A stretch of DNA of 64,000 bases from Dehalogenimonas alkenigignens (GTDB lineage Bacteria; Chloroflexota; Dehalococcoidia; Dehalococcoidales; Dehalococcoidaceae): positions 865,684-929,683 of the forward strand of contig NZ_KQ758903.1 of assembly GCF_001466665.1 (NCBI RefSeq), written 5' to 3'. Shown here one piece after another: positions 1 through 64,000 of this stretch (the stretch's first letter is position 1; every line of letters starts with the position of its first letter). Under the pieces are notes generated by a model. It was given only the letters and a program-made list of their open reading frames with translations, had not been told where the DNA came from and ran no database searches. Position numbers and translations under genes: made by a program.

Positions 1-476
1 GTGACATCGCAGAGTATCTGGATGATACCCGACCGCCGCTGCTCCGTAAGGACTTCATCACGGATGAATACCAGGTCTACGAGGCGCGGGCCTGCGGCGC
101 CGATGCGGTGCTGCTTATCGTCGCTGTATTGACTGCTCCGGAGCTAACCTCGCTGCTTGAATTAGCCCGCCGCCTGGGTATGGCGGCGCTGGTAGAGGCG
201 CATGACGAAGCCGAGGTCAAAGCGGCCGTCCGCAGCGGCGCCAATATTATCGGCATCAATAACCGCGATCTCAAGACATTCAGGGTTGACCTGGCGACAA
301 CCGGCAGGCTCAGGCGGCTGATACCTGCCGGACGGCTCACGGTGAGCGAGAGCGGCATCACCTGCAGTGATGACATAAAGTACCTTCAAAACCTCGACAT
401 CGACGCTGCGCTGGTCGGTGAGGCGCTGGTGACAGCGCCCGATATCGGGCACAAACTGAGGGAACTGCTGGGATGA
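1..476 (+). CDS. trpC: Indole-3-glycerol phosphate synthase, 5'-truncated by window edge
   Basis: The reading frame is open from base 3, so the gene begins upstream of the window; 157 C-terminal residues are visible. TrpC closes the indole ring of carboxyphenylaminodeoxyribulose phosphate in tryptophan synthesis. Visible family motifs of the TIM barrel are LRKDFI near the start (catalytic Lys), GINNRDL in the middle, SESGI, and VGEALV near the C-terminus. It overlaps trpF by 4 nt, which suggests translational coupling within a trp operon that continues to trpA. Confidence 0.97.
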   Translation, partial: DIAEYLDDTRPPLLRKDFITDEYQVYEARACGADAVLLIVAVLTAPELTSLLELARRLGMAALVEAHDEAEVKAAVRSGANIIGINNRDLKTFRVDLATTGRLRRLIPAGRLTVSESGITCSDDIKYLQNLDIDAALVGEALVTAPDIGHKLRELLG

Positions 477-1135
477 CGCGCATCAAGATCTGCGGCATCA
501 CAGATGTGGAGACAATTGGCCTGTGCGCCCGTCTGGGGGCGGACTTCATCGGGCTGGTCTTCGCCGAGAGCCGTCGCAAATTGACGCCGGAACGGGCTCT
601 GGAGTTGACCCATCATCTTTTTACCATGCCGAAGCGGCCGAAACTGGCCGGCGTCTTCGTCAATGCCCCGGCCTACGAGGTCAACCGCATCGCCGAATAC
701 TGCCGTCTTGACCGGGTACAGCTTTCCGGCGATGAGGACGAGGATTACTGCCGCCGCATCGAGCGGCCGCTGATCAGGGCTACCCGGATCGACGGCGACA
801 CTGGCGCCGAGGAGATCGAGAGCCGTATCGCCGCCGCCCGGCCGCGAACCATCCATCTGTTAGACCGCCGCGGCGATGACACTTACGGCGGCTCCGGCGA
901 AAAATTCGACTGGACCATTTTGGGGGGGCTTGAACCTTCGCTGCCGTTGATGGTGGCCGGGGGACTTACCCCGGAAAATGTCGGGGAACTGATACTGCGC
1001 TACCATCCCTGGGGGGTGGATGTGTCATCAGGCGTCGAGAGCCGCGGCATCAAGGATCCGGCCAAAATCCTGGCCTTTATCCGGGCTGTAAAAGCCGCGG
1101 ACGCCCGCTTGAAAGGAGTTAGGAATGCTGCCTGA
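473..1135 (+). CDS. trpF: Phosphoribosylanthranilate isomerase
   Basis: 220 residues, the normal size for TrpF, which isomerises phosphoribosylanthranilate in the step before TrpC. The N-terminus has the KICGIT motif with the catalytic Cys at residue 7, and the C-terminal half has GVDVSSGVE, the phosphate-binding and catalytic signature. The start overlaps the trpC stop and the end overlaps trpB by 11 nt, so the genes are almost certainly co-transcribed. Confidence 0.97.
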
Positions 1136-2309
1136 TAACAGGGGATATTTTGGGGGTTACGGCGGACGCTATGTCCCGGAGACGCTGGTGCCGGCGCTTA
1201 CGGACTTGACCGCCGGCTATGAAGGGGTCAAAAATGACACCTCATTCCAAAGTGAACTCGACGGGCTGCTGGCTCACTACGCCGGCCGCGCCACGCCGCT
1301 GTATTACGCCGCTAATCTGACCCGCCGCTGCGGCGGGGCAAGAATCTTTTTGAAGCGCGAGGATTTAGCCCATACCGGCTCGCATAAGATCAACAACGCC
1401 CTTGGCCAGGGACTGCTGGCAAAACGCCTGGGCAAGCAGCGGATTATCGCCGAAACCGGCGCCGGGCAGCACGGCGTGGCCTCCGCCGCCGTCTGCGCCA
1501 TGTTTGGGCTTGACTGTGTCGTTTATATGGGTGAAGACGACGTCAAGCGGCAGGCCTTGAATGTCTTCCGCATGCGCCTGATGGGCGCTGAAGTCAGGCC
1601 GGTGGCTTCAGGGTCGCGGACGCTGAAAGACGCCATCAACGAGGCCATGCGAGACTGGGTATCCCACCCGGAGGACAGCTATTACCTGATCGGCTCGGTC
1701 GTCGGGCCGCACCCGTACCCGATGATGGTACGGGACTTCCAGTCGGTCATCGGGCGCGAGGCTCGGACGCAAATGCTCGACGCCGCCGGGAAACTCCCGG
1801 ACTACGCCGTGGCTTGTGTCGGCGGCGGTTCAAACTCCATCGGCCTGTTCTATCCTTTCATCACCGATTCGTCGGTAAAGCTGATTGGCGTTGAGGCCGG
1901 CGGCTCCGGCATCGATACCGGCAGACATGCCGCCACCCTTTCAGCCGGGCGGCCTGGAGTGCTTCACGGGGCGCGGTCCTACCTGATGCAGGACGCCTGC
2001 GGCCAGGTGGCAGAGACACACAGCATCTCTGCCGGTCTGGACTACCCCGGCGTCGGGCCGGAGCACAGTTTCTTGAAAGATTCCGGCCGCGCCGAGTACG
2101 TGGCGGTGACCGACGAGGAAGCCCTGGCCGCCTTCCGGCTGCTGTCTGAGACCGAGGGCATACTGCCGGCTATGGAATCGTCGCACGCCATTGCCCTGGC
2201 GGCCAGGCTGGCGGCGGCGCTCGACAAGAGTCAAACGATCCTCGTCTGCCTGTCCGGCCGCGGGGATAAAGATATGGATATCGTGATGAAGGCAATGGGA
2301 GTGAGCTGA
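1125..2309 (+). CDS. trpB: Tryptophan synthase beta chain
   Basis: 394 residues, typical TrpB length. It condenses indole with serine using pyridoxal phosphate. The PLP lysine is Lys88 in HTGSHKINN; the phosphate-binding loop GGGSNSIG lies near residue 230. The N-terminal [14 protein letters not shown] is a TrpB1-type signature. An AAAGGAG ribosome-binding site precedes the ATG inside the end of trpF. The last base of its stop codon is shared with the trpA start (TGATG). Confidence 0.98.
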
Positions 2310-3091
2310 TGAGTGATATATCCAGGGCTTTCGGCGGCGGGCGCAAGGCGCTCATCGGCTACCTGACCGTCGGCTATCCGGACATCGAGACGACGTTAAA
2401 AGCGGCGGTTGTCCTGGAGAGGGCCGGCTGCGATATCATCGAACTCGGGGTTCCCTTTTCCGATCCCATCGGCGATGGACCGGTCATCCAGGCGGCCAGT
2501 TTTCGGGCGCTGCAGAATGGAGTCACTCCTGCGGATTGTATCGAAACCGCCGCCGAACTCAGGCGGCGGGGTTTGAATGCGCCGCTGGTCTTCATGGGCT
2601 ACTACAATCCCGTTTTGAGCTACGGGATCGAGCCTTTCTGCCGCGACTCGGCCGCCGCCGGCGTTTCCGGCTTGATCATGCCGGACCTGCCGCCGGACGA
2701 GTCCGGAGATCTTGATGCGGCAGCAGTAAAACATGGCATAGATTTGATATATCTCCTGGCGCCGACCTCGACCGCCGCGCGTGTCGCTCTGATAGCTGAG
2801 AAAGCGCGCGGCTTTATTTATTTGACCTCAGTGGCCGGGGTCACCGGCGCCCGCGACGGCGTTCCGGAGTACCTGCCGGATTTCGTCGCGAAGGTACGGC
2901 GGCAGGCCAGTCTGCCCCTGGCGGTGGGTTTCGGCGTGTCGACGGCCGAACAGGCGGCAGCCATCGGATGCTACGCCGACGGCGTGATCATCGGAAGCAA
3001 GCTTCTTAGGCTCATCGAGGAAGACCCGTCGCTGGCATCTCTCGAAGAATTCACCGCCGGGGTGCGGACCGCGCTCGACGGAACGGGTTAA
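2309..3091 (+). CDS. trpA: Tryptophan synthase alpha chain
   Basis: 260 residues, full length. TrpA cleaves indole-3-glycerol phosphate and channels indole to TrpB. Visible motifs are ELGVPFSDPIGDGP with the catalytic Glu at residue 45, and IMPDLPPDE around residue 120 with the catalytic Asp. It is the last gene of the operon and converges on the next, opposite-strand gene with only about 10 bp between them; no obvious terminator hairpin lies there. Confidence 0.98.
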   Translation: MSDISRAFGGGRKALIGYLTVGYPDIETTLKAAVVLERAGCDIIELGVPFSDPIGDGPVIQAASFRALQNGVTPADCIETAAELRRRGLNAPLVFMGYYNPVLSYGIEPFCRDSAAAGVSGLIMPDLPPDESGDLDAAAVKHGIDLIYLLAPTSTAARVALIAEKARGFIYLTSVAGVTGARDGVPEYLPDFVAKVRRQASLPLAVGFGVSTAEQAAAIGCYADGVIIGSKLLRLIEEDPSLASLEEFTAGVRTALDGTG

Positions 3092-3100
3092 GCGGGGCGG

Positions 3101-5212
3101 TCAGTTTTCCGGACTGGCCAGTCCGAATCTAAGTCTAATGAGGCGCAGGCTCAACTGCCGCCACTCGTACCGCAACCCATCATCGTCCTGTGCTGACCGG
3201 GTCTTGGCCGGCCCGTAGCGGACCCGGGCATAGGCGCCGGCAACCGCGCTGATGCCGGCGGCCTCGGACGGCAGGCGGGCGCTCAAGCGGCGGGCGTATT
3301 CCAGGGGTGTTTCGGCGGGATTCGGCCTCAGGCGGAACAACCTGCCTACCAGTCCCAGCCGGGCGTAAGCCGAACCCGCGGAAGATGCGCGTGATAAATA
3401 CAGGGTCCCGCCGCCGGCGGCCAGAGCGATACTCGGTAACAGGAAGGCAAGTGCCAGCACCCAGCCGCCGGTCTCGGGCATTCCCCCGCCGGCCGGATCC
3501 AGAGAGGCCGCCCCGGCGGTATCTTCGATCTCGCCGCCGGGCAGGAAGGGATTCGTTGATGGCGGCGGCGGCAGAATGTCTCCGGAGATGACTGCGGCGG
3601 AGTTTTCCAGGCTGTCGGCGGGGCGTCCGGGAGTAGTTTCCAATACAATCCAGCCGTAATCAGGAAAATAAACTTCAGCCCAGGTGTGGGAATCATGGCC
3701 GCGGATGATCAACCGGTTGGTATCGGCATCGCGCTCGATGCCCAGATACCCCTGACAGAAGCGGGCCGGGATGCCTGCGGAACGCAGCAAGACTACTGCG
3801 GCTGACGCGAAGTTGACGCAATTGCCTTGACGTGAGGCGATAAACTGAGCCACTCCGTCCGCGCCTGTGGCCACCGCCGTCCCTGAGATTTCGTATGAGA
3901 AGCTCCCCAGGTATTCTTTGACCGCCATGACCTTCTCGTAAGCCGTCACCTTGTCCCGCGTCAGGAACCGGCTGAGTTGGGACACGGACCTCGGCAGATT
4001 ACTCGGCAGCTGAAGGTAACGCTCAGCAATCCAGTCAGGGTACTTTCCCGCAGCCAGCGCCAGTTCAGCCGCCGTTACAGCCGGCAGCCGGCCGGTCACC
4101 TGGTAGGTCTGGTACACAGCAAGCAACCGGGGAGAAATGAGCGTCATGATGTCGTTGCCTTCAGGGGAGAGTAGGCTCCGGGATAAAACCGGAATGGAAA
4201 CGGATAACGGATACCCGTTGACCAGTATCAGGTCCGTCTTGACCTGGTTTTCTACCTGGTAACTGATGGCTATGGACCGCGCCGGCGGTGCGGCGCCGAT
4301 TATCGGCTGATTAGGGGTGATCTCGGTGGCAGCTGACTGGCTCACGGTCCAACCGGCGGCGGAGTACGTATCGTAATAGCGCGTTGTGAAGTAGCCGGAC
4401 GTAGGAAAATCGATGATGAATCTGATTGCATCGCTCTGGTCGGGCGCAGCGCTGAAAGACACTGAGTCCTGATTGGAGCTTCGCACCGTTTTTACCTTCG
4501 AAGGGACAGCCGAAAAGATGTTTAGGGTATTATCCTTGAGTGCCGCCAGGATTGACTCGCCGCCGACCTGCAGCTTCAGGTCTGCTGCCGGGGATTGCGG
4601 CAGGGCGAACGCCGCCAGTACGATCAACAGGCATAACGGCAGACCTGCCAGCAAACGGGTTCCCCTCCCATTGGAGGCCGAGGCGGCTACCATCACCAGC
4701 CCTGCAACCAGGTAGAGCGGAATTATGAACTCGAATTCCCGGGTCAGATTGGCGACGTTTAAGCTGACGATAAGTGCGCCGATGATGAATGCCGGCCAGC
4801 CATTGCGCCGGCGCGCGGCGAACCAGGCGCCGGTGACACCGGCTAGCCAGCAGACAGCCACCAAAAATACGGCGAAGGCAATCTGGTTGTCGGAAGGCCG
4901 GGACAGCGCCTCCAGCCAGCGGTCCCATTTACTCAACCCGGCCAGGTCCGAGAAAAGCGACAACGACTGCCAGACTGCCATGCCGGCGGCGCCGATGAGC
5001 GACAGGCCGGCCGCGATAGCGCCAGGCAGGCGGGAAGCGCCTAGCAAGCTGCCGGCGGCAACACCGAGGAGGAACGGCAGGAGCAGAGAGGGCTGAGGAT
5101 TGATCCACCGGGCGGCTTCAAGAGAGTATACCGCCACCCCCAGCGAGAGCAGCACCAGGGCCAGGTTCAACCAGACAAACCCTGATCGGCTGGTGACCGG
5201 AGTGACGTTCAC
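3101..5212 (-). CDS. Membrane transglutaminase-like protein (TgpA/DUF3488 type)
   Basis: About 703 residues. The first ~200 are strongly hydrophobic with several membrane segments. A large extracytoplasmic part then contains a transglutaminase-like core: GNCVNFASA (Cys), DSHTWAEVY (His) and GWIVLETTPG (Glu where Asp is common). Another membrane segment and a short cytoplasmic tail follow. I prefer the GTG at 5212 over the longer frame because it gives a GTGA overlap with the upstream DUF58 stop and is preceded by GGAG at 6 nt. Last gene of a MoxR-DUF58-transglutaminase operon, a widespread arrangement of unclear function, possibly cell-surface protein processing. Confidence 0.9.
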   Translation of the reverse strand: MNVTPVTSRSGFVWLNLALVLLSLGVAVYSLEAARWINPQPSLLLPFLLGVAAGSLLGASRLPGAIAAGLSLIGAAGMAVWQSLSLFSDLAGLSKWDRWLEALSRPSDNQIAFAVFLVAVCWLAGVTGAWFAARRRNGWPAFIIGALIVSLNVANLTREFEFIIPLYLVAGLVMVAASASNGRGTRLLAGLPLCLLIVLAAFALPQSPAADLKLQVGGESILAALKDNTLNIFSAVPSKVKTVRSSNQDSVSFSAAPDQSDAIRFIIDFPTSGYFTTRYYDTYSAAGWTVSQSAATEITPNQPIIGAAPPARSIAISYQVENQVKTDLILVNGYPLSVSIPVLSRSLLSPEGNDIMTLISPRLLAVYQTYQVTGRLPAVTAAELALAAGKYPDWIAERYLQLPSNLPRSVSQLSRFLTRDKVTAYEKVMAVKEYLGSFSYEISGTAVATGADGVAQFIASRQGNCVNFASAAVVLLRSAGIPARFCQGYLGIERDADTNRLIIRGHDSHTWAEVYFPDYGWIVLETTPGRPADSLENSAAVISGDILPPPPSTNPFLPGGEIEDTAGAASLDPAGGGMPETGGWVLALAFLLPSIALAAGGGTLYLSRASSAGSAYARLGLVGRLFRLRPNPAETPLEYARRLSARLPSEAAGISAVAGAYARVRYGPAKTRSAQDDDGLRYEWRQLSLRLIRLRFGLASPEN

Positions 5213-6438
5213 GAGCGGCTCCAGTCCCTGACCCACCCCGGCGCGCCGGCGGCCTGCTCCAGGGACTGAGCGCAGCTGTCTGCCTTCCGCAGCAGATAAA
5301 CCGGCGCCCCAAGCTGAATAAGCGATCGACCGGCAGCGGCGGGTGAAGGTCCGCCGAAGTCGGCGCCGTCGATAAGAAAGAATGCGGCTGCCCCGCCGCG
5401 TGAGGTTAACTGGTGATAGGCCTCCGTCAAAGCGCTGGAGTTGGACGGGGAAATGGTCACTACCGTCGAGTCCGAACCGAATAATCCCTGATGCCTGGCG
5501 ATAAGTTCCGCAACCGGCATTGCCCCCCGAGGCTCGATGACCGCTAGAACGTCCAGGATATCGGTCAGGTGTTTTTGACTGGCAGCTGCGGGCATAACGA
5601 CAGGTTCGTGCTGGCTGGCGATTAAGCCGAACTGGAAACCGCCGGCGATGTATTTTCTGGCCAGCGCCGCCGCCAGGGTAACCGCGTATTCTGCCGTGGA
5701 CTGGCTGCCCTCACCGGAGTGGGCCGGCGCGGCCATATCCAGAATAACCCAATAGTTCTTGGCGCGGTGGCGGGAGCGGTCGGCGTCGAAAACCTTGACC
5801 ATGTATTGTCCGGTGTGGGCGGTGCTTGTCCAGTGGACATGGCGCAGCGAATCGCCCGTGGTGTATTCACGGATGCTAGAGGCTGAAGCTGAAAGAGCTT
5901 CCGGCAGCCTCCTCGACAACCCCGATCCGGCCAGTCCCAGCAGGCTGAAAGGCGGCAACGGCACTGCCTGGGGATGCACGGTGATTTGCCGCGCCTCGCC
6001 CAATGAGGTTCGGGAGTGGAACAATCCAAAAGGATCAGTGGCGGTAAGCCGGAATCTCCCCAGATGGAAGCGGCCGCGCTTTACCAGCAAGTAATTGGTC
6101 TGCAGGGATGCGCCTCGGCCGGAAACGATTTCGTGTACGGGAGCGCTATCCGCACCCGGGAGATCGGTCTCTGCCTGCAGCGTCAGGCCGAACCGGGGCA
6201 GGCGGCTGGCTGAGTTGAGACTGACCTCCTGTTGGATTGAAGATCCGGCGCAGGCACGTTCCGGAATGGCACCGGACTCTAACGAAAGGCCGCGGATTGA
6301 CAGCCTGACCCAGAGCCATCCGGCCGCCAGGACCAGAATCCAGACATAGAACAGCCGCAGCGCCAGCACTGAGCCGGTAACCGCTACCGCCCCTGCCAGG
6401 ACCAGCGTCGAGACTAATAGTCCCACACCTGGGCGCAT
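5209..6438 (-). CDS. DUF58 domain protein
   Basis: 409 residues. Two N-terminal hydrophobic segments are followed by a region carrying the DUF58 signature near SIREYTTGDSLRHVHW and then a von Willebrand A-like segment (NYWVILDMA). These proteins are usually encoded next to MoxR ATPases and transglutaminase-like membrane proteins, as here. The start ATG follows a purine-rich GGGAGGGGG. It overlaps the downstream gene by 4 nt. Biochemical role not established. Confidence 0.9.
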   Translation of the reverse strand: MRPGVGLLVSTLVLAGAVAVTGSVLALRLFYVWILVLAAGWLWVRLSIRGLSLESGAIPERACAGSSIQQEVSLNSASRLPRFGLTLQAETDLPGADSAPVHEIVSGRGASLQTNYLLVKRGRFHLGRFRLTATDPFGLFHSRTSLGEARQITVHPQAVPLPPFSLLGLAGSGLSRRLPEALSASASSIREYTTGDSLRHVHWTSTAHTGQYMVKVFDADRSRHRAKNYWVILDMAAPAHSGEGSQSTAEYAVTLAAALARKYIAGGFQFGLIASQHEPVVMPAAASQKHLTDILDVLAVIEPRGAMPVAELIARHQGLFGSDSTVVTISPSNSSALTEAYHQLTSRGGAAAFFLIDGADFGGPSPAAAGRSLIQLGAPVYLLRKADSCAQSLEQAAGAPGWVRDWSRS

Positions 6439-6462
6439 TCCCCCTCCCCAATTTACCCCAAA

Positions 6463-7458
6463 TCAGCTTCGGCCGGACATGGCGCCCGGCACCGGCAGGC
6501 TGTTAATTATCTCGGTGACGATATCGCGGCTGGAGGTCTTGTGGGGTACAGACGGGTCAAGAACCATCCGGTGCGCCAGGACCGGCACCGCCAGGGCTTT
6601 CACGTCGTCAGGCAGGACATAATCCCGGCCGCTGACCAGCGCCAGCGCCTGGGCGGTGCGGTATAGGGCCAGCGAACCCCTGGGTGAAACTCCCAGATAC
6701 AGCGACCGGTGATTTCTGGTAGCGCCGGATAGGGCGACGATGTATTGACTGACCAGACGGTCGACGAAAATATCCTTGACCGCCGCCTGAAGGCCGATGA
6801 GTTCCTCAGCGTGGACCACCGGCGTCAGGTCTTCGATGGGATGACGGAAGCGCTGGTTTTCCAGGATCGTCAGTTCCCCGGCCGGATCGGGAAAGCCCAA
6901 AGACAGCCGAAGCAGGAAGCGGTCGAGCTGAGTTTCGGGCAAGGGGAAGGTGCCCTCATATTCCACAGGGTTCTGGGTGGCCAGTACGTGGAAGGGCACC
7001 GGCATCCGGTGGGTTACGCCGTCGACCGAGATCTGGTGCTCCTCCATGCATTCCAGCAGGGCTGACTGCACTTTAGGCGTGGCGCGGTTGATCTCGTCGG
7101 CCAGCACGATCTGGGCCATCACCGGTCCGGGACGGAATTCAAAATCTCCGCTTTTTTGGTTATAGACGGTCGTGCCGGTGATATCCCCGGGAAGCATGTC
7201 AGGGGTGAACTGGAGGCGCTTGAAAGAACACTCCAGCGACCGGGCCAGTGACCGGGCCAGCATCGTTTTGCCGACGCCGGGAGCATCTTCGATGAGTAAG
7301 TGCCCGCCGGCCAGAATGGCAACTACCGCCAACCTGATTGCTTCCGCTTTGCCGACGATGACCTTGCCGACGTTTTCGATGATCGCCGAAGCGGATTCAT
7401 ACGCCTGGGCTAGCGGCTGGCCCGACGCCTGGGTTTCTGCCTTATGCCGGGTAAGCAT
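6463..7458 (-). CDS. MoxR-family AAA ATPase
   Basis: About 331 residues from the ATG at 7458. Walker A is seen as EDAPGVGKT, Walker B as LADEINRA, and sensor 1 within [14 protein letters not shown] and the C-terminal lid are typical of MoxR. MoxR ATPases act as chaperones for maturation of partner complexes, here presumably the VWA-like DUF58 protein encoded next. No Shine-Dalgarno is seen before the ATG and a promoter lies very close upstream, so the mRNA may be nearly leaderless; a TTG at 7479 is an alternative start. Confidence 0.93.
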
Positions 7459-7467
7459 GACATTACC

Positions 7468-7496
7468 ATTATATGTCAAGTTTTCATTTCTGGAAA
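7468..7496 (-). promoter_or_regulatory. Putative sigma-70-type promoter of moxR operon
   Basis: On the minus strand TTTCCA (rc of 7491-7496) is separated by exactly 17 bp from TATAAT (rc of 7468-7473). Transcription would start only a few bases before the moxR ATG at 7458. The spacing is ideal and the -10 perfect, but the -35 matches consensus at 4 of 6 positions. Confidence 0.5.
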
Positions 7497-7568
7497 GTTG
7501 ACCGGGGGATATCCGCTGATGTATCTGCTGTTGACGGGTAGTATCCAGGGACGGAACAGGTGGCGGCG

Positions 7569-7973
7569 CTACCGGCCGGGAGGTTTTTCCAGGTAAAGCC
7601 GCAGCCGGTCCCAGTAGAAATCATGCCAGCCCTGGGCAATTTCCTCGGCGAAGGCCTCAGGCACGCCCTGCTGGGTGAACCTTAAAGTGGACACGCCCCT
7701 TTTTTCACCGAGCTCGACCGAAACGGTCGAGAAAACACCTTCCGGCCAGTCAGAAGCCCGCCACCGCTGGACGTACCTTGCGCCGGGCTCAAGCTCGAGA
7801 AACTTGCCGCTGATGTAGCCGTCGTAGGCGCTGAAGCTGCCGCCGGGCCGGGCGTCGATGGATGCCGCCGCGCCGGTGAAAGCTGAATGCTGCGCCGAAT
7901 CCGTCAGCGCCTCAAAGACGCGCCGCGCCGGAGCCTCGAACACTGCCAGCTGCACAATCGTTTTATCGGCCAT
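7569..7973 (-). CDS. SRPBCC / AHSA1-type ligand-binding protein
   Basis: 134 residues with the START-like AHSA1 pattern: an N-terminal strand, [15 protein letters not shown], a central [21 protein letters not shown], and a C-terminal helix with HDFYWDRL. These small proteins bind hydrophobic ligands or assist chaperones; no specific substrate can be inferred. Monocistronic in appearance, between moxR and two cyclophilin genes. Confidence 0.8.
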
Positions 7974-8002
7974 TTATCAAACGCCCAGCATCCCCGGAGA
8001 CA

Positions 8003-8545
8003 TCAGGCCTCGGTTAGGGAGATTCCTTTGATCACCGGCGGATCAACTGGCATGGACACTTCACCGTGAGGGGAGCGGCCAACCTTGACCCCGGCGATCT
8101 TCTGAACCGTGTCCATACCTTCGGTAACCCGCCCGAACTGGGTGTAGTTGGGGCAGCCGTTCAAGCCGCGGGCCTGGGGACCGGTGCAGATGAAGAACTG
8201 GCTGCCGTTGGTGTTGGGGCCCGCATTAGCCATGGCTACAATCCCGGGATCGTAAGAATGCTTCGCCGGGAGTTCGTCGTTGAAGCGGTAGCCCGGGCCG
8301 CCGCCGCCGGTACCGGTGGGGTCTCCGGTCTGGATCATAAACGGGGCGATGATGCGGTGGAAGATAACGCCGTCGTAAAAACCCTCGCCGGCCAGAAAGA
8401 CGAAGTTGTTTACCGTTTTGGGGCTTTCCTTGGCCAGCAGCTCGATCTTGAAGCTGCCAAGTGAGGTGTCGATGGCGGCGGTGTATTTTTTATTGGGATC
8501 GATCTGCATCGGCGGGGCGGCGGTCCAACGTTTGGTTTCGGGCAT
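8003..8545 (-). CDS. Peptidyl-prolyl cis-trans isomerase, cyclophilin type (cytoplasmic)
   Basis: 180 residues. Cyclophilin core motifs are present: FHRIIAPFMIQTGDPTGTG, NDELPAKHSYDPGIVAMAN and NTNGSQFFICTG. There is no signal peptide, so it should act in the cytoplasm. A GAAAGGAAA ribosome-binding site precedes the ATG. The next gene upstream encodes a lipoprotein paralogue, about 35 bp away, so the pair probably arose by duplication and may be co-transcribed. Confidence 0.94.
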   Translation of the reverse strand: MPETKRWTAAPPMQIDPNKKYTAAIDTSLGSFKIELLAKESPKTVNNFVFLAGEGFYDGVIFHRIIAPFMIQTGDPTGTGGGGPGYRFNDELPAKHSYDPGIVAMANAGPNTNGSQFFICTGPQARGLNGCPNYTQFGRVTEGMDTVQKIAGVKVGRSPHGEVSMPVDPPVIKGISLTEA

Positions 8546-8580
8546 TATGATTTCCTTTCTTGTTGAGCACCAATTTCAAA

Positions 8581-9159
8581 TCAAGGCTTTTCGATGGTGA
8601 TCCGGATGATATAGGGCGGGTCGACAGGCTTGGAGAGTTCGCCGGTTGGGGTCAGAACTACCGGTACCGAGGCGATCGCCCGGACTACATCCATTCCCTC
8701 GACGACGATGCCGAATTGGGTATAAGCCGGGTTCTGATCGAGGTTTTTAGCCTGCGGGCCGGTACAGATGAAGAACTGGCTGCCGTTGGTGTTGGGTCCC
8801 CGGTTGGCCATGGCGACGATTCCCGGTTCGTACGACCTTTTAACCGGCAGCTCGTCGGCAAAAGTGTACCCCGGACCGCCGGCGCCGGTGCCGGCGGGGT
8901 CGCCGGTCTGGACCATGAACTCCTTCATGATGCGGTGAAAGATGATTTTGTTGTCGGCGCTCTGGTTGTAAAAACCCTTTTCGGTCAGGGAGATGAAATT
9001 TTCCACCGTCTTGGGCGCGTCTTTGGTGAAAAATTCTATCTTGAAGCTGCCCAGATTGGTCTCGATGGTGGCGTAAGTGGGTTTGGGATCGCCGCAGCCT
9101 CCGGCGGTCAGGATCGCCAGCAGAGGCAGCACGACCAGCAGTTTTCTATATAAGTTCAT
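8581..9159 (-). CDS. Peptidyl-prolyl isomerase lipoprotein, cyclophilin type
   Basis: 192 residues from the ATG at 9159, chosen because AGGAAG lies just upstream and the protein then begins with a signal peptide ending in a lipobox (ILTAGGC). The cyclophilin domain follows: FHRIMKEFMVQTGDPAGTG and NTNGSQFFICTG. Predicted to be anchored on the outer face of the membrane and to help fold exported proteins. First gene of a pair with the cytoplasmic paralogue. Confidence 0.93.
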   Translation of the reverse strand: MNLYRKLLVVLPLLAILTAGGCGDPKPTYATIETNLGSFKIEFFTKDAPKTVENFISLTEKGFYNQSADNKIIFHRIMKEFMVQTGDPAGTGAGGPGYTFADELPVKRSYEPGIVAMANRGPNTNGSQFFICTGPQAKNLDQNPAYTQFGIVVEGMDVVRAIASVPVVLTPTGELSKPVDPPYIIRITIEKP

Positions 9160-9285
9160 TTCTTCCTCGATGCAAAAAGGCCGGTCTCTATGATACGGGA
9201 TAACGCGCCGTTCTGCCAAGCGGAGAACCTGGCTGTCGGAAGGCCGCGCGGCGTTTTGGCTGCTATAGGCTGCGTCCCGTTTTTA

Positions 9286-10026
9286 TCAGAGCTGACAGGA
9301 CGGCGGTTCTATGGTTGCGGGCTGGCGGTCCAGGTGTATCGGTGACTGCAAAGCGGCTGCCGACTCCTCATCGGCCGGTGCTGTTGTTCCGCCGCCCGTG
9401 CCGGCGCCGTCGGCCAACTCAACGCCCTGGCATTTCTCAGGCGTGACCATGCCGCAGGAAATAATCATCCTCATGGCGCAGTCGACGCTCATGTTCGGGC
9501 GGGATATCTGGTGTTCCCGCAGCAGCTGCAAAAAGCCGGAAGTCGGATTGGGTGATCCGGGGACATAGACCACATAGATCTTCTTGCCGTTTTCATCTTC
9601 CATGTCGTTGGTGATGAAGGCCAGCGACTTGACCCCTTTCTGAGGGAAGTCGACGATGACGACTTCTTTGAAAGCGCTGCGTTTGACGCCGCCCAGAGAG
9701 TCAACCACCTGCTTGGCGCCGGTGTATATCTGGGAGAATAGGGGCAGCCTGGAAAATACCCTGTCGGCGGTTTTCAGTATGCTGCGTCCCACCACGTTGT
9801 GCCAGATGATCCCGACGATCCAGATAAGGACGATGGTGCCGGCCAGGCCGAGCCCCACGATCTCCCGGCCGAAAAATAGCTTGATGACCGGCTGCAGGAT
9901 GCCGTCGATGGTGTTGAACATCCACATCAGGATCAGGACCGATGCCAGCAGGGGCACCAGGAACAGCAGCCCGGCAAGGAATTCCTTTTTAAGAGTGGCC
10001 TTGAACCAGGTGGCTATTCTTTTCAT
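9286..10026 (-). CDS. DUF502 family membrane protein
   Basis: 246 residues. Two hydrophobic segments near the N-terminus (LLFLVPLLASVLILMW and LAGTIVLIWIVGII) are followed by the conserved RLPLFSQIYTGAKQV stretch and a soluble region containing VDFPQKG and YVVYVPGSPNPTSG, all typical of DUF502. The C-terminal ~40 residues are low-complexity and Thr/Ala rich. Function unknown. It appears to be a single-gene unit. Confidence 0.85.
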   Translation of the reverse strand: MKRIATWFKATLKKEFLAGLLFLVPLLASVLILMWMFNTIDGILQPVIKLFFGREIVGLGLAGTIVLIWIVGIIWHNVVGRSILKTADRVFSRLPLFSQIYTGAKQVVDSLGGVKRSAFKEVVIVDFPQKGVKSLAFITNDMEDENGKKIYVVYVPGSPNPTSGFLQLLREHQISRPNMSVDCAMRMIISCGMVTPEKCQGVELADGAGTGGGTTAPADEESAAALQSPIHLDRQPATIEPPSCQL

Positions 10027-10148
10027 TCAGGCCTTTCCAGTATCAACCACAAACCGGTATTAAGAGGAGCATTGAAGGAATCGGGTTGGGGCATTATTCT
10101 TCCGGCACTCGATGGCGTCGGTGTTATAAAACAACCGATGCAGCCGGC

Positions 10149-10394
10149 TTACGCCCGGCTCAATTTCTTTTCGAGTTCAGCTCGGGACGGTTCAACCAGA
10201 ACGGCGCCGTCCGGGAAAATGATGGTCGGCACGCTTTTGAAACCTTTGTTGATGCGTTCCACCTCAGCCGCGGCGCCGGCGTCGGCGGCAATATCAACCC
10301 ATTTATAGGTCACGCCCAATTGCTTGAAGACTGATTTGGCGCGCACGCAGTCGGGACACCAGGTTGTGCCGTACATGATGATTTCGTCAGCCAT
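10149..10394 (-). CDS. Glutaredoxin-like protein (mycoredoxin type)
   Basis: 81 residues, a single thioredoxin-fold domain with a CPDC active site at residues 13-16, a TVP-like cis-proline region (SVPTIIF) and a terminal Glu/Lys helix. It probably reduces disulfides or mixed thiols in the cytoplasm. An excellent GGAGG ribosome-binding site precedes the ATG. Unlike the UGA-containing glutaredoxin near 42.0 kb, both Cys codons are standard here. Confidence 0.9.
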   Translation of the reverse strand: MADEIIMYGTTWCPDCVRAKSVFKQLGVTYKWVDIAADAGAAAEVERINKGFKSVPTIIFPDGAVLVEPSRAELEKKLSRA

Positions 10395-10563
10395 TCGGAC
10401 CTCCGTGCTCCGAGCGTTCTTCCGGCAATAATGAGGCAGGGGCCGGCCGGCCTCCGCTCATCGCCGCGAGACGATGTCCGCCCTCCTCCAGGCTTCCACC
10501 ATGGCCGCACCCCTGCCGAGAACAATTCTATGCCGGATAAGGGCGCGGGTCAACGCCGCGGGG

Positions 10564-10818
10564 CTAAAACCTGAAGTGAACGAAGATGCGTCCGAAATTT
10601 TTATCGTCCTTCTCAATCCGGTGGTACTGCTGCTTTATCCCCGGTTGAGCTAAAAACCTGAGAACATGCTTTTTAAGGGCGCCCGAACCCTTGCCCGGGA
10701 TGATCTCGATGAGTTCTATCCTCTTTTTTACCGCATCGGAGATGATCCGGTTCAACTCCGTTTCAATAGCCGCCCCGCGGTTATAGATTTCGTGCAGGTC
10801 AAGCACCAGTTTCGCCAT
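10564..10818 (-). CDS. Small Smr-domain protein
   Basis: 84 residues that make up almost exactly one Smr domain: the N-terminal LDLHE motif and the central IPGKGSGALKKHV loop are diagnostic. Smr domains nick branched DNA or cleave RNA, in MutS2 or as stand-alone proteins involved in ribosome rescue. No MutS part is attached. About 170 bp upstream of the glutaredoxin gene with no recognisable gene between. Confidence 0.85.
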   Translation of the reverse strand: MAKLVLDLHEIYNRGAAIETELNRIISDAVKKRIELIEIIPGKGSGALKKHVLRFLAQPGIKQQYHRIEKDDKNFGRIFVHFRF

Positions 10819-10925
10819 TCGGCACCCCTGTTCGATGCCTCGAATCGCTCACTTCGCTATAATGATGACACAAACGGGCGATATGGTCGAACCTTGCCGT
10901 CAGCGGCAGGTTGAGGGGTGCCGGA

Positions 10926-11189
10926 ATGTGGTATCTGGTAGGCGCTGCGGCGGCTGTACTTACGACTTTTGGGTTTGTGCCTCAGATTCTTAAAATGAGA
11001 CGGACCAGGTCGGTAAAGGATATCAGCCTGCTGACCCTGGTTCAGTTTTCCGTCGGCGTCGCCATATGGGGTATTTACGGCTGGCATTTGAAAGACCCTG
11101 TCATCGTCGCGGCGAACCTCATCAGCCTTCTCATTCTGCTTTCAGCCATAGCTATGTATCTGAAATACCGTCGGGCGACCCTGCGCTGA
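10926..11189 (+). CDS. SemiSWEET-type sugar transporter
   Basis: 87 residues with three hydrophobic helices and a PQ-type motif (FGFVPQILKM) in helix 1, plus a conserved Asn in helix 3 (VAANLIS). SemiSWEETs dimerise to move sugars across the membrane. The ATG at 10926 is preferred over an upstream TTG because GAGGGG lies 7 nt upstream. The frame ends about 70 bp before the selenoprotein candidate. Confidence 0.88.
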   Translation: MWYLVGAAAAVLTTFGFVPQILKMRRTRSVKDISLLTLVQFSVGVAIWGIYGWHLKDPVIVAANLISLLILLSAIAMYLKYRRATLR

Positions 11190-11256
11190 TTAGAGATCGG
11201 TACCGCCTGTCGGCGATTGACCCGAGGGATATAATTAGTAAGGTGTTTGAGAGGGA

Positions 11257-12054
11257 ATGGCTGGGGTGTTGAAATTCGTCCTGTCGTTAGCCGCCGTCGT
11301 CGCTCTCGCCCTCACCGGCGCGGGCTGCGGCCCGGCGGAAACTCCCGCCACCGAGTCTCCGTTTACCGCGTCGGCTTCGCAGCCTCCATCGGCATCGACA
11401 ACGACCAGCCTGCCGCCGCCGGCTACCGCGGCGGCCCAAACCAGAGTTGTGCTGGCCGAGATGTTCACCGGGGACTGGTGAGGCTACTGTCCGTTCGCGT
11501 CGCGAGCGATCGAAAAACACGCCGCCGAGCTTGGGCCGGGAAAACTCCTGGTGCTGCAGTACCATTCGGGGGACAAATACGCCACCCCGGCCACCGAAGC
11601 TAAAGCCGCCGAATACGGCGTGAGGGGCTTCCCGTCAATCTATTTCGATGGCGGTAATCCAGTCATCGGCGCCGGCAGCGAACTCTCCGCCTACAACGCC
11701 CAGACATCCAAAATCGCCGCCGCGCTGGCTAAACCGCCGGCGGTCGCCCTGAGCGCTACCGTCAGTTTTTCCGGGGGCATTACCGTGACAGCTGCCGCAA
11801 CCAACACTGGGTCAAGTACTGTTTCCGGCTTGAAGCTATATGTCGTCATCTATGAGGATCTGGGCACCGCAGAACACCACTACACGGTGCGCGACGTTCT
11901 TTCTCCGGTCGCTATCGTGAGCCTGGCTTCCGGCGCCGTTCAACAATTTTCAGTCAAATCTAGCTACGGCGGCAGCCAGAGTAATCTGCAGGCCGTTGTT
12001 TTCATCAAATCCGCTTCCGGTGAAGTGCTGCAGGTGGCTCTGGCCGGCAAATAA
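11257..12054 (+). CDS. Thioredoxin-like lipoprotein with in-frame UGA (predicted selenocysteine, Sec75)
   Basis: Read through the TGA at 11479-11481, this is one 265-residue protein. It has a signal peptide with lipobox (LTGAGC), a Ser/Thr/Pro/Ala linker, a thioredoxin-like domain with the active site TGDW-U-GYCP, a cis-Pro loop (GFPSIYF), and an Ig-like beta domain. Family members normally have C-x-x-C in this position, so the UGA replaces the first redox Cys exactly. Frame and protein similarity continue on both sides. A stem-loop with a G-first apical loop starts 10 nt after the UGA. A simple reading would call a 74-residue truncated lipoprotein plus a separate downstream gene. Start choice is uncertain: GTG at 11266 has better spacing from GAGGG. 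Likely role: extracytoplasmic thiol/disulfide exchange. Confidence 0.8.
11479..11508 (+). promoter_or_regulatory. Candidate bacterial SECIS after UGA75
   Basis: After the UGA at 11479-11481, CGTTCGC (11492-11498) pairs with GCGAGCG (11502-11508) across a three-base loop GTC. The apical loop begins 17 nt after the UGA and has G in first position, which fits the bSECIS model used for selenoprotein mRNAs (loop 16-37 nt downstream, G among the first two loop bases). Pairing was judged by eye. Confidence 0.6.
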
Positions 12055-12072
12055 CCGCTCGTTAGAGATGAA

Positions 12073-12186
12073 TCACTTTTTCTTTGGGGCGGGCGCTGCG
12101 GCGGCTTCTTTTTTCGCGGGCGCCGGTTTGGCGGCCGGCTTATCGGCGTACAGTTCCGGATGGTGTGTCCGACAGGTTTTGCACAT
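12073..12186 (-). CDS. 37-residue CxxC protein with Ala/Pro/Lys tail
   Basis: A small gene with a near-perfect AAGGAGG ribosome-binding site 9 nt before the ATG. The protein starts with MCKTCRTHHPELY, a CxxC motif followed by His-His, and continues in a tail of Ala, Pro and Lys like that of small nucleic-acid-binding or histone-like proteins. Role unknown; metal binding by the Cys/His cluster is plausible. It converges on the selenoprotein candidate and lies downstream of the ATP-grasp gene. Confidence 0.7.
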   Translation of the reverse strand: MCKTCRTHHPELYADKPAAKPAPAKKEAAAAPAPKKK

Positions 12187-12251
12187 AATTAGCGCCTCCT
12201 TGCGGTATTGATTATACCCCTCGAGCGGTTATCCCCCAATCATCGGGGTTT

Positions 12252-13334
12252 TCAAACCGGTTTGATATCGCATTTTTCGATCAGTGCGGAAAGCGCCCGG
12301 CGCGCCTGCGCCCGCTCCGCCCGTGCCTTTTGAAGGCTTTCCAGGAAAGGCGTCGGCTCATTCCGCCGCCAGGCTGCCTCGACGATGCGGTCAATCAGGC
12401 TGGCAAATCCCAGTCCGGACTGCAAAGCCGCCAGGGCAAAAGCGCTGGTGCGTTCCAGATACGGATTGGCGTTGACTTCCACCACCACCGGCGTCCCGGT
12501 GGCAGGCAGCCGGATATCGACTCGGGCGTAATCACGCACTTTTAAGGCGAAGGCTGCCTCGCGGCCGGCGGCGATGATGCGGGCCCGGGTTTCCGGCGCC
12601 AGATCGGTGGCCACCTGGACGTTGATGAACTGGTGATCCGGGTCGGAGTCGTCTTTCAGGGCTCGGCTGAAGACGCGGGGCGTCCCGGGCGGCAGGCTGG
12701 AAAAATCCAGTTCCATCAGCGGGAGGGCTTCGGGAGGGTCGTTGCCCAGGACGCCGACGTAAAATTCCCGGCCTTCGACATATTCCTCCACCAGAGCCTG
12801 TTCCTTCAGTTGGCTGTGGATGAAATCAATCCGCTCTACCAGCTTTGGATACTCGGTGACCAGCGACGCTTCCCCGATACCTAGCGAAGTATCGCCCCTG
12901 AGAGGTTTAACGAACAGCGGGAAGTGCATTTTCCCGGCGAACTCGATGTCGTGCCGATCGAAAACCGCGTAGTTGGGATAGGGCACGTCGTGAAACTGGA
13001 GCAGTTTTTTGGTCAACACTTTATCCTGGCGCGCCGCCATGCCCTGGGGCCCGGTGCCGGTAAAGGGCTGTCCCAGCATCTCAAGCACCGCTGTGACATT
13101 CATTTCAAAGTTGTCGTTGTCGGCAAAGCGCTCGCAAAGGTTGAACACCAGGTCCGGGCGGTATTCGTCCAGCTTGTCCAGCAGCTCCCGCAGGTCGTCG
13201 CACAGGCCGATGGCCGAGACCTCGTGCCCGGACCCGCGCAGGGCTTCGGTGACCTGATCAACCACCTCGTCATGGGTGGTTGCCTCCGGGCCGCGTTCTT
13301 CCCAGAACAGGACGCTGATTTTCAGCTTATCCAT
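12252..13334 (-). CDS. ATP-grasp ligase, D-Ala-D-Ala ligase-like
   Basis: About 360 residues from the ATG at 13334 (AGGAGA upstream). An N-terminal pre-ATP-grasp domain is followed by the ATP-grasp fold: PLFVKPLRGDTSLGI, LVEEYVEGREFYVGVLG, and the metal-binding VVVEVNANPYLE. It resembles D-alanine-D-alanine ligases, but the family also includes other amino-acid and peptide ligases, so the substrate is open. It overlaps the upstream metallopeptidase gene by 8 nt, suggesting coupled expression and perhaps a peptide-modifying pair. Confidence 0.85.
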   Translation of the reverse strand: MDKLKISVLFWEERGPEATTHDEVVDQVTEALRGSGHEVSAIGLCDDLRELLDKLDEYRPDLVFNLCERFADNDNFEMNVTAVLEMLGQPFTGTGPQGMAARQDKVLTKKLLQFHDVPYPNYAVFDRHDIEFAGKMHFPLFVKPLRGDTSLGIGEASLVTEYPKLVERIDFIHSQLKEQALVEEYVEGREFYVGVLGNDPPEALPLMELDFSSLPPGTPRVFSRALKDDSDPDHQFINVQVATDLAPETRARIIAAGREAAFALKVRDYARVDIRLPATGTPVVVEVNANPYLERTSAFALAALQSGLGFASLIDRIVEAAWRRNEPTPFLESLQKARAERAQARRALSALIEKCDIKPV

Positions 13335-14343
13335 GCCTGTCTCTCCTGCCGCTTTTTTCAACGAACCGGCCCCGACTGGTGAAATTCATCGCCAGGGCTG
13401 CCGTCATGACAGCGAAACCGCTCATCCGCTCTTCGATACGGCTTTGATCCATCTGGAGGTTAAGCCGCTGGCAGCGGGCGGTCAGATCGGCCAGCAGGCC
13501 GGCGGCGACATGCCGTTCCAGGCCGGTCCAGCGGTTGATTTCAAGCACCAGATTACCGCGCCTGGCTTCGACCGCTTCCGATGCCGCAATCCCGCGCCCG
13601 TCAGGGAAAGCCCGGCGCAGGTCTTCGTCAAGAATCCGGTGTGTCGCCACCGGCGCGTGCCGGTGTTCGCCGCAGCTGCGGTACCACGAATCGAGAGTCA
13701 TGGTGAGTTCGCCGACCGGGGTGTCGAGCCCGCCGGCTGGCGACTGTACCGGTCGCCGGCCGTAAATCCGCGCCGCCCGTTCGGCGTATTCCAGCTTTTT
13801 AAGCGCCGGGGTGCCGGAATAAACCTCGCGCCAGGCCGCGCCTGGGGTCAGCCACACGGCGAAAGTCTCGGCAAAGTCATCGTCAGGATGCTTTTGGGCG
13901 TACCAGCCCGGGATATGCCGGACAAAAGCCGGGCTGAAAGGGACTACCGGGTAAACTTCGCGGTAAGGCTCGCCGTAATCGCCGAAAAGCCTCTGCCAGA
14001 GGCGGTACCGGTACAGCCGGTGGGCGTAGTTGAAGGCATGCCCGGCCTCGTGGCGGAGGTACATCATTATTTCTTCGTCGGTTTCGGCCTCGATGCCGGT
14101 CATGCTGCCTTCCAGCCGGCACAACTCGCTACTGGCCAGGTAAAAAGGGATGCCGATAACCGGCATCCCGGCGGGGCATCCCCATTCATCGGAAAAATAA
14201 GCCTCCGGTTGGAACCCGGTAAGGCCTGCTGCCTGGAGTTCGGCATGCAGCCGGCCCAGCAAGGGTTCCAGCCGGCTGCCGCGGATTTCCAGCCCGAGGT
14301 CGGCGATGCGGCGGGAAAGCAGTGTCTGGTCAGCCCCGGTCAC
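13327..14343 (-). CDS. Putative zinc-binding metallopeptidase
   Basis: 338 residues with HEAGH at residues 98-102 inside YLRHEAGHAFNY, and a downstream FAETFAVWLTPG that may supply the third zinc ligand. This matches a family annotated as putative zinc-binding metallopeptidases; no signal peptide is seen, so it is probably cytoplasmic. Eight-nucleotide overlap with the ATP-grasp ligase gene suggests a shared transcript and pathway. Confidence 0.85.
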   Translation of the reverse strand: MTGADQTLLSRRIADLGLEIRGSRLEPLLGRLHAELQAAGLTGFQPEAYFSDEWGCPAGMPVIGIPFYLASSELCRLEGSMTGIEAETDEEIMMYLRHEAGHAFNYAHRLYRYRLWQRLFGDYGEPYREVYPVVPFSPAFVRHIPGWYAQKHPDDDFAETFAVWLTPGAAWREVYSGTPALKKLEYAERAARIYGRRPVQSPAGGLDTPVGELTMTLDSWYRSCGEHRHAPVATHRILDEDLRRAFPDGRGIAASEAVEARRGNLVLEINRWTGLERHVAAGLLADLTARCQRLNLQMDQSRIEERMSGFAVMTAALAMNFTSRGRFVEKSGRRDRHG

Positions 14344-14422
14344 GTTTTACCTCAAAACGAGGATACTAACAATGTAACCTATCGCTTAACTTGGGGCAAA
14401 TCTTATTCGGGCCCGAAGAGGA

Positions 14423-14836
14423 TCAGGGCACGGTGACTTCGACGGTCTGGGTCCAGTCACCGCCCTTCCATTTGAGGGGGAAAGTCAGGCGCAGTACCTG
14501 GGTTTTATCCTTGTTCAGGTTGGTTATCATCTCGTTGGTTTGAGTTACCCCGCCCTGGGTGAGGCTGGCGGTCACCACGACGGTGCCGTCGGTGCCGCGG
14601 TTATCGATAGTGATCTCCAGGATGGCGAAATAGTGGTCGCCCATGCCCGAAGTCGTCGCTTCAACCGATTTAACCACCGGTTTGGGTTTGGCTGCGGTCA
14701 CCGGCGGCGTGGTTGAAGGCGATGAGGTTTCATCGGATTTGAAGGGGTTGCTCAGGCTGTCGCATCCGGAGGTGAAAAGAAGGATGAAGATGATGAGAGA
14801 GGCAAATACCGTCCCGGCCAGCCGCTTCCGAATCAC
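14423..14836 (-). CDS. Hypothetical lipoprotein with beta-rich domain
   Basis: 137 residues with a signal peptide and lipobox (LFTSGC), a short Ser/Thr/Pro linker, and a C-terminal domain with alternating strands (HYFAILEITIDNRGTDG, KTQVLRLTFPLKW) resembling a FxLYD-like or Ig-like fold. Predicted to be membrane-anchored outside the cell. No specific function can be assigned. Confidence 0.75.
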   Translation of the reverse strand: MIRKRLAGTVFASLIIFILLFTSGCDSLSNPFKSDETSSPSTTPPVTAAKPKPVVKSVEATTSGMGDHYFAILEITIDNRGTDGTVVVTASLTQGGVTQTNEMITNLNKDKTQVLRLTFPLKWKGGDWTQTVEVTVP

Positions 14837-14853
14837 GGCAGCATACTAATACT

Positions 14854-15273
14854 TTACTGGTTGCCAGTCAAATGGCGCCGCTTGCGGTTCCGGAAGAGCA
14901 GCACCGCCACCGCCGCCAGCAGCAGGTTGAGTCCGGCAAAGCCGACAATGACCCACTCATCGCCCCTCTGGCCGGTCATCCGGTCGAGCGAATCATTGAT
15001 CGCCTGAATAAGAGATTCAGCCTGATCGTAGTCGCCGGCCGCCCAGGCCTCTTCAGCGGCGGACAGATCATTTCTGTTTCTGTCCAGCACCAGCAGCGGC
15101 CCGAGACAGCCGAGGTTGGCGGGATCTTCGTAGTGCCGCGCCGTTTCTTCTATCCGGGCAGCCGTTCGGTCGAGTTGATCTCGAAGCGCCGCCCGCTGAT
15201 CGGAACAGGCCGCCGGAAAGGCCAGTAACAGCGTGAGCACGGTTGCTGAGATTATCCAGGCGGCTGGCTTCAT
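14854..15273 (-). CDS. Hypothetical lipoprotein with C-terminal membrane segment
   Basis: About 139 residues from the ATG at 15273: signal peptide and lipobox (LAFPAAC), a helical extracytoplasmic stretch rich in charged residues (RTAARIEETARHY and LSAAEEAWAAGDYDQAESLIQ), then a membrane segment and an Arg/Lys-rich tail. The frame is open further upstream to an ATG at 15333, but only this start gives a clean signal peptide. Not recognised. Confidence 0.6.
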   Translation of the reverse strand: MKPAAWIISATVLTLLLAFPAACSDQRAALRDQLDRTAARIEETARHYEDPANLGCLGPLLVLDRNRNDLSAAEEAWAAGDYDQAESLIQAINDSLDRMTGQRGDEWVIVGFAGLNLLLAAVAVLLFRNRKRRHLTGNQ

Positions 15274-15455
15274 GAAGCGTTGTTTGATCAAATCGATCTT
15301 GATTTCCTGTTTTTGAAACACGTCATTATACATGGCGGTAGGTTCTCTCGGCCAGGCCGAACCTCCAGGGCGGCAAATTGAAATGATACCGGCAGACATT
15401 CAGACATAAATCGTCGGATTGGGCGTTATAGTGGTGATAAAAAAGAGTGAGGCTA

Positions 15456-15484
15456 TTGTCCGGCCGGCAGCCGGAGATTATAAT
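15456..15484 (+). promoter_or_regulatory. Putative sigma-70-type promoter
   Basis: TTGTCC (15456-15461) and TATAAT (15479-15484) are separated by exactly 17 bp, and a gene with a GGAGGT ribosome-binding site starts at 15512. This is among the best promoter matches in the window. Confidence 0.65.
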
Positions 15485-15511
15485 GAAACCATAGCTTGAT
15501 GGAGGTATCAA

Positions 15512-15790
15512 ATGTGCTGCCCCGCCGTAATTGCCTTGCTCATCGGTCCCAGGGCCGCTATCCTCATCTGGTGGCTGCTTGATCAGGCGCGCTGGCAAGC
15601 CGCTTTCGACACTTTCCTGATCCCGCTGTTAGGCTTCTTCCTGCTGCCCTGGACCACGTTGGCTTACGTGCTGGTTTTCCGCGGCGGGGTGGAAGGCTTT
15701 GATTTCATCTGGCTGATCGTCGCCGTGCTGGTGGACCTGGGCGCTTACAGCGGCGGCTACCGGAGCCGGCAGAAGATGGGCAACGGCTAA
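15512..15790 (+). CDS. Small membrane protein, three hydrophobic segments
   Basis: 92 residues: MCCPAVIALLIGPRAAILIWWLL, FLIPLLGFFLLPWTTLAYVLVF in part, and a third segment FIWLIVAVLVDLGAYSGG, followed by a short basic tail. The N-terminal Cys-Cys and the Pro-Trp in helix 2 are notable. It has its own promoter and GGAGGT site. The family is seen as a short uncharacterised membrane protein; function unknown. Confidence 0.75.
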   Translation: MCCPAVIALLIGPRAAILIWWLLDQARWQAAFDTFLIPLLGFFLLPWTTLAYVLVFRGGVEGFDFIWLIVAVLVDLGAYSGGYRSRQKMGNG

Positions 15791-15834
15791 TCCTGCCGGG
15801 GCGGACTAAGGTTTGCCCTCACTGAAAATCCGGA

Positions 15835-16188
15835 TTACTTCAGGTCTTGTTTCAGATAATTTGCCAGTGAGGTTATTTGCTCATCGCTCAGGTTAAGCCT
15901 GGAGCGGTGGTATTTGATCAGATTGGTCAGCTCTTCCAGGGTGCGGCCGGCGCTGGCTTCGGAGTCGCGGTTGACCGGATTTCCTTTATTGGTGCCTTCG
16001 CCGTTGGCTCCGTGACATTCGGCGCAGGACGCCAAATATAACTGAGCCCCCATTAACACGGCGGAAGTTGACGGTGCCGGGTTGTTTCCGATCGATGCCG
16101 CCGTCTTGCCGCAGCCGGCGGCGGTCAGCGTCAAAATCAGCAGAGTGGATAATAAAAGAAGAGCGGCGTTACGGTTCGGCAACCTCAT
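15835..16188 (-). CDS. c-type cytochrome lipoprotein
   Basis: 117 residues: lipobox (LTAAGC), then one heme-binding CAECH motif in YLASCAECHGANGEG, and an axial-ligand region near the C-terminus with helices typical of small mono-heme cytochromes (LEELTNLI, ITSLANYL). Predicted to sit on the outer membrane face and shuttle electrons. A close paralogue lies immediately upstream, so the pair probably arose by duplication. Confidence 0.88.
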   Translation of the reverse strand: MRLPNRNAALLLLSTLLILTLTAAGCGKTAASIGNNPAPSTSAVLMGAQLYLASCAECHGANGEGTNKGNPVNRDSEASAGRTLEELTNLIKYHRSRLNLSDEQITSLANYLKQDLK

Positions 16189-16218
16189 CTGTCAGCTTCC
16201 TCAGTAAGTGGATAAAAA

Positions 16219-16605
16219 TTAACGAAAGTAATTTATCATAATTTTCGGCGCCGCTGCAAACGCCAAAAACCGCATCGCCTGGTGGTCTCTTAGAAAGCTG
16301 GCCAGGGCGGCGGCCTGCTGCGGTGACAACCCGAGGGCGGCCCGGTGAAACTGAACCAGGGAAATCAACTGCTCTTCAGTCCGGTTTAAGATTGCCGGGC
16401 TGTCCGGGGTGATGCGGCTGCCGCGGTCCGTTCCTTCCGCGTTAGCGCCGTGGCACTCGGCGCAGTAGGCGGCGAAAAGGACTGCGCCGTCGAGCGAGGT
16501 CGGGTTCGGGGTGGTTGGGGTCGGCTCCTGAGCGGGGCCGCAGGAAGCTGCGGTCAGAAACGTGGTTAAGATAGTCGCGGCCAGAAGGAGACTTCTAGTT
16601 TTCAT
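16219..16605 (-). CDS. c-type cytochrome lipoprotein (paralogue)
   Basis: 128 residues from the ATG at 16605, which overlaps the nitroreductase stop as ATGA. Signal peptide with lipobox (LTAASC), CAECH heme motif in YCAECHGANAEG, and the same helix pattern as its neighbour. The C-terminal extension (MRFLAFAAAPKIMINYFR) is unusual and may be a frame drift at the end of the gene. Coupling to a nitroreductase suggests a redox role. Confidence 0.85.
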   Translation of the reverse strand: MKTRSLLLAATILTTFLTAASCGPAQEPTPTTPNPTSLDGAVLFAAYCAECHGANAEGTDRGSRITPDSPAILNRTEEQLISLVQFHRAALGLSPQQAAALASFLRDHQAMRFLAFAAAPKIMINYFR

Positions 16606-17381
16606 TTCCAGTTTTCCAGCATTTTCCCAACCGAACGGTTCAGTTCCATCGAGAAACCGGCGGCAAACTTGCGGCAATATATCTCCTGGCCGGCGTTTTC
16701 GTATTGAACTGCCCTTGCGGTGCTGCGGAATGTATTCTCCAGGTCCCCAAAGCAATGGTCCATTGCCGCAGCATCAAGCGGGCGGTATCTGTCTTTATGG
16801 ACGATACTCTCTCCGGGGAAACGGCTGGTCAATTTTCTCTTCGCCGCCGCCGCTGTCGGGTAGCCGAAGCATAACAGGGTGACCGGCAGGGTGTACGGCG
16901 GCAAGTCGAACATTTCCCGGTGCGTCTCGTACTGCTCCAGTATGTCGCCGATATAACATGAACCTATCCCCAGGGATTCGGCGGCGATGACCGCCGTCTG
17001 GGCCGAAATGAGCGCGTCGCAGCAGGCCAGCATCAGGTCGCCGGTTTGAGGCCTGCGGTTGGGCAACCCGGATGCCTCGGCCCGTCCGGGAGCGCCGCAT
17101 TTGATGAAGTAGTCCCACCACCGCTGTAGATCCGCCAGGAACAACAGCACGTACGGCGCTCTGGCGATGAACGGCTGGTGGTCGCAGCTGACCGCAAGGC
17201 GGTCTTTGAGGGACTGGTCCTCCACCTCGATGATGGAATATAGCATCAGATTGCCGGCCGTGGGCGCTCTGAAAGCCGCGGCCAGGATGGCGTCTTTATC
17301 GGCACGGGTAACCGGTTTCGGGCTGTAGGCGCGCACCGAGCGGCGGTTGTGGATGAGTTTAAGCGTCTCGTTCATCGGCAT
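16602..17381 (-). CDS. Nitroreductase-family FMN protein
   Basis: 259 residues. The N-terminal HNRRSVRAYSPKPV and AFRAPTAGNLMLYSI are FMN-binding motifs of the nitroreductase fold, and AAESLGIGSCYIGDI matches the conserved central loop. It probably reduces nitro, quinone or related substrates with NAD(P)H. The ~70-residue C-terminal part beyond the core is longer than in minimal family members. The stop overlaps the start of the downstream cytochrome gene. Confidence 0.88.
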   Translation of the reverse strand: MPMNETLKLIHNRRSVRAYSPKPVTRADKDAILAAAFRAPTAGNLMLYSIIEVEDQSLKDRLAVSCDHQPFIARAPYVLLFLADLQRWWDYFIKCGAPGRAEASGLPNRRPQTGDLMLACCDALISAQTAVIAAESLGIGSCYIGDILEQYETHREMFDLPPYTLPVTLLCFGYPTAAAAKRKLTSRFPGESIVHKDRYRPLDAAAMDHCFGDLENTFRSTARAVQYENAGQEIYCRKFAAGFSMELNRSVGKMLENWK

Positions 17382-17465
17382 CTGCCTCGTCAGGTTTTCA
17401 TTGAGTTCAAGGTTGTCTATTGGTAGAATACCCCCTGATTTGGTTTAAAACAAGAAAGTTGGAAT

Positions 17466-17717
17466 ATGTCGGACAACCTGGAAAGCCTGCAGCAAGCCCT
17501 GGTTCTCTGGACGAACATCGCGCATAAACTCTGGGAAGCCAGATCGGCACTGCTGCCCCGCAACCCGGATCATTCCCCCGGCGCCCCTGGCGATTCGCCG
17601 GTTTTTTCCAAAGAGATCCTCGGCCTCTACGACGGCCTGGACAGTTTGTACATGGAAGCCGAGCAGAAGAAACGTCAGATCTTAGAGCGCATCGCCCGGA
17701 TTTCACCTCCGGTTTAG
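17466..17717 (+). CDS. Hypothetical 83-residue helical protein
   Basis: Begins MSDNLESLQQALVLWTNIAH and is mostly helical with a Pro-rich middle and a final coiled-coil-like stretch (MEAEQKKRQILERI). Only a weak GTTGGA-like site precedes the ATG. Codon use matches the neighbours. I do not recognise it; the resemblance to flagellar or pilus chaperones is too weak to use. Confidence 0.6.
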   Translation: MSDNLESLQQALVLWTNIAHKLWEARSALLPRNPDHSPGAPGDSPVFSKEILGLYDGLDSLYMEAEQKKRQILERIARISPPV

Positions 17718-17787
17718 AAGCTTTCCTCAAGTCAGTTTCGCAGGTTCCTGCCCTGCGGCGAAGCGTGAAAAATATACCTCTAACCTA

Positions 17788-17817
17788 TTGACTTCAATAA
17801 TATAGCAGCCTTACACT
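17788..17817 (+). promoter_or_regulatory. Putative promoter of the secreted metalloprotease
   Basis: TTGACT (17788-17793), 18 bp spacer, TACACT (17812-17817). A transcript would start near 17824 and have a leader of about 140 nt before the ATG at 17962. Confidence 0.45.
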
Positions 17818-17849
17818 AATCCCATAACTCTTTATCATCAAACAGGATG

Positions 17850-17936
17850 GCTGTGACCTGCCGTCTGTAACTGGTCACCTGGACTGGCAGCTAGCTAATG
17901 GTGAAACCGGCCTGGAAAGCGGCCGGTTTTGTTTTT
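17850..17936 (+). promoter_or_regulatory. Structured leader with terminator-like hairpin
   Basis: GTGACC (17853-17858) can pair with GGTCAC (17873-17878), and the overlapping CTGCC (17858-17862) with GGCAG (17886-17890), so the two stems compete or cross. A strong hairpin AAACCGGCC / GGCCGGTTT (17904-17912 with 17921-17929) follows and ends in TGTTTTT. This is the layout of an attenuator ahead of the protease gene. No known riboswitch class was recognised. Confidence 0.45.
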
Positions 17937-17961
17937 ACATGTAAAAGGAGGAGGGAAAACC

Positions 17962-19986
17962 ATGTTGAAAAAAGCGGTCTCACGGTTCACTGCGGTTCTC
18001 CTGGCGCTCGGTGTTCTGGTGCTGTTGTTACCCGCGGCGATTCCGGCCGCGGCGGCGAAAGTCGATTACGTACCCACAGACGTCGGCCCCAAGATCCGGC
18101 AATGGGAGGCCACGGTTGACCGAATCGTTAAAGATGACCAACCAACTGGATCAAGCAATGTTAATGCGTCATCGCTTACAGTTTTGGATACTAAAATATT
18201 CCTAATTCTTAATGACTATTTTGGTAGTTACCAAGCAACCTATTTTTATTTGGTCTCAGAGTCATCGAAGACACAAGTTTGGGTTCAAGTGAATCTGGCT
18301 TGGACGTCTGGAGATCCACGCACCACACCTTCTATTGACGACACTCAAATCTCCTACATTCTCAACCAATTTGATAATGTTATCTTGCCGACGGAAACAG
18401 ACTTTTTCGGAGGGGCTGATCCTCATGATGGTTCGACAGCCTATTTGCCAGGGCTGCTTGGTTTGCCATCGGACTATTACTTTGATTCTGGTGGTCGAAA
18501 TATCGTTCTTATCAGCAATATCCGCGATGAGAATTACTATGATTCAACGTACCCAATCTATATTGCAGGTTTTTACTCTCCCTCGTTTGAGGTATATTTT
18601 GACCGAAATGTTATCACAATAGACGCTTATGACTGGGCAAATCGCTTAGGTCCTGACGGAACTCGTGCGTATCTTTATGAGGGTGTGGTAGCTCATGAGT
18701 GGCAGCATCTCCTTCATGATGACTATGACCCTGATGAAGAGACATTCATCAATGAGGGTATGTCCGAATATGCGGAGATCCTCTGCGGATATACGCAATC
18801 ACTGCAAGGTCATCTTGACGCAGCTGCCGAAAATCCAGAGAACTCGCTTGTTGTTTGGGGTGACCAGGGCGACGAAGAGATACTGACGGACTACGGGCAG
18901 GCCGCCCTCTTCCAGATCTATCTTAACGAGCAGTTTGGTAGAACATTCACCCAAGTTTTGTTCCATAATCCTGGGAACGGGATATCCGGCGTAAACAGTG
19001 CTTTATCCCAAATGAGGATAAATAAGACTTTTTCCGACCTGTATCACGATTTTTCGGTTGCCTTGTTGATCAACTCTGTTAAAGCTGGTAGTAAGTACGC
19101 GATTAAAACGTTCCCCGGTTTTAAACTTGATATTGGATCGCCGGCATCGCCAAATCTTGAATCTTATTCCCTGGAAGGTGCTCCGCCATGGGGTACCGAC
19201 TACATCTGGTTGGATGGGAATGCCAAGGAATTGTTGAAATTCCAGTTCAACGGCGTGCCGTATTCCATATTCCCGACCCGTTGGAGTTCCGATGATGGTT
19301 GGCTTTGGAGCGGCGTCGGTGATCTCATTGACAACTGGGCGATTTTTGAGACAACCGGTGGTGGTACCCTGAGTTTCGACACAATTTGGAATCTTGAAGA
19401 CTATTGGGACTTCGGTTTTGTTCAGGTTTCGGTCGATGGTGGATATACTTGGTCAAGTTTATCCAATGCCTATACTACTTCTGATCATGATCCCAACGCC
19501 CACCCCACCGTAATCGCTAACCTTCCGGGATTGACCAGTTACATCAGTGCTCCAATAAATATGAGGTTCGACCTCTCTGCCTATGCCGGTCAGGATATCC
19601 TTATCGCATTCCGCTGCGTCACCGACTGGGCGACGTATTATGGCGGGTGGTGGGTTGATAATGTATATGTTGATGGGGAATTGATCTCTGATGGGACAGA
19701 CGCCTCGGTATTCAAGGACATCAGCCAACTATTCCCAGTCGACAACGACTATACCGTTACATTCGTCGCCATGAAAAACTCAGGAAAGAACAAACCCGGG
19801 GAGTACAAGGTTCTCACCTTAAGGCTGGACAGCGTCACCGATACCGGTTTGTTTGAACTGAACCAAATTTTAATTTGGGCAGACCAGGTTGTTATGCTGG
19901 TGACCTACGACGCGCCGGAAGGAGTGACCTTTTATTCGGATTACAGTTACGAATTTGGCGTGAAGAATTCCAAGCTCAAAAAATAA
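17962..19986 (+). CDS. Secreted zinc metalloprotease (immune inhibitor A / M6-like)
   Basis: 674 residues from the ATG at 17962, preceded by GGAGGAGGG. A signal peptide (VLVLLLPAAIPAAAA) is followed by a catalytic region with HEWQH around residue 245 and a following GMSEYAEILCGY, as in M6-type or related gluzincin-like proteases. The C-terminal half is beta-rich with several Trp/Asp motifs (GGGTLSFDTIWNLEDYWD, GWWVDNVYVDG) resembling the VEG or MAM-like domain of immune inhibitor A. From about base 18120 the gene is clearly more AT-rich than its signal-peptide region and its neighbours, hinting at acquisition of the mature part. Confidence 0.82.
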   Translation: MLKKAVSRFTAVLLALGVLVLLLPAAIPAAAAKVDYVPTDVGPKIRQWEATVDRIVKDDQPTGSSNVNASSLTVLDTKIFLILNDYFGSYQATYFYLVSESSKTQVWVQVNLAWTSGDPRTTPSIDDTQISYILNQFDNVILPTETDFFGGADPHDGSTAYLPGLLGLPSDYYFDSGGRNIVLISNIRDENYYDSTYPIYIAGFYSPSFEVYFDRNVITIDAYDWANRLGPDGTRAYLYEGVVAHEWQHLLHDDYDPDEETFINEGMSEYAEILCGYTQSLQGHLDAAAENPENSLVVWGDQGDEEILTDYGQAALFQIYLNEQFGRTFTQVLFHNPGNGISGVNSALSQMRINKTFSDLYHDFSVALLINSVKAGSKYAIKTFPGFKLDIGSPASPNLESYSLEGAPPWGTDYIWLDGNAKELLKFQFNGVPYSIFPTRWSSDDGWLWSGVGDLIDNWAIFETTGGGTLSFDTIWNLEDYWDFGFVQVSVDGGYTWSSLSNAYTTSDHDPNAHPTVIANLPGLTSYISAPINMRFDLSAYAGQDILIAFRCVTDWATYYGGWWVDNVYVDGELISDGTDASVFKDISQLFPVDNDYTVTFVAMKNSGKNKPGEYKVLTLRLDSVTDTGLFELNQILIWADQVVMLVTYDAPEGVTFYSDYSYEFGVKNSKLKK

Positions 19987-20006
19987 CACTCAAACAGTGG
20001 GTGATT

Positions 20007-20043
20007 AGAATAAAGGGGCGGGTACAATCCGCCCCTTTATTCT
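20007..20043. terminator. Bidirectional intrinsic terminator
   Basis: AGAATAAAGGGGCGG (20007-20021) pairs perfectly with CCGCCCCTTTATTCT (20029-20043) across a 7-base loop. The AT-rich outer stem supplies U-rich ends on both strands. It lies between the convergent protease and zinc-finger genes. Confidence 0.85.
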
Positions 20044-20056
20044 TGTGTTATCTTCC

Positions 20057-20650
20057 CTACCCCCGCAGCACCGCCACCCGCAGCAGCGTCATCAGGATGC
20101 TGATGAACGTATTCACCGCCCGCTCCGCTTCGGCGCTGGGCGCCTCCCCAGGCCCCATCGGCGTTGACAGGAACTCCCCCAGCTTGCGCATCGTCTCCGT
20201 TGAGTTCCCCTGCCTGTGCTCCGCCGCCAGCCGCTTCAACTCCTCGCTGAACTTCAGGTCGCCGGCTGACTCGATAACGGCGGTGAACTTCTTCTCCCGG
20301 TAGCGCTGGTAGCCGCGGAAATGCCCCCGGTTGAGCCACAGCCCGCGGCAGGCCGGGCACCGCTCGAGGATGACCTCGCTCGGGAAATGCCGGTCGGTGA
20401 ACCTTTGCAGCCTGGTCCCGTCCCGGGGGCAGGCCAGGTCATGCCGCGCCGCAGCCGTCGGCCGGGCCAGGCTTGCCTCGTCAAGCGCCTCCAGCCTGGC
20501 CGCTTCGCCCTGCCGCGCCCGGAACAATTCCGACTCGTCGAACCAGATGCCGCCGCATTCGGGGCACTGGTCGAGGCGCAGCGGCAGCCCGTAGTGGCAG
20601 GCCGCCGCCACGCCGCGGAGCTCGGCCTGGTCATGAGGGCATCTCATCAT
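20057..20650 (-). CDS. Zinc-ribbon (zf-TFIIB) protein
   Basis: 197 residues with two zinc-ribbon-like units: CPHD...DQCPECGGIWFDESEL at the N-terminus and CPRD...ERCPACRGLWLNRGHF after about residue 75. The CPxCxGxWLDxxEL pattern is that of TFIIB-type zinc-finger proteins. A helical C-terminal half follows, ending in a hydrophobic segment. It may bind nucleic acid or partner proteins; no specific role is known. Confidence 0.85.
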   Translation of the reverse strand: MMRCPHDQAELRGVAAACHYGLPLRLDQCPECGGIWFDESELFRARQGEAARLEALDEASLARPTAAARHDLACPRDGTRLQRFTDRHFPSEVILERCPACRGLWLNRGHFRGYQRYREKKFTAVIESAGDLKFSEELKRLAAEHRQGNSTETMRKLGEFLSTPMGPGEAPSAEAERAVNTFISILMTLLRVAVLRG

Positions 20651-20761
20651 ATCGGAGCTGATACTAAATCCGCCGGCGTTTGCCTGTCAAACCCGGAGTC
20701 TTTGGCGGAAACGCCGCCGCGGGGTATCATAATAGGACATCTACTGTGGAGGAATACCGAC

Positions 20762-21295
20762 ATGCCCGCCTCAGAACAGCAAAGAATGATTCAGGCTATC
20801 AGCGCCGCCATTGAGCTTGAGACCGAAGGCCGCGAATGCTACCTGGCCGCCGCCCGGAACTCCGCCAACGAAGCCGGCCGCAAGCTGCTAAAGTCCCTGG
20901 CCGAGGAGGAAGACGACCACCGCCGCCGCTTTGAGTCGCTTTACCAGTCAGTCAGCCGGGATCACGGCTGGCCGGCCGCCCCGCTGCGCGCGCCGTCCTC
21001 ACGCCAGATACGCCAGAACCTGGCCGCCGTCTGCCGCGAGATCGGCGTCAAGGTCGCCGGCGCCGCCGGCGAACTGGAGATGGTCAACATCGCCATCGAA
21101 AAAGAAAAGAAGAGCCACGAATTTTACCGGGAACACGCTGAAAAAGCCGCCTTCCAGACTGAAAAAGAGTTTTATACCGTCCTGGCCGATGAGGAATGGG
21201 AGCACGCCCGGGCGCTGCTGGACTACGCCGAATATCTGACCAATCCGGAGGACTGGTTCGCCGAGACGGAGCACCCGTCGCTGGACGGCGGTTAA
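20762..21295 (+). CDS. Ferritin-like / rubrerythrin-domain protein
   Basis: 177 residues from the ATG at 20762, which has GGAGG upstream; the open frame is longer but the extra part is antisense to the zinc-ribbon gene. Two four-helix halves carry ExxH-type metal ligands: AIELETEGRECYLAA with EEEDDHRRRF, and AIEKEKKSHEFYREH with ADEEWEHARALLDY. This is the diiron pattern of rubrerythrin erythrin domains; no rubredoxin domain is attached. A role in peroxide or oxygen defence is likely. Confidence 0.88.
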   Translation: MPASEQQRMIQAISAAIELETEGRECYLAAARNSANEAGRKLLKSLAEEEDDHRRRFESLYQSVSRDHGWPAAPLRAPSSRQIRQNLAAVCREIGVKVAGAAGELEMVNIAIEKEKKSHEFYREHAEKAAFQTEKEFYTVLADEEWEHARALLDYAEYLTNPEDWFAETEHPSLDGG

Positions 21296-21323
21296 CCCTT
21301 GCCGCCTGGAGTATAATCTCCGT

Positions 21324-21653
21324 ATGCGGATGTGGCTGGTTGACCCGCGGCTGATGTGCCGCAGGCACCTCCTGGGTGAACACGTCGAGCTTCACATGCT
21401 GGCCGGATGCCTCCGCCGCGGCAAGAGCATTGACGGCTACTTGCAAGGCCTGGTAGACCCGGCGCTCATCGCCTGCCGCCATGAGCAGCTGGTACGGGAG
21501 ATGAATAATCGGGGTTTTTCTCACCGCTCGCCGCTCGATGCGCCGGAGTGCCCGCAGCCTGCGGCCAGCATTTCGCCGGAGCGCAACCTGGCCGAACTCC
21601 GCCGCCGCTGCCCCGATTGCGCGTCAATCGCCGCGCCGCCGGCTGAATGCTGA
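21324..21653 (+). CDS. Pyrimidine dimer DNA glycosylase / endonuclease V-like protein
   Basis: 109 residues starting MRMWLVDPRLMCRRHLLGEHVE, a strong match to the small Pyr_excise-type family (DenV-like) with RHEQLVREMNNRGFSHRSPL as the second signature. T4 endonuclease V excises cyclobutane pyrimidine dimers; for the bacterial short forms this activity is inferred. A TATAAT at 21312-21317 is so close to the ATG that a leaderless mRNA is possible. Confidence 0.78.
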   Translation: MRMWLVDPRLMCRRHLLGEHVELHMLAGCLRRGKSIDGYLQGLVDPALIACRHEQLVREMNNRGFSHRSPLDAPECPQPAASISPERNLAELRRRCPDCASIAAPPAEC

Positions 21654-21664
21654 AGGAGGCGTAT

Positions 21665-21985
21665 ATGCTCCTGGCGCTGATAACCCTGCTGGTTTGGATC
21701 GGGTTGGTCTGGGAGTACCGGAGAAAGAAGGCGGCGCTTTTCGCCAGGGACGAACCCGCCGCCGCCGCCGTCTGGCTGAGGTTGCTCAGGCGGTTCCTGT
21801 GGACTGGCGGAATCTCCGCCGCGGTTTTTGCCGCCGCGGCTGTCATTCACAACGCCGCCTCAGCCCTGATAGGCATAGAGGAGGCGGTCTTTTTCACTCT
21901 CGCCCTGGCCGCCCTGGTCGCCTTCGTCATCGCCACCGGTGTTAGCCTGCTGCTCTATGTCCGGGGGCGTCTGACCAGGGGATAG
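21665..21985 (+). CDS. Small membrane protein, three hydrophobic segments
   Basis: 106 residues from the ATG at 21665, selected for its AAGGAGG site 6 nt upstream. Hydrophobic stretches: LLALITLLVWIGLVW, FLWTGGISAAVFAAAAVIH and FFTLALAALVAFVIATGVSLLLY; a charged loop lies between the first two. No recognised family. It overlaps the previous gene's tail only in the discarded longer frame and may be co-transcribed with it. Confidence 0.65.
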   Translation: MLLALITLLVWIGLVWEYRRKKAALFARDEPAAAAVWLRLLRRFLWTGGISAAVFAAAAVIHNAASALIGIEEAVFFTLALAALVAFVIATGVSLLLYVRGRLTRG

Positions 21986-22019
21986 ACGCCGGCGGGATCG
22001 GCTGAACTCACGGCCGTTG

Positions 22020-22385
22020 CTAGTTCTTGTAAGCCGTGATATCGGTCACCACGCCCAGGACGGCCGTCTGATTGTTGTGGTCAATCATCCGCGGCGTCAG
22101 TCGGATCCACCTGGTTTCGCCGCCCTTGGGTACAACCCGCAGCTCAGGCTCCTTCGGCAGGTGGTCCAGTTTACCGGAAAGGGCGGAAACCGTCTGGCAC
22201 ATGAAGGTACTCCGGTCTTCCGGATGCACCAGTTCCATTACGTTCATATTTTGAATTTCATTCCGGCTGTAGCCGGTGTAATTTACAAAAGCCTGATTGA
22301 AATAGACCAGGTCGCCGTCCTGGAAGACGTACACTGGCAGCGGAATCTCATCGATGATCTTGCGGTAAAAGTATTTATCGTCCAT
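22020..22385 (-). CDS. Stand-alone PAS domain protein
   Basis: 121 residues from the ATG at 22385 (GAAGGA upstream). It consists of one PAS domain: IIDEIPLPVYVFQDGDLVYFNQAFVNYTGY in part, the LVHPEDR motif near residue 60, and the terminal GGVVTDIT-like strand (LGVVTDITAYKN). No kinase or output domain is attached, so it probably signals by protein-protein contact or is a small sensor. Confidence 0.85.
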   Translation of the reverse strand: MDDKYFYRKIIDEIPLPVYVFQDGDLVYFNQAFVNYTGYSRNEIQNMNVMELVHPEDRSTFMCQTVSALSGKLDHLPKEPELRVVPKGGETRWIRLTPRMIDHNNQTAVLGVVTDITAYKN

Positions 22386-22552
22386 GACGTGTCCTTCACG
22401 GCGCCGGATTTTAGCGCTCAAATTATACAAATTACACTGAATGGAAGACAAGATTGGCATACTGAGGCGGGCGTTGACGGCGACCAATTTTACTAAGGGG
22501 TACCGGCAGACTAAAATGCGGCAGCCAGGCCTTTCGGTTGGAGAAAACGGAT

Positions 22553-23035
22553 ATGACCGGCATCGATACTGCCCCCTCGGACACCCGGAAAGCCCTGCTC
22601 GCCCAATTGAATGGCGTCGCTTCGGAGCTTCTGGAGTTCGGCCGGAGTGTGACTGATCCGGACATTCCCATGTATGAAGGCTGGACTGTCAAACGGACCC
22701 TGGGGCATATCCTGTTCTGGCATGAAAGCTTTGCCCGCAACGTCCGGGACCTGGCGGCTGGCGTTAAGCCTGCACCTGTTTCAGGCGCTTATGCCGACTT
22801 GAACCGCCGCTGTTTTGAAGAGCTGGAAACCGTCACTTTCATTGAAGTGCTGGACAGGTTTAGGGCAGCGCAGGATATGATTAACCGCAGTATTCTGGAT
22901 GAAAAGGTGGTAGTAATCCCGTACCGGGTGGGTTCCCGCAGCTATTCCCCGGAGGAACACCTGGAAATTGTCTCCAAACATATCCTGACTCATCTGAAGG
23001 CGTTGAGGGCCGCGGTCAGAAGGAAAGCAAAGTAG
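22553..23035 (+). CDS. DinB-like four-helix protein
   Basis: 160 residues from the ATG at 22553 (TTGGAGA upstream). The pattern WTVKRTLGHILFWHESFARNV with a later HILTHLKAL resembles DinB/DUF664-type four-helix proteins that bind a metal with three His. Enzymatic role in this family varies (thiol transferases, hydrolases) and cannot be inferred. Confidence 0.75.
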   Translation: MTGIDTAPSDTRKALLAQLNGVASELLEFGRSVTDPDIPMYEGWTVKRTLGHILFWHESFARNVRDLAAGVKPAPVSGAYADLNRRCFEELETVTFIEVLDRFRAAQDMINRSILDEKVVVIPYRVGSRSYSPEEHLEIVSKHILTHLKALRAAVRRKAK

Positions 23036-23056
23036 CTGTCTGAAGGCTCTCCTTGT

Positions 23057-23096
23057 CATTCCTGTCCTCGCGAAAGCGGGGACAGGCCGGAATCTG
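23057..23096. repeat. Intergenic palindromic repeat
   Basis: A stretch with the form GTCATTCC ... GGAATCT contains the inverted core CCTGTCC-TCGCGAAAGC-GGGGACAGG. It looks like the dispersed GTCATTCCnGCGAAAGCnGGAAT repeats common between genes in many bacteria. Only one copy is visible here. It follows the DinB-like gene and might serve as a terminator-like structure. Confidence 0.55.
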
Positions 23097-23132
23097 GGAT
23101 GGGAGGTTAATCCAGCTCCCTTACCATGCCAG

Positions 23133-23537
23133 TCAACTTTCCGAGGCTGATGGGTTGTTTGAAGCTCGTGAGTTCAGGTAGGTTGAAACACTTCCCCCGA
23201 ACAACAATGCATATGACAACATTCTGCTTATAAACTGGGCAGACGAACCGGCAGCGTTTATCATTGAAGAGATTAGACTTAAAGCCAACCAGATTGCGAA
23301 TAATAGAAAATAAATGGGCTTGGCTCTATCGGGTGATTTCGCGGCAATAAAAATCAAAGTGACGGTAATGATCAGAGTCACCCCGCTGGTGGATAAAACG
23401 TAATAGAAAAGACCTGAGAAGCCATTCGCATCTGCGTAAAGTTGTGATAGCCGAAGAAAGATATAAACTAAAAGTGCAATCGCTCCGGCTGTCATCAACA
23501 AAAGGCCTGTGCGCTTTCTACTGTTGCTTCTTGCCAT
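23133..23537 (-). CDS. Four-helix membrane protein
   Basis: 134 residues. Four hydrophobic segments: LLLMTAGAIALLVYIFL, VTLIITVTLIFIAA, IYFLLFAIWLALSLIS and FISRMLSYALLFGG. GGAGGAG precedes the ATG. No recognisable family. It lies just downstream of the UGA-interrupted small membrane gene and probably shares its transcript. Confidence 0.65.
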   Translation of the reverse strand: MARSNSRKRTGLLLMTAGAIALLVYIFLRLSQLYADANGFSGLFYYVLSTSGVTLIITVTLIFIAAKSPDRAKPIYFLLFAIWLALSLISSMINAAGSSAQFISRMLSYALLFGGSVSTYLNSRASNNPSASES

Positions 23538-23569
23538 TTCTCCTCCGAGCGGCTAATTTCCGCTAAAAA

Positions 23570-23812
23570 CTAGATAATCCCGCAGCCAAGATTTAATCTA
23601 CCAGTCCCGACAAGGATGGCAATGCTGCAGAGTGTGATCCCGGCGATGGCTAGCCCGCGGTCTTTGTTCCTGCTCAAGCCAATTGCGCTGAATACTAAAC
23701 CAATGATCGCGAGAGGTATGTTCAGCCAGTTGAATCAGCCTAGGAAGGGAATCAAACCCAGTAGAAAGCCAAGAAACACCAGTACGCCGATAACGAATCC
23801 TGCGATGCTCAT
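23570..23812 (-). pseudogene. Small membrane protein gene with in-frame UGA at codon 26
   Basis: From the ATG at 23812 (AGAGG upstream) the frame reads MSIAGFVIGVLVFLGFL, then IPFLG-UGA-FNWLNIPLAIIGLVFS and RNKDRGLAIAGI to a TAG at 23570, an 80-residue two- or three-helix membrane protein. Sequence on both sides fits one small-membrane-protein family as I remember it, in which this position often carries Trp (IPxLGWxNW). A TGG to TGA change would therefore explain it. Unlike the two thioredoxin-fold candidates there is no CxxC context and no convincing SECIS. It could be a recent pseudogene, read-through, or a less usual selenoprotein. Confidence 0.55.
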
Positions 23813-23888
23813 ATGTTTACCCTCTGACAAAGATGCCTGGCTACAAGGCCAGGCATTTTATTTGCATTCCTTTTGAATTCAGTTTTTA

Positions 23889-23918
23889 TTACCACTGCAC
23901 AAACATCGGTATAACGTG
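23889..23918 (-). other. attL: left junction with remnant dnaN 3' end
   Basis: On the minus strand these bases read HVIPMFVQW followed by TAA, nearly the C-terminus of the intact dnaN 6.3 kb to the right (HVVMPMFVQW). The identical core ACAAACATCGG is at 23899-23909. Bases to its left are inferred to be the original dnaN stop and downstream DNA. Confidence 0.8.
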
Positions 23919-23949
23919 CCAAATGTGCGTAGATAACTTCGTTCGACAC

Positions 23950-24210
23950 TCAAAGCCCGTATCGATTGATCAATGAAAGTAGGCCATTCTTGCCAATCTT
24001 GGTTTGTTTTGAACCCAAAATAGCCTGTAAAGTACCTTCTGGCAACGAGTCATTTTTCGTTGGTACGACAGTGACTAGATTGATTCCGCCAATGTTTTTG
24101 AAGAGAGATACACCGTGATCACAATGTTTTTTAATACTCCAACCATCCTTCTGGAGCAACGCAATTAATTTGTTTCCAGATATGGCTGGGATCGAGGTGT
24201 ATACCTTCAT
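23950..24210 (-). CDS. hicA: HicA-like toxin (mRNA interferase)
   Basis: 86 residues. The pattern ISGNKLIALLQKDGWSIKKHCDHGVSLFK matches the HicA double-stranded-RNA-binding-like fold, with His in the GSHxxF-like position changed to H-C-D-H-G-V. HicA cleaves mRNA when HicB is lost. It lies directly downstream of the HicB-like gene (17 bp) and next to attL, a position typical of an addiction module on a mobile element. The classical GSHHxF motif is diverged, so activity is uncertain. Confidence 0.75.
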   Translation of the reverse strand: MKVYTSIPAISGNKLIALLQKDGWSIKKHCDHGVSLFKNIGGINLVTVVPTKNDSLPEGTLQAILGSKQTKIGKNGLLSLINRYGL

Positions 24211-24227
24211 CTGCCTGGCATGAATCC

Positions 24228-24557
24228 CTATCTTCCAGCCAAAATCGGTATTCGTTGAACATGTGGTTTGAACAATTTGTCGGTTTCAGCGGGCATGGTA
24301 ATGTCAACAGGTCTCATGTGGGGGTGACTTTTACTAGGTCTTTCGGTAAGAACCGTAATATCATTCTCCTCGAAAAACCGAGCGGCCTCACCGAGTTCTT
24401 CCAAGGTATTGACGTGGCAGATAATAGCAGATTTTAGACTTGATTCAGCCTCTTCCATGGTCTTGCCATAAGCTGAGGTTCCTAATTCTCGACAATAGCC
24501 AACCCACTTCCGGCCTTCTTTTTGGAACTCAAAGGTGAGTTGGATATACTGAGTCAT
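24228..24557 (-). CDS. hicB: HicB-like antitoxin
   Basis: 109 residues from the ATG at 24557 (AAGGAG 7 nt upstream). The N-terminal part, LTFEFQKEGRKWVGYCRELGTSAYGKTMEEAESSLKSAI in outline, is the partial RNase H-like fold of HicB. No obvious ribbon-helix-helix or HTH DNA-binding domain is visible in the C-terminal half. Antitoxin-first order and tight spacing support pairing with HicA. Confidence 0.78.
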   Translation of the reverse strand: MTQYIQLTFEFQKEGRKWVGYCRELGTSAYGKTMEEAESSLKSAIICHVNTLEELGEAARFFEENDITVLTERPSKSHPHMRPVDITMPAETDKLFKPHVQRIPILAGR

Positions 24558-24615
24558 TCCAACTCCTTTCATTCTGCGGTTAGGGGGGTACAACCGCAAG
24601 TTTCAATAATTGACA

Positions 24616-24669
24616 TTGACTCCCGTCAATTCGTGCCATATTAAACAGCAGAGGATTGACGCTGTCAAT
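24616..24669. promoter_or_regulatory. Paired TTGAC-N3/4-GTCAA palindromes upstream of hicBA
   Basis: TTGACTCCCGTCAA at 24616-24629 and ATTGACGCTGTCAAT at 24655-24669 share the same half-sites, with centres about 40 bp apart, 60-110 bp upstream of hicB. This is the expected position for a toxin-antitoxin autoregulatory operator. Confidence 0.45.
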
Positions 24670-24867
24670 AGGGGTTAACCCTTAATTTTCATCGCCACCT
24701 AAAATGGATAATCCTAGGATTGGATTCTAGGGCATTTTCAAAGCTACTAGATGATTCTATACCCCTTGTTTGTTGCTGTGCAAATCCCTCCCCCTGAAAA
24801 TCAGGGAATCCAAATACGGCAATGGCTGCCGGAAAAAGACTTAGCAAGAGAGGTGTTTTGTCTTTCC

Positions 24868-24913
24868 AAAAACCACCCCCGCCCGGGACAGTAAATTGTC
24901 CGTTTGGCGGGGG
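24868..24913 (-). terminator. Intrinsic terminator of the element's minus-strand operon
   Basis: On the minus strand CCCCCGCC pairs with GGCGGGGG (24906-24913 with 24876-24883), and inner arms GGACA and TGTCC (24897-24901 with 24886-24890) extend the hairpin; a T-rich run (rc of 24868-24872) follows. It lies about 100 bp after the gene ending at 25012. Confidence 0.7.
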
Positions 24914-25011
24914 CTCACTTTTTCCACTTCCAAAAAGGAATGTTTTTAGAAAATCGGCGGGGTTGGTAAGGCGTCTTATAGTAATTGGGGAGGAGTAATC
25001 CTTCAGCTAAC

Positions 25012-25302
25012 TTACTCAGCACTACCACACGGCGCTTGTAGTGCGTCATGTGCCCGAGAAATCCGGGCGGCTACCCCTTCAACGCGGTGTTTTAATGAAT
25101 CTATCTGAGCGGAGACTGCTTGGATGTTACTAAACTCAGTAGCCTTGATCTCATAATCCACCATGAACTTCAGGGCGCCGGAGAGTGTATTGAAATATCC
25201 GATAACATCATCGACTACCTTCCCACTCTTCAGTGTTGATCGCTTGGCTATGATGAATTGCAGGCCATCGCTTTTGAGAATCAAATTATTTCCGAGATCC
25301 AT
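25012..25302 (-). CDS. Hypothetical 96-residue element protein
   Basis: Begins MDLGNNLILKSDGLQFIIAK and has a KSGKVVDDVIGYFNTLSGALKFMVDYE stretch in outline, then a coiled-coil-like segment (VSAQIDSLKHRVEGV). It resembles small phage or plasmid proteins of the DUF5405 kind in which a short beta part is followed by a helix, but I cannot assign it with certainty. Its start overlaps the previous gene by 17 nt. Confidence 0.6.
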   Translation of the reverse strand: MDLGNNLILKSDGLQFIIAKRSTLKSGKVVDDVIGYFNTLSGALKFMVDYEIKATEFSNIQAVSAQIDSLKHRVEGVAARISRAHDALQAPCGSAE

Positions 25303-25474
25303 TACTTTGTACTATCTCCTCCTCTTCATTCTGTCCTTCATAAGAAGCTTGATTTGAACTTATTCTGTAACCCCCCAAGTTTGCCGATAGCATGACGCCG
25401 CAAAGGAGACAATAGGTGTCCCCATCTGCGTTCGGTATACTCTGAGATGATTGTTGACACTTAGGGCATATCAT
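25286..25474 (-). CDS. Small zinc-ribbon protein of the element
   Basis: 62 residues from the ATG at 25474 (GGGGG upstream). CPKCQQ near the N-terminus and CLLCG about 20 residues later form one zinc ribbon; the rest is polar and acidic. The gene overlaps both neighbours, so it is part of a compact phage-like operon. Confidence 0.6.
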   Translation of the reverse strand: MICPKCQQSSQSIPNADGDTYCLLCGVMLSANLGGYRISSNQASYEGQNEEEEIVQSNGSRK

Positions 25475-25787
25475 TACCGCCGTCCCCCCGAACTTGTGCC
25501 GCCCAGGCAGCAAGAACATCGACGATAAATAGACCCGGTTCCCGTAGACCTCGTTGCCACCGCCAGATCTGTACTCTTGATACCCCGATAGAACGAGCGA
25601 CCGCAGTCCTTGTGACTCCGCTTTCCATGATAGTGCGGATGTCTTTCCCTACTCGACCCCGTTTCTCAAGTGCGTATTTCATAGCGAATCTAAGATCAAC
25701 TTTCTGTGTTATCCTCCTATGCCGCCGCTCGACCTCTTGAGTGACCACATAGTGTTTATTAATATCACCTGTCGAATTTGTTACCAT
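25461..25787 (-). CDS. HTH-containing element protein
   Basis: 108 residues. A basic stretch is followed by TIMESGVTRTAVARSIGVSRVQIWRWQRG in outline, a clear helix-turn-helix resembling those of transposase or Cro-type proteins. A similar HTH phrase occurs in the divergent regulator at 27023 (VSRSLGISRTALHYY), so the two may be distant paralogues. Probably a DNA-binding regulator of the element. Confidence 0.65.
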   Translation of the reverse strand: MVTNSTGDINKHYVVTQEVERRHRRITQKVDLRFAMKYALEKRGRVGKDIRTIMESGVTRTAVARSIGVSRVQIWRWQRGLREPGLFIVDVLAAWAAQVRGDGGNDMP

Positions 25788-25802
25788 ATCAGCAACGCAT
25801 CC

Positions 25803-26597
25803 TCAGTTCACCACCACGAGATTACTGCTGGATTTAGGGTGTCCCCCGTTGCCGCGGCAAGCAGAATCGCGCAGCCCGTTTTCCAAAGTTTTCGCCATAT
25901 ACCTGACCGGGTTTCTGGCTTCGGCGAGAGCGGCCACTTTAATGGATTCACGGACTTTGCCGGCGCCATACTTTGCGGTCAAGTCTTTCAGGGTCTCGGC
26001 AATACCGGGAGCGACGGAACGTCCGGTTTGTGACTCGTAAAACCTGATAATCCCATCATCGTCATCATCATCCGATCCCTTGGGGGGTAGGGGGGAGGTT
26101 TTATTTTCTTTTACTCTTTCTTCTACTCTCTTAATAAGAGGTGTCCTTGGACTGTCCGTGGATGTGTCCACGGACAAGCCTATTTCCGGGAGAAGATTTT
26201 GCCTGATTTTAGTCACGAGTAGCTTCTTTTCCGCCCGTTGCTGCCTCTTGCCCCGGGCTTCTTTCTCGTGCAATGTCAGGAGGCGCTTCGATTGGTATTT
26301 GTCCCAGTTGTTTAAGCAGATGACCCCTTCATGTACCTCAATCATTTTGAGATCATGAAAGAGTTTCATAGCCTCTCGGACTAATTGCGGTTGGAAATGA
26401 GTGACAGCGCTGAGTGTTTCATCGTCATAGGGCACACCTTCGGCAAGATAGATAAGACCGCCGTTATTAACCTTCCCGGCCAAGAGCAACAATTTGACCC
26501 AGAGGTAGGCCATGGCGGTCCCGTTTGGCTTCGATTCAATAATAGCCACCTTGTCATCTTGGAGAAGACAAGTGTGAAGCATGATCCAGTTAGCCAT
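25803..26597 (-). CDS. Phage replisome organiser-like / DnaD-like protein
   Basis: 264 residues. The N-terminal ~110 residues (NWIMLHTCLLQDDKV, YLWVKLLLLAGKVNNGGLIYLAEG) resemble the phage replisome organiser N-terminal winged-helix domain. A basic linker (KEARGKRQQRAEKKLL) and an acidic low-complexity segment with five Asp follow, then a DnaD-like C-terminal helical region (DGIIRFYESQTGRSV, FGAGK-like YGAGKVRESI). Such proteins load helicase at the element's origin, suggesting autonomous replication after excision. Confidence 0.75.
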   Translation of the reverse strand: MANWIMLHTCLLQDDKVAIIESKPNGTAMAYLWVKLLLLAGKVNNGGLIYLAEGVPYDDETLSAVTHFQPQLVREAMKLFHDLKMIEVHEGVICLNNWDKYQSKRLLTLHEKEARGKRQQRAEKKLLVTKIRQNLLPEIGLSVDTSTDSPRTPLIKRVEERVKENKTSPLPPKGSDDDDDDGIIRFYESQTGRSVAPGIAETLKDLTAKYGAGKVRESIKVAALAEARNPVRYMAKTLENGLRDSACRGNGGHPKSSSNLVVVN

Positions 26598-26775
26598 CTT
26601 TCCCTCCCCCGGCTGCCGCCAGGCTGTCGAAGTAAGCCGCCCACTCCCGCAGATCCGCGTCGGTCCCGGACCGGACTGTCACCCGAAGGGAAACAGTTAC
26701 CGGCCCGGGTCGACGGAAAGGGGGTGAACCCGCCTTGGGTCTAGGCGGCAGCATAATGGAGCGGGAGGCGGCCAT
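26590..26775 (-). CDS. Hypothetical 61-residue element protein
   Basis: Basic and Pro-rich N-terminal half, then VTVSLRVTVRSGTDADLREWAAYFDSLAA in outline. It overlaps the replisome-organiser gene by 8 nt and follows the 51-residue gene by 9 nt, which suggests that it is translated, but its ribosome-binding site is weak. Not recognised. Confidence 0.45.
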   Translation of the reverse strand: MAASRSIMLPPRPKAGSPPFRRPGPVTVSLRVTVRSGTDADLREWAAYFDSLAAAGGGKDG

Positions 26776-26784
26776 GGCATCGGC

Positions 26785-26940
26785 CTACGAAGAGGCCGCC
26801 CTCCGGGCTTCGTTGACTTTCTTGAGTGCGATCAGAAGCGGATTGCCGCCTCGGCGCCCCCAACGGCGATAACAATCATCGCCGTGCTGACGCTTGATTT
26901 CAGCAACTCTCTCAGCCTGTTGTTGTGTTTTTGCTGTCAT
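26785..26940 (-). CDS. 51-residue basic phage-like protein
   Basis: An ATG with GGAGG 6 nt upstream starts MTAKTQQQAERVAEIKRQHG, followed by DDCYRRWGRRGGNPLLIALKK in part and an Arg/Ala tail. The GGNPLL phrase and size are typical of small phage early proteins. It is the first gene of the element's leftward operon, reading away from the control region. Confidence 0.65.
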   Translation of the reverse strand: MTAKTQQQAERVAEIKRQHGDDCYRRWGRRGGNPLLIALKKVNEARRAASS

Positions 26941-27022
26941 CCTTTACCTCCAGCGGTATGAATAGGTTTCTATAGTTAACTATTGACAGTGTAACCTGTA
27001 GTCATATACTATATGTTCACAA
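26941..27022. promoter_or_regulatory. Divergent control region of the element
   Basis: A near-consensus rightward promoter is present: TTGACA (26983-26988), 16 bp, TATACT (27005-27010). A perfect 12-bp palindrome ATAGTTAACTAT (26971-26982) abuts the -35, and AGGTT ... AACCT (26964-26968 and 26993-26997) forms a wider inverted repeat. This is where a lysogeny-type switch would sit, between a leftward replication operon and a rightward regulator-integrase operon. Confidence 0.6.
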
Positions 27023-27319
27023 ATGGTTACTGAAAGAAAAAATATTTTTAAACGCACCCGCAAAAGAGGAAAACCAGTCCAAGTACTAGGGCTGAAGATA
27101 TCTGTTGATATTGTGCTTTCGATTGAACAAGATGTTAAATACCTGTGTGCATTGTATGGACCATTATCAGTATCCCGATCTCTGGGGATATCGAGAACTG
27201 CGCTGCACTATTACAAAACTGGGAAACGAAAGCCTAAATTGTTGATCTCCGTGGCAATACAAAACTGGGCGAAAGAAGAAAGGGACAACGAAAATAAAAA
27301 GTCCGGCCAGGTGCGCTAA
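27023..27319 (+). CDS. HTH regulator of the element (repressor-like)
   Basis: 98 residues, very basic at the N-terminus, with an HTH-like phrase LSVSRSLGISRTALHYYKTGKRKP and a Lys/Asn-rich tail. It is transcribed divergently from the replication operon and lies directly upstream of the integrase, the usual place for a small repressor or excision regulator. Its HTH resembles that of the minus-strand gene ending at 25461. Confidence 0.65.
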   Translation: MVTERKNIFKRTRKRGKPVQVLGLKISVDIVLSIEQDVKYLCALYGPLSVSRSLGISRTALHYYKTGKRKPKLLISVAIQNWAKEERDNENKKSGQVR

Positions 27320-27343
27320 CACCCGGCCGGGAAGGAGACGACA

Positions 27344-28624
27344 ATGGTACAAGCATCGCCGCTCCCGGAAGGTAGTCTAACAAAAACCCGCCCGCTAGTC
27401 GATGGATTCCTTGAGAGTTGCGACAAACGCGGCCTCAGCCCCCGAACCGTGACCTATTATCGGTCCTTCTTGAACGCCTTCGCCGGCCAGTATCCCGCGA
27501 TCCCCTCGGCGGTTGAACCCGTTGAAGATTTCATATCCAGCTACACCTCGAGCGATGAACGCCGGCATGGTTGCTTCCGGACCCTCCGGGTTTTCTATCA
27601 CTTCCTTGAGGACCGCTACAACCTGGCTAATCCCATGAAGAAGGTTACGGCGCCGCGGCGGTTGCCTAAGGCCAAGCGAGGCCTGTCCAGGGAAGAGATC
27701 AAGCGCCTTCTGGAGTTCCCGAGCCACTCACCCGTAATCCGCGCTCTTCTCTACTTCCTGGCTGACACCGGCAGCCGGATCGGGGAAGCTGCCAATCTTA
27801 CCCGTGAAGATGTTTTCGAGAGCACCGTAAGGATCAGCGGCAAGACCGGCGAGCGGATAGTACCGGTCAGCCCACAGGTCCGCGCCATGCTGCTGAAACT
27901 CGGGCCCGGGCGATTATGGGATCACACTCCCTGGTGGCTGACCCGGCAGGTGTCCGCTGCGTTTAAGACGGCCGGGTTCCCTGGCTTGACCGCCCATTCC
28001 CTCCGCCATAGCTTCGCTCAGAACTGGCAGGGTTCCGATCTGGCGCTCAAGGCTATGGGCGGCTGGCGGTCGATGACGATGGTGGAACACTACGCCGGGC
28101 AGCGGCCGGCAATGGTGGAGAAGGAGCATGGCCAGTATTCTCCCCTGGCGCCGGTAAAACTCGAGGCCGGAGGTGGTACCGGTACTGCGGAGATCAGAGA
28201 CATGCTGCAGGGATTAGTCAAAGAGCGGCAACGCGGCGATCTCTCTCAGTTTTTAACCTTCGCTGAGGGTATGCCTGGCGTTTTCAGTATGGCCATGGCG
28301 AGATACTTTTTCCACTCGTTGATGTACAACGTCTCGAGGATGATTCGGGATGAAAATAGCAAGGTTCTCCCGTTGGGATCGGTCAAGGCGGCGGCCTATA
28401 TGCTGTTGCATGGTGTCTACGGCAAGGATAAAGACGGTGAGATGGATCCAAAGACCCGGGCGGAGATCAGTAGATTCGCCGACGTGATGATGCACCAGGT
28501 CGATGCCATGTTCAAATCATTTGTATCCGAGCAGTACGCCGCGGCGATGAGTTATAAACAAGTTGCTGAAATCGAAGAAACTCCGGAATTCTTTGACCTC
28601 TTTAGATGGGAGGAAGACATTTGA
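27344..28624 (+). CDS. Tyrosine recombinase (integrase) with C-terminal extension
   Basis: 426 residues. A SAM-like N-terminal DNA-binding domain (GLSPRTVTYYRSFLNAF) is followed by the catalytic domain: Arg in DTGSRIGEAANL, HSLRHSFAQNW (H-x-x-R), and GGWRSMTMVEHYAG (final H and Tyr). About 150 further residues after the Tyr have no counterpart in minimal integrases. A GGAGACGACA site precedes the ATG. Its stop overlaps the TTG start of the serine recombinase, so two unrelated recombinases are translated from one message. Confidence 0.9.
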   Translation: MVQASPLPEGSLTKTRPLVDGFLESCDKRGLSPRTVTYYRSFLNAFAGQYPAIPSAVEPVEDFISSYTSSDERRHGCFRTLRVFYHFLEDRYNLANPMKKVTAPRRLPKAKRGLSREEIKRLLEFPSHSPVIRALLYFLADTGSRIGEAANLTREDVFESTVRISGKTGERIVPVSPQVRAMLLKLGPGRLWDHTPWWLTRQVSAAFKTAGFPGLTAHSLRHSFAQNWQGSDLALKAMGGWRSMTMVEHYAGQRPAMVEKEHGQYSPLAPVKLEAGGGTGTAEIRDMLQGLVKERQRGDLSQFLTFAEGMPGVFSMAMARYFFHSLMYNVSRMIRDENSKVLPLGSVKAAAYMLLHGVYGKDKDGEMDPKTRAEISRFADVMMHQVDAMFKSFVSEQYAAAMSYKQVAEIEETPEFFDLFRWEEDI

Positions 28625-30192
28625 CCATCGCGGCGGTCTATTGTCGGGTTAGCACCGAAGACCAGGAGCGGGAAGGGACCTCCCTGGACACCCAGGAGGC
28701 GCTTTGCCTGGAGAAGGCGGCGCAGATCGGGTATGACGTGCCGGCTGAGTTCATCTTCCGGGAGGCGGCCTCCGGGCTGACCACTAATCGGCCGCGGCTG
28801 ACGGAGCTGCGCGCCGCGGCGGCCGTAGCCGGCAAGTTCAAGGCTATCATTGTCCTTAAGCCGGACCGCTTAGCCCGCAACGGCGAGGACATCCTGTCCC
28901 TGTTCAAGGAATTCAAGATCGGCGGCGTCAAGCTCGTATTCGTCAAAGAGGAATTTGAGGACTCGCCGGCCGGCAAGATGTTGGCTTTCGCCATGGGATG
29001 GGCTGCAGAAATGTACGTCCATGCCACCAAAGAGGCCACCAAGCGCGGCAAGGCGGCGCGGATGGCGGAAGGGAAGATCGCCCAGGGCACCGGTCCCGGG
29101 ATCTACGGCTACACCTGGGACAAGCTCAACAAACAGCGTGTCATCGACGAAGCGCAGGCGGCGGTTGTCCGGGGAATCTTCGACCTGATCTCTCAGGGTA
29201 AAGATTGTTTCACCGTGGCCAAGGAGATCAACGGCCGCGGCATTCCAGCGCTCAAGGGCGGTCCGTGGCATGCCCGGACCATCCGCAATGTGGCCACCAA
29301 CCCGGCATACATGGGAGTGACGTACTACGGACGGACTCACCGGGAAGGGAAGAAGACCATCCGGCTGCCGGAAAGCGAATGGAAGACCATCGCCGGCGCA
29401 ACGCCGCCCATCGTCTCCCCGGCAGCGTTCAAGGCGGCGCAGGACGCCCTGCAGCGGCCGAAGGGGAGGACCGGCAAACTCAAATATGCCCCGTATCTCC
29501 TGACCGGCTTCCTCCGGTGCGGTGAGTGCGGTAGCCCGATAGTCGGCGGCGCTATGGACCGCGGCCGGTACCGGTACTACCGCTGCAGGGGGACTTTCCC
29601 GCGGGAGACAGGCGATACGGCGATCTGCCGCGCCCGCTACATCAAGGCTGACGAAACGGACGCCGCGGTATGGGCGCAGGTCAAGGAGATCCTCAAGCAT
29701 CCGGACGTGCACGCCGCCATACTCAAACGGAAGATGGACGCCGCCAAGGATGCCGGCAGCATCGAGTCATTGGAGAAGACGATCAAGAAGCTGGAAGGCC
29801 AACTCAGAGCATTTGGCGGACAACACCAACGGCTTATGAGCCTGTTTTCTAAGTTCTCCACCGGGGAGATTGATACTTCGGATGCCTTGTTAGATCAAAT
29901 TAACCAAGTGAAAAAGGACCGGGAGAAAGCCGAGAAAGACCTAGCCACAGCCCGCTACGCCCTGGAACAGCTGCGGGAGATGGAACAGGTTGAATTACAA
30001 TTGCCGGCCTTCTGTGCCCAGATACTGCCGAACATAGAAAACGCCACTTTTGAAGATAAGAGGGCGGCACTTTCCCTATTAAAGTTTGCCGGGACAGTCA
30101 CCAATGGGCACGTCGATGGTGAGACGATTATCCCCTTTAGGATTCAGTCTAAAGCTACTCACCATTGGACAAACATCGGCATCACTACGTGA
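28621..30192 (+). CDS. Large serine recombinase
   Basis: About 523 residues from the TTG at 28621 (GGGAGGAAG upstream, TTGA overlap). The resolvase domain carries VYCRVSTEDQEREGTSLDTQ with the catalytic Ser. The recombinase domain follows, then a zinc ribbon (CGECGSPI with CRG...C), a coiled coil around residues 380-450, and a short tail. Such integrases recombine short attP/attB sites without supercoiling. The gene ends 13 bp past the attR core, so its last codons come from the host dnaN sequence. Confidence 0.92.
   Translation: MTIAAVYCRVSTEDQEREGTSLDTQEALCLEKAAQIGYDVPAEFIFREAASGLTTNRPRLTELRAAAAVAGKFKAIIVLKPDRLARNGEDILSLFKEFKIGGVKLVFVKEEFEDSPAGKMLAFAMGWAAEMYVHATKEATKRGKAARMAEGKIAQGTGPGIYGYTWDKLNKQRVIDEAQAAVVRGIFDLISQGKDCFTVAKEINGRGIPALKGGPWHARTIRNVATNPAYMGVTYYGRTHREGKKTIRLPESEWKTIAGATPPIVSPAAFKAAQDALQRPKGRTGKLKYAPYLLTGFLRCGECGSPIVGGAMDRGRYRYYRCRGTFPRETGDTAICRARYIKADETDAAVWAQVKEILKHPDVHAAILKRKMDAAKDAGSIESLEKTIKKLEGQLRAFGGQHQRLMSLFSKFSTGEIDTSDALLDQINQVKKDREKAEKDLATARYALEQLREMEQVELQLPAFCAQILPNIENATFEDKRAALSLLKFAGTVTNGHVDGETIIPFRIQSKATHHWTNIGITT
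30159..30191 (-). other. attR: right junction inside the dnaN 3' end
   Basis: Bases 30169-30179 repeat the core ACAAACATCGG of attL. On the minus strand the region encodes HVVMPMFVQW and a TGA stop that ends dnaN. Sequence right of the core is inferred to be chromosomal and sequence left of it to be from the element, so the element supplies the last codons and stop of dnaN. Confidence 0.8.
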
Positions 30193-31289
30193 ACGTAATT
30201 GTCCGTTCCAACCGGCCGGATCACGCCGGGGCTTGACGGCCCCGTGACCTCCAGCGCCACCTGGCCTTCGGAAATGACGCCCAGCACGTCCAGCAGGTAC
30301 TTGCCGTTGAAAGCTATCTTGGCTTCCTCGCCGGAGACCGCGGCGTCCAGTTCGGCCTGATCCTCGCCGATCTCCTCGGAGCGCGCTGTGATGGACAGCC
30401 GGCCCGGCGTTTTGCCGCCGCCCGGGGTCATGATCAGCCTTACGATGCCTCCCCCGTCGCGGGCGAAGATCTGGGCGGTGCGCGCCGCCATCAGGAAAGC
30501 CGGCGTCTCGACTACGGCGCGGGTGGTGTGGGACTGCGGGATGATCTGGCTGTACTGCGGGAAGGCGCCCTGCAGGAGCTGGGACACCAGCTCGACGTTC
30601 TTGAGCTTGAACAGTATCTGGCTCTTCTGGGTATCCACGGTGATGCCGATGCTTTCGTCGCCGTCGCTCAAGAGTCGGCTGACCTCGGACAGCGTCTTGG
30701 CCGGGATGATGGCCTTGACTTTCTGGGAGGCGGCTTCGGCCAGGGGCATCTTGTAAACCGCCAGGCGGAAGCCGTCGGCGGCGGCCAGCGTCAGGACGGA
30801 GCCCTCGAACAGCGCGTCGATGCCGGTCAGCACCGGGCGGGACTCGTCGGTGGCCGCGGCGAAGACCACCCGGGCGACGCCCTTCTTGAACTCGGCGACA
30901 TCGACTTTGACCGCCACGCCGTTCTCCACCCGGGGGATGGGCGGGAAGTCCCGGGCGTCGACGCCGGTCATCCGCGCCTCGAAGCGGGCGCATTTCATGG
31001 TCAGTATCTTCTTGGCCGAAAGGGCCATCTCGATTTTGTCGTTGGGCAATGAGCCGATAAACTCGGTCAGCAGCTTCGCCGGCACGGTGGTGGCGCCTTC
31101 TTCCTCGATCTTGGCTCCGATCCAGCACGACACCGCGATCTCCAGGTTGGTGGCTGAAAGCTTCAGCCGGCCTTCGTCGGTAGCCACCAGCACGTTGCTG
31201 GTGATCGGCAGCGTGGAGCGTGAGGCGGCAGCCCGGCCGACAATAGCCAGCCCTTTGCTCAGGTTCTCTTGCAGACAGGATAGGCGCAT
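30159..31289 (-). CDS. dnaN: DNA polymerase III subunit beta (sliding clamp)
   Basis: 376 residues from the ATG at 31289 (GGAGGAACC upstream). Three clamp domains are recognisable, beginning MRLSCLQENLSKGLAIVGRA, with ARDFPPIP and a central VRLIMTPGGG region, and ending VVMPMFVQW. It forms the ring that holds replicative polymerase on DNA. Its 3' end overlaps the serine recombinase by 34 nt on the opposite strand, because the integrated element rebuilds the last six or so codons. The target lies in an essential gene yet leaves the protein intact. Confidence 0.97.
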   Translation of the reverse strand: MRLSCLQENLSKGLAIVGRAAASRSTLPITSNVLVATDEGRLKLSATNLEIAVSCWIGAKIEEEGATTVPAKLLTEFIGSLPNDKIEMALSAKKILTMKCARFEARMTGVDARDFPPIPRVENGVAVKVDVAEFKKGVARVVFAAATDESRPVLTGIDALFEGSVLTLAAADGFRLAVYKMPLAEAASQKVKAIIPAKTLSEVSRLLSDGDESIGITVDTQKSQILFKLKNVELVSQLLQGAFPQYSQIIPQSHTTRAVVETPAFLMAARTAQIFARDGGGIVRLIMTPGGGKTPGRLSITARSEEIGEDQAELDAAVSGEEAKIAFNGKYLLDVLGVISEGQVALEVTGPSSPGVIRPVGTDNYVHVVMPMFVQW

Positions 31290-31430
31290 ATGGGGTTCCT
31301 CCGGTTTCTGGTTAGGTAGTGAAAGATTATACGCCGGTGCAGGCGGGGAGGCAATCATTTTTTTAGCTATTTTGCCTTCGCCCGAAAGGCGGAAACCGGC
31401 GCCCGGCCGCGGCGGCGGTTGTGCCTTGAC

Positions 31431-31459
31431 ATAATAAAATAACGTCCCAAAAACGACAA
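31431..31459 (-). promoter_or_regulatory. Putative dnaN promoter
   Basis: On the minus strand TTGTCG (rc of 31454-31459), 17 bp, TATTAT (rc of 31431-31436). The transcript would have a leader of about 135 nt before dnaN. Confidence 0.6.
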
Positions 31460-31543
31460 AACCCACTTGACGATTACGAAGAACTCATGTGCTATAATCC
31501 CCACATGCCTTTAAGGACTCTTGCCTTGCCGGAGACTCTTCTT

Positions 31544-31636
31544 CCGTTCGTGGTGAGCCTGTCGAACCATGAACGGGGGCGGCGCGTCGACGGTCGTCTA
31601 ATCCCGTTCGCGGTGAGCCTGCCGAACCATGAACGG
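31544..31636. repeat. Two copies of a 33-bp inverted-end repeat
   Basis: Copies at 31544-31576 and 31604-31636 start 60 bp apart and differ at only two positions. Each begins CCGTTCG and ends CGAACCATGAACGG, so the ends pair (CCGTTC with GAACGG). The core GTGAGCCTG(T/C)CGAAC resembles dispersed intergenic repeats known from many bacterial genomes. The rest of the gene-free 31290-31780 region holds the dnaN leader and, at 31490, a rightward extended -10 (TGCTATAAT) with nothing convincing downstream. Confidence 0.65.
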
Positions 31637-31780
31637 AAATGTAGAACCGGAGTGAAAGCGTATGCCGGAGAAATCGTTCTCAAAATCCACGAATATCGAA
31701 TCCCCCGATTGGCTCAACGCGGCAAAATCGGTTCGTTCCCCGAAAAACATGTTATTTATCGAGGAAACAAAAACAAATAG

Positions 31781-33058
31781 CTATTCGTACCGCAGCGCCT
31801 CGACCGGGTCGAGCCTGGCCGCCCGGTTGGCGGGATACAATCCGGCCAGCAGGGCGATGACGGTGGTTAGGGCGATGACGCCGGGAATGAGCCACCAGGT
31901 GAACGATGAAAGCTGGAAGCCGGGGAAATCGGACAGGAACGTCCTCGCCCCGATGACATTGAGCGCTTGTCCGGTCAGGAGCGCCAGCACCCCGCCGGCC
32001 GCTCCGCCCAGAAAGCCCAGGGCGGCGCCCTCGGCGGTGAACATCAGCCGGATGGTGCCGCGGGTGGCTCCCACCGCCTTCATCACCCCGATCTCCCGGG
32101 TGCGCTCGTGGATAGCCATCAGCAGGGTGTTGATGATGCCGATAGCCGCCACCACCAGGGCGATGATGCCGAAGGCGGACAATCCCACCTGGATAACGTT
32201 GAATACGGAGTTGATCTCCGCCAGGATGTCGTCGGAGGTGAGGGCGTTCCAGCCCTCGGCCTTTACCGCCGCGGCGATAGCTTTGACATCGGTTAAGGCC
32301 GCCGCCTTGAGCTGCACGGTGAAGCCCGGCTGCTGCTCGGAGTATCTCAGGGGGTTGCTCTGGTAAAAGCGGGCCATCTCGATGGCGTCGGACTGGGTGA
32401 TCAGGAGTTCGGCGGTGGAGATTTTCTTATCGATGACGCCCTTGATGGTGAAGGTATAGTCGTGCGTTTCAGTCTCGTAAGCCAGCTGTTTGCCCACCGA
32501 CACGGTAACCTGCCGCCCGATAACGCTCTCGTCGTCAGGCCAGCCGAAAGTGGTCAGGTAATCGTAGGCGATCAGGCACTGCCCGGCGTCGCCTTCAGTG
32601 ATGTGGCTGCCAAGGAACAGCGGGCGGATGGCAGCCTCGTACTCCGGCACCCCGTCGACGTTCACGGTGTAGATCTTGGAACTGCCCTGGGGCTGGATGT
32701 AGCGGGCGGAGACGCTCACCAGGTAATCAACCCGCTCGACGCCGGGAATGGCCCGCAGCTTTTCGAGGTCGGCCGCCGTGAAGGGCAGGATGACGACAGT
32801 CTCGATGCTGGAGATTTCCTGAGGCCGGCCGCCGCCCTGGAAGACATTTATGTCCCGCCCGGAGGAGACTATGATCGCGTCCTCCGGGAAGGTCTGGCCG
32901 AACTGGCCGACGATAAATCCCTTGAGCCCGGTGCCCAAACTGGCCATCAGCGCCACCAGTGTCGCCCCGATGACCACGGCGGCTACCGTCAGCAGGGTGC
33001 GCATCTTGCGCCGCCACAGATTGGAAAAAGCCATAGCTATAATTTCGTTAAACGGCAC
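31781..33058 (-). CDS. ABC transporter permease, MacB/FtsX type
   Basis: 425 residues with one membrane segment near the N-terminus, a ~230-residue extracytoplasmic MacB-like periplasmic domain, and three C-terminal membrane segments of the FtsX fold (FGIIALVVAAIGIINTLLMAI in part, with the conserved HERTREIGVMKAVGATRG). These mechanotransmission-type systems export lipoproteins, peptides or antibiotics. The gene overlaps the ATPase gene by 11 nt. Confidence 0.9.
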   Translation of the reverse strand: MPFNEIIAMAFSNLWRRKMRTLLTVAAVVIGATLVALMASLGTGLKGFIVGQFGQTFPEDAIIVSSGRDINVFQGGGRPQEISSIETVVILPFTAADLEKLRAIPGVERVDYLVSVSARYIQPQGSSKIYTVNVDGVPEYEAAIRPLFLGSHITEGDAGQCLIAYDYLTTFGWPDDESVIGRQVTVSVGKQLAYETETHDYTFTIKGVIDKKISTAELLITQSDAIEMARFYQSNPLRYSEQQPGFTVQLKAAALTDVKAIAAAVKAEGWNALTSDDILAEINSVFNVIQVGLSAFGIIALVVAAIGIINTLLMAIHERTREIGVMKAVGATRGTIRLMFTAEGAALGFLGGAAGGVLALLTGQALNVIGARTFLSDFPGFQLSSFTWWLIPGVIALTTVIALLAGLYPANRAARLDPVEALRYE

Positions 33059-33737
33059 GGCTGTCTCCGGTAATCAGTCCGTCGCGCAGCGTCACCACGC
33101 GGCGGGATCGGCGCGCCAGTTCGACGTCGTGAGTGGCGACGATCAGGGTGATGCCCTGTTCCTGGTTGAGGCGCCCCAGCAGGTCCATGATCCGGGCGCC
33201 GTTGGTGGTGTCGAGGTTGCCGGTCGGCTCATCGGCGACGATGATCGCCGGGCTGGTCACCAGGGCGCGGGCGATCGATACCCGCTGGCGCTCGCCGCCG
33301 GACAACTGGTTTGGCCGGTGACCGGCGCGGTGTCCCATACCGACGGCCTCGAGAGCAGCCCTGGCCCGTGCCAGGCGCTCTGTTTTCCCGACGCCGGCGA
33401 AAAGCAGCGGGATGGCGACATTCTCCTCGGCGGTATAAGTGGGATGAAGGTGAAAAGACTGGAAAACAAACCCGACGTTTTTGTTGCGGTACTCAGCCAG
33501 TTCCCTGTCCGAAGCCCTTGACAGGTCGCGGCCGTCGACGGTGATGCTGCCCTCGGAGGCGGTGTCCAGCCCGCCGATCAAATGGAGCAGCGTGCTTTTA
33601 CCTGAGCCGGACGGCCCGACGAACGCGGCGAAATCCCCCTTTTCCAGGTCGAGCGATACTCCGGCCAGAGCGTGGACCGTTTCTTCGCCCAGGCGGTAGT
33701 CCTTTTTCAGGTCGCGAACACGGATGAAGATCTCCAC
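33048..33737 (-). CDS. ABC transporter ATP-binding protein (LolD/MacB type)
   Basis: 229 residues from a GTG at 33737. Walker A is GPSGSGKST, the signature is LSGGERQRVSIARAL, and Walker B is IIVADEPTGNLD; QSFHLHPTYTAEENV is a variant Q-loop. Paired with the FtsX-type permease downstream. The GTG lies one base after the pyruvate kinase stop, and AGGAAA near the end of pyk serves as ribosome-binding site, so the exporter is probably expressed with pyk. Confidence 0.92.
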   Translation of the reverse strand: MEIFIRVRDLKKDYRLGEETVHALAGVSLDLEKGDFAAFVGPSGSGKSTLLHLIGGLDTASEGSITVDGRDLSRASDRELAEYRNKNVGFVFQSFHLHPTYTAEENVAIPLLFAGVGKTERLARARAALEAVGMGHRAGHRPNQLSGGERQRVSIARALVTSPAIIVADEPTGNLDTTNGARIMDLLGRLNQEQGITLIVATHDVELARRSRRVVTLRDGLITGDSRAV

Positions 33738-33738
33738 G

Positions 33739-35178
33739 TTACGTGATTTCCTGGACCTTGAGGAGGTTGGTGGTGCCGGCGACGCCCAGCGGCACGCCTC
33801 CGGTGACCACGATATTATCGCCGGTCCTGGCGAGTTTGAGTTTCCGGCACAAACGCACCGCAGTGGAGAAGAGGTCATCCACTGTTTTAGGCGTCGGTAT
33901 CTGAATGGCCTGGACGCCCCAGTTGAGGATCAGCCGGCGGCAGGTATCCCCGTTGGGAGAGATGGCCAGGATCGGCGTGCTCGGCCGGTATTTGGCGACG
34001 CGCCCGGCGGTCGAACCGGACGACGTGAAGGCGACAATGGCGGCGGCTTTGAGGCGCCGCGCTGTCAGGCAGGCGTTGTAACTGATCAGTTCCTCGGTCT
34101 GGTTGACCAACCATGTGTCGCGTTCAGCGATCCAGAGGTCGTACGGCAGGACTTTTTCGGTCTCCATAGCTACCGCTGACATCATCGCAACAGCTTGCAC
34201 CGGGTATTTGCCGATTGAAGTTTCAGCCGAAAGCATCACCGCGTCGGTGCCGTCAAATATGGCGTTGGCAACGTCGCTGACCTCTGCCCGGGTCGGTCGA
34301 GGCGCCGCAATCATGGATTCCAGCATTTGAGTGGCGGTTATTACAGGCTTGCCGGAGCGGTTAGCCTTATGGATGATTTCCTTCTGAACCAGAGGCAACT
34401 GTTCCAGCGGGATATCAACCCCCAGGTCTCCCCGGGCGACCATTACGCCGTCGGCTTCAGCCAGGATCGAATCGAAAGCCGCTACCGCCGTACCCCGCTC
34501 GATTTTAGCAATCAATGGAATCTCGGCGCCGGATTTCTTGATTATGCGGCGCACCTGGATTATGTCCTGCGGCCGGCTGACGAATGATAAGGCGATGAAC
34601 TCCGGGCGCTGGCTGACGGCGAACCTGATATACTCCTTCAACTGTTCGGTCAGGAACGGCATGCTGGATTTGCGGCCCGGCACGGCAATCCCCCGGCCGG
34701 GGGTAAGTTTCCCGCCGACTATCACCGTACAAACAGCACTGGTTGGAGTTACATCCTGGCATTTGAGCTGAAGGGCGCCGTCGTCAAGTAGAATGATATC
34801 CCCGGCCCGTACATCGCGGGGCAGCGTCGGCAGATTCACCGGCACTAGCCTTTCGTCGCCGATTACCTGCTCGGTGGTCAGAGTGACGGAGGCGCCTTGT
34901 TCCAGCCATACCGACGCGGTCTTCAGCTGGCCGGTCCGGTATTTAGGTCCCGGCAAGTCGATCAAAACTGCTATCGGCAGCCCCAGCCGTTTACTTTCAA
35001 CGCGAATTTGTTTGATATATTCCGCGTGCTCGTCAGTGCTCCCGTGGGATAGATTGAGCCGGGCGATATTCATACCGGCGGTTAGAAGCGCCGATAACTG
35101 TTCCGGCGATCCGGAGGACGGGCCGATGGTCGCGACAATTTTTGTCCGGCGAGGACAGAGAGGCTTTTTGGGTTTCAT
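33739..35178 (-). CDS. pyk: Pyruvate kinase
   Basis: 479 residues from the ATG at 35178. Visible motifs: RTKIVATIGPSS at the start, MNIARLNLSHG, LIAKIERGTAV, the catalytic region VARGDLGVDIPLEQ, ATQMLESMI and TRAEVSDVANAIFDGTDAVMLS in pieces, and the C-terminal domain without the PEP-utiliser extension. It converts phosphoenolpyruvate and ADP to pyruvate and ATP. No clear Shine-Dalgarno precedes the ATG; an upstream TTG at 35196 in the same frame is possible. Confidence 0.97.
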   Translation of the reverse strand: MKPKKPLCPRRTKIVATIGPSSGSPEQLSALLTAGMNIARLNLSHGSTDEHAEYIKQIRVESKRLGLPIAVLIDLPGPKYRTGQLKTASVWLEQGASVTLTTEQVIGDERLVPVNLPTLPRDVRAGDIILLDDGALQLKCQDVTPTSAVCTVIVGGKLTPGRGIAVPGRKSSMPFLTEQLKEYIRFAVSQRPEFIALSFVSRPQDIIQVRRIIKKSGAEIPLIAKIERGTAVAAFDSILAEADGVMVARGDLGVDIPLEQLPLVQKEIIHKANRSGKPVITATQMLESMIAAPRPTRAEVSDVANAIFDGTDAVMLSAETSIGKYPVQAVAMMSAVAMETEKVLPYDLWIAERDTWLVNQTEELISYNACLTARRLKAAAIVAFTSSGSTAGRVAKYRPSTPILAISPNGDTCRRLILNWGVQAIQIPTPKTVDDLFSTAVRLCRKLKLARTGDNIVVTGGVPLGVAGTTNLLKVQEIT

Positions 35179-35241
35179 ACCGGCATTATCACACAAGATG
35201 GAGGTGCGCTCAAAACATCAGCTTCGATGTGAACGGACCGG

Positions 35242-37785
35242 TTATTCCAGCATTTGTTTGAGGGTGTACAGCATTTCCAGCGCCTTCCTGGGGGTCAACG
35301 AATCGGGATCCATTCCCCTGATTAGTTCGATTGCTGGAGACGGCGGATTCAGGAAAGAAAGTTGAGCCGAAACAGGTCTGGCGGACGCTGGTGTTTCGGT
35401 CTTCAGGTTTTCCAGTTCGGCCAGAATTTCGTTGGCCCGGCGGACAACCGGTTTGGGCAATCCGGCGATTTTAGCGACGTGGATGCCGTAGCTGCGGTCT
35501 GTCCCGCCGGGCTGGATTCGATGGAGAAAAATAACTTCTCCCTTGTCCTCAGTGACCGCCACGTTGAAATTTCGCACCCTGGGGAGGCGTTCAGCCATGG
35601 AGATCAGTTCGTGATAATGAGTAGCAAATAACGTTCGGGCACCAAGTCGCTGATGAATGAATTCCACTACCGCCTGCGCTATGGCCAGTCCATCACTGGT
35701 GGAGGTGCCTCGCCCGATTTCATCCAGGATAAGCAGGCTGCTGGACGTCGCGCTGGATAAAATCAACGCCGTCTCCACCATTTCCGCCATAAAAGTGGAT
35801 TTCCCTGAAACCAGATCCTCCCTGGCGCCGATTCGGGTGAAGATCCGGTCGCAAATGCCGATTTCGGCGCTGGTGGCGGGAATGAACGACCCTATTTGTG
35901 CCATCAGCACGATAATTGCCACCTGCTTCAAATAGGTGGATTTCCCGGCCATATTCGGCCCGGTAAGGATGATGATCTGGCTGTCGCCGGTCTCCAAGTC
36001 AATATCATTGGGAACGTAAGCGCTGTGATCGAGTGTCTGCTCGATGACCGGATGGCGGCCGCCGACGATTTTTATCACCGGCCCGTCAACCATGATGGGT
36101 TTAACATAGGCATTTTCAACCGACATTGACGCAAGAGCGCTCAAAACATCAACGCGGGCGATTGCTTCAGCCAGGCTTAGTAAAGAATCGGCTGACTGCC
36201 CGATTTGCTGCAGAACGCGCCGGTATAGAGAAGTCTCCAGGTCGGCCAGCCGCTCCTTCGATGACAGTACCCGCAGTTCAAGTTCCTTGAGTTCCGGGGT
36301 TATGAACCTTTCAGCATTGGCTAACGTCTGCTTGCGGATATACCGAATCGGCACCTGAGATAGATTGGGATTGGAGACCTCAAGATAATATCCGAAGACT
36401 TGATTGAAACCGACTTTTAGCGTCTTAATGCCGGTTTGGGAACGCTCAGTAGCCTCAAGCTGGGCGATGAATAACCTGGAGTTGGCAGCCAGATCTGTAA
36501 TCTTGTCAAGTTCAACCGAAAATCCAGCCCGGATCACGCCCCCTTCGCCAGGGCTGGCCGCCGGTTCAGGCTCAATAGCTTCATGGATCAATCGCACCAG
36601 GTCTGGTAACGGATTTAATCCGCCCCTGAGTCCTTTCAGCGCCTCACCCTCCAGCGCGCACGCCAGTTCAGGGACTGTTTCCAGGCTGCGCTTCAATGCG
36701 ATAAGTTCCCGCGGCATGGCGGTCAAGGTCTTTATCCGGTTGGCTACCCGCTCGACATCGGCCACCTGTTTCAGTTTTTTCTCGATCTCTTTTAACTTCA
36801 GATGCTGGCTGCGCAGAGCCTCAACACATGCCTGGCGTTCCATGATGCGCTGGCGGCTGAGAAGGGGCTTCCCCAGCCAGCGCCGCAACATGCGGGCTCC
36901 CATCGCCGTTTTGGTCCGATCAACAATGCCTAACAACGAACCGCGGACGCCGCCGGTGGTGGCGTTTTGGAAAACCTCCAGATTGGTCAGGGTATTATCA
37001 TCCAGCGCCATGTACTCTGCGGTTGAATAATTTGAAATGTGGCTCAATACGCCGAGAGCACTCTGATTAGTCTCCCGAAGATAGGTGATAATAGCCCCCG
37101 CTGCAGCAATGGCAAGCGGTTGGTTTTCAAGGTTGTATCCTTCCAGCGTTGATGTCCTGAAAGCAGCTTTAAGAGTATCCGCGGCAGATTCCGGTTCAAA
37201 AACACTGGGGTCTAGTTCGGTTATCGACATGCCACGAGAGAGGCAAGTTTCGGCGCCAGTTGGCAGAATAAGTTCGGCCGGGTGGATCCGTCCCAGTTCG
37301 GTTTCTAGCCGCTCGGCAGGAATCTGGGCGGCGGCAAATTCGCCGGTCGAGATGTCGATATATGCCAACCCGCAGGACGTCCCGCCAGGTGCGATTGAAG
37401 CCAGGTAGTTGTTTATTCGGACGTTCAAAAGGGCTGGTTCGACGATTGTCCCCGGGGTGACCACCCGGACCACCTCACGCTCCATCAAACCTTTGATTTC
37501 ACCTGGGCGGGTAGTCTGTTCGCAGACGGCGATCTTGTAGCCTCGCCCGATCAGTCTCGCGATGTAATTCTCGGCAGCATGGTAGGGTATGCCAGCCATA
37601 GGCACTTTGATGCCTTTGCCCATCTCCCGGGCGGTCAGGACTATCTCCAGTTCTCGGGCGGCCAGTTCGGCATCAGAGTCGAACGTCTCGTAAAAATCAC
37701 CAAGGCGGAAAAAGACGATTGAATCCGGGTAACGCTTTTTGATACGCAGGTATTGCGCTCGCAGCGGAGTCAGGTTCTCAGTCAT
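35242..37785 (-). CDS. mutS: DNA mismatch repair protein MutS
   Basis: 847 residues, full MutS1 length. The N-terminal mismatch-recognition motif reads FFRLGDFYETF (Phe-x-Glu with F and E present). Walker A is GPNMAGKST, followed by the signature TRIGAREDLVSGKSTFMAEM in pieces and LLILDEIGRGTSTSDG; the C-terminus has a short dimerisation region. It recognises mismatches and starts repair. No mutL is adjacent in the window. Confidence 0.97.
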   Translation of the reverse strand: MTENLTPLRAQYLRIKKRYPDSIVFFRLGDFYETFDSDAELAARELEIVLTAREMGKGIKVPMAGIPYHAAENYIARLIGRGYKIAVCEQTTRPGEIKGLMEREVVRVVTPGTIVEPALLNVRINNYLASIAPGGTSCGLAYIDISTGEFAAAQIPAERLETELGRIHPAELILPTGAETCLSRGMSITELDPSVFEPESAADTLKAAFRTSTLEGYNLENQPLAIAAAGAIITYLRETNQSALGVLSHISNYSTAEYMALDDNTLTNLEVFQNATTGGVRGSLLGIVDRTKTAMGARMLRRWLGKPLLSRQRIMERQACVEALRSQHLKLKEIEKKLKQVADVERVANRIKTLTAMPRELIALKRSLETVPELACALEGEALKGLRGGLNPLPDLVRLIHEAIEPEPAASPGEGGVIRAGFSVELDKITDLAANSRLFIAQLEATERSQTGIKTLKVGFNQVFGYYLEVSNPNLSQVPIRYIRKQTLANAERFITPELKELELRVLSSKERLADLETSLYRRVLQQIGQSADSLLSLAEAIARVDVLSALASMSVENAYVKPIMVDGPVIKIVGGRHPVIEQTLDHSAYVPNDIDLETGDSQIIILTGPNMAGKSTYLKQVAIIVLMAQIGSFIPATSAEIGICDRIFTRIGAREDLVSGKSTFMAEMVETALILSSATSSSLLILDEIGRGTSTSDGLAIAQAVVEFIHQRLGARTLFATHYHELISMAERLPRVRNFNVAVTEDKGEVIFLHRIQPGGTDRSYGIHVAKIAGLPKPVVRRANEILAELENLKTETPASARPVSAQLSFLNPPSPAIELIRGMDPDSLTPRKALEMLYTLKQMLE

Positions 37786-37891
37786 AGTGGCTATTGTAAC
37801 CCAAGATCATAGGCGGCGCTATCCCCAGATCAACCGCCGCCGGTCCAGACACCAAGCTCCGGCGTCAAATTTGCCCGGCACCCGGAGAGGG

Positions 37892-38545
37892 TTATCCATG
37901 GGCTTTACCGATTGCTGACCTGATCTCCAGGACCCTTTGACCTATATCTTCCGCGCCGATCAAGCCGGAAATCATCGCCAGGATGACTCGGCCCCGGGCG
38001 GCCACTTCGCCTGCGTTCTCTAGACCGATGCCGCCGATAGCGACAATTGGCACCTTTGACCTAAAGAGAGAATAATCCAGTAGCTCAAGATTGCCCGGCG
38101 GCGAAGCATCAGGCTTGGTCGTCCTGGCTTCGAAGATTGGCCCGACACCAAGATAGTCAACTTCCGTTTGGTTGACGGCCGCGTCCACTTGTGGAGCGGT
38201 TGATACCGACAGGCCGATGAGCATTTGCCCGCCGACAATGGTGCGCGCCGACTCCGGAGCGATGTCATCCTGGCCGAGATGCAGGCCGTCAGCTTCGACC
38301 GACCTGGCCAGCAAAGCGTCGTCGTTGACGATGAAGCACGCCTCGTGTTGCCGGCAAAGATCGCGGATGGCACGGCATTCACTGTAATTCTGCGCCGAAG
38401 GGAAATCCTTCTCCCGGTATTGGATGATTTTGACTCCGGCTTCGAGCAACAGCCGGGCTGTCTCCACATTGCCGCGGCCGCGGCAATGTGAGCTTGAAAG
38501 AACAGCGTAAATATCGGTCTCAGGCAGCCTGTTTCTTGGCAGCAT
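37892..38545 (-). CDS. thiE: Thiamine-phosphate synthase
   Basis: About 217 residues. The TIM-barrel motifs QYREKDFPSA, FIVNDDALLA, GLHLGQDD, YLGVGPIFEARTTKPDA and VAIGGIGLEN are those of ThiE, which joins HMP-pyrophosphate with thiazole phosphate. The start is placed at the ATG at 38545, giving a 26-nt overlap with the upstream AIR synthase-like gene; the exact start is uncertain. Second gene of a TPP-riboswitch operon. Confidence 0.93.
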   Translation of the reverse strand: MLPRNRLPETDIYAVLSSSHCRGRGNVETARLLLEAGVKIIQYREKDFPSAQNYSECRAIRDLCRQHEACFIVNDDALLARSVEADGLHLGQDDIAPESARTIVGGQMLIGLSVSTAPQVDAAVNQTEVDYLGVGPIFEARTTKPDASPPGNLELLDYSLFRSKVPIVAIGGIGLENAGEVAARGRVILAMISGLIGAEDIGQRVLEIRSAIGKAHG

Positions 38546-39581
38546 CATAAAAAGCCCGCCAGAAAGGATCGACGATGGGATGCTTGAGTGGCTTCTCATT
38601 ATCGCCTTCGGCAAGGATCATGCCGTATTCGGGGTCGGTCAACTCCCCGGCGATTGATGACTTTATACCTCTGGCACTCAAAGCATTCACCACGGCAGCC
38701 GCCCGGTGCGGACGGCAGGTAATAATGAGGCTGCCTTCGGAAATGGCAGCGTAAGGGTCATCAATGCCGAACATACGGCAGATCTCGGGCACGCCGTCCT
38801 CGATGACTATCTTATCCTTTTCGATTCGGGCGCCGCATCCGGCAGCCTGGGCCACCTCATATAACCCGCCCCAGAGGCCGCATTCGGTGGCATCATGCAT
38901 CGAGCTGATGCCGGCGTCCCGAACTCCGACAGTGACGGCCGTAAGCGCATCTTCCACGACTGACATCTGGAAGAACAGGCTTTCAGCGCGGCGGGCGAAA
39001 GGTTCGCCGTACCTTTGGGCGATGAGGTCAGGGAACATGGCGGCAAAAATGCCGCATGCCTCGATCGCCGGACCTTTGGTGATGATGATTTTGTCTCCCG
39101 GCCGGGCAAATCTTGGTGAAACGTACTCATCCAATCCGCCGACCCCCAGCATCGTCGCCCCCCCGACCATAGGGTAAGCGCAGCCGTCATATCGGGCGGT
39201 GTGGCCGGTGATGACGTTGATGCCCATTTTTTCGCACTCCTTGTGCATCACATCCCACATCGTGGCTAATTCTTCCTTGGTCATGCTCATCGGCAGGTTA
39301 AGGTCGATGGACAGGAACTTCGGTCTTAACCCGGAGGTCACCGAATCCGAAGCGATGATGTGTATGGCAAACCAGGCCGCCCGTTTGAAACCGTATTGTG
39401 GGACGATGAAGACCGGATCGGTGGTGAAAGATACCGCCTGGCCGCCGATGTCGGCGATACCGACATCGACCCCGTGTTGCGGCCCGACCAGTACTTTATC
39501 GCTTTTGGCGCCCAGTCTGGGAAAGATGATCTCCCGAAATATTTCAGGCGAGATCTTGCCGATTTCAGGTAATTCAGTCAT
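38520..39581 (-). CDS. AIR synthase-related protein under TPP riboswitch control
   Basis: 353 residues from the ATG at 39581 (AAGGGG upstream). It has the PurM/ThiL/HypE fold pattern: GVDVGIADIGGQAVSFTTDP in part, ASDSVTSGLRP, NVITGHTARYDG, MVGGATMLGVG, and HDATECGLWGGLYEVAQAAG in part in the C-terminal half. Sequence similarity leans to HypE-like AIR synthase-related proteins, but the TPP riboswitch and thiE next door argue for thiamine metabolism, perhaps the ThiL step (thiamine-phosphate kinase) or an unknown step. No direct evidence for the reaction. Confidence 0.85.
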   Translation of the reverse strand: MTELPEIGKISPEIFREIIFPRLGAKSDKVLVGPQHGVDVGIADIGGQAVSFTTDPVFIVPQYGFKRAAWFAIHIIASDSVTSGLRPKFLSIDLNLPMSMTKEELATMWDVMHKECEKMGINVITGHTARYDGCAYPMVGGATMLGVGGLDEYVSPRFARPGDKIIITKGPAIEACGIFAAMFPDLIAQRYGEPFARRAESLFFQMSVVEDALTAVTVGVRDAGISSMHDATECGLWGGLYEVAQAAGCGARIEKDKIVIEDGVPEICRMFGIDDPYAAISEGSLIITCRPHRAAAVVNALSARGIKSSIAGELTDPEYGMILAEGDNEKPLKHPIVDPFWRAFYDAAKKQAA

Positions 39582-39613
39582 ATGGTTCCCCTTACGTTCT
39601 CGATTACAGAAAG

Positions 39614-39637
39614 AAAAAACCAGAAGACTAGCTTCTG
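39614..39637 (-). terminator. Attenuator hairpin of the TPP riboswitch
   Basis: On the minus strand CAGAAG-CTAGT-CTTCTG (39637-39621) is followed by GTTTTTT (39620-39614). It lies between the aptamer and the first gene, so it should terminate transcription when TPP is bound. Confidence 0.75.
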
Positions 39638-39643
39638 TTGGAG

Positions 39644-39735
39644 TGTGGTACTTCCCTTCGCTCGAATTACCGAGACCAGGTTCCAAGGGTCTTCCCGGTG
39701 TTGCCGGGAACTCTCAGCCTTTCAGCTCCCCCAGT
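39644..39735 (-). ncRNA. TPP riboswitch (THI element) aptamer
   Basis: Read on the minus strand, the conserved thi-box parts occur in order: GGGGGAGCTGAAAGGCTGAGA, a variable stem CCCGG..CCGGG, ACCCTTGGAACCTGGTC, GGTAA, and GCGAAGGGAAGT. CTGAGA and ACCCTT with GAACCTG form the pyrimidine-sensing and pyrophosphate-sensing helices. It controls the AIR synthase-like gene and thiE. Confidence 0.95.
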
Positions 39736-39942
39736 AACGATATTGAATTGTAGTCATAATAACAATTACTTGAGCGCGGGGGCAAATCCCGTCGAGAAAA
39801 TAGGGGCTGGCTTTCATCGGAACAAGTAGTTTTACGGATTGTTTAAATTTGTGGATGTAGTATCCTATAAATACACAGCTAAATACACAGCCGTGCTATC
39901 CTGAGACGGTGACAAACGATGTATAATAGTGGAGGTGTGAAT

Positions 39943-40212
39943 ATGGAACGCGAAGCTGATGTTGGATTGGTTGCCGGACTCCTTTTTGGGGCGGCTATAG
40001 GCATCAGTCTGGGGTTGTTGTACGCGCCCAGGGCTGGTAGAGAAACGAGGGAATTGCTGCGCCTGCAGGCTGATCAGTTCAAATGCCGATCCGAAGCGCT
40101 CGGCGGAGACTTGAAGCAGACAGCTGAACAGTTCGGCAGCGTGGTTCGTGAACAGGCCAGGGAAGTGGTACATGTCTTAAAGGGCAATGGCGCGGGGAAG
40201 ATCGAGGCTTAG
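39943..40212 (+). CDS. YtxH-domain protein (paralogue 1)
   Basis: 89 residues from the ATG at 39943 (GGAGGTG upstream). The N-terminal glycine-rich membrane segment GLVAGLLFGAAIGISLGLLYAP ends with the YtxH signature LLYAPRAGRETRE. A cytoplasmic helical tail follows. YtxH proteins are small general-stress membrane proteins. A second copy lies 31 bp downstream, so they probably form one operon. Confidence 0.85.
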   Translation: MEREADVGLVAGLLFGAAIGISLGLLYAPRAGRETRELLRLQADQFKCRSEALGGDLKQTAEQFGSVVREQAREVVHVLKGNGAGKIEA

Positions 40213-40243
40213 ATTCAGCCTAATTTACATAAGGAGGAATAAC

Positions 40244-40564
40244 ATGGAAAAAGGAACATTGAACGGACTGGTGGTGGGGATGGTAGTCGGAGCCGCCATC
40301 GGCGCCGGGTTGGGGCTTCTATACGCCCCTCAATCGGGACGAAAAACCAGGCGTGATATTCAAAAGCAGGTTGAAGACATTAAAGAAAAAGCTGAGGACC
40401 TGGGGCAGAACGTGAAAGGGCGGGCAGAGGAATTAAGCCATACGGTCAAGGATCGAACCGGCGATTTCACCCACTCGCTCAAAAAGCGGGCTGAGGACGC
40501 CGGGACAGCCTTTACCGAGACCGCGGAGAAGTATCGGCGGAAGATGATGGACTCCATCACCTGA
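40244..40564 (+). CDS. YtxH-domain protein (paralogue 2)
   Basis: 106 residues from the ATG at 40244 (AAGGAGG upstream). Membrane segment GMVVGAAIGAGLGLLYAP followed by QSGRKTRRDIQKQ and a long charged amphipathic helix with 11-residue-like repeats (VKGRAEELSHTVKDRTG), similar to LEA- or apolipoprotein-like helices. A role in stress or membrane protection is typical of the family. Confidence 0.87.
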   Translation: MEKGTLNGLVVGMVVGAAIGAGLGLLYAPQSGRKTRRDIQKQVEDIKEKAEDLGQNVKGRAEELSHTVKDRTGDFTHSLKKRAEDAGTAFTETAEKYRRKMMDSIT

Positions 40565-40583
40565 ACTGATTCTTGTGATACTC

Positions 40584-40614
40584 GCAGCGGTGCAGTCACT
40601 GACTGCACCGCTGC
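40584..40614. terminator. Perfect 13-bp hairpin downstream of the YtxH pair
   Basis: GCAGCGGTGCAGT (40584-40596) pairs with ACTGCACCGCTGC (40602-40614) across a five-base loop. There is no U tract after it, so it could be a weak terminator or an mRNA-stabilising structure. Confidence 0.55.
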
Positions 40615-40638
40615 GCTATTCGTAATATATTGATATCA

Positions 40639-41001
40639 ATGCAGATAAATACCCTGTTTGATCGTTCCCACCACCGCCTGAAGCGGGAAGCCCTGACTGT
40701 GCGGACGATGATCGCGATGTACTGCCGGGATCGACATCCTGGTGATGACCTCTGCATCGAATGCCGTGGCCTGGAAAAATATGCTCTTGATAGGCTCCGT
40801 CATTGCCCGTTCGGTGAAGGGAAGACGGTTTGTGCCCTGTGCCCGGTCCATTGCTACAGGCCGGTAATGCGACAAAAGGTGCGCGAGGTGATGCGCTACG
40901 CCGGACCGCGGATGATGACCCGCCACCCGCTCATGGCAGTCTCTCATCTGATCGATAAAAGGCGCAAGGAACCATTAAAAGCCCTGAATCCCAGCGCTTA
41001 G
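40639..41001 (+). CDS. YgbA-type nitrous-oxide-stimulated promoter family protein
   Basis: 120 residues. Two Cys pairs are typical of this family: CIECRGLEKYALDRLRHCPFG and CALCPVHCYRP, with AMYCRDRH at the start. E. coli ygbA belongs here and is induced by nitric oxide; the cysteines may bind metal. A TTG at 40630 is an alternative start; no good Shine-Dalgarno is seen. It converges with an acetyltransferase gene, overlapping by 4 nt. Confidence 0.82.
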   Translation: MQINTLFDRSHHRLKREALTVRTMIAMYCRDRHPGDDLCIECRGLEKYALDRLRHCPFGEGKTVCALCPVHCYRPVMRQKVREVMRYAGPRMMTRHPLMAVSHLIDKRRKEPLKALNPSA

Positions 41002-41525
41002 ACCGGCACTCCCCGGGCGGACCATTCTCCCCGCTCGACCTTGAAAATGAGTTCCTGGTGAACGCTTTTACCGGCTGGCTTCAGGCCGAGCCTTTTTGCC
41101 AGTCTGAGCGATGGCGCGTTGTCTGGGTCAATGGTACAGGATATACAGCTCCGGTTCGGCGATCTGAAAAGCCAGCTGATCACCGCGGTTGCGGCTTCGG
41201 CGGCATAACCTCGTTTCTGAAAAGACGGGGTCACGGTGTAGCCCAGCTCGGCTTCGCCCCGGGGCAGAAAGTGGACACCGATATCGCCGATCAGTACCTG
41301 GCCTTCGCGGAGGAATATGCCCAGTTGAAACCAGGTGCCGGGGATATCTGGCCTGTCGGCTGTACCGGCGATAAATGCCGCGGCATCGGCGACGGCGGCT
41401 GGGCGAAAAGACTGGAAGCGGCAGATCTCAGGCAGCGATCGATAGGCGAACACCGCCCCGGCGTCTCTGATTGTCAGGCGTGTTAGCCTGAGCCGGGTGG
41501 TTTCGATGATAAGCTCGGCTGTCAC
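40998..41525 (-). CDS. GNAT-family N-acetyltransferase
   Basis: 175 residues of the RimJ/RimL type: TTRLRLTRLTIRDAGAVF at the start, GDIGVHFLPRGEAELGYTV, and the acetyl-CoA loop QKRGYAAEAATAVI, then DPDNAPSLRLAKRLGLKPAG. It transfers acetyl groups to an N-terminus, antibiotic or small amine; the substrate is unknown. The preceding gene's last codons overlap it on the opposite strand. Confidence 0.88.
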   Translation of the reverse strand: MTAELIIETTRLRLTRLTIRDAGAVFAYRSLPEICRFQSFRPAAVADAAAFIAGTADRPDIPGTWFQLGIFLREGQVLIGDIGVHFLPRGEAELGYTVTPSFQKRGYAAEAATAVISWLFRSPNRSCISCTIDPDNAPSLRLAKRLGLKPAGKSVHQELIFKVERGEWSARGVPV

Positions 41526-41557
41526 CGGGCTATTGTATCAAAGCTCCAAATACCCGG

Positions 41558-42079
41558 CTACAGCATCCCCTCTGCCTGGCGCGGCGAGCCGTCCCGGACG
41601 AAGGTGATGCGGATGCGGGCGCCCTTTTCCAGCCCGGACAGAGCCTGGTCGAGGTCGGCCGCGCTGGATACTGTCGCAGTGTCGATGCGGGTGATAATGT
41701 CGCCGGGTTTCAACCCGGCAGCGGCGGCCGGTAAACCGGGTTTGACCGCCCCGATATAGGCACCGGAAACGGCCGGCAGGCCGCGGGAGGCAGTGATCTT
41801 GCGGGCGTCGGCCACCGAGGCTCCGAATGGAGGAGCGGCGGCGTTGCGGGCCTGGGCCAGGTAGTGCTCCAGTTGCTCCGGGTCGAAACCGACCACCAGA
41901 TTGCCGTCTATGTCGGTCACCGGCACTGCCAGACGTCCGGTGCGCCGGGCTAAATCCTGGGCAGCGGCGGCGTCACGGGAAACGTCAATTTCGGTGAAGG
42001 GGATACCGCGTTGTGAAAGGAACCCTTTCACTGTATGGCAATGGGGTCAGGTCTGGGTAGTGTAGACAGTTACTTTCAT
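41558..42079 (-). CDS. Glutaredoxin-PDZ fusion with in-frame UGA (predicted selenocysteine, Sec11)
   Basis: From the ATG at 42079 (GAGGTG 8 nt upstream) the frame reads MKVTVYTTQT-UGA-PHCHTVKGF and continues open to 41558, 173 residues. Residues 1-75 are a glutaredoxin/NrdH-like domain with VPVTDIDGNLVVGFD, where the usual active site is C-P-x-C; the UGA takes the first Cys. Residues ~95-170 form a PDZ domain (VSGAYIGAVKPGLPAAAAG in part, LKPGDIITRIDTATVSSAADL in part). A perfect 8-bp stem-loop follows. Without Sec decoding one would call only a start-less 157-residue fragment. A soluble thiol-oxidoreductase that recognises protein C-termini is a reasonable guess. Confidence 0.82.
42013..42049 (-). 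promoter_or_regulatory. Candidate bacterial SECIS after UGA11
   Basis: On the minus strand, 15 nt after the UGA (42049-42047), GTGAAAGG pairs perfectly with CCTTTCAC around the loop GTT (42031-42013). The loop begins 23 nt after the UGA with G in first position, fitting the bSECIS model. Confidence 0.65.
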
Positions 42080-42152
42080 AGCCAGCTCACCTCTATATCA
42101 GTATAACCCCGGAATCCCGCGGATCAAAAAGTCGTCGCCGCTCCGAGTTTGA

Positions 42153-42740
42153 TTATCTGAGATACATGCTGCGGCCGGTTTCAAAAGCAACCAGATTGGG
42201 CTGCCGCAGCTTCGGCGGCAGCCCCGCTTCGATGGTTGACGCCAGCTTCTCGGCTTCGATGGGTAGGAATTTTGACGCATAGCCCAGCAGTACTGTATTA
42301 ACCATCTTGGCGTTGCCCAGGCGGGATGCTGCGGCTGTGCCGGGCACCAGGTGCACTTCCGGGGTGAACCGCTCCAGCGCCGCGACGATCTCGGCGTCAC
42401 AGGGGTAAACATCGCTGCCCAGAGTGACCGACAGCGGCGGCATAGCCAGGTCGTTGACCACGGCCGCGCCATCGGTTTTCAAGAAGTGGCCCCAGCGGAT
42501 TGCCTCCAGTTTCTCGAAGGCGATCAGCACATCAGCCCCGCCCGCGGGAATGAGCGGCGAGGCGACTTGTTCACCGAATCGCAGGTGGGAAACCACCGAA
42601 CCGCCCCGCTGGGCCATGCCCAGGGTGTCGGTCTTCTTGACGTCGTAGCCGGCTGCCAGGGCGGCCTCGGCCAGCAGGTTCGACGCCAGTACCACTCCCT
42701 GACCGCCGACGCCGACGATGAGGATGTTCTGGGTCTTCAC
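42153..42740 (-). CDS. iorB: Indolepyruvate:ferredoxin oxidoreductase, beta subunit
   Basis: 195 residues from the GTG at 42740, which overlaps the iorA stop as GTGA. The N-terminal ILIVGVGGQGVVLASNLLAEAA is the gamma-domain signature of 2-oxoacid:ferredoxin oxidoreductases, and GMAQRGGSVVSHLRFG is the second conserved phrase. Together with IorA it oxidises aryl pyruvates to aryl-CoA and reduces ferredoxin, used in amino-acid degradation or run in reverse for synthesis. Confidence 0.94.
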   Translation of the reverse strand: MKTQNILIVGVGGQGVVLASNLLAEAALAAGYDVKKTDTLGMAQRGGSVVSHLRFGEQVASPLIPAGGADVLIAFEKLEAIRWGHFLKTDGAAVVNDLAMPPLSVTLGSDVYPCDAEIVAALERFTPEVHLVPGTAAASRLGNAKMVNTVLLGYASKFLPIEAEKLASTIEAGLPPKLRQPNLVAFETGRSMYLR

Positions 42741-44545
42741 GCCGCCACCCCGATGCTCTCGGAGATAGCCTCTTTCGGGCAGATTTGTTGACATAACGTG
42801 CAATATTCGCCAACGCAGACTCCGGGATCAACGATGATCCCGCCGCTCTCGCTCTTTTTGATGGCTGAGCAGCCGATTAGCAGGCAGGCGCCGCAGTCGT
42901 CGCATTTTTCGGTGCTGATTACTCGCGGCCGGCCGCGTTTCCGGGTCAGTGTCGGGCAGTCGCCGCGGACGATGATTACCTCGAGTTCAGAGGAGGCCAT
43001 AGCCCGGCGCAATTCAGCGCGCACCGCCTTCAGGTCGAAGGCATCGACCACTGAAGCGTTCCGGACCCCCGCGCCGCGCACTAATTCCTCGATAATTACC
43101 CGCGGCGCCGGCTGCCCGGTGGCGGCCACGCCGCTGCCGGGATGTCCCTGGTGGCCGGTCATGGCAGTGGTGCCGTTATCGAGTATCAGGACGCAAATTT
43201 TAGCCTGGTTATAGACGGCGTTTAGAAGGCTGTTGATGCCTGAGTGCATGAAGGTGGAGTCGCCGATGACCGCCAGCGGTTTTTCGGCGGCGCCGGCCTT
43301 GGCCATGCCTGCCGCCTGGGAGATGCCTGCGCCCATGCAGCCGCAGGTGTCGATAACGCCCAAAGGTTGGTAGGCTCCCAGGGTGTAGCAGCCGATATCG
43401 CCGCAGATGGTCATCTTCGGCGTCCGCGGTTTCTTGCCGGGCAGCGTCGAACGGTGACCCAAACTCGATAGGGTGAAAAAGACTCCGGAGTGGGGACAGC
43501 CGGGACAGAGCAGAGGCGGCCGCCTGGCCAGCCCGGCTGCCGGCAAACTTTTCGCCGGAGCGTTGCTGATTATGCCGGCTTTAACGGCGCTATCGCGGAT
43601 GATATCTGGGGAGAACTCGCCGGTGCGGGGGAAGATTTCCTTGCCCAGGGCGGCGATGCCCTGGGACCGCAGGGATTGTTCAATGAAATCTTCGAGTTCT
43701 TCGATGACCAGCAGTGTCTTGACCCGCCCGGCGAAGTCACGGAGCAGTCTGCCCGGCAGGGGGTGGGTCATTCCCAGCTTCAGGAATGAAGCATTGGGGA
43801 AGACCTCCCGGGCATACTGGTAGCCTATGCCGGAGGCGACGATACCCAATTCGGCCGAGCCTTCAACGACGCGGTTGAGCGCTGACGTTTCAGTGTAGGC
43901 GGCTAGTTTCTCCCATCGTTCCAGGACTTTGTGCCAGCGTTCGCGGGCGGCGCCCGGCAGCATGACCAGCTTACCCGGCTCGTGGCGGAACTCCGGTGTC
44001 CTTGCAGGTTCCAGTTTTGGCGACGGGATGACCACGCTTTTACTGTGGCAGACGCGAGTCGTCGGCCGCAGCAGCACCGGGGTGTCGAACTCTTCGGAGA
44101 GCTGGAAGGCAGTCCGGGCGAAGTCATAAGCCTCCTGGGAGTCCGACGGCTCCAGGCAGGGAACTTTGCCCAGCCGCGCATAGTTTCGGCTGTCTTGCTC
44201 GTTTTGGGAGGAGTGGATGCCCGGGTCGTCGGCGGCCACAATCAATAGCCCGCCGCGGACACCCGTTGTTGAGGCCGCCATGAAGGCGTCGGCGGCCACG
44301 TTCAGGCCGACGTGCTTCATGCAAGCCATAGCCCGCACCCCGGTGTAGCTAGCCCCCAGCGCCACCTCCACCGCCACCGCCTCGTTGGACGACCATTCGG
44401 AGTAGATGCCCGGGAATTTGGCGATGGCTTCTAGGATCTCCGTGGAAGGAGTACCGGGATAGGCGGCGGCCAGTTTCAAACCGGCGTGACAGGCGCCCAG
44501 AGCGATGGCCTCATTTCCGGATAACAGCAGGCGTTCCAAACGCAC
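42737..44545 (-). CDS. iorA: Indolepyruvate:ferredoxin oxidoreductase, alpha subunit
   Basis: 602 residues. The N-terminal pyrimidine-type domain begins LLSGNEAIALGACHAG. The C-terminal thiamine-diphosphate domain has GDIGCYTLGAYQPLG, and GDSTFMHSGINSLLNA with LILDNGTTAMTGHQGHPG. Two ferredoxin-like clusters close the protein: CDDCGACLLIGCSA and CVGEYCTLCQQICP. Its cofactor, thiamine diphosphate, is made by the neighbouring riboswitch-controlled thi operon. Confidence 0.96.
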   Translation of the reverse strand: MRLERLLLSGNEAIALGACHAGLKLAAAYPGTPSTEILEAIAKFPGIYSEWSSNEAVAVEVALGASYTGVRAMACMKHVGLNVAADAFMAASTTGVRGGLLIVAADDPGIHSSQNEQDSRNYARLGKVPCLEPSDSQEAYDFARTAFQLSEEFDTPVLLRPTTRVCHSKSVVIPSPKLEPARTPEFRHEPGKLVMLPGAARERWHKVLERWEKLAAYTETSALNRVVEGSAELGIVASGIGYQYAREVFPNASFLKLGMTHPLPGRLLRDFAGRVKTLLVIEELEDFIEQSLRSQGIAALGKEIFPRTGEFSPDIIRDSAVKAGIISNAPAKSLPAAGLARRPPLLCPGCPHSGVFFTLSSLGHRSTLPGKKPRTPKMTICGDIGCYTLGAYQPLGVIDTCGCMGAGISQAAGMAKAGAAEKPLAVIGDSTFMHSGINSLLNAVYNQAKICVLILDNGTTAMTGHQGHPGSGVAATGQPAPRVIIEELVRGAGVRNASVVDAFDLKAVRAELRRAMASSELEVIIVRGDCPTLTRKRGRPRVISTEKCDDCGACLLIGCSAIKKSESGGIIVDPGVCVGEYCTLCQQICPKEAISESIGVAA

Positions 44546-44664
44546 CTCGCCGACAGGAATAATTCAGGATAGATTACAAGTTGTTCAAAGTCAAACAGAG
44601 GGCGGCTATTGACTGTTATGTTAAAATTAATGTATAGGAGGGGCTGAACTAAGCCTACACAGTT

Positions 44665-45342
44665 TTGGAATTAAGTTGCATCGTTCTGGCCGGGGGCCGC
44701 GGCTTGCGGTTCGGCCGTAACAAAGCGCTTGAGACGCTCGACCACCAAACCCTGATCCATCGAACAGTCTCGAGCCTTTCTATTTTAGGCACCGAAATCG
44801 TCGTCGTCACCGGTCCGCATAACACGGAATTGGGGCTCGATACAATGGAGCGCGTCCGGATCGTCCTTGATGCCTGGCCCGGGCGCGGGCCGCTGGTAGG
44901 TATCTACAGCGGGCTGCTTAACTCTCGTTCCGAGATGAATCTGGCGGTGGCCTGCGATATGCCGTTCCTGAACCTGGGGCTGTTGCGTTATATGGCGGCG
45001 GCCTCATCAGGCTACGACGCTGTCGTGCCGCGGCTGGGTAAGGGTATTGAACCGCTTCATTCAATTTACAGCTGCCGTTGCCTGCCCAAGATCCGGACCA
45101 TGCTCGACGAAGGCGTTTACAGCGTCAGCGAACTGCTCCGCCGTGTCAGTGTCCGCTACATTGAAGCAGATGAAATCGACCGGTTTGACCCGGAACGGCT
45201 GTCTTTTTTTAATATCAATACCGAAGCCGATATGAAACGCGCCCGCGAACTTGTCCGGCAAGGGGCGGAAAATAAGCTGACCACAGGGGCCGCAACCTGG
45301 TCGCCTGGTTTTGAAGTTCGGATGAAAGGGTTCCCGATTTGA
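44665..45342 (+). CDS. mobA: Molybdenum cofactor guanylyltransferase-like (MobA) protein
   Basis: About 225 residues. The N-terminal LAGGRGLRFGRNKALE is the nucleotidyltransferase loop of MobA-like proteins, and VACDMPFLNLGLL is the second signature. It would attach GMP to molybdopterin for molybdoenzymes. The start is uncertain: the frame opens at 44653 and its only usual start is a TTG at 44665, 20 nt after AGGAGGGG. A promoter-like TTGACT (44609) precedes. The stop overlaps the next start as TTGA. Confidence 0.85.
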   Translation: MELSCIVLAGGRGLRFGRNKALETLDHQTLIHRTVSSLSILGTEIVVVTGPHNTELGLDTMERVRIVLDAWPGRGPLVGIYSGLLNSRSEMNLAVACDMPFLNLGLLRYMAAASSGYDAVVPRLGKGIEPLHSIYSCRCLPKIRTMLDEGVYSVSELLRRVSVRYIEADEIDRFDPERLSFFNINTEADMKRARELVRQGAENKLTTGAATWSPGFEVRMKGFPI

Positions 45343-46067
45343 TTTACAGCGCATCCCAATTCACTTTCAAGGCTCCTGAAGCGATTTCCCGAGCCCGCCG
45401 CGTCCTGATTAAGCCTTCAGCCCATTTCGCGGCAGGGTACCCGGTCACCACCAGCCGGGATATGATCACCAGGATCATCAAGGGCATCCGCTGGATTTCG
45501 GACGCCGATATCATCATTCTTGACGGAACCCCCGGCGGCGAACCGGTCAAGCCTGTTTTCCAATCCCTGGGTTATGATTTCCCTAGAGTGTTGACTTTGG
45601 ACGTGAAGGATTCCACCTGGGTGGAGGTGGATAATCCGCTGCCAAAGCCGTTTATCGTGCCGACCTTCTGGATACCCAACATAATTCTGTCGTCTGACTA
45701 TCTAATTTCGGTTACGCCGCTGAAAGTGGTCAAGGGTCAGGGGCATTTCACCATCGCCAATCTTATGTCGCTGCTGCCGATAGTAAAATACGGCGGCGGC
45801 AAGGACGGTTGGAAAAACCTCCACGCGATGGGGTTAGATAAGGTGCTGGCGGACTTATATTTCACTCTACCCTTCGACATGGGGATCGTCGAAGCCCGTC
45901 AGAAGTTCATCACCGACGAGGACCCGTTGCACGGCACTGCTGAAGAGGTCGGCAAGATCTATATGGGCAAGCCTTTCGATGTTGACCTGGAGATCTCCGA
46001 GACCATGGGCATCAAAGCCGACTACCTGGAGAATATCAAGCTCGGCCGCCAGGAGATCGAGATCTAG
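45339..46067 (+). CDS. DUF362 domain protein
   Basis: 242 residues starting at a TTG that overlaps the mobA stop. The conserved RRVLIKPSAHFAAGYPVTTS and the ISVTPLKVVKGQGHFTIANL region in pieces are typical of DUF362, which often occurs fused or next to ferredoxin domains. Here no iron-sulfur motif is present. The coupling to MobA suggests a role in a molybdenum or redox pathway, but that is guesswork. Confidence 0.75.
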   Translation: MIYSASQFTFKAPEAISRARRVLIKPSAHFAAGYPVTTSRDMITRIIKGIRWISDADIIILDGTPGGEPVKPVFQSLGYDFPRVLTLDVKDSTWVEVDNPLPKPFIVPTFWIPNIILSSDYLISVTPLKVVKGQGHFTIANLMSLLPIVKYGGGKDGWKNLHAMGLDKVLADLYFTLPFDMGIVEARQKFITDEDPLHGTAEEVGKIYMGKPFDVDLEISETMGIKADYLENIKLGRQEIEI

Positions 46068-46284
46068 GTCGCTTCCTCCGCCCACCCGTTTTACGCACCG
46101 CTGACCCTCGTCACCATCCTGCCATTGTTTCAACGCGGCAAAACGCCATTATTCCGTTAGTTTTTGTCATTACCCGGTGCTATCCCCGGCACAGCCCTTT
46201 CGTTATAATTATTGCACCGACCAAAAACCGGACAGTGTCGGTAAACTCTCGACACTCCGATGCCGACAAGGGGGTTTTTCCAAG

Positions 46285-46824
46285 GTGCAGGATGAGCACA
46301 GTCTAATAGCGCGGGCTCAGGCGCGTGACGCGGAGGCTTTCGGCCGCTTATATGAGGCCTATTTCGACAGGATCTACCGCTACGTGGCGCTCAAGATCGG
46401 CAGCCGTTCCGAAGCGGAAGACCTTACGCAGCAGGTGTTCATGAACGCTCTGGAATCGATTACATCCTACAAAGTGCGCGAGGTGCCCTTCTCCGCATGG
46501 CTTTACCGCATCGCTCACAACCAGGTGGTGGACTGCCTGAGAAAAAGGTCGCGCCGGCCGACGCTGGAACTGGATGAATCGCTGCCGCTGCCGTCGGAGG
46601 AGGATATCGCCGCCGAGACCGAACTGAAGCTGGAAACCAGGGAATTGATAGAGGCTTTGAAGAAACTGACGCCGTCTCAGCAGGAAGTGATAACCCTGCG
46701 CTTCGGCGCCGAGATGCCGATAACCGAGGTAGCCCGACTATTGGGCAAAACGGAAGGCGCGGTTAAGGCCATGCAGCACAGCGCCGTGGCCGCCCTGCGC
46801 CGGATAATGTGTGAACCGATATGA
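46285..46824 (+). CDS. ECF-type RNA polymerase sigma factor
   Basis: 179 residues from the GTG at 46285 (AAGGGGG upstream). Region 2 is seen as YRYVALKIGSRSEAEDLTQQVF in part, with WLYRIAHNQVVDCLRK; region 4 as LTPSQQEVITLRFGAEMPITEVA in part and LLGKTEGAVKAMQHSAVAAL. A likely anti-sigma or partner follows with a 4-nt overlap. A TATAAT at 46204 may drive the operon. Confidence 0.92.
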   Translation: MQDEHSLIARAQARDAEAFGRLYEAYFDRIYRYVALKIGSRSEAEDLTQQVFMNALESITSYKVREVPFSAWLYRIAHNQVVDCLRKRSRRPTLELDESLPLPSEEDIAAETELKLETRELIEALKKLTPSQQEVITLRFGAEMPITEVARLLGKTEGAVKAMQHSAVAALRRIMCEPI

Positions 46825-47675
46825 AACAGAACATTGACATAGACCAGATTTTCAACGACTGCCTGGAGGAAGTGACCAGCGGCCGGGCCACCGTGGCCGG
46901 CTGCCTGGAAAGATATCCGGAGCACGCCGCTGAACTGGAAAGCCTGCTGTTGACCTCGCTGGATATATCCAGGGCTGCCGCCGTAGCTCCGCCAGCCGGC
47001 GCCAGAATGCGCATCCGGTACGCTCTGAACGAACGCATGGCTGAATTGTCACGCCGCCAGGCCAGGCCTTTCTGGCGCTTCGGGTGGGCCAACGCTGTCG
47101 CCACTTTCGTACTGGGGCTGACGCTGGCCGGCGGGGGTGTAGCCTATGCCGCCTCCGGCGCGATGCCGGACCAGGTCCTTTATCCGTTGAAATTGTCTCT
47201 CGAAGAGGCGCTGGTCAGCCTTCCCATCCCGTCCGGCGCCAAGCTGGATTTGTACACCGCGCTGAATGACCGGCGCGTGGCAGAAATCGTATACCTCGCC
47301 GGCAAAGGCGATGCCCACACTATTATTGAAGTTGTTAGCCGCATCGAAAATAACTTCGCCGCCGCTGCCGCAATCAAAACCGGCAGCGCTGACTCGGGAA
47401 TGCTCACCATGCCGTCTTTCGGACCTGAAAAATCTCAGGACGCGACTATCGCCGGGAGTCCTGAACCGCCGAATGTTGTTCAACCCCCCGGAGCCTCCGT
47501 GCCGGTTACCGCGCGTTCCTCGCAGGATGCGTCGCTTGCCGATTATGCCAATCAGCAGCTTGACACCCTGTCCAACACCCCGGCCGGCGGTTCCGCCGCC
47601 GTTCAGGCGGCTCTGGAGAAGGCTATCGCTGCGGTCCGCAACGGCTATGACTGGCTACTGTCGATAGAAGATTGA
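46821..47675 (+). CDS. DUF5667 protein, putative anti-sigma partner
   Basis: 284 residues. The cytoplasmic N-terminus (QIFNDCLEEVTSGRATVAGCLERYPEHAAELESLL in outline) resembles the anti-sigma N-terminal region, followed by one membrane segment (FVLGLTLAGGGVAYAAS) and an outer domain with YPLKLSLEEALVSLPIPSGAKLDLY in part, the DUF5667 signature. It overlaps the sigma factor gene by 4 nt. The extracytoplasmic part may sense an envelope signal. Confidence 0.82.
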   Translation: MKQNIDIDQIFNDCLEEVTSGRATVAGCLERYPEHAAELESLLLTSLDISRAAAVAPPAGARMRIRYALNERMAELSRRQARPFWRFGWANAVATFVLGLTLAGGGVAYAASGAMPDQVLYPLKLSLEEALVSLPIPSGAKLDLYTALNDRRVAEIVYLAGKGDAHTIIEVVSRIENNFAAAAAIKTGSADSGMLTMPSFGPEKSQDATIAGSPEPPNVVQPPGASVPVTARSSQDASLADYANQQLDTLSNTPAGGSAAVQAALEKAIAAVRNGYDWLLSIED

Positions 47676-47816
47676 TCCCTTACCGCCGGACTGTTCCGGA
47701 GTCACCCCTTTCTATTTGATTTCGGCTTAATCGCATCACTACTGATTGACACTGCCCGCTTGTCGCCATATACTTTCGCTGGGGAAAGCCCTCATAAACC
47801 CGCCAGGGGGATTATT

Positions 47817-48950
47817 TTGGATCAGAGCCGCGATGACAATCCCAGCCTTCCACCGACTGAAATAACCGATGAAAACGCGGTCCGCCGTGAATCCACGGGA
47901 TTAAAGGCGGAGATCCGCACCGCTGCCCAGGCGGCTGCCCGGGAACAGAAGGAACTGCTTCGCCGGCAGGCTAAGGAAGAAGAAAACGCCCGCCGCCGCG
48001 CTGAGGCTGAGGCTGCGGCAAACCGGTTGCGGGAGCAGGAGCAGGCGCGTATCGCCGAACGAGAACGCCGCGACGCTGAAGCCCGGGCCAGGCGGGAGTC
48101 CGCCGAGAAGGCCAGGGAGGAAGAAGCCGCCAGAATCAGAGCCGAGCGTGAAGCCAGGCATCAGGCGGAAGTTGAAAAACAACAGCGTCGTGAAGCTGAG
48201 AAGCAAGCCCGGGAAGAAGCTAAAGAAAGGGAGCGCCAGGCTATTCATCAGGCTGAAGCGGAGAAACGAGCGCGTTTGGAAGCTGAAGCCAGGGCTCGTT
48301 CTGAAACCGAAGCGCAGCGCAAAGCCGAAGCTGAGGCGAAAAAACTGGCGGAACGTGAAGCCAAACAAAAGACTGAGCTTGAAGCCCGGGAGCGCCGCGA
48401 GGCTGAAGCTCAAGCCAGGCTGGAAGCCCGCCGGAAGCTTGAGGAAGAAAAGAAGGCAGCCGAAGTCGAGAAACGGCGGCAGCAAGAAGCTGACCGAATC
48501 GCCCGCCTGGAAACCGCAGCCAGGGCTAAAGAGGAAGCCGCGTCCCGGGCCGCCGCCGAGGAAGAAGCCAGGCAGCAGGCGCGGCTGATGGCTAAAGAAA
48601 AAAAAGCCGCCCGCACCAAAGAACAAAAGAAAATCGAGAATCAAGAAGCAGAGTTAGCCTCCGCAGAGGCAACAACGGAGTTACCGTCGGATCTCGGGGA
48701 ATTTTTACCGGGTGATTACACTCTAAAGTTGAGCGGCTTCAGCGCCGGTGATGTGACTGCCTTCCGTGATAATTTAACCCGCACATCAAATATCAGCCTG
48801 CTGTTTATCAGCGGCGGGCCGGCGGGTATTGAAATCCGGCTGCGGCTGGGAGAAACTATCCGGCTGTCTGAAACCCTTGTTGAGATGACCCTGGTCGGTG
48901 GGGCTGAACGCGATGGCGAGGTCGTCAGGGTTCTGCGGCGCCGTCAATAG
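47817..48950 (+). CDS. Long charged coiled-coil protein with a C-terminal beta domain
   Basis: About 377 residues from the TTG at 47817 (AGGGGG upstream). Residues ~30-300 are almost only Ala, Glu, Lys, Arg and Gln in heptads (AEAEAAANRLREQEQARIAE), with no hydrophobic core for long stretches, so a single extended helix or coiled coil is likely. The last ~80 residues form a compact domain with GDYTLKLSGFSAGDVTAFRDNL in part and SLLFISGGPAGIEIRLRLGETI in part. Function unknown; the opposite strand has a Phe/Leu-rich open frame that is an artefact of this composition. Confidence 0.75.
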   Translation: MDQSRDDNPSLPPTEITDENAVRRESTGLKAEIRTAAQAAAREQKELLRRQAKEEENARRRAEAEAAANRLREQEQARIAERERRDAEARARRESAEKAREEEAARIRAEREARHQAEVEKQQRREAEKQAREEAKERERQAIHQAEAEKRARLEAEARARSETEAQRKAEAEAKKLAEREAKQKTELEARERREAEAQARLEARRKLEEEKKAAEVEKRRQQEADRIARLETAARAKEEAASRAAAEEEARQQARLMAKEKKAARTKEQKKIENQEAELASAEATTELPSDLGEFLPGDYTLKLSGFSAGDVTAFRDNLTRTSNISLLFISGGPAGIEIRLRLGETIRLSETLVEMTLVGGAERDGEVVRVLRRRQ

Positions 48951-49933
48951 TTACGGTACCATTCGGCATCGACTTCAAATAATTGATCCTTGGCTGCTCC
49001 CATTTTCTGATACCATGGCCGGCCGAAGGTCTCGGCAATAGCGGCGATCTCAATGAGCCTCCGGGCTGCAACCGTTTCCAGGAAGCGCCGGCGCTCGATG
49101 CGGTTGTCAATGGCGACGGCTTCCTGCCACAGGGCCCGCCCGGCCAAGAACCCGGAAGCCCCGGCGCGGCAGGCGAATTCAACCTGGCGCCGGAACACCT
49201 CGTAACTCGCTCCGCCTGAGAGTATCACCCAGGGTTTGCTTGAGGCGGCGTCAAGCCTGCAGCAGGCGTCAGTTAGAGCCTCGTCGTTGGAAATCAGGCC
49301 AACGTCGGCGGGGAATTCAGCTTTCAGGACATCTATCGGCAAGCCGGTCATCAGGCGGGCTGTCTCGACGACGATAGATGTCTTCTTCGAGGCAAATGTC
49401 GCCGCGTTCTCGCCATGCAGTTGATAAGATACCGGTTCCACCAAAAACGGGATATCCAGTTGCCGGCATTCCGCCGCCACTTTCGCCACCAGCGCCAACT
49501 GGTCTGCGGCTAAATCTCCGGAATCCGGTCTGAAGTAAATCAGCATCTTGACCGCTGAGGCCCCGAGCCGTTTGATTTTAGCCACCCCCCAGCCGTCAAG
49601 TAGACGGCTCCTGCGGGCTGTTTGATCGCCCTGGTACCCGGTGGCTTCAATGCTAACCAGTAAGCCGGCGCTTTTCGGCAGGACATCGCGGCTGATCGCC
49701 TGGGCGGCGCCGTAAATAGGGTCAAGCAGAACGGCGCTGGCATGAGGCGCCAGGGCGGCGCACAAGTCCATTTTGAAATCCACCATATCGTTGTAGCAGC
49801 CCTGGCCGGAGACGGCGCAAAGTTCGTGTTCCAGCGAGCCGCGATGGTCCATAGCGGCCATGGTGAACCTGCCGCCGGCTCCGGAGATCAGCTGGAGCCC
49901 TCTAACCTTACCTGCGCTTAAACTAAAGTACAT
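48944..49933 (-). CDS. Tagatose/fructose-bisphosphate aldolase-like protein (LacD type)
   Basis: About 329 residues from the ATG at 49933. TIM-barrel features include MAAMDHRGSLEHEL, VLLDPIYGA, SAVKMLIYFRPD with the Schiff-base-type Lys, IPFLVEPVSY, DVLKAEFP, WVILSGGASYEVF and GFLAGRALWQEAV. The pattern matches LacD class I aldolases rather than class II. The natural substrate (tagatose or another ketose bisphosphate) is not known. Its start lies just upstream of the AGGTA-repeat region. Confidence 0.83.
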   Translation of the reverse strand: MYFSLSAGKVRGLQLISGAGGRFTMAAMDHRGSLEHELCAVSGQGCYNDMVDFKMDLCAALAPHASAVLLDPIYGAAQAISRDVLPKSAGLLVSIEATGYQGDQTARRSRLLDGWGVAKIKRLGASAVKMLIYFRPDSGDLAADQLALVAKVAAECRQLDIPFLVEPVSYQLHGENAATFASKKTSIVVETARLMTGLPIDVLKAEFPADVGLISNDEALTDACCRLDAASSKPWVILSGGASYEVFRRQVEFACRAGASGFLAGRALWQEAVAIDNRIERRRFLETVAARRLIEIAAIAETFGRPWYQKMGAAKDQLFEVDAEWYRNY

Positions 49934-49981
49934 GGTTCCATTATGCCCCGCCGAACGTGAAGACGCAAACATCTTTGGAAA

Positions 49982-50064
49982 AATAGTACTAAAGAGGTAT
50001 TGTTAGGTAGTATTCGTTGAGGTACAATGCGCAATAGTACCGAATAGTGATATATAGTTAGGTA
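49982..50064. promoter_or_regulatory. Repeated AGGTA half-sites upstream of the pilus regulator
   Basis: AGGTA occurs at 49995, 50005, 50020 and 50060, with an inverted partner TACC near 50039. AATAGTAC occurs directly repeated at 49982 and 50033, and TATTCG/CGAATA (50011 and 50041) flank GGTAC/GTACC. Such clustered half-sites suggest a binding region for the helix-turn-helix protein encoded at 50081. Confidence 0.45.
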
Positions 50065-50080
50065 AAGAAAGGTTTAGATT

Positions 50081-50332
50081 ATGGTGAATGCCAACCGGGC
50101 GCCGGTCGTGCCAATGCTTACTTCGTCTGAGGTTGCCGCCATACTGAACGTGCATATCAACACCGTTCGGCGCTGGAGCAATCAGGGCACGCTTAAAGCC
50201 TACCAGCTCGGCCCCAGGGGTGACCGCCGCTTCCGCCGGGAGGACATCGAGGAGTTTTTAGCCGGCCACAGCAACCAAAACGGAGAACCCGAGTCCCAGG
50301 AGATGAACGGAGCCGCTGATGAACAGAACTAA
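50081..50332 (+). CDS. Helix-turn-helix (MerR/excisionase-like) DNA-binding protein
   Basis: 83 residues. LTSSEVAAILNVHINTVRRWSNQGTLKAY in outline, then GPRGDRRFRREDIEEFL, is the excisionase/MerR winged-helix pattern. A polar Asn/Glu/Gln tail follows. Its stop is inside the next gene, so it is co-translated with the response regulator. First gene of the type IV pilus cluster; the repeats just upstream suggest autoregulation. Confidence 0.88.
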   Translation: MVNANRAPVVPMLTSSEVAAILNVHINTVRRWSNQGTLKAYQLGPRGDRRFRREDIEEFLAGHSNQNGEPESQEMNGAADEQN

Positions 50333-51008
50333 GGTTATGATCTGCGATGAGCAGCCCTTTTTCCGCGCCGGGGTGGCGCGGGCGCTGGAAGGGCGGCCGA
50401 ACCTGGAAGTCCTGGAATGCGATCCCAACCAGGATCCGCTGGAGGCGATTGAAGCCGTCCTGCCGGAGATCGTGCTTCTCGGCTCAGACCTGACCACCTC
50501 CAACGGCCTTGAACTCGGCCGGAAAATCGTCCGCTATTTTCCCAATACCCGCGTCATTATCCTGTCGCCTGATCCCAACGACACTGAATTGTTCGATGTC
50601 ATCCGCACCGCCGCCGTGGCCTGCCTGAAGAAAAGCACCACCGCCGTTGAACTGCTGGAAACCATCGACCGGGCATCCCGGGGCGAATATCCTATCAATG
50701 AACTGTTGACCACCCGGCCGACGATCGCCGAGCAGGTGTTGAAGCAGTTCCAGGAACTGAATGAGATTGACGCCGGGCTCGACGTAGTCGCCCCGCTGAC
50801 TCAGCGCGAGCGCCAGATTCTCATCCATGTCACCGAAGGCCATACCAACAAACAGATCGCCGCCGCGCTCAAAATATCGGAGCAGACCATCAAGAACCAT
50901 ATTTCAGCCATCCTGCGCAAGCTGAACGCTAACGACCGGGCGCACGCCGCCGTCCTGGCCATCCGCCGAGGCTATATTCCGCTGGGCAGAGAGCCGGCGG
51001 CGGGATGA
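50319..51008 (+). CDS. NarL/FixJ-type response regulator with degenerate receiver
   Basis: 229 residues. The receiver has the acidic pair Asp10-Glu11 and a late Lys (CLKKST), but the phospho-acceptor position is Gly55 (IVLLG-SDLTTSNGLE; family consensus LLD). Asp57 lies two residues further. The C-terminal LuxR-type HTH is intact: LTQRERQILIHVTEGHTNKQIAAAL in part, and SEQTIKNHISAILRKL. It is probably regulated without normal phosphorylation and may control the pilus genes that follow. GGAG precedes the ATG. Confidence 0.88.
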   Translation: MNRTKVMICDEQPFFRAGVARALEGRPNLEVLECDPNQDPLEAIEAVLPEIVLLGSDLTTSNGLELGRKIVRYFPNTRVIILSPDPNDTELFDVIRTAAVACLKKSTTAVELLETIDRASRGEYPINELLTTRPTIAEQVLKQFQELNEIDAGLDVVAPLTQRERQILIHVTEGHTNKQIAAALKISEQTIKNHISAILRKLNANDRAHAAVLAIRRGYIPLGREPAAG

Positions 51009-51080
51009 GCCAATCGCAACAATCAGGCAATTACAGTATAATCAACTGATGTTTGATTATTAAGTTGAAGGAAAGCCTGA

Positions 51081-53540
51081 ATGCCCGCCATTAAAACTTC
51101 AGAAAACAAAAATATCGGAAACCGCCTGGCCAATTATATGCGCGGCCAGGGCTATGAGGTCACGGAGCAGGCTAAGCTTCAAGGCCGCTCCGGGCTGGAA
51201 CATTCTTTTGACCTGCTGGCCCGCCGCGATGATGGTTTTGCCAGCCGCACCATTGCTTTTGCCGTTCTGAACGGCATCACCGACCGCTCTTCGGCAGAAG
51301 CGGCGGTTTTCACCTTCGCCAATAAGACCTATGACGCCGGCATCTCGGAGCGGGCCGTCATTCTGCCGACCAATCTGGCCAAGCAGGTCCAGGAATTCGC
51401 CGACAGCCAGAAAGTGCAGATGTTTGATGAAGCCTCGCTGCAGGTGCTGCTCCAGGAAGATACGGGAGCGCCGGAGCCGCCCATTGTCCTCGACCGCCCT
51501 CTGAAATTCACCGACCGGGCTGACCTCATCAAGACGCTGAAAAAAACCGGTTATAAGGTCGAGGAGCACGCCAAGCTGACCGGCCGCAGCGGCATCCAGC
51601 ATACTTTTGACCTGGTTGCCAGGCAGAACGGCACCCAGGAGCATCGGCTCGGCATCGATGTTTTCGAACATGGTCCCACTCTGAACCTGGAAGAAATCGC
51701 GCTCTTTGATACCAAGGCTTACGACGCCCGCATCAATTCCAAATTCATCGCCACGCCGGCGATCCTGTCTGAGGAAGCCGCCCGGTTTGCCGAGAGCCAG
51801 AAGATCCGCATCATTGAACTCGGCGCCCCGGCAGCAAAGGCGAAATCCGAAAGCCCAGCTGAGGCTGTGGAGAAAGTTAAAGCCGTTGCGGTAGAGCCGG
51901 CCGCGCCGGCCGAGGTTAAAACAAACGGAGACGCCGCCGAGGCTGCAAAACCCGAGGCGGCTGAGACCAAGCCTGCCGCGCCGACGTCTGAAGTCAAACC
52001 TGCCGCCAACGGGGAAGCCAGGGCGTCTGAGAACGGCAAGCTGGGACGGGAACTGCGGCAACTGCCCTCAGCCGAGGCTTTAAAAATCATCCCCGAAATC
52101 ATGGCCCGGCGCTACAACGCCATTCCGGTCAGGATCTCCGGCAATACCATTGAAGTTGCCATGGCCAACCCCTCGGATATCTTGGCTCTGGAAGCCCTCA
52201 CCGCCTACTCCAAGCGGCGGGTCAAGGCGCTGCCGGCTGATGAAAAAGAACTGCGGGAAGCCATCGACTTCAACTATAAGGGCTACGGCGAGGTCGATAA
52301 ATTCCTGTCTCGGATGTCCTTCTCCGCGGACGCCACCGATGAAAAGCTGGCCATGGACGCCGCCGTGGACGCGCCGCTGGCCCAGGCCCTCAACCTGATT
52401 ATCGAAGAGGCGGTCAAGGCGCGGGCTTCAGACATCCACCTGGAACCGGATGAAGAACGGATGCGGGTGCGTTTCCGTATTGACGGCTCGCTCCAGGAGA
52501 TGATGAGCCTGCCCATATCGGTGCAGCGCGCTATCATCTCGCGCATCAAGATTCTTTCATCGCTTAATATCGCCGACCATCATCACGCCCAGGACGGCCA
52601 GTTCTCCACCCAGGCCGGCGGCCGCACCATTGATATCCGCGTCGCCACCGCCCCCACTGTCCACGGCGAGATGTCGGTGCTCCGGCTTCTGGATAAGTCC
52701 CGAGGGCTGATGCAGCTGTCCCAGCTTGGTTTCAACAAGGAGTCGCTGGCCAAATACGAGAACATGCTGCGGATACCCTACGGCATGATCCTCATCTCCG
52801 GCCCCACCGGCGCCGGCAAGACGACCACTCTCTACGCCTCGCTTTCCTCGATAGATACCAAAACCAGGAACGTCATCACGGTGGAAGACCCGGCCGAATA
52901 CCGGTTTAAGGATATTAACCAGATCCAGGTCAATGTCCAGGCCGGCATCACCTTCGCTTCCGGCCTGCGCAGCATCCTCCGGCTTGACCCGGACGTCATC
53001 CTGGTCGGCGAGGTCCGCGACGCCGAGACGGCCAACATCGGCGTCCAGGCGGCCCTGACCGGTCACCTGATGCTGTCCTCCATCCATGCCAACGATACCG
53101 TCGGCGTCCTTTTCCGGCTGATTGACCTTGGCGTCGAGCCCTTCCTCATCTCCTCGGCCATCATCGGCGTCGTCGCCCAGCGCATGGTGCGCCGCATCTG
53201 CCCCTACTGCTCGCACCAGGTCGAGGCCCCCGTCATCGAGCAGGTGGCTTATGAGCGGGAAACCGGAGAAAAACGCGCCAAGTTCACTTACGGCACCGGC
53301 TGCAAGTCCTGCGCCTATACCGGCTATCTGGGCCGGGTCGGCGTCTTTGAGATCATGTATTTTTCTGAGACACTTAAACGGATGCTGCTGGACGGCGCCG
53401 GCTCCGCCGACATCCGCGCCCAGGCCATCCGCGAAGGCATGGTGACCATGATGAAGGACGGTATGCTCAAGGTGAAAGAAGGCATCACCACGCCGTCGGA
53501 AATATTAAGGAGCGCTTATTCGCCGGAAGAGCAGTACTAA
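51081..53540 (+). CDS. pilB: Type IV pilus assembly ATPase PilB with N-terminal tandem nuclease-like repeats
   Basis: 819 residues, about 250 longer than usual PilB. Residues ~10-115 and ~150-250 are two similar units (GYEVTEQAKLQGRSGLEHSFDLLARR and GYKVEEHAKLTGRSGIQHTFDLVARQ, shown in outline), which recall Mrr-type restriction-endonuclease-like domains but lack the E-x-K. An Ala/Glu/Lys-rich linker follows, then a GspE N-terminal domain (residues ~320-410) and the ATPase domain with Walker A GPTGAGKTT near residue 574, an Asp box and Walker B region, and a tetracysteine zinc site (CPYC, CKSC). It powers pilus extension. A TATAAT lies at 51037. Confidence 0.93.
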   Translation: MPAIKTSENKNIGNRLANYMRGQGYEVTEQAKLQGRSGLEHSFDLLARRDDGFASRTIAFAVLNGITDRSSAEAAVFTFANKTYDAGISERAVILPTNLAKQVQEFADSQKVQMFDEASLQVLLQEDTGAPEPPIVLDRPLKFTDRADLIKTLKKTGYKVEEHAKLTGRSGIQHTFDLVARQNGTQEHRLGIDVFEHGPTLNLEEIALFDTKAYDARINSKFIATPAILSEEAARFAESQKIRIIELGAPAAKAKSESPAEAVEKVKAVAVEPAAPAEVKTNGDAAEAAKPEAAETKPAAPTSEVKPAANGEARASENGKLGRELRQLPSAEALKIIPEIMARRYNAIPVRISGNTIEVAMANPSDILALEALTAYSKRRVKALPADEKELREAIDFNYKGYGEVDKFLSRMSFSADATDEKLAMDAAVDAPLAQALNLIIEEAVKARASDIHLEPDEERMRVRFRIDGSLQEMMSLPISVQRAIISRIKILSSLNIADHHHAQDGQFSTQAGGRTIDIRVATAPTVHGEMSVLRLLDKSRGLMQLSQLGFNKESLAKYENMLRIPYGMILISGPTGAGKTTTLYASLSSIDTKTRNVITVEDPAEYRFKDINQIQVNVQAGITFASGLRSILRLDPDVILVGEVRDAETANIGVQAALTGHLMLSSIHANDTVGVLFRLIDLGVEPFLISSAIIGVVAQRMVRRICPYCSHQVEAPVIEQVAYERETGEKRAKFTYGTGCKSCAYTGYLGRVGVFEIMYFSETLKRMLLDGAGSADIRAQAIREGMVTMMKDGMLKVKEGITTPSEILRSAYSPEEQY

Positions 53541-53665
53541 TTACTTCTGTAGTAATTTTGACTACATCGTAAAAACGATTGCGGCGCGTTGTATAATAGA
53601 TTGAATGGTGACATTCCGCTAGTTGAAACGTTGTTAAATGATGAAGACCATCGAAGGGTGAACAG

Positions 53666-54871
53666 ATGAACTTCGCTTACGTGGCCTATTCTCAGGACCG
53701 CAAGCTGGTGCAGGGTAAAATCTCGGCCGTTGACCGCGACGCCGCCGCCAAACTGCTGCACCACAACGGCTACCAGGTGCTTTCGCTCAAATCCCAATCC
53801 AGGCTGTTCTCCGCGGCCGGCTCCTCGATGTTCACCCCCAAGGTCAAGCTGGGTGAAATCATTCTTTTTTCCCGCCAGCTGGCGCTGCTATTAGAGTCCG
53901 GCACCGATATCGTGACCTCTCTGGAACTGCTGCAGGAACAAACCACCAACGCCACCTTCAAAAAAGTGCTCTCGGCCGTCGCCAATGACATCCGCGGCGG
54001 CTCCTCCCTTTCCGCCGCCATGAGCAAGCATCCCAAGGCCTTCTCGCCGCTGTTCCACCGCGTCCTCTCCGCCGGCGAGCAGGGCGGCAACCTTGAAACC
54101 GTCCTCCGCAACATGGCGGACTTCATGTCCCGCATGAACGAAACCCAGAAGAAGATTAAAAGCGCCATGACCTACCCGGTGGTCGTCGCCGTGGTGGCCG
54201 TGATCGTCGTCTCCATCCTGATGATCTTCGTCCTGCCCACCTTCACCGACCTCTACCGGCAGCTCGGCACCGAGCTCCCCACCGCCACCCGCATCCTCAT
54301 CGCCGTGACGGATTTCTCCACCCAGTGGGGCATCTATATCCTCGGCGCCCTGGTCCTCGGCGTTATCGCCCTGATCATGTGGATGCGCACCCCCATCGGC
54401 CGCTACAACGTAGACAAAGCCCTGCTGAAGATGCCCGTCATCGGCCGCATCATCCAGCTTTCGGAGCTTTCCCGCGCCTCCCAGACCATCGCCTTGCTCT
54501 TCCGCGCCGGCCTGCCGCTGCCTGAGATCATGGTCCAGGCCGGGAATGCCACCTCCAACAAGATCATCGGCGAGGCCATTGGCGAGGTCCAGAAGGAACT
54601 CATCCGCGGCGAAGGCCTCTCCGGGCCCATGACCCGCCGCAAGGTCTTCCTGCCGATGATGGTGCAGATGGTCGGCGTCGGTGAGGAAACCGGTAAACTG
54701 GACGATACCCTCTCCACCGTCGCCCACACCTATGATATGGAAGCCGACGACCGCATCAAGGGCGCCATCGGCCTCATTCAGCCCGCCATGACCGTCATCA
54801 TCGGTCTGATCGTCGCTTTCATCGCCGTCGCCCTGGTTTCCTCTATGTACTCCATGTACGGGCAGCTTTAA
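53666..54871 (+). CDS. pilC: Type IV pilus inner-membrane platform protein PilC/GspF
   Basis: 401 residues. Two repeats of the GspF domain with three membrane segments: FSRQLALLLESGTDIVTSLELL in part, SAGEQGGNLETVL, and TGKLDDTLSTVA with the second half; membrane segments near residues 170, 220 and 375. It is the platform on which PilB acts. A 125-bp leader upstream contains a TATAAT at 53592 and two small hairpins. Confidence 0.94.
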   Translation: MNFAYVAYSQDRKLVQGKISAVDRDAAAKLLHHNGYQVLSLKSQSRLFSAAGSSMFTPKVKLGEIILFSRQLALLLESGTDIVTSLELLQEQTTNATFKKVLSAVANDIRGGSSLSAAMSKHPKAFSPLFHRVLSAGEQGGNLETVLRNMADFMSRMNETQKKIKSAMTYPVVVAVVAVIVVSILMIFVLPTFTDLYRQLGTELPTATRILIAVTDFSTQWGIYILGALVLGVIALIMWMRTPIGRYNVDKALLKMPVIGRIIQLSELSRASQTIALLFRAGLPLPEIMVQAGNATSNKIIGEAIGEVQKELIRGEGLSGPMTRRKVFLPMMVQMVGVGEETGKLDDTLSTVAHTYDMEADDRIKGAIGLIQPAMTVIIGLIVAFIAVALVSSMYSMYGQL

Positions 54872-54894
54872 TGCGTAGAAGGAGAGGTGGCCAT

Positions 54895-55380
54895 ATGGCC
54901 GCCCCGGTGAACAATAGAATAAGGCTCAAGAAAAACGGCTTCAGCTTCATCGAAGTGCTGATAGCGATGTTGATTCTCACTGTCGTGGGTGTAGCCTTTT
55001 TGATAACTCTTCAATACGCTTTAAGGGCCAATATGCTGGATGACGCTAAGTCAACCGCTGAAAGTCTTGCCCGGAGCCAATTGGAAAGCATAAAAAAGGA
55101 AGCCTACCTGGATTTCTCTAAAGTGCCGGTTGATCCGCTAAGGCCTAAAGATGCTTACGATATTGTGTCGTTTACCGGCGATTTTGCTATAACGGTAACT
55201 ATCGAACCCGTAGACCCTACTGCTGGTACCCCTAATACAATAATTCAAAATTCCCCAGACGTTTGGTCTTGGGATAGGGGCATCCAAAAAATTACTGTTT
55301 TCGTCCAATTTGATGTCAGTAACAATCCTAATGTGTGGGACGGCAGCGTCACCATCGAAGGTTATAAGGTGAACCGGTGA
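54895..55380 (+). CDS. Type IV prepilin-like protein 1
   Basis: 161 residues from the ATG at 54895 (GGAGAGGTGG upstream). The prepilin motif is KKNGFSFIEVLIAMLIL: cleavage after Gly and Glu at +5, with a basic leader before. The C-terminal part is beta-rich. Base composition is lower in GC than pilC and the codon use differs. It overlaps the next prepilin by 4 nt. Confidence 0.88.
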   Translation: MAAPVNNRIRLKKNGFSFIEVLIAMLILTVVGVAFLITLQYALRANMLDDAKSTAESLARSQLESIKKEAYLDFSKVPVDPLRPKDAYDIVSFTGDFAITVTIEPVDPTAGTPNTIIQNSPDVWSWDRGIQKITVFVQFDVSNNPNVWDGSVTIEGYKVNR

Positions 55381-55937
55381 TGAACGCTCGGCGTATATTG
55401 AATAAATCAAAATCCGCCCGCGGTTTTACTCTCATTGAGATTCTTGTCGCCATGGCTATTCTGACTGTGATCATGGCTGCTGTGGCTATGACCACCATGT
55501 CTATTTTCAATACCAATGATCTTAGCCAAAACCGCACCCTGGCGATAAGGAACGTACAGAATGCCGGCCAATGGATGAGCCGTGACGCTTTGCAGGCGAC
55601 AGGTATGTCATTTGGCGGCGTGAATGGCTTCACGCTGACTCTAACAGAAGACCTTACAACCTACATCGGCAGCCCAAGCGTAAAGGTGATAACCTATCAG
55701 ATTGTTGGCAACAATTTGCAGCGAACAGAAACCCTTAATGCGGGAACCCCCTCAACACAGACTATCGCCTCAGGTGTACAATACTTTGCGGATATTGCTG
55801 ACGCCACTGCGCCAACCTGGTTTCGTCAGGCCGGAGCTGTGTTTGAATTGAAGATTACCGTGGTTGTTGGTACCGGGAAAAATGCCGCTACAGAAGTTCG
55901 TTTTTATAAGATAGAGCCGCGCCCTGACAACGTATAG
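55377..55937 (+). CDS. Type IV prepilin-like protein 2
   Basis: 186 residues. The prepilin signature SARGFTLIEILVAMAIL has Glu at +5. After the hydrophobic helix the protein is polar and beta-rich. The start overlaps the preceding stop, so the two are translated together. Probably a minor pilin. Confidence 0.9.
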   Translation: MMNARRILNKSKSARGFTLIEILVAMAILTVIMAAVAMTTMSIFNTNDLSQNRTLAIRNVQNAGQWMSRDALQATGMSFGGVNGFTLTLTEDLTTYIGSPSVKVITYQIVGNNLQRTETLNAGTPSTQTIASGVQYFADIADATAPTWFRQAGAVFELKITVVVGTGKNAATEVRFYKIEPRPDNV

Positions 55938-55954
55938 GGCAAGGGGGTAGGGAG

Positions 55955-57121
55955 ATGAAAAAACTGATAAGGTTCGGCAGACGGCAAAACGGTCAGGCGT
56001 TGATTCTCGCCATGATCATGCTTGCAATAGGCGGGCTCATTATTGGCCCCTTGGTCGGGCTGGTCACCACCAGTTTGAACGTCGGGCGGCATGTTGAAAT
56101 CCAGGTTGAGGACTATTATGCCGCCGATGCCGGCGTTGAGCACGCCCTTTGGGAAATCCGGCAGGATCCCCAGGACTCATCCAGGGTGCCGGTGATGGTG
56201 ACAGATTTCAGGGAATTCAACTTACTTACACCGACCAATGGTGAGACCGTTCACGTAAAAGTCACTAAACAAGCCTCCAACCTTTATAAGGTAGAGTCAT
56301 CCAGCACCGGCTCAGGTTCTAATACGCTGATTACGGCCTTTATCATTAGCACAAACCTGAACATTTTCGATGGAGCGATGGTTGCCAGTAACGATATCAC
56401 TCTGAAAAAAGATGCGACAATAGATGGTGATGTTTTCGCATTGGGTGAGTTTGATGCCCAGGGTGGCTTGATACATACAGACACTGCAGATGGTGTGCCG
56501 GAGGTAATTGAAAACGCCACTGGTTTAGTGTTCCCGACCGCTCAGGAAAACGCAGCTTTCGCTCTTGGGTTTAAGACAGAGGCAAAGGTCGGCGGGACAA
56601 TAACTGGCAATTATAAGATTAACGATCCGCCCGGTGCCAGCATCACGGTGGATTTTGGTCCGAAATACATAACCGGGAACCTCACCACAGACAAAAATAT
56701 TATTATTAACCTGCATGGCACAATATATGTCGAAGGGACTATTGACATTGGACAAGATACCCTTATACAAGGCACAGGCAGCATAGTTGCCGTCGGTAAT
56801 ATCGGGTTTGAGAAGGTCGGCAACTACGGCACGAATCCCACCGGCAACGATGTGATCTTTTCCGTCAACGGCAGCATTGATTTCCGTAAGGAAGCGGATC
56901 TGGAAGCCCTGATCTATGCCCCCAACGGCGGCATATCCTTTAAGAAAGAAGCGGAAATCATTGGCAGTGTAATCTGCGGCCAGGGTATCGATGTGCCGGA
57001 AGATATCAGTGCGGATAAGAACTTTTCTATTACTTACAATCCCGAGTACAAAGATACGATGTCTCTTCCGGGTTTCAATCCAACCGCCGTCCGCGCCTGG
57101 AACATCACCGCTGCGCCCTAA
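55955..57121 (+). CDS. PilX-like pilus protein with bactofilin-like beta repeats
   Basis: 388 residues. The N-terminus QNGQALILAMIMLAIGG resembles PilX-type class III pilin starts, then YYAADAGVEHALWEI, the PilX signature. From residue ~135 onward come many short beta repeats with alternating hydrophobics (VASNDITLKKDATIDGDVF in part, LHGTIYVEGTIDIGQDTLIQG in part), like a right-handed beta-helix or bactofilin-type polymer. It may form the tip or a surface fibre. AT-rich like the two preceding pilins. Confidence 0.78.
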   Translation: MKKLIRFGRRQNGQALILAMIMLAIGGLIIGPLVGLVTTSLNVGRHVEIQVEDYYAADAGVEHALWEIRQDPQDSSRVPVMVTDFREFNLLTPTNGETVHVKVTKQASNLYKVESSSTGSGSNTLITAFIISTNLNIFDGAMVASNDITLKKDATIDGDVFALGEFDAQGGLIHTDTADGVPEVIENATGLVFPTAQENAAFALGFKTEAKVGGTITGNYKINDPPGASITVDFGPKYITGNLTTDKNIIINLHGTIYVEGTIDIGQDTLIQGTGSIVAVGNIGFEKVGNYGTNPTGNDVIFSVNGSIDFRKEADLEALIYAPNGGISFKKEAEIIGSVICGQGIDVPEDISADKNFSITYNPEYKDTMSLPGFNPTAVRAWNITAAP

Positions 57122-57149
57122 CCCCCAACAACCAAAACAAGGAGCTTGA

Positions 57150-57746
57150 ATGAGAATCAGCAAAGTTTTCATCACCATCCTCTTCCTGGGGCTATTCATC
57201 ATCGCCGGCGTTCTGCTCTATATGCTGTGGCAGGATGAGCTTGACCGCCGTGAAACCCAGGAGGCCAGCCTGACCTCCACCCAGGCGTTGCTGCCGCCCA
57301 TTCAGGCTAACGTCGCCGCCGCCCAGGCGGACCTTACCGCCGCTCAGGCCAAATTGGCCGCCGCCCGTGAATCGCTGGCGGAGTGGCAGGCCGTCTGGCC
57401 CACCCCGCCGCCCGTGGCCGCCATCCAGACCATAGACTACGGCTCCAAGCTGTTCATCCTGGCCGCCAACAACCAGCTCAACCTGGTGGAGTTCCGCGGC
57501 AATGAGCCGTCCTCCGTCACCATCGGCGGCATCAAGTACCAGTCCACGGACATGGAGATCAAGGTCTCCGGCGCCATCCTCAAGATCAATGATTTCATCG
57601 GTAACCTGGAAACCTCGGATCCCTACCTGACCGCCACCATTGACGCGGTCAACATCACCTTCTACACCGAGTTCGATCCTGAGATCGGCGGCGTGCCGCT
57701 GCCGGATGCCGCCATCACCATCAACATTCTGGCGCTGGAAAGGTAA
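57150..57746 (+). CDS. PilO-like membrane protein with coiled coil
   Basis: 198 residues. One N-terminal membrane segment (LFLGLFIIAGVLLYML), then an Ala-rich coiled coil (IQANVAAAQADLTAAQAKLAAARESLAEW in outline), then a beta domain resembling the PilO/PilN ferredoxin-like fold. With PilMN it would form the inner-membrane alignment complex. AAGGAG precedes the ATG. It is highly GC-rich in codon third positions. Confidence 0.75.
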   Translation: MRISKVFITILFLGLFIIAGVLLYMLWQDELDRRETQEASLTSTQALLPPIQANVAAAQADLTAAQAKLAAARESLAEWQAVWPTPPPVAAIQTIDYGSKLFILAANNQLNLVEFRGNEPSSVTIGGIKYQSTDMEIKVSGAILKINDFIGNLETSDPYLTATIDAVNITFYTEFDPEIGGVPLPDAAITINILALER

Positions 57747-57750
57747 GCCG

Positions 57751-59211
57751 ATGGCAAAGAAACTGACTACTATCTATATCGAAGATAACGAGATCAAGCT
57801 CATGGTCACCGCCGGTAAAACGGTGGAAAAATGGGCTTCCATGATGCTGGATTCCGGCATGGTCAACGAGGGCGTCATCATGCAGGAAGACGCCGTGGCG
57901 GAGCGCATCCGCTCCCTGGCCTCTTCCCACGGCGTCAGCGGCGAAGTCACCGCCGCCATCTCCGGCCTGAACTCCATCTTCCGTCTGGTCAACCTGCCGG
58001 AAGTCCCTAAGAACATCCTCGACGATGCTATTATGGCCGAAGGCGCCCGGGTCATCCCGGTGCCCATGGACCAGGTCTATCTCTCCCGCCAGGAGCTGCA
58101 GACCAAAGCCCCTCACGAGATGCGCTTCTTCCTGGCCGCCCATCCCAAGAACGCTACCGATGCCCTGGTGCGCACCATCCAGAAGGCCGGCCTCAAGATG
58201 AAGATTATGGATATCGCGCCGCTGGCCCTGGGCCGCAGCGTCCACGTCCCCCGGTCGGTGGTCGTCAACACCTGGCTGTCGTCCATTGACATCATCATCC
58301 TGGTTGACCGCGTGCCGGAGGTCATCCGCTCCTTCTCCATTCCCATGGACGTCGGCTCTGACGCTGAGCGGCTGATGTCCATCGCTGAGGAAATCTCCCG
58401 CACCGTCACCTTCTACAATTCCTCCCACTCGGAAGCCCCCTTCGGCGCCGATGTCCCCGTCCTGGTCGCCGGCGAACTCGCCCGCAATAAAGATGCCTGG
58501 ACGGTGCTCGGCGGCGATGAAGGTCATCCGGTGGAAGCCATGACCAGTGGTTTCACCATGCCGGAAGGCTTTGACATGACCCAGTACATGGTCAACCTGG
58601 GCATGGCCGTTCGCCTGGCTGGCGACGGCGAATACGGTTCGATGATTGACCTTAACGCCATGCCCGCCGCCTACCTGCCGCGCGGCGTCAACTGGTTCAA
58701 CATCCTGGCGCCGGTCGCCGGCGTTCTCCTCCTCGGCGCGCTCTATTACGGCTGGACCTATGTGGAAGACATCAAGACGGAAACTGACACCATCCAGCCC
58801 AAGATTGATGCCCTGATGATTCAAATCGGGCAGGAGCAAGCAAAACTCACCGGTCTTAAACAGCAGACTGAAGAGGTTACTACACTCATTCCACCAATTG
58901 ATAAAGAGGCTTTAGCCTTACGATCTGCTTACGAAAACCTGAGGGAACAGCGCGAATTTGCTTCCGGCGCAGTGCGAAACGCGTGGATCCAGAAACCGTT
59001 ACTTACGGTTACTCTTGAAAGTGTAGTATGGAGCGGCGACACGCTCACCATAAAAGGAATAGCTTCAAAATCTGAAGCCGAGGTCTTCCTCTACGCCACC
59101 CAGCTCCGCAACACCCTGCGTTTTGAGAATGTCGTCGTCACCGAAATTATCAAAGAACTCACTGTAGATACCAAGGTGTATGTCTATAAGTTCACCCTGA
59201 CGGTTTACTGA
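57751..59211 (+). CDS. pilM: PilM-PilN fusion protein
   Basis: 486 residues from the ATG at 57751 (AAGG upstream). The first ~320 residues have the actin-like PilM pattern (ISGLNSIFRLVNLPEVPKNIL in part, RTVTFYNSSHSEAPFGADVPVLVAGEL in part). A membrane segment near residue 330 (GVLLLGALYYGW) and a PilN-like coiled coil and ferredoxin-like domain follow. The C-terminal patch at 58830-59080 is clearly less GC-rich than both sides, suggesting local replacement. PilM and PilN are usually separate proteins. Confidence 0.8.
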   Translation: MAKKLTTIYIEDNEIKLMVTAGKTVEKWASMMLDSGMVNEGVIMQEDAVAERIRSLASSHGVSGEVTAAISGLNSIFRLVNLPEVPKNILDDAIMAEGARVIPVPMDQVYLSRQELQTKAPHEMRFFLAAHPKNATDALVRTIQKAGLKMKIMDIAPLALGRSVHVPRSVVVNTWLSSIDIIILVDRVPEVIRSFSIPMDVGSDAERLMSIAEEISRTVTFYNSSHSEAPFGADVPVLVAGELARNKDAWTVLGGDEGHPVEAMTSGFTMPEGFDMTQYMVNLGMAVRLAGDGEYGSMIDLNAMPAAYLPRGVNWFNILAPVAGVLLLGALYYGWTYVEDIKTETDTIQPKIDALMIQIGQEQAKLTGLKQQTEEVTTLIPPIDKEALALRSAYENLREQREFASGAVRNAWIQKPLLTVTLESVVWSGDTLTIKGIASKSEAEVFLYATQLRNTLRFENVVVTEIIKELTVDTKVYVYKFTLTVY

Positions 59212-59224
59212 TTCGTTCGTTACT

Positions 59225-59256
59225 GATATCGAGCCCCGCTTCAGGGGCTCGATATC
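59225..59256. terminator. Perfect 13-bp hairpin between pilMN and pilT
   Basis: GATATCGAGCCCC (59225-59237) pairs with GGGGCTCGATATC (59244-59256) around the loop GCTTCA. No long U run follows, so it may be an RNA-stability element or a weak terminator that lets pilT be made at a lower level. Confidence 0.6.
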
Positions 59257-59313
59257 GGCGGGTTTCTCATCCAATCGGCGTCGTCCAAATACCGGAAGGT
59301 AGCTCGTTGTCTT

Positions 59314-60438
59314 ATGATGGATATCTTTGACCTCATCACCCAGGCTAAAGACCGCGGCGGGTCTGACCTCCACATGGTGGTGGATTCGCCGCCCTTGGTG
59401 CGCGTCCGCGGCTCTTTAGAGCCCCTGGACGGCGCCGCGCTGACCCCGCAGGACAACATCGCCGCCCTGTCGCAGTTGGCGGAACCGCGTGACCTGGAGA
59501 CTTTCCAGCGTGAGCTGGAGCTTGATTTCGGCTTCACCATGCCCGGCGTCGGCCGCCTGCGCTGCAACGCCGCCCAGCAGCGGGGCGCGGTATCCTTGGC
59601 CATCCGCCTGCTGCCGCCGGACATTCCCACCATAGATGAGCTTGAGCTGCCTCAGATCTGCAAGGAACTGGTGATGCGCCCCCGTGGTCTGGTAGTCGTT
59701 ACCGGCCCCACCGGCTCCGGCAAGTCCACCACCCTGGGCGCCATGATCCAGCACCTCAACCACAACGCCGCCAAGCACGTCGTCACCATCGAGGATCCCA
59801 TCGAATACGTCCACCCCTCCATCCGCTGCGCCGTCACCCAGCGCCAGCTCGGCACCGATACCCGTTCCTTTTCCCAGGCCTTGAAGCACGTCCTGCGCCA
59901 GAACCCGGATGTTATCATGGTCGGCGAGATGCGTGACCTTGAGACCGCCGCCGCCGTGCTGACCGTGGCCGAGACCGGCCACCTGGTGCTGACCACCTCC
60001 CACGCTCCCTCCACCCATCAGGCGCTGGAGCGCATCATTGACCTCTTCCCGCCGCATGAGCGTCACCTGGCCTATACCCGCCTCGCTTCGCTCCTAATGG
60101 GCGTGCTGTGCCAGACTCTGGTGCCCCGCGCCGCCACCAACGGCCGCATCGCCGCCGTGGAGATCATGCTGGCCAACACCGCCGTCCGCAACCTCATCCG
60201 TGAGGAAAAGCTCTACCAGGTGCCCAATGTGGTGCGCACCAGCCGGGATGAGGGTATGCTGACGCTGGATGAGTCGCTGGTGGACCTTTACAAGCATGAG
60301 AAGATCACCCGTGAGACGGTCTATGACTACTGCGCGGATACCGAGGAGATTGAGCGCCTGTTGGGCGCCCGGCCGAGGGCTGCGGCTAAGCGGAAGGCTG
60401 GCGGCGGTGGTGGGATGTACGCCTGTTTTCTAAGTTAG
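59314..60438 (+). CDS. pilT: Type IV pilus retraction ATPase PilT
   Basis: 374 residues. Walker A GPTGSGKST near residue 131, an Asp box region (VVTIEDPIEYVHPS), Walker B VIMVGEMRDLETA, and the His-rich loop ETGHLVLTTSHAPSTHQAL. The length is that of PilT, which depolymerises the pilus. No zinc cluster is present, unlike PilB. It ends just before an IS element, so genes that once followed it might have been moved away. Confidence 0.94.
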   Translation: MMDIFDLITQAKDRGGSDLHMVVDSPPLVRVRGSLEPLDGAALTPQDNIAALSQLAEPRDLETFQRELELDFGFTMPGVGRLRCNAAQQRGAVSLAIRLLPPDIPTIDELELPQICKELVMRPRGLVVVTGPTGSGKSTTLGAMIQHLNHNAAKHVVTIEDPIEYVHPSIRCAVTQRQLGTDTRSFSQALKHVLRQNPDVIMVGEMRDLETAAAVLTVAETGHLVLTTSHAPSTHQALERIIDLFPPHERHLAYTRLASLLMGVLCQTLVPRAATNGRIAAVEIMLANTAVRNLIREEKLYQVPNVVRTSRDEGMLTLDESLVDLYKHEKITRETVYDYCADTEEIERLLGARPRAAAKRKAGGGGGMYACFLS

Positions 60439-60535
60439 TCCATCCGTTGTTATTGTATCATGGTTCTAGCTCGGGCGATCTACGGAGTTGCTCGTCTGAT
60501 TGATAATGACCTGCCCCCGATAGCGATACCACTTC

Positions 60536-61351
60536 TTAAGTAGTTATTGCAGCTATCTTGGCCTCTGGCGCCGGTGGACGGTAGCCGAGTGAGCTGTGGG
60601 GCCGGATCTGATTGTAGTCCCTCCTCCACTGCTCAATCAATACCTTCGCCTCAGTTAACGTACTGAATATTTCCCGGTCCAGGAGTTCATCACTGAGCTT
60701 GCCATTGAAGGACTCAATGTAGCCGTTTTCCCATGGGCTCCCTGGCTCGATGAATAGCGTTTTAACTCCAATCCTGGCCAGCCATTTGCGTATCTGCCTG
60801 GCGGTGAATTCGGTTCCATTGTCGGAGCGGATGTACTCAGGTATTCCCCGGAGCACAAAGAGTTGGAAAAGCTGGTCTATGACATCATGAGAAGGGATAC
60901 TGCGGGCCACCAGCAGCGCCGGGCACTCCCTAGTGAACTCATCGATAATGGTCAGTATCCTGAAAGCCTTGCCGTTCTCTGTCCTACGTTTAACAAAGTC
61001 GTAGCTCCAAACGTGGTCCTTGTGTTCCGGCCTCAAACGGATGCACGAGTTGTCGTTAAGCCATAGTCTTTTACGCCTTGGTTGCTTCTGGGGCACCTTT
61101 AAACCTTCCTGCCGCCATATTCTTTCCACCCTCTTGTGATTTACCATCCAGCCTTCCGATTTGAGCATAGCCGTAATACGCCGGTAGCCATACCGGCCAA
61201 ACTTGGTGGCCAGGGAAATGATATCGTCCGTCAGACTCTCCTCTTCGGCACTTGAGTTGTGACTCCGCCGTTGAGTAGATCTCGTCTGACCTAATACCAT
61301 ACATGCCCGCCTCTGGGAGATATGAAGTGCATCCGATATTCGGATAATCAC
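60536..61351 (-). CDS. IS3-family transposase, OrfB (DDE integrase domain)
   Basis: 271 residues from a GTG at 61351; the frame is also entered from orfA by frameshifting, as the preceding codons read LLSPSRRRKV. Visible catalytic parts are VWSYDFVKRRTENGKAF (first Asp), YIRSDNGTEFTA (second Asp), and SPWENGYIESFNGKL (Glu), the DDE triad, and RRDYNQIRPHSSLGY at the end. It cuts and joins IS ends. Likely active: no stop codons interrupt it. Confidence 0.93.
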   Translation of the reverse strand: MIIRISDALHISQRRACMVLGQTRSTQRRSHNSSAEEESLTDDIISLATKFGRYGYRRITAMLKSEGWMVNHKRVERIWRQEGLKVPQKQPRRKRLWLNDNSCIRLRPEHKDHVWSYDFVKRRTENGKAFRILTIIDEFTRECPALLVARSIPSHDVIDQLFQLFVLRGIPEYIRSDNGTEFTARQIRKWLARIGVKTLFIEPGSPWENGYIESFNGKLSDELLDREIFSTLTEAKVLIEQWRRDYNQIRPHSSLGYRPPAPEAKIAAITT

Positions 61352-61371
61352 CTTCCTTCTCCTGGACGGGC

Positions 61372-61650
61372 TTAGGAGTTTCCCCGGGCGGCTTCGGCCA
61401 GGATGGCCTTATCGAGAGATAGATCAGCCACCAGGCGCTTCAGGCGTGCGTTCTCTTGTTCGAGTTCCTTAAGTCGTTTTGCCTGCTCGATGCGCATGCC
61501 ACCGAACTCCTGGCGCCAGCGATAATAGGTGCAGTCGCTGACTCCGATCTTCTTGAGCATTACGGAGAGGGTAGTACCTTGGCTGATAAGGACCTCAGCC
61601 TCTCGGAGCTTGTTGATGATCTGCTCTGGCGTGAAAGATTTCCTGGGCAT
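61372..61650 (-). CDS. IS3-family OrfA (HTH DNA-binding)
   Basis: 92 residues starting MPRKSFTPEQIINKLREAEV, with HTH segment GVSDCTYYRWRQEFGGM and a leucine-zipper-like tail (KELEQENARLKRLVADLSLDKAIL in outline). The last codons contain GGGAAAC in the 0 frame (G GGA AAC), a classical -1 slippery heptamer, with CTCCT/AGGAG able to form a small stem downstream. Together they give the OrfAB fusion. Confidence 0.93.
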   Translation of the reverse strand: MPRKSFTPEQIINKLREAEVLISQGTTLSVMLKKIGVSDCTYYRWRQEFGGMRIEQAKRLKELEQENARLKRLVADLSLDKAILAEAARGNS

Positions 61651-61773
61651 CTGCTTCCCCCTTTCTTATTTTCCAGTCTAACATGAAACTGGACTCGTTT
61701 TAGGGGGTCAGGTCATCAGCCCCTGGCGGCAGTGAATCGTTTCAATCGTTTTTACAATGTAAAATTTAAGATA

Positions 61774-62112
61774 TCAACTGCTGGCGCCGTAGCGGATAAC
61801 CCTGACCTTTTCCATCGTGATCAGCCCGTCGCCCATCAGCTTCTCGACCTCCGGCAGCACCCCGTCCAGGTGCTCCTGAGAATCCACCACCTCGATGACC
61901 ACCGGCAGGTCCTGGGACAGCCTCAGCAGGTGGGTGGTGTGGATGTGGCTGCGAGCTCCAAACCCGCCGATACCGCGGAGCACCGTCGCCCCGGCCAGGC
62001 CGCGGCTCTTGAACAACTCCAGCAGCGTCAGGTACAGCGGCCGGCCGCTGTGGGTATCAGACTCGCCGATGAACACCCGCATCAGGACCTGTTCGCCCTC
62101 TATCTTGCGCAT
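61774..62112 (-). CDS. DUF190 protein
   Basis: 112 residues: RVFIGESDTHSGRPLYLTLLELFKSRGLAGATVLRGI in outline, then VVIEVVDSQEHLDGVLPEVEKLM. This is the DUF190 fold (ferredoxin-like), which often accompanies CrcB fluoride channels. Its ATG overlaps the crcB stop by one base (TGATG), so they are translated together. Role in fluoride tolerance inferred from neighbour. Confidence 0.9.
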   Translation of the reverse strand: MRKIEGEQVLMRVFIGESDTHSGRPLYLTLLELFKSRGLAGATVLRGIGGFGARSHIHTTHLLRLSQDLPVVIEVVDSQEHLDGVLPEVEKLMGDGLITMEKVRVIRYGASS

Positions 62113-62498
62113 CAGGCGCCTCCCGCGATTAATTTACCCGCTGCCATCCCGGCCACCACCCCGATAATACCCAACACCACTGACCCCGCGATGTTCCCGG
62201 CGGCGGCTCCCCAGGCGCCGTCCTGGATCATCCGCACCGTTTCGTAGCTGAACGTGGAGAAAGTGGTGAAAGCGCCCAAAAACCCGACCGCGGCGGCGGT
62301 GCGCAGGTGGGGCGGGATGAGGTCGGTATTCAACCCGAGGTGCATTAAAAAACCCAACAGAAAGCTGCCCAGGAGATTGACCGCCAGCGTACCCCAGGCA
62401 AAGCTCTGTCCTAGGGCGGCATGGACGGCGCCGGACACGGCGTATCGGGATAAAGAGCCCAGAGCCCCGGCCGCGGCGATCAGCAGAATAGTAGTCAC
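62112..62498 (-). CDS. crcB: Fluoride channel CrcB/Fluc
   Basis: 128 residues with four hydrophobic segments: GALGSLSRYAVSGAVHAAL, TLAVNLLGSFLLGFLMH, VGFLGAFTTFSTFSYETV and VLGIIGVVAGMAAGKL. The GSLSRY, WGTLAVNLLGSF and GAFTTFSTFSYE phrases are the Fluc signature. Exports fluoride as a dimer. No fluoride riboswitch was recognised upstream. The ~90 bp before it contain the terminator of the previous gene and a GAGGAG site. Confidence 0.95.
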   Translation of the reverse strand: MTTILLIAAAGALGSLSRYAVSGAVHAALGQSFAWGTLAVNLLGSFLLGFLMHLGLNTDLIPPHLRTAAAVGFLGAFTTFSTFSYETVRMIQDGAWGAAAGNIAGSVVLGIIGVVAGMAAGKLIAGGA

Positions 62499-62531
62499 GG
62501 CGCTATTTTAAGAGGAGAAGTAAAAGAATAC

Positions 62532-62567
62532 AAAAAACACGGAGCCTTGCTAAAGGGCTCCGTGTTT
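62532..62567 (-). terminator. Intrinsic terminator of the zinc-ribbon gene
   Basis: AAACACGGAGCC (rc of 62556-62567) pairs with GGCTCCGTGTTT (rc of 62535-62546) around a nine-base loop, followed by a T run at 62532-62537 on the minus strand. It lies just upstream of crcB, so crcB must have its own promoter or be expressed by read-through. Confidence 0.8.
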
Positions 62568-62588
62568 GATTCAATTGTCTGGCGGCTT

Positions 62589-62891
62589 TTAGTAGGCGCT
62601 TTTGGACTTGGCGAAACAATCGCTGCAGTAAACAGGGCGGCCGTTGCGCGGTTCGAAGGGGACCTGGGTCTCGCGGCCGCACGCGGCGCAGACAGCGGGG
62701 AACATCTGGCGGGGACCGCCGGCGGAAGCGCCGCCGCCACCACCGCGGGTCTGTTTCCGGGTTTGGCGGCAGGAAGGGCAGCGTTTGGGCTCGTTGGTGA
62801 AGCCCTTGGAGGCGAAGAACTCCTGCTCGGAAGCGCTGAAGGTGAAATCAGCGCCGCAGTCTGCGCATTGGATGATTTTGTCCTGGGCCAT
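62589..62891 (-). CDS. Zinc-ribbon protein with two CxxC units
   Basis: 100 residues. CADCGADFTFSASEQEFFASKGFTNEPKRCPSCRQTRK in outline is a well-known small zinc-binding domain (often with DNA or RNA proteins); a Gly-rich linker and a second ribbon CAACGRETQVPFEPRNGRPVYCSDCF in outline follow. Possibly involved in nucleic-acid binding; no specific role. Followed by an intrinsic terminator. Confidence 0.88.
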   Translation of the reverse strand: MAQDKIIQCADCGADFTFSASEQEFFASKGFTNEPKRCPSCRQTRKQTRGGGGGASAGGPRQMFPAVCAACGRETQVPFEPRNGRPVYCSDCFAKSKSAY

Positions 62892-63140
62892 GGGATGACA
62901 CTCGCTCCTTTTTTTATTATACTTTGGTTTACGGTTAGGTCATCCGGACCTCGGGACAAACCTGGGTTGGGATACCAACTTTCAACCGCACTAGAGTATG
63001 CCATTACCCTGTCGACGCTGTCAACTTGTTATCAGGATTATCCGAACGCAATTCCTGAACTCCCGCCCTTATCGGCGATTGCACCAGCCTGGGGAGTAAT
63101 GATGAAATCGGGACGTTATTCAAGGTATCGGGTGTATTAG

Positions 63141-63767
63141 GTGAATAATTTTAAACGATTGCCTCAGGCTGTTTTGCTGCTGGGTCCTACCGGCTCCGGA
63201 AAGACGCCGCTCGGCGAGGCGCTGGAGAAAAGCGGGTTTCGCGGCAGGCGATGTCGCCATTTTGATTTTGGTGCCAGCCTGCGTAGCTGCGCGGCGGGGC
63301 TCGGTCCTGAATTCACTCCCGCCGAGCTCCAGGTAGTACGAGAGTCACTGGCTACGGGCGTGCTGTTAAAAGACCAACAATTCCCGATCGCCGCAAAGAT
63401 TCTGAACGAGTTCATTTCCAGAACAGATAGGGACAGTCTCATCATCCTGAATGGCTTGCCGCGGCATACCGGTCAGGCGGCGGCGCTGAACAGCCTGGTT
63501 GAAATGGCTGGGGTAATTGTCCTGGAATGTGACGCCGCAACGGTGATGAGGCGAATTGCAAGCGATACAGGGGGTGATCGGGGCGGTCGCAGTGATGACG
63601 GCGCTTCCATGGTAGCTAGAAAACTGACGATATATGAGCAGCAGACGACGCCCCTGATAGAATATTACCGGAGCCTCGGGGTACCGCTTCTATTGGTGGC
63701 TGTCGGCAAGAACGACGGCGCCGAAACATTAAGGCTTGCCGCTGAAGCGGCTCACGAAGTCATTTGA
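63141..63767 (+). CDS. P-loop kinase, adenylate kinase-like
   Basis: 208 residues from a GTG. Walker A GPTGSGKT is at residues 15-22 and a typical lid-free NMP-kinase pattern follows (RCRHFDFGASLR, LKDQQFPIAAKIL, LIILNGLPRHTGQA, LECDAATVMRRIASDTGGDRG in part). Adenylate kinase-like fold, but the substrate may be a nucleotide or another small molecule. No good Shine-Dalgarno was seen. The 250 bp upstream has nothing recognisable. Confidence 0.8.
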   Translation: MNNFKRLPQAVLLLGPTGSGKTPLGEALEKSGFRGRRCRHFDFGASLRSCAAGLGPEFTPAELQVVRESLATGVLLKDQQFPIAAKILNEFISRTDRDSLIILNGLPRHTGQAAALNSLVEMAGVIVLECDAATVMRRIASDTGGDRGGRSDDGASMVARKLTIYEQQTTPLIEYYRSLGVPLLLVAVGKNDGAETLRLAAEAAHEVI

Positions 63768-63888
63768 CCGGTCTTGGACAATTTCTCCGCCGGTATTAGA
63801 ACTCCATAAATCCTTGACTAACAATGTCCATAATAATATACTTATGCCGTTTTTCGGGTTAAAAGCATTTGATTAAGGAGATAACTTG

Positions 63889-64000
63889 ATGCCGGAATTA
63901 CTGACTGTGCGTGAAGTTGCGGATTACCTTAGGGTGACCCAGAAGACGGTCTACAGACTGCTGCAGCAGGGATCGATTCCGGCGCTCAAGGTGAGCCACA
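63889..64000 (+). CDS. Excisionase-type HTH protein, 3'-truncated by window edge
   Basis: AAGGAG lies 8 nt before the ATG at 63889. The first 37 residues read LLTVREVADYLRVTQKT and VYRLLQQGSIPALKVS, the helix-turn-helix of excisionase/MerR-like proteins, similar to the pilus regulator at 50081. The rest lies beyond the window, so it may be a stand-alone regulator or fused to another domain (such as a periplasmic-binding or molybdate-type domain). Confidence 0.85.
   Translation, partial: MPELLTVREVADYLRVTQKTVYRLLQQGSIPALKVSH

Follow-up and report, generated by a model that had tools for sequence, protein, structure and literature searches.

A gene on the reverse strand of the Dehalogenimonas alkenigignens genome very probably encodes a selenocysteine-decoded enzyme in which a glutaredoxin (Grx) domain is followed by a PDZ domain, and the incorporation of selenocysteine (Sec) at its codon 11 is near-certain on computational grounds. 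The Sec-glutaredoxin half belongs to a known and verified family, and its fusion to a PDZ domain is a new layout relative to the available portions of the selenoprotein tables checked. The window, that is, the whole stretch of 64,000 nucleotides that was analysed, contains this gene with the features collected in Table 1.

Gene and predicted protein

The reading frame begins with an ATG (42079-42077) and continues through ten sense codons (MKVTVYTTQT) to a TGA (42049-42047), after which PHC and an open frame follow. A preliminary description, made from the letters alone, had given the ATG, the GAGGTG motif, the ten codons, the UGA, the PHC and the open frame to 41558, and all of these are correct to the base. 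Its placement of the UGA at the first Cys position of the glutaredoxin C-P-x-C was borne out by the sequence and by homologues that have Cys there.

When the UGA is read through, the translated protein matches the Pfam glutaredoxin family PF00462 at 1e-16 (61 bits against a cut-off of 22.9) and, over residues 87-169, PDZ_2 at 3e-14. The U-P-H-C motif corresponds to the U-x-x-C within a glutaredoxin domain by which Sec-glutaredoxins are recognized. The best PDB sequence match of the Grx half was cGrx1 of C. oremlandii (2.6e-18), and the AlphaFold2 model, which is confident at the level of single residues (pLDDT 91), gave, in Foldseek, a superposition of this half on cGrx1 with an rmsd of 1.2 over 73 columns at about 50% identity, while the C-terminal half resembled the PDZ domains of DegQ, DegP and HtrA; the pTM of 0.57 is low, and the relative orientation of the two domains is not fixed by the model. 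In a 62-row alignment, the invariant residues of the Grx part were Sec/Cys11, Cys14, V52-P53-V54 and G64-F65. Neither a signal peptide nor a protease domain is apparent in the translation, and the protein is probably cytosolic because of the former.

Table 1. Features of the Grx–PDZ gene, in positions of the window
Feature	Position	Strand	Remarks
Predicted Grx–PDZ selenoprotein gene	41558..42079	-	173 aa including Sec11; TAG stop ending at 41558; UGA orthologues in all 8 genomes of the genus
UGA codon 11, predicted Sec, first position of U-P-H-C	42047..42049	-	column is Cys in 23 homologues
Cys14 codon, resolving Cys of UxxC	42038..42040	-	invariant across the 62-row alignment
Predicted bacterial SECIS element (8-bp stem, GUU loop)	42013..42031	-	starts 15 nt after the UGA
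Shine-Dalgarno GAGGTG	42088..42093	-	ATG follows after 8 nt; all 8 genus members share GAGG
Promoter-like TTGATC-16-TATACT	42100..42127	-	recognized by consensus only; all 8 genus members share TATACT
Glutaredoxin domain, residues 1-80	41840..42079	-	Pfam PF00462, residues 3-62; model and PDB match to cGrx1
HtrA-type PDZ domain, residues 87-169	41573..41821	-	Pfam PF13180; DegQ/DegP/HtrA matches

Elsewhere in the window, a TPP riboswitch was recognized at 39636-39742 on the reverse strand (60.9 bits), upstream of AIR-synthase-like and ThiE-like genes.

Distribution and Sec/Cys exchange

All eight genomes of the genus were found to carry the gene with one internal TGA, at 70-97% identity to the window protein, and neither the Grx–PDZ gene nor SelB was found in the three genomes of a sister genus in the same family. 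Matches occurred in 43 of 294 genomes of the class and in 38 of the 350 genomes of a phylum sample. The preliminary description had regarded the fusion as rare; it is no single oddity but phylum-wide in Chloroflexota, where 67 full-length proteins were counted (44 UGA forms and 23 Cys forms). The exchange always concerns column 11, at which homologues have UGA or a Cys codon and never the UAA or UAG that the description had named as evidence against its prediction. The best tree contains ten changes between the UGA and Cys states, three of which are forced by well-supported branches; therefore, Sec and Cys have been swapped repeatedly. A Cys form (L150) and a Sec form (L156), for example, are sisters with full support.

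Two genomes of one genus (L128:4675-5192 and L129:3028-3549) share an apparent one-base disruption of the frame in the Grx part, with the UGA and the SECIS hairpin kept, which may be a recent loss common to both or a site of frameshifting. No intact fusion was found in plasmid and phage collections, nor was a full fusion found in a scan of genome contigs with a single query protein, the hits of which were for the most part HtrA and other PDZ proteins. One locus that resembled a fusion by coverage (L020) was rejected, as it reads as an HtrA-like protein. Additionally, Candidatus Chlorohelix allophototropha (G546; loci L175:3986-4531 on NZ_CP128401.1 and L167:5504-6040) carries a Sec fusion on another contig together with a Cys glutaredoxin and a PDZ protein encoded on a plasmid as two adjacent genes.

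Both Pfam domains were present in 62 of the 62 aligned members, which come from several Chloroflexota families, and the PDZ part has invariant residues of its own (G86, G106, D127 and R162). This conservation speaks against an unlikely reading in which the protein is a plain known Sec-glutaredoxin and the PDZ domain an appendage without a targeting role. Such a reading can draw on the match of the Grx half to the verified Sec-Grx family, on the stand-alone Sec-Grx of Desulfobacterota with the same hairpin geometry, and on the division of the Chlorohelix plasmid copy into separate Grx and PDZ genes, although even in that copy the two genes have stayed adjacent.

Origin of the fusion and relation to known selenoproteins

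In sampled Desulfobacterota (297 genomes) and Actinomycetota (346 genomes), matches with E up to 1e-25 covered essentially the glutaredoxin domain only; many of them have an internal TGA, and one actinobacterial match reaches position 107. In a stand-alone Sec-Grx of Desulfobacterota (L185), the hairpin GCGAAGGAGTTCCTTTCGC likewise lies 15 nt from the UGA, a likeness that suggests a shared SECIS origin. Since stand-alone Sec-Grx proteins occur elsewhere, one of them with the same hairpin geometry, the fusion most likely arose when a Sec-Grx that already existed was joined to a PDZ domain of HtrA type.

Sec-glutaredoxins with UxxC, such as those of Geobacter and Clostridium/Alkaliphilus oremlandii, stand among the experimentally verified families in the available portions of two surveys (PMC13188914, PMC9312934). 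The Grx–PDZ protein shares with this family (PF00462; cGrx1, 7c10 and 7c12) the fold of glutaredoxins, a Sec that comes first in UxxC and a hairpin right after the UGA. However, Sec-Grx is catalogued as a glutaredoxin alone, whereas here a PDZ domain is added in the same chain, and the protein falls outside that single-domain definition.

The same portions list, as a predicted selenoprotein, a Trx7/PDZ protein with CxxU (PMC13188914, PMC9312934). Its model NF041199 likewise joins a redox domain to PDZ, but the redox domain is Thioredoxin_7, the motif is CxxU rather than UxxC, and the model has 390 positions; the window protein scored 44.2 bits against its cut-off of 300, through the PDZ part only. 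UXX-star (NF041212) and its relatives are also glutaredoxin-like with Sec first in the active site, from which the present protein differs by its second active-site Cys and the following PDZ domain, and its score was 53.9 bits against a cut-off of 66. HtrA, DegP and DegQ possess a PDZ domain of the same bacterial type; these are proteases, while in the Grx–PDZ protein, with no protease domain or apparent signal peptide, PDZ is joined to a redox domain. NCBIfam contains no model of the fusion; YruB glutaredoxin is the sole model among the listed matches whose cut-off was exceeded. The preliminary description could not recall the layout from known selenoprotein lists, and in fact it is absent from the available portions of the 2022 and 2026 prokaryotic selenoprotein tables (PMC9312934, PMC13188914); literature searches retrieved no description of it.

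The UGA codon and the downstream hairpin

A mechanical list of open reading frames shows only 41558-42031 with a GTG start, which would agree with the UGA being an ordinary stop, so that the locus would be a pseudogene or would encode a 157-aa protein, devoid of the active site, from the in-frame GTG at 42031. This is extremely improbable. The UGA is conserved across 44 homologues, in the Cys forms the same ATG opens an uninterrupted frame, and, in the eight species, codons 1-16 and the active-site motif are conserved at the protein level, with synonymous sites drifting as usual before and after the UGA. In addition, the SECIS stem opens with the GTG at 42031, and as many other UGA forms have GCG in its place, this codon is no conserved start.

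The predicted readthrough of the UGA as Sec is accompanied by a hairpin, GTGAAAGG-GTT-CCTTTCAC in the DNA and GUGAAAGG-GUU-CCUUUCAC as RNA, in which eight of eight base pairs are formed; the perfect 8-bp stem-loop with loop GUU, placed by the preliminary description 15 nt after the UGA, is accurate in every detail. The bacterial SECIS model demands a loop of 3-9 nt, a stem of 4-16 bp, a G within the first two positions of the loop, a distance of 16-37 nt between the UGA and the loop and a folding energy of -7.5 kcal/mol or lower (PMC13188914). The hairpin agrees with all of these constraints, having a 3-nt loop (GUU), an 8-bp stem, 23 nt from UGA to loop and -8.5 kcal/mol when folded alone. 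Over 63 nt the energy is -14 kcal/mol (z = -1.7), so that the fold of the single sequence is not exceptional by itself, and when the peptide is recoded at random with synonymous codons, about 4% of the versions fold equally well; a lone hairpin would thus be weak evidence.

The hairpin is considered more than chance because its codons are nearly frozen at synonymous sites within the genus and because it tracks the UGA or Cys state across the 67 homologues. Within the genus, the share of synonymous codon differences is 8% for codons 17-23, whereas it reaches 51-54% for codons 24-173 (permutation p = 5e-5) and 42% and 55% for two short stretches before the hairpin codons. A perfect stem of at least 7 bp, beginning 14 to 16 nt after the UGA and with G in the loop, was found in 38 of the 44 UGA forms versus one of the 23 Cys forms, in which the stem is misplaced, starting 25 nt away; these are per-sequence counts, and since a tree-aware test on supported branches had too few independent pairs and was not significant, the statistics rest on such counts and on the strong qualitative contrast.

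The hairpin occurs in two registers. One has 8 bp and the loop GUU; the other has 7 bp and a loop of 4 nt (AGUU, for instance) and uses different codons, which encode a slightly different peptide (KEFLR). Compensatory changes were observed from UA to CG in 13 sequences and from AU to GC or CG in nine. In the fixed 8-bp register, 26 cells had changed on both sides, exceeding 500 of 500 shuffles, and pairing was higher than in any slid version. From these comparisons of sequences, the hairpin downstream of codon 11 is predicted to be a SECIS element. It also marks the protein sequence, as UGA forms mostly have the peptide KEFLSQ or KGFLSQ and Cys forms often have KRFLSER in its place.

Selenocysteine machinery of the host genome

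The host genome (1.85 Mb, a single contig, 99.9% complete) contains selC, selD, selA and selB in one operon-like block (C1:448759-453491), so that absence of Sec machinery, named in the preliminary description as grounds for abandoning its prediction, is excluded. SelB scored 345 bits against a cut-off of 242 and tRNA-Sec 71 bits, with which ARAGORN agrees, and SelA and SelD were recognized from translated open reading frames between SelB and tRNA-Sec. The selD gene itself has an in-frame UGA in an SGUAAK motif (L073:7011-7085, reverse strand), its start lying upstream of the standard-code reading frame; SGUAAK matches the UxxK motif listed for SelD in the available portion of a published prokaryotic selenoprotein table. 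SelD is thus a predicted selenoprotein of the host genome and serves as an internal positive control. For D. alkenigignens IP3-3T, a selC gene, genes for Sec synthesis, SelB, and selD and formate dehydrogenase genes that contain a UGA have been described (PMC4918011). SelB was found in 22 of the 24 tested class genomes with UGA forms; the two exceptions, the fragmented assemblies G049 (69% complete) and G050 (94% complete, in 470 contigs), are probably due to assembly gaps.

Decoding of the UGA as Trp, or as Cys by near-cognate decoding, without a Sec system would fit the Cys of the homologues but deserves hardly any credence, given that the hairpin accompanies UGA and disappears in the Cys forms, that its geometry is that of a bacterial SECIS, that SelB and tRNA-Sec are present, and that SelD has UGA at a known Sec site.

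The preliminary description took the Grx–PDZ protein for a second selenoprotein of the genome, a view that is too narrow considering SelD, the formate dehydrogenase described for a relative (PMC4918011) and another candidate in the window. That candidate is a lipoprotein-like reading frame (11257-12054, forward strand) with TGA at 11479-11481 in the context FTGDW-U-GYCPFASRA; it shows weak Omp28/thioredoxin-like matches and no clean SECIS hairpin by simple folding.

Proposed function and genomic neighbourhood

In the proposed mechanism, the UGA at codon 11 would be decoded as Sec by the SelB and tRNA-Sec of the genome itself, as directed by the hairpin. Sec11 would then attack an oxidised substrate, which may be a disulfide, a sulfenic acid or a mixed disulfide, and Cys14 would resolve the resulting selenylsulfide. 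The PDZ domain would probably hold the enzyme on C-terminal tails or exposed strands of particular partners, raising its local activity; this targeting step, with the ligand binding that it implies, is regarded as moderately probable.

Glutathione-binding glutaredoxins usually carry T-V-P and a GG motif, at the sites of which the Grx–PDZ sequence has G/A-V-P and GFD. No match to the glutathione synthetase family PF02955 (GSH-S_ATP) was found in the host genome, which makes glutathione synthesis by that route unlikely and glutathione dependence doubtful. An electron donor of thioredoxin-reductase type is therefore plausible, in view of both this missing match and the motifs. Selenoprotein MsrA is said, in work of Kim 2011, to be a known partner of the C. 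oremlandii Sec-Grx; such a pairing was rejected here, as the MsrA of the host genome has no internal UGA.

Outside the genus, a dnaK, dnaJ or clpB gene on the same strand is adjacent in about 11 of some 60 loci from several families, neighbouring genes having been named by eye from their translations, and in some cases an FmdB-like gene comes after these chaperone genes. At other loci the neighbour is a rubrerythrin-like or desulfoferrodoxin-like gene, and the split Grx and PDZ genes of the Chlorohelix plasmid adjoin rhodanese, TusA, DsrE and TrxB in a sulfur-transfer cluster. No chaperone neighbours were found in the window's own genus, and the chaperone hint may for this reason not apply to the present gene; the only conserved partner in the genus is a downstream GNAT gene (six of eight loci). 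These neighbourhoods would point, though not consistently and in no case within the window's genus, to the repair of thiols or the handling of sulfur under stress, and the enzyme may act beside chaperones to keep proteins in a reduced or repaired state. It is conceivable, but decidedly doubtful, that the fusion constitutes a phylum-wide redox-targeting module in which PDZ docks a Sec or Cys glutaredoxin on DnaK, DnaJ, ClpB or their clients, reducing misoxidised cytosolic proteins during refolding, with the Sec and Cys forms swapped repeatedly.

Implications

Gene callers that stop at UGA miss or truncate Grx–PDZ genes. The predicted protein adds a Sec domain architecture that is absent from the available portions of the two tables checked and that has at least 44 Sec members in many Chloroflexota genera, including organohalide-respiring bacteria. 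A PDZ-tethered glutaredoxin would help to find out how a small thiol enzyme selects the substrates on which it acts, and natural Sec/Cys pairs, such as the sister forms mentioned above, would make it testable within one protein what Sec gains over Cys.
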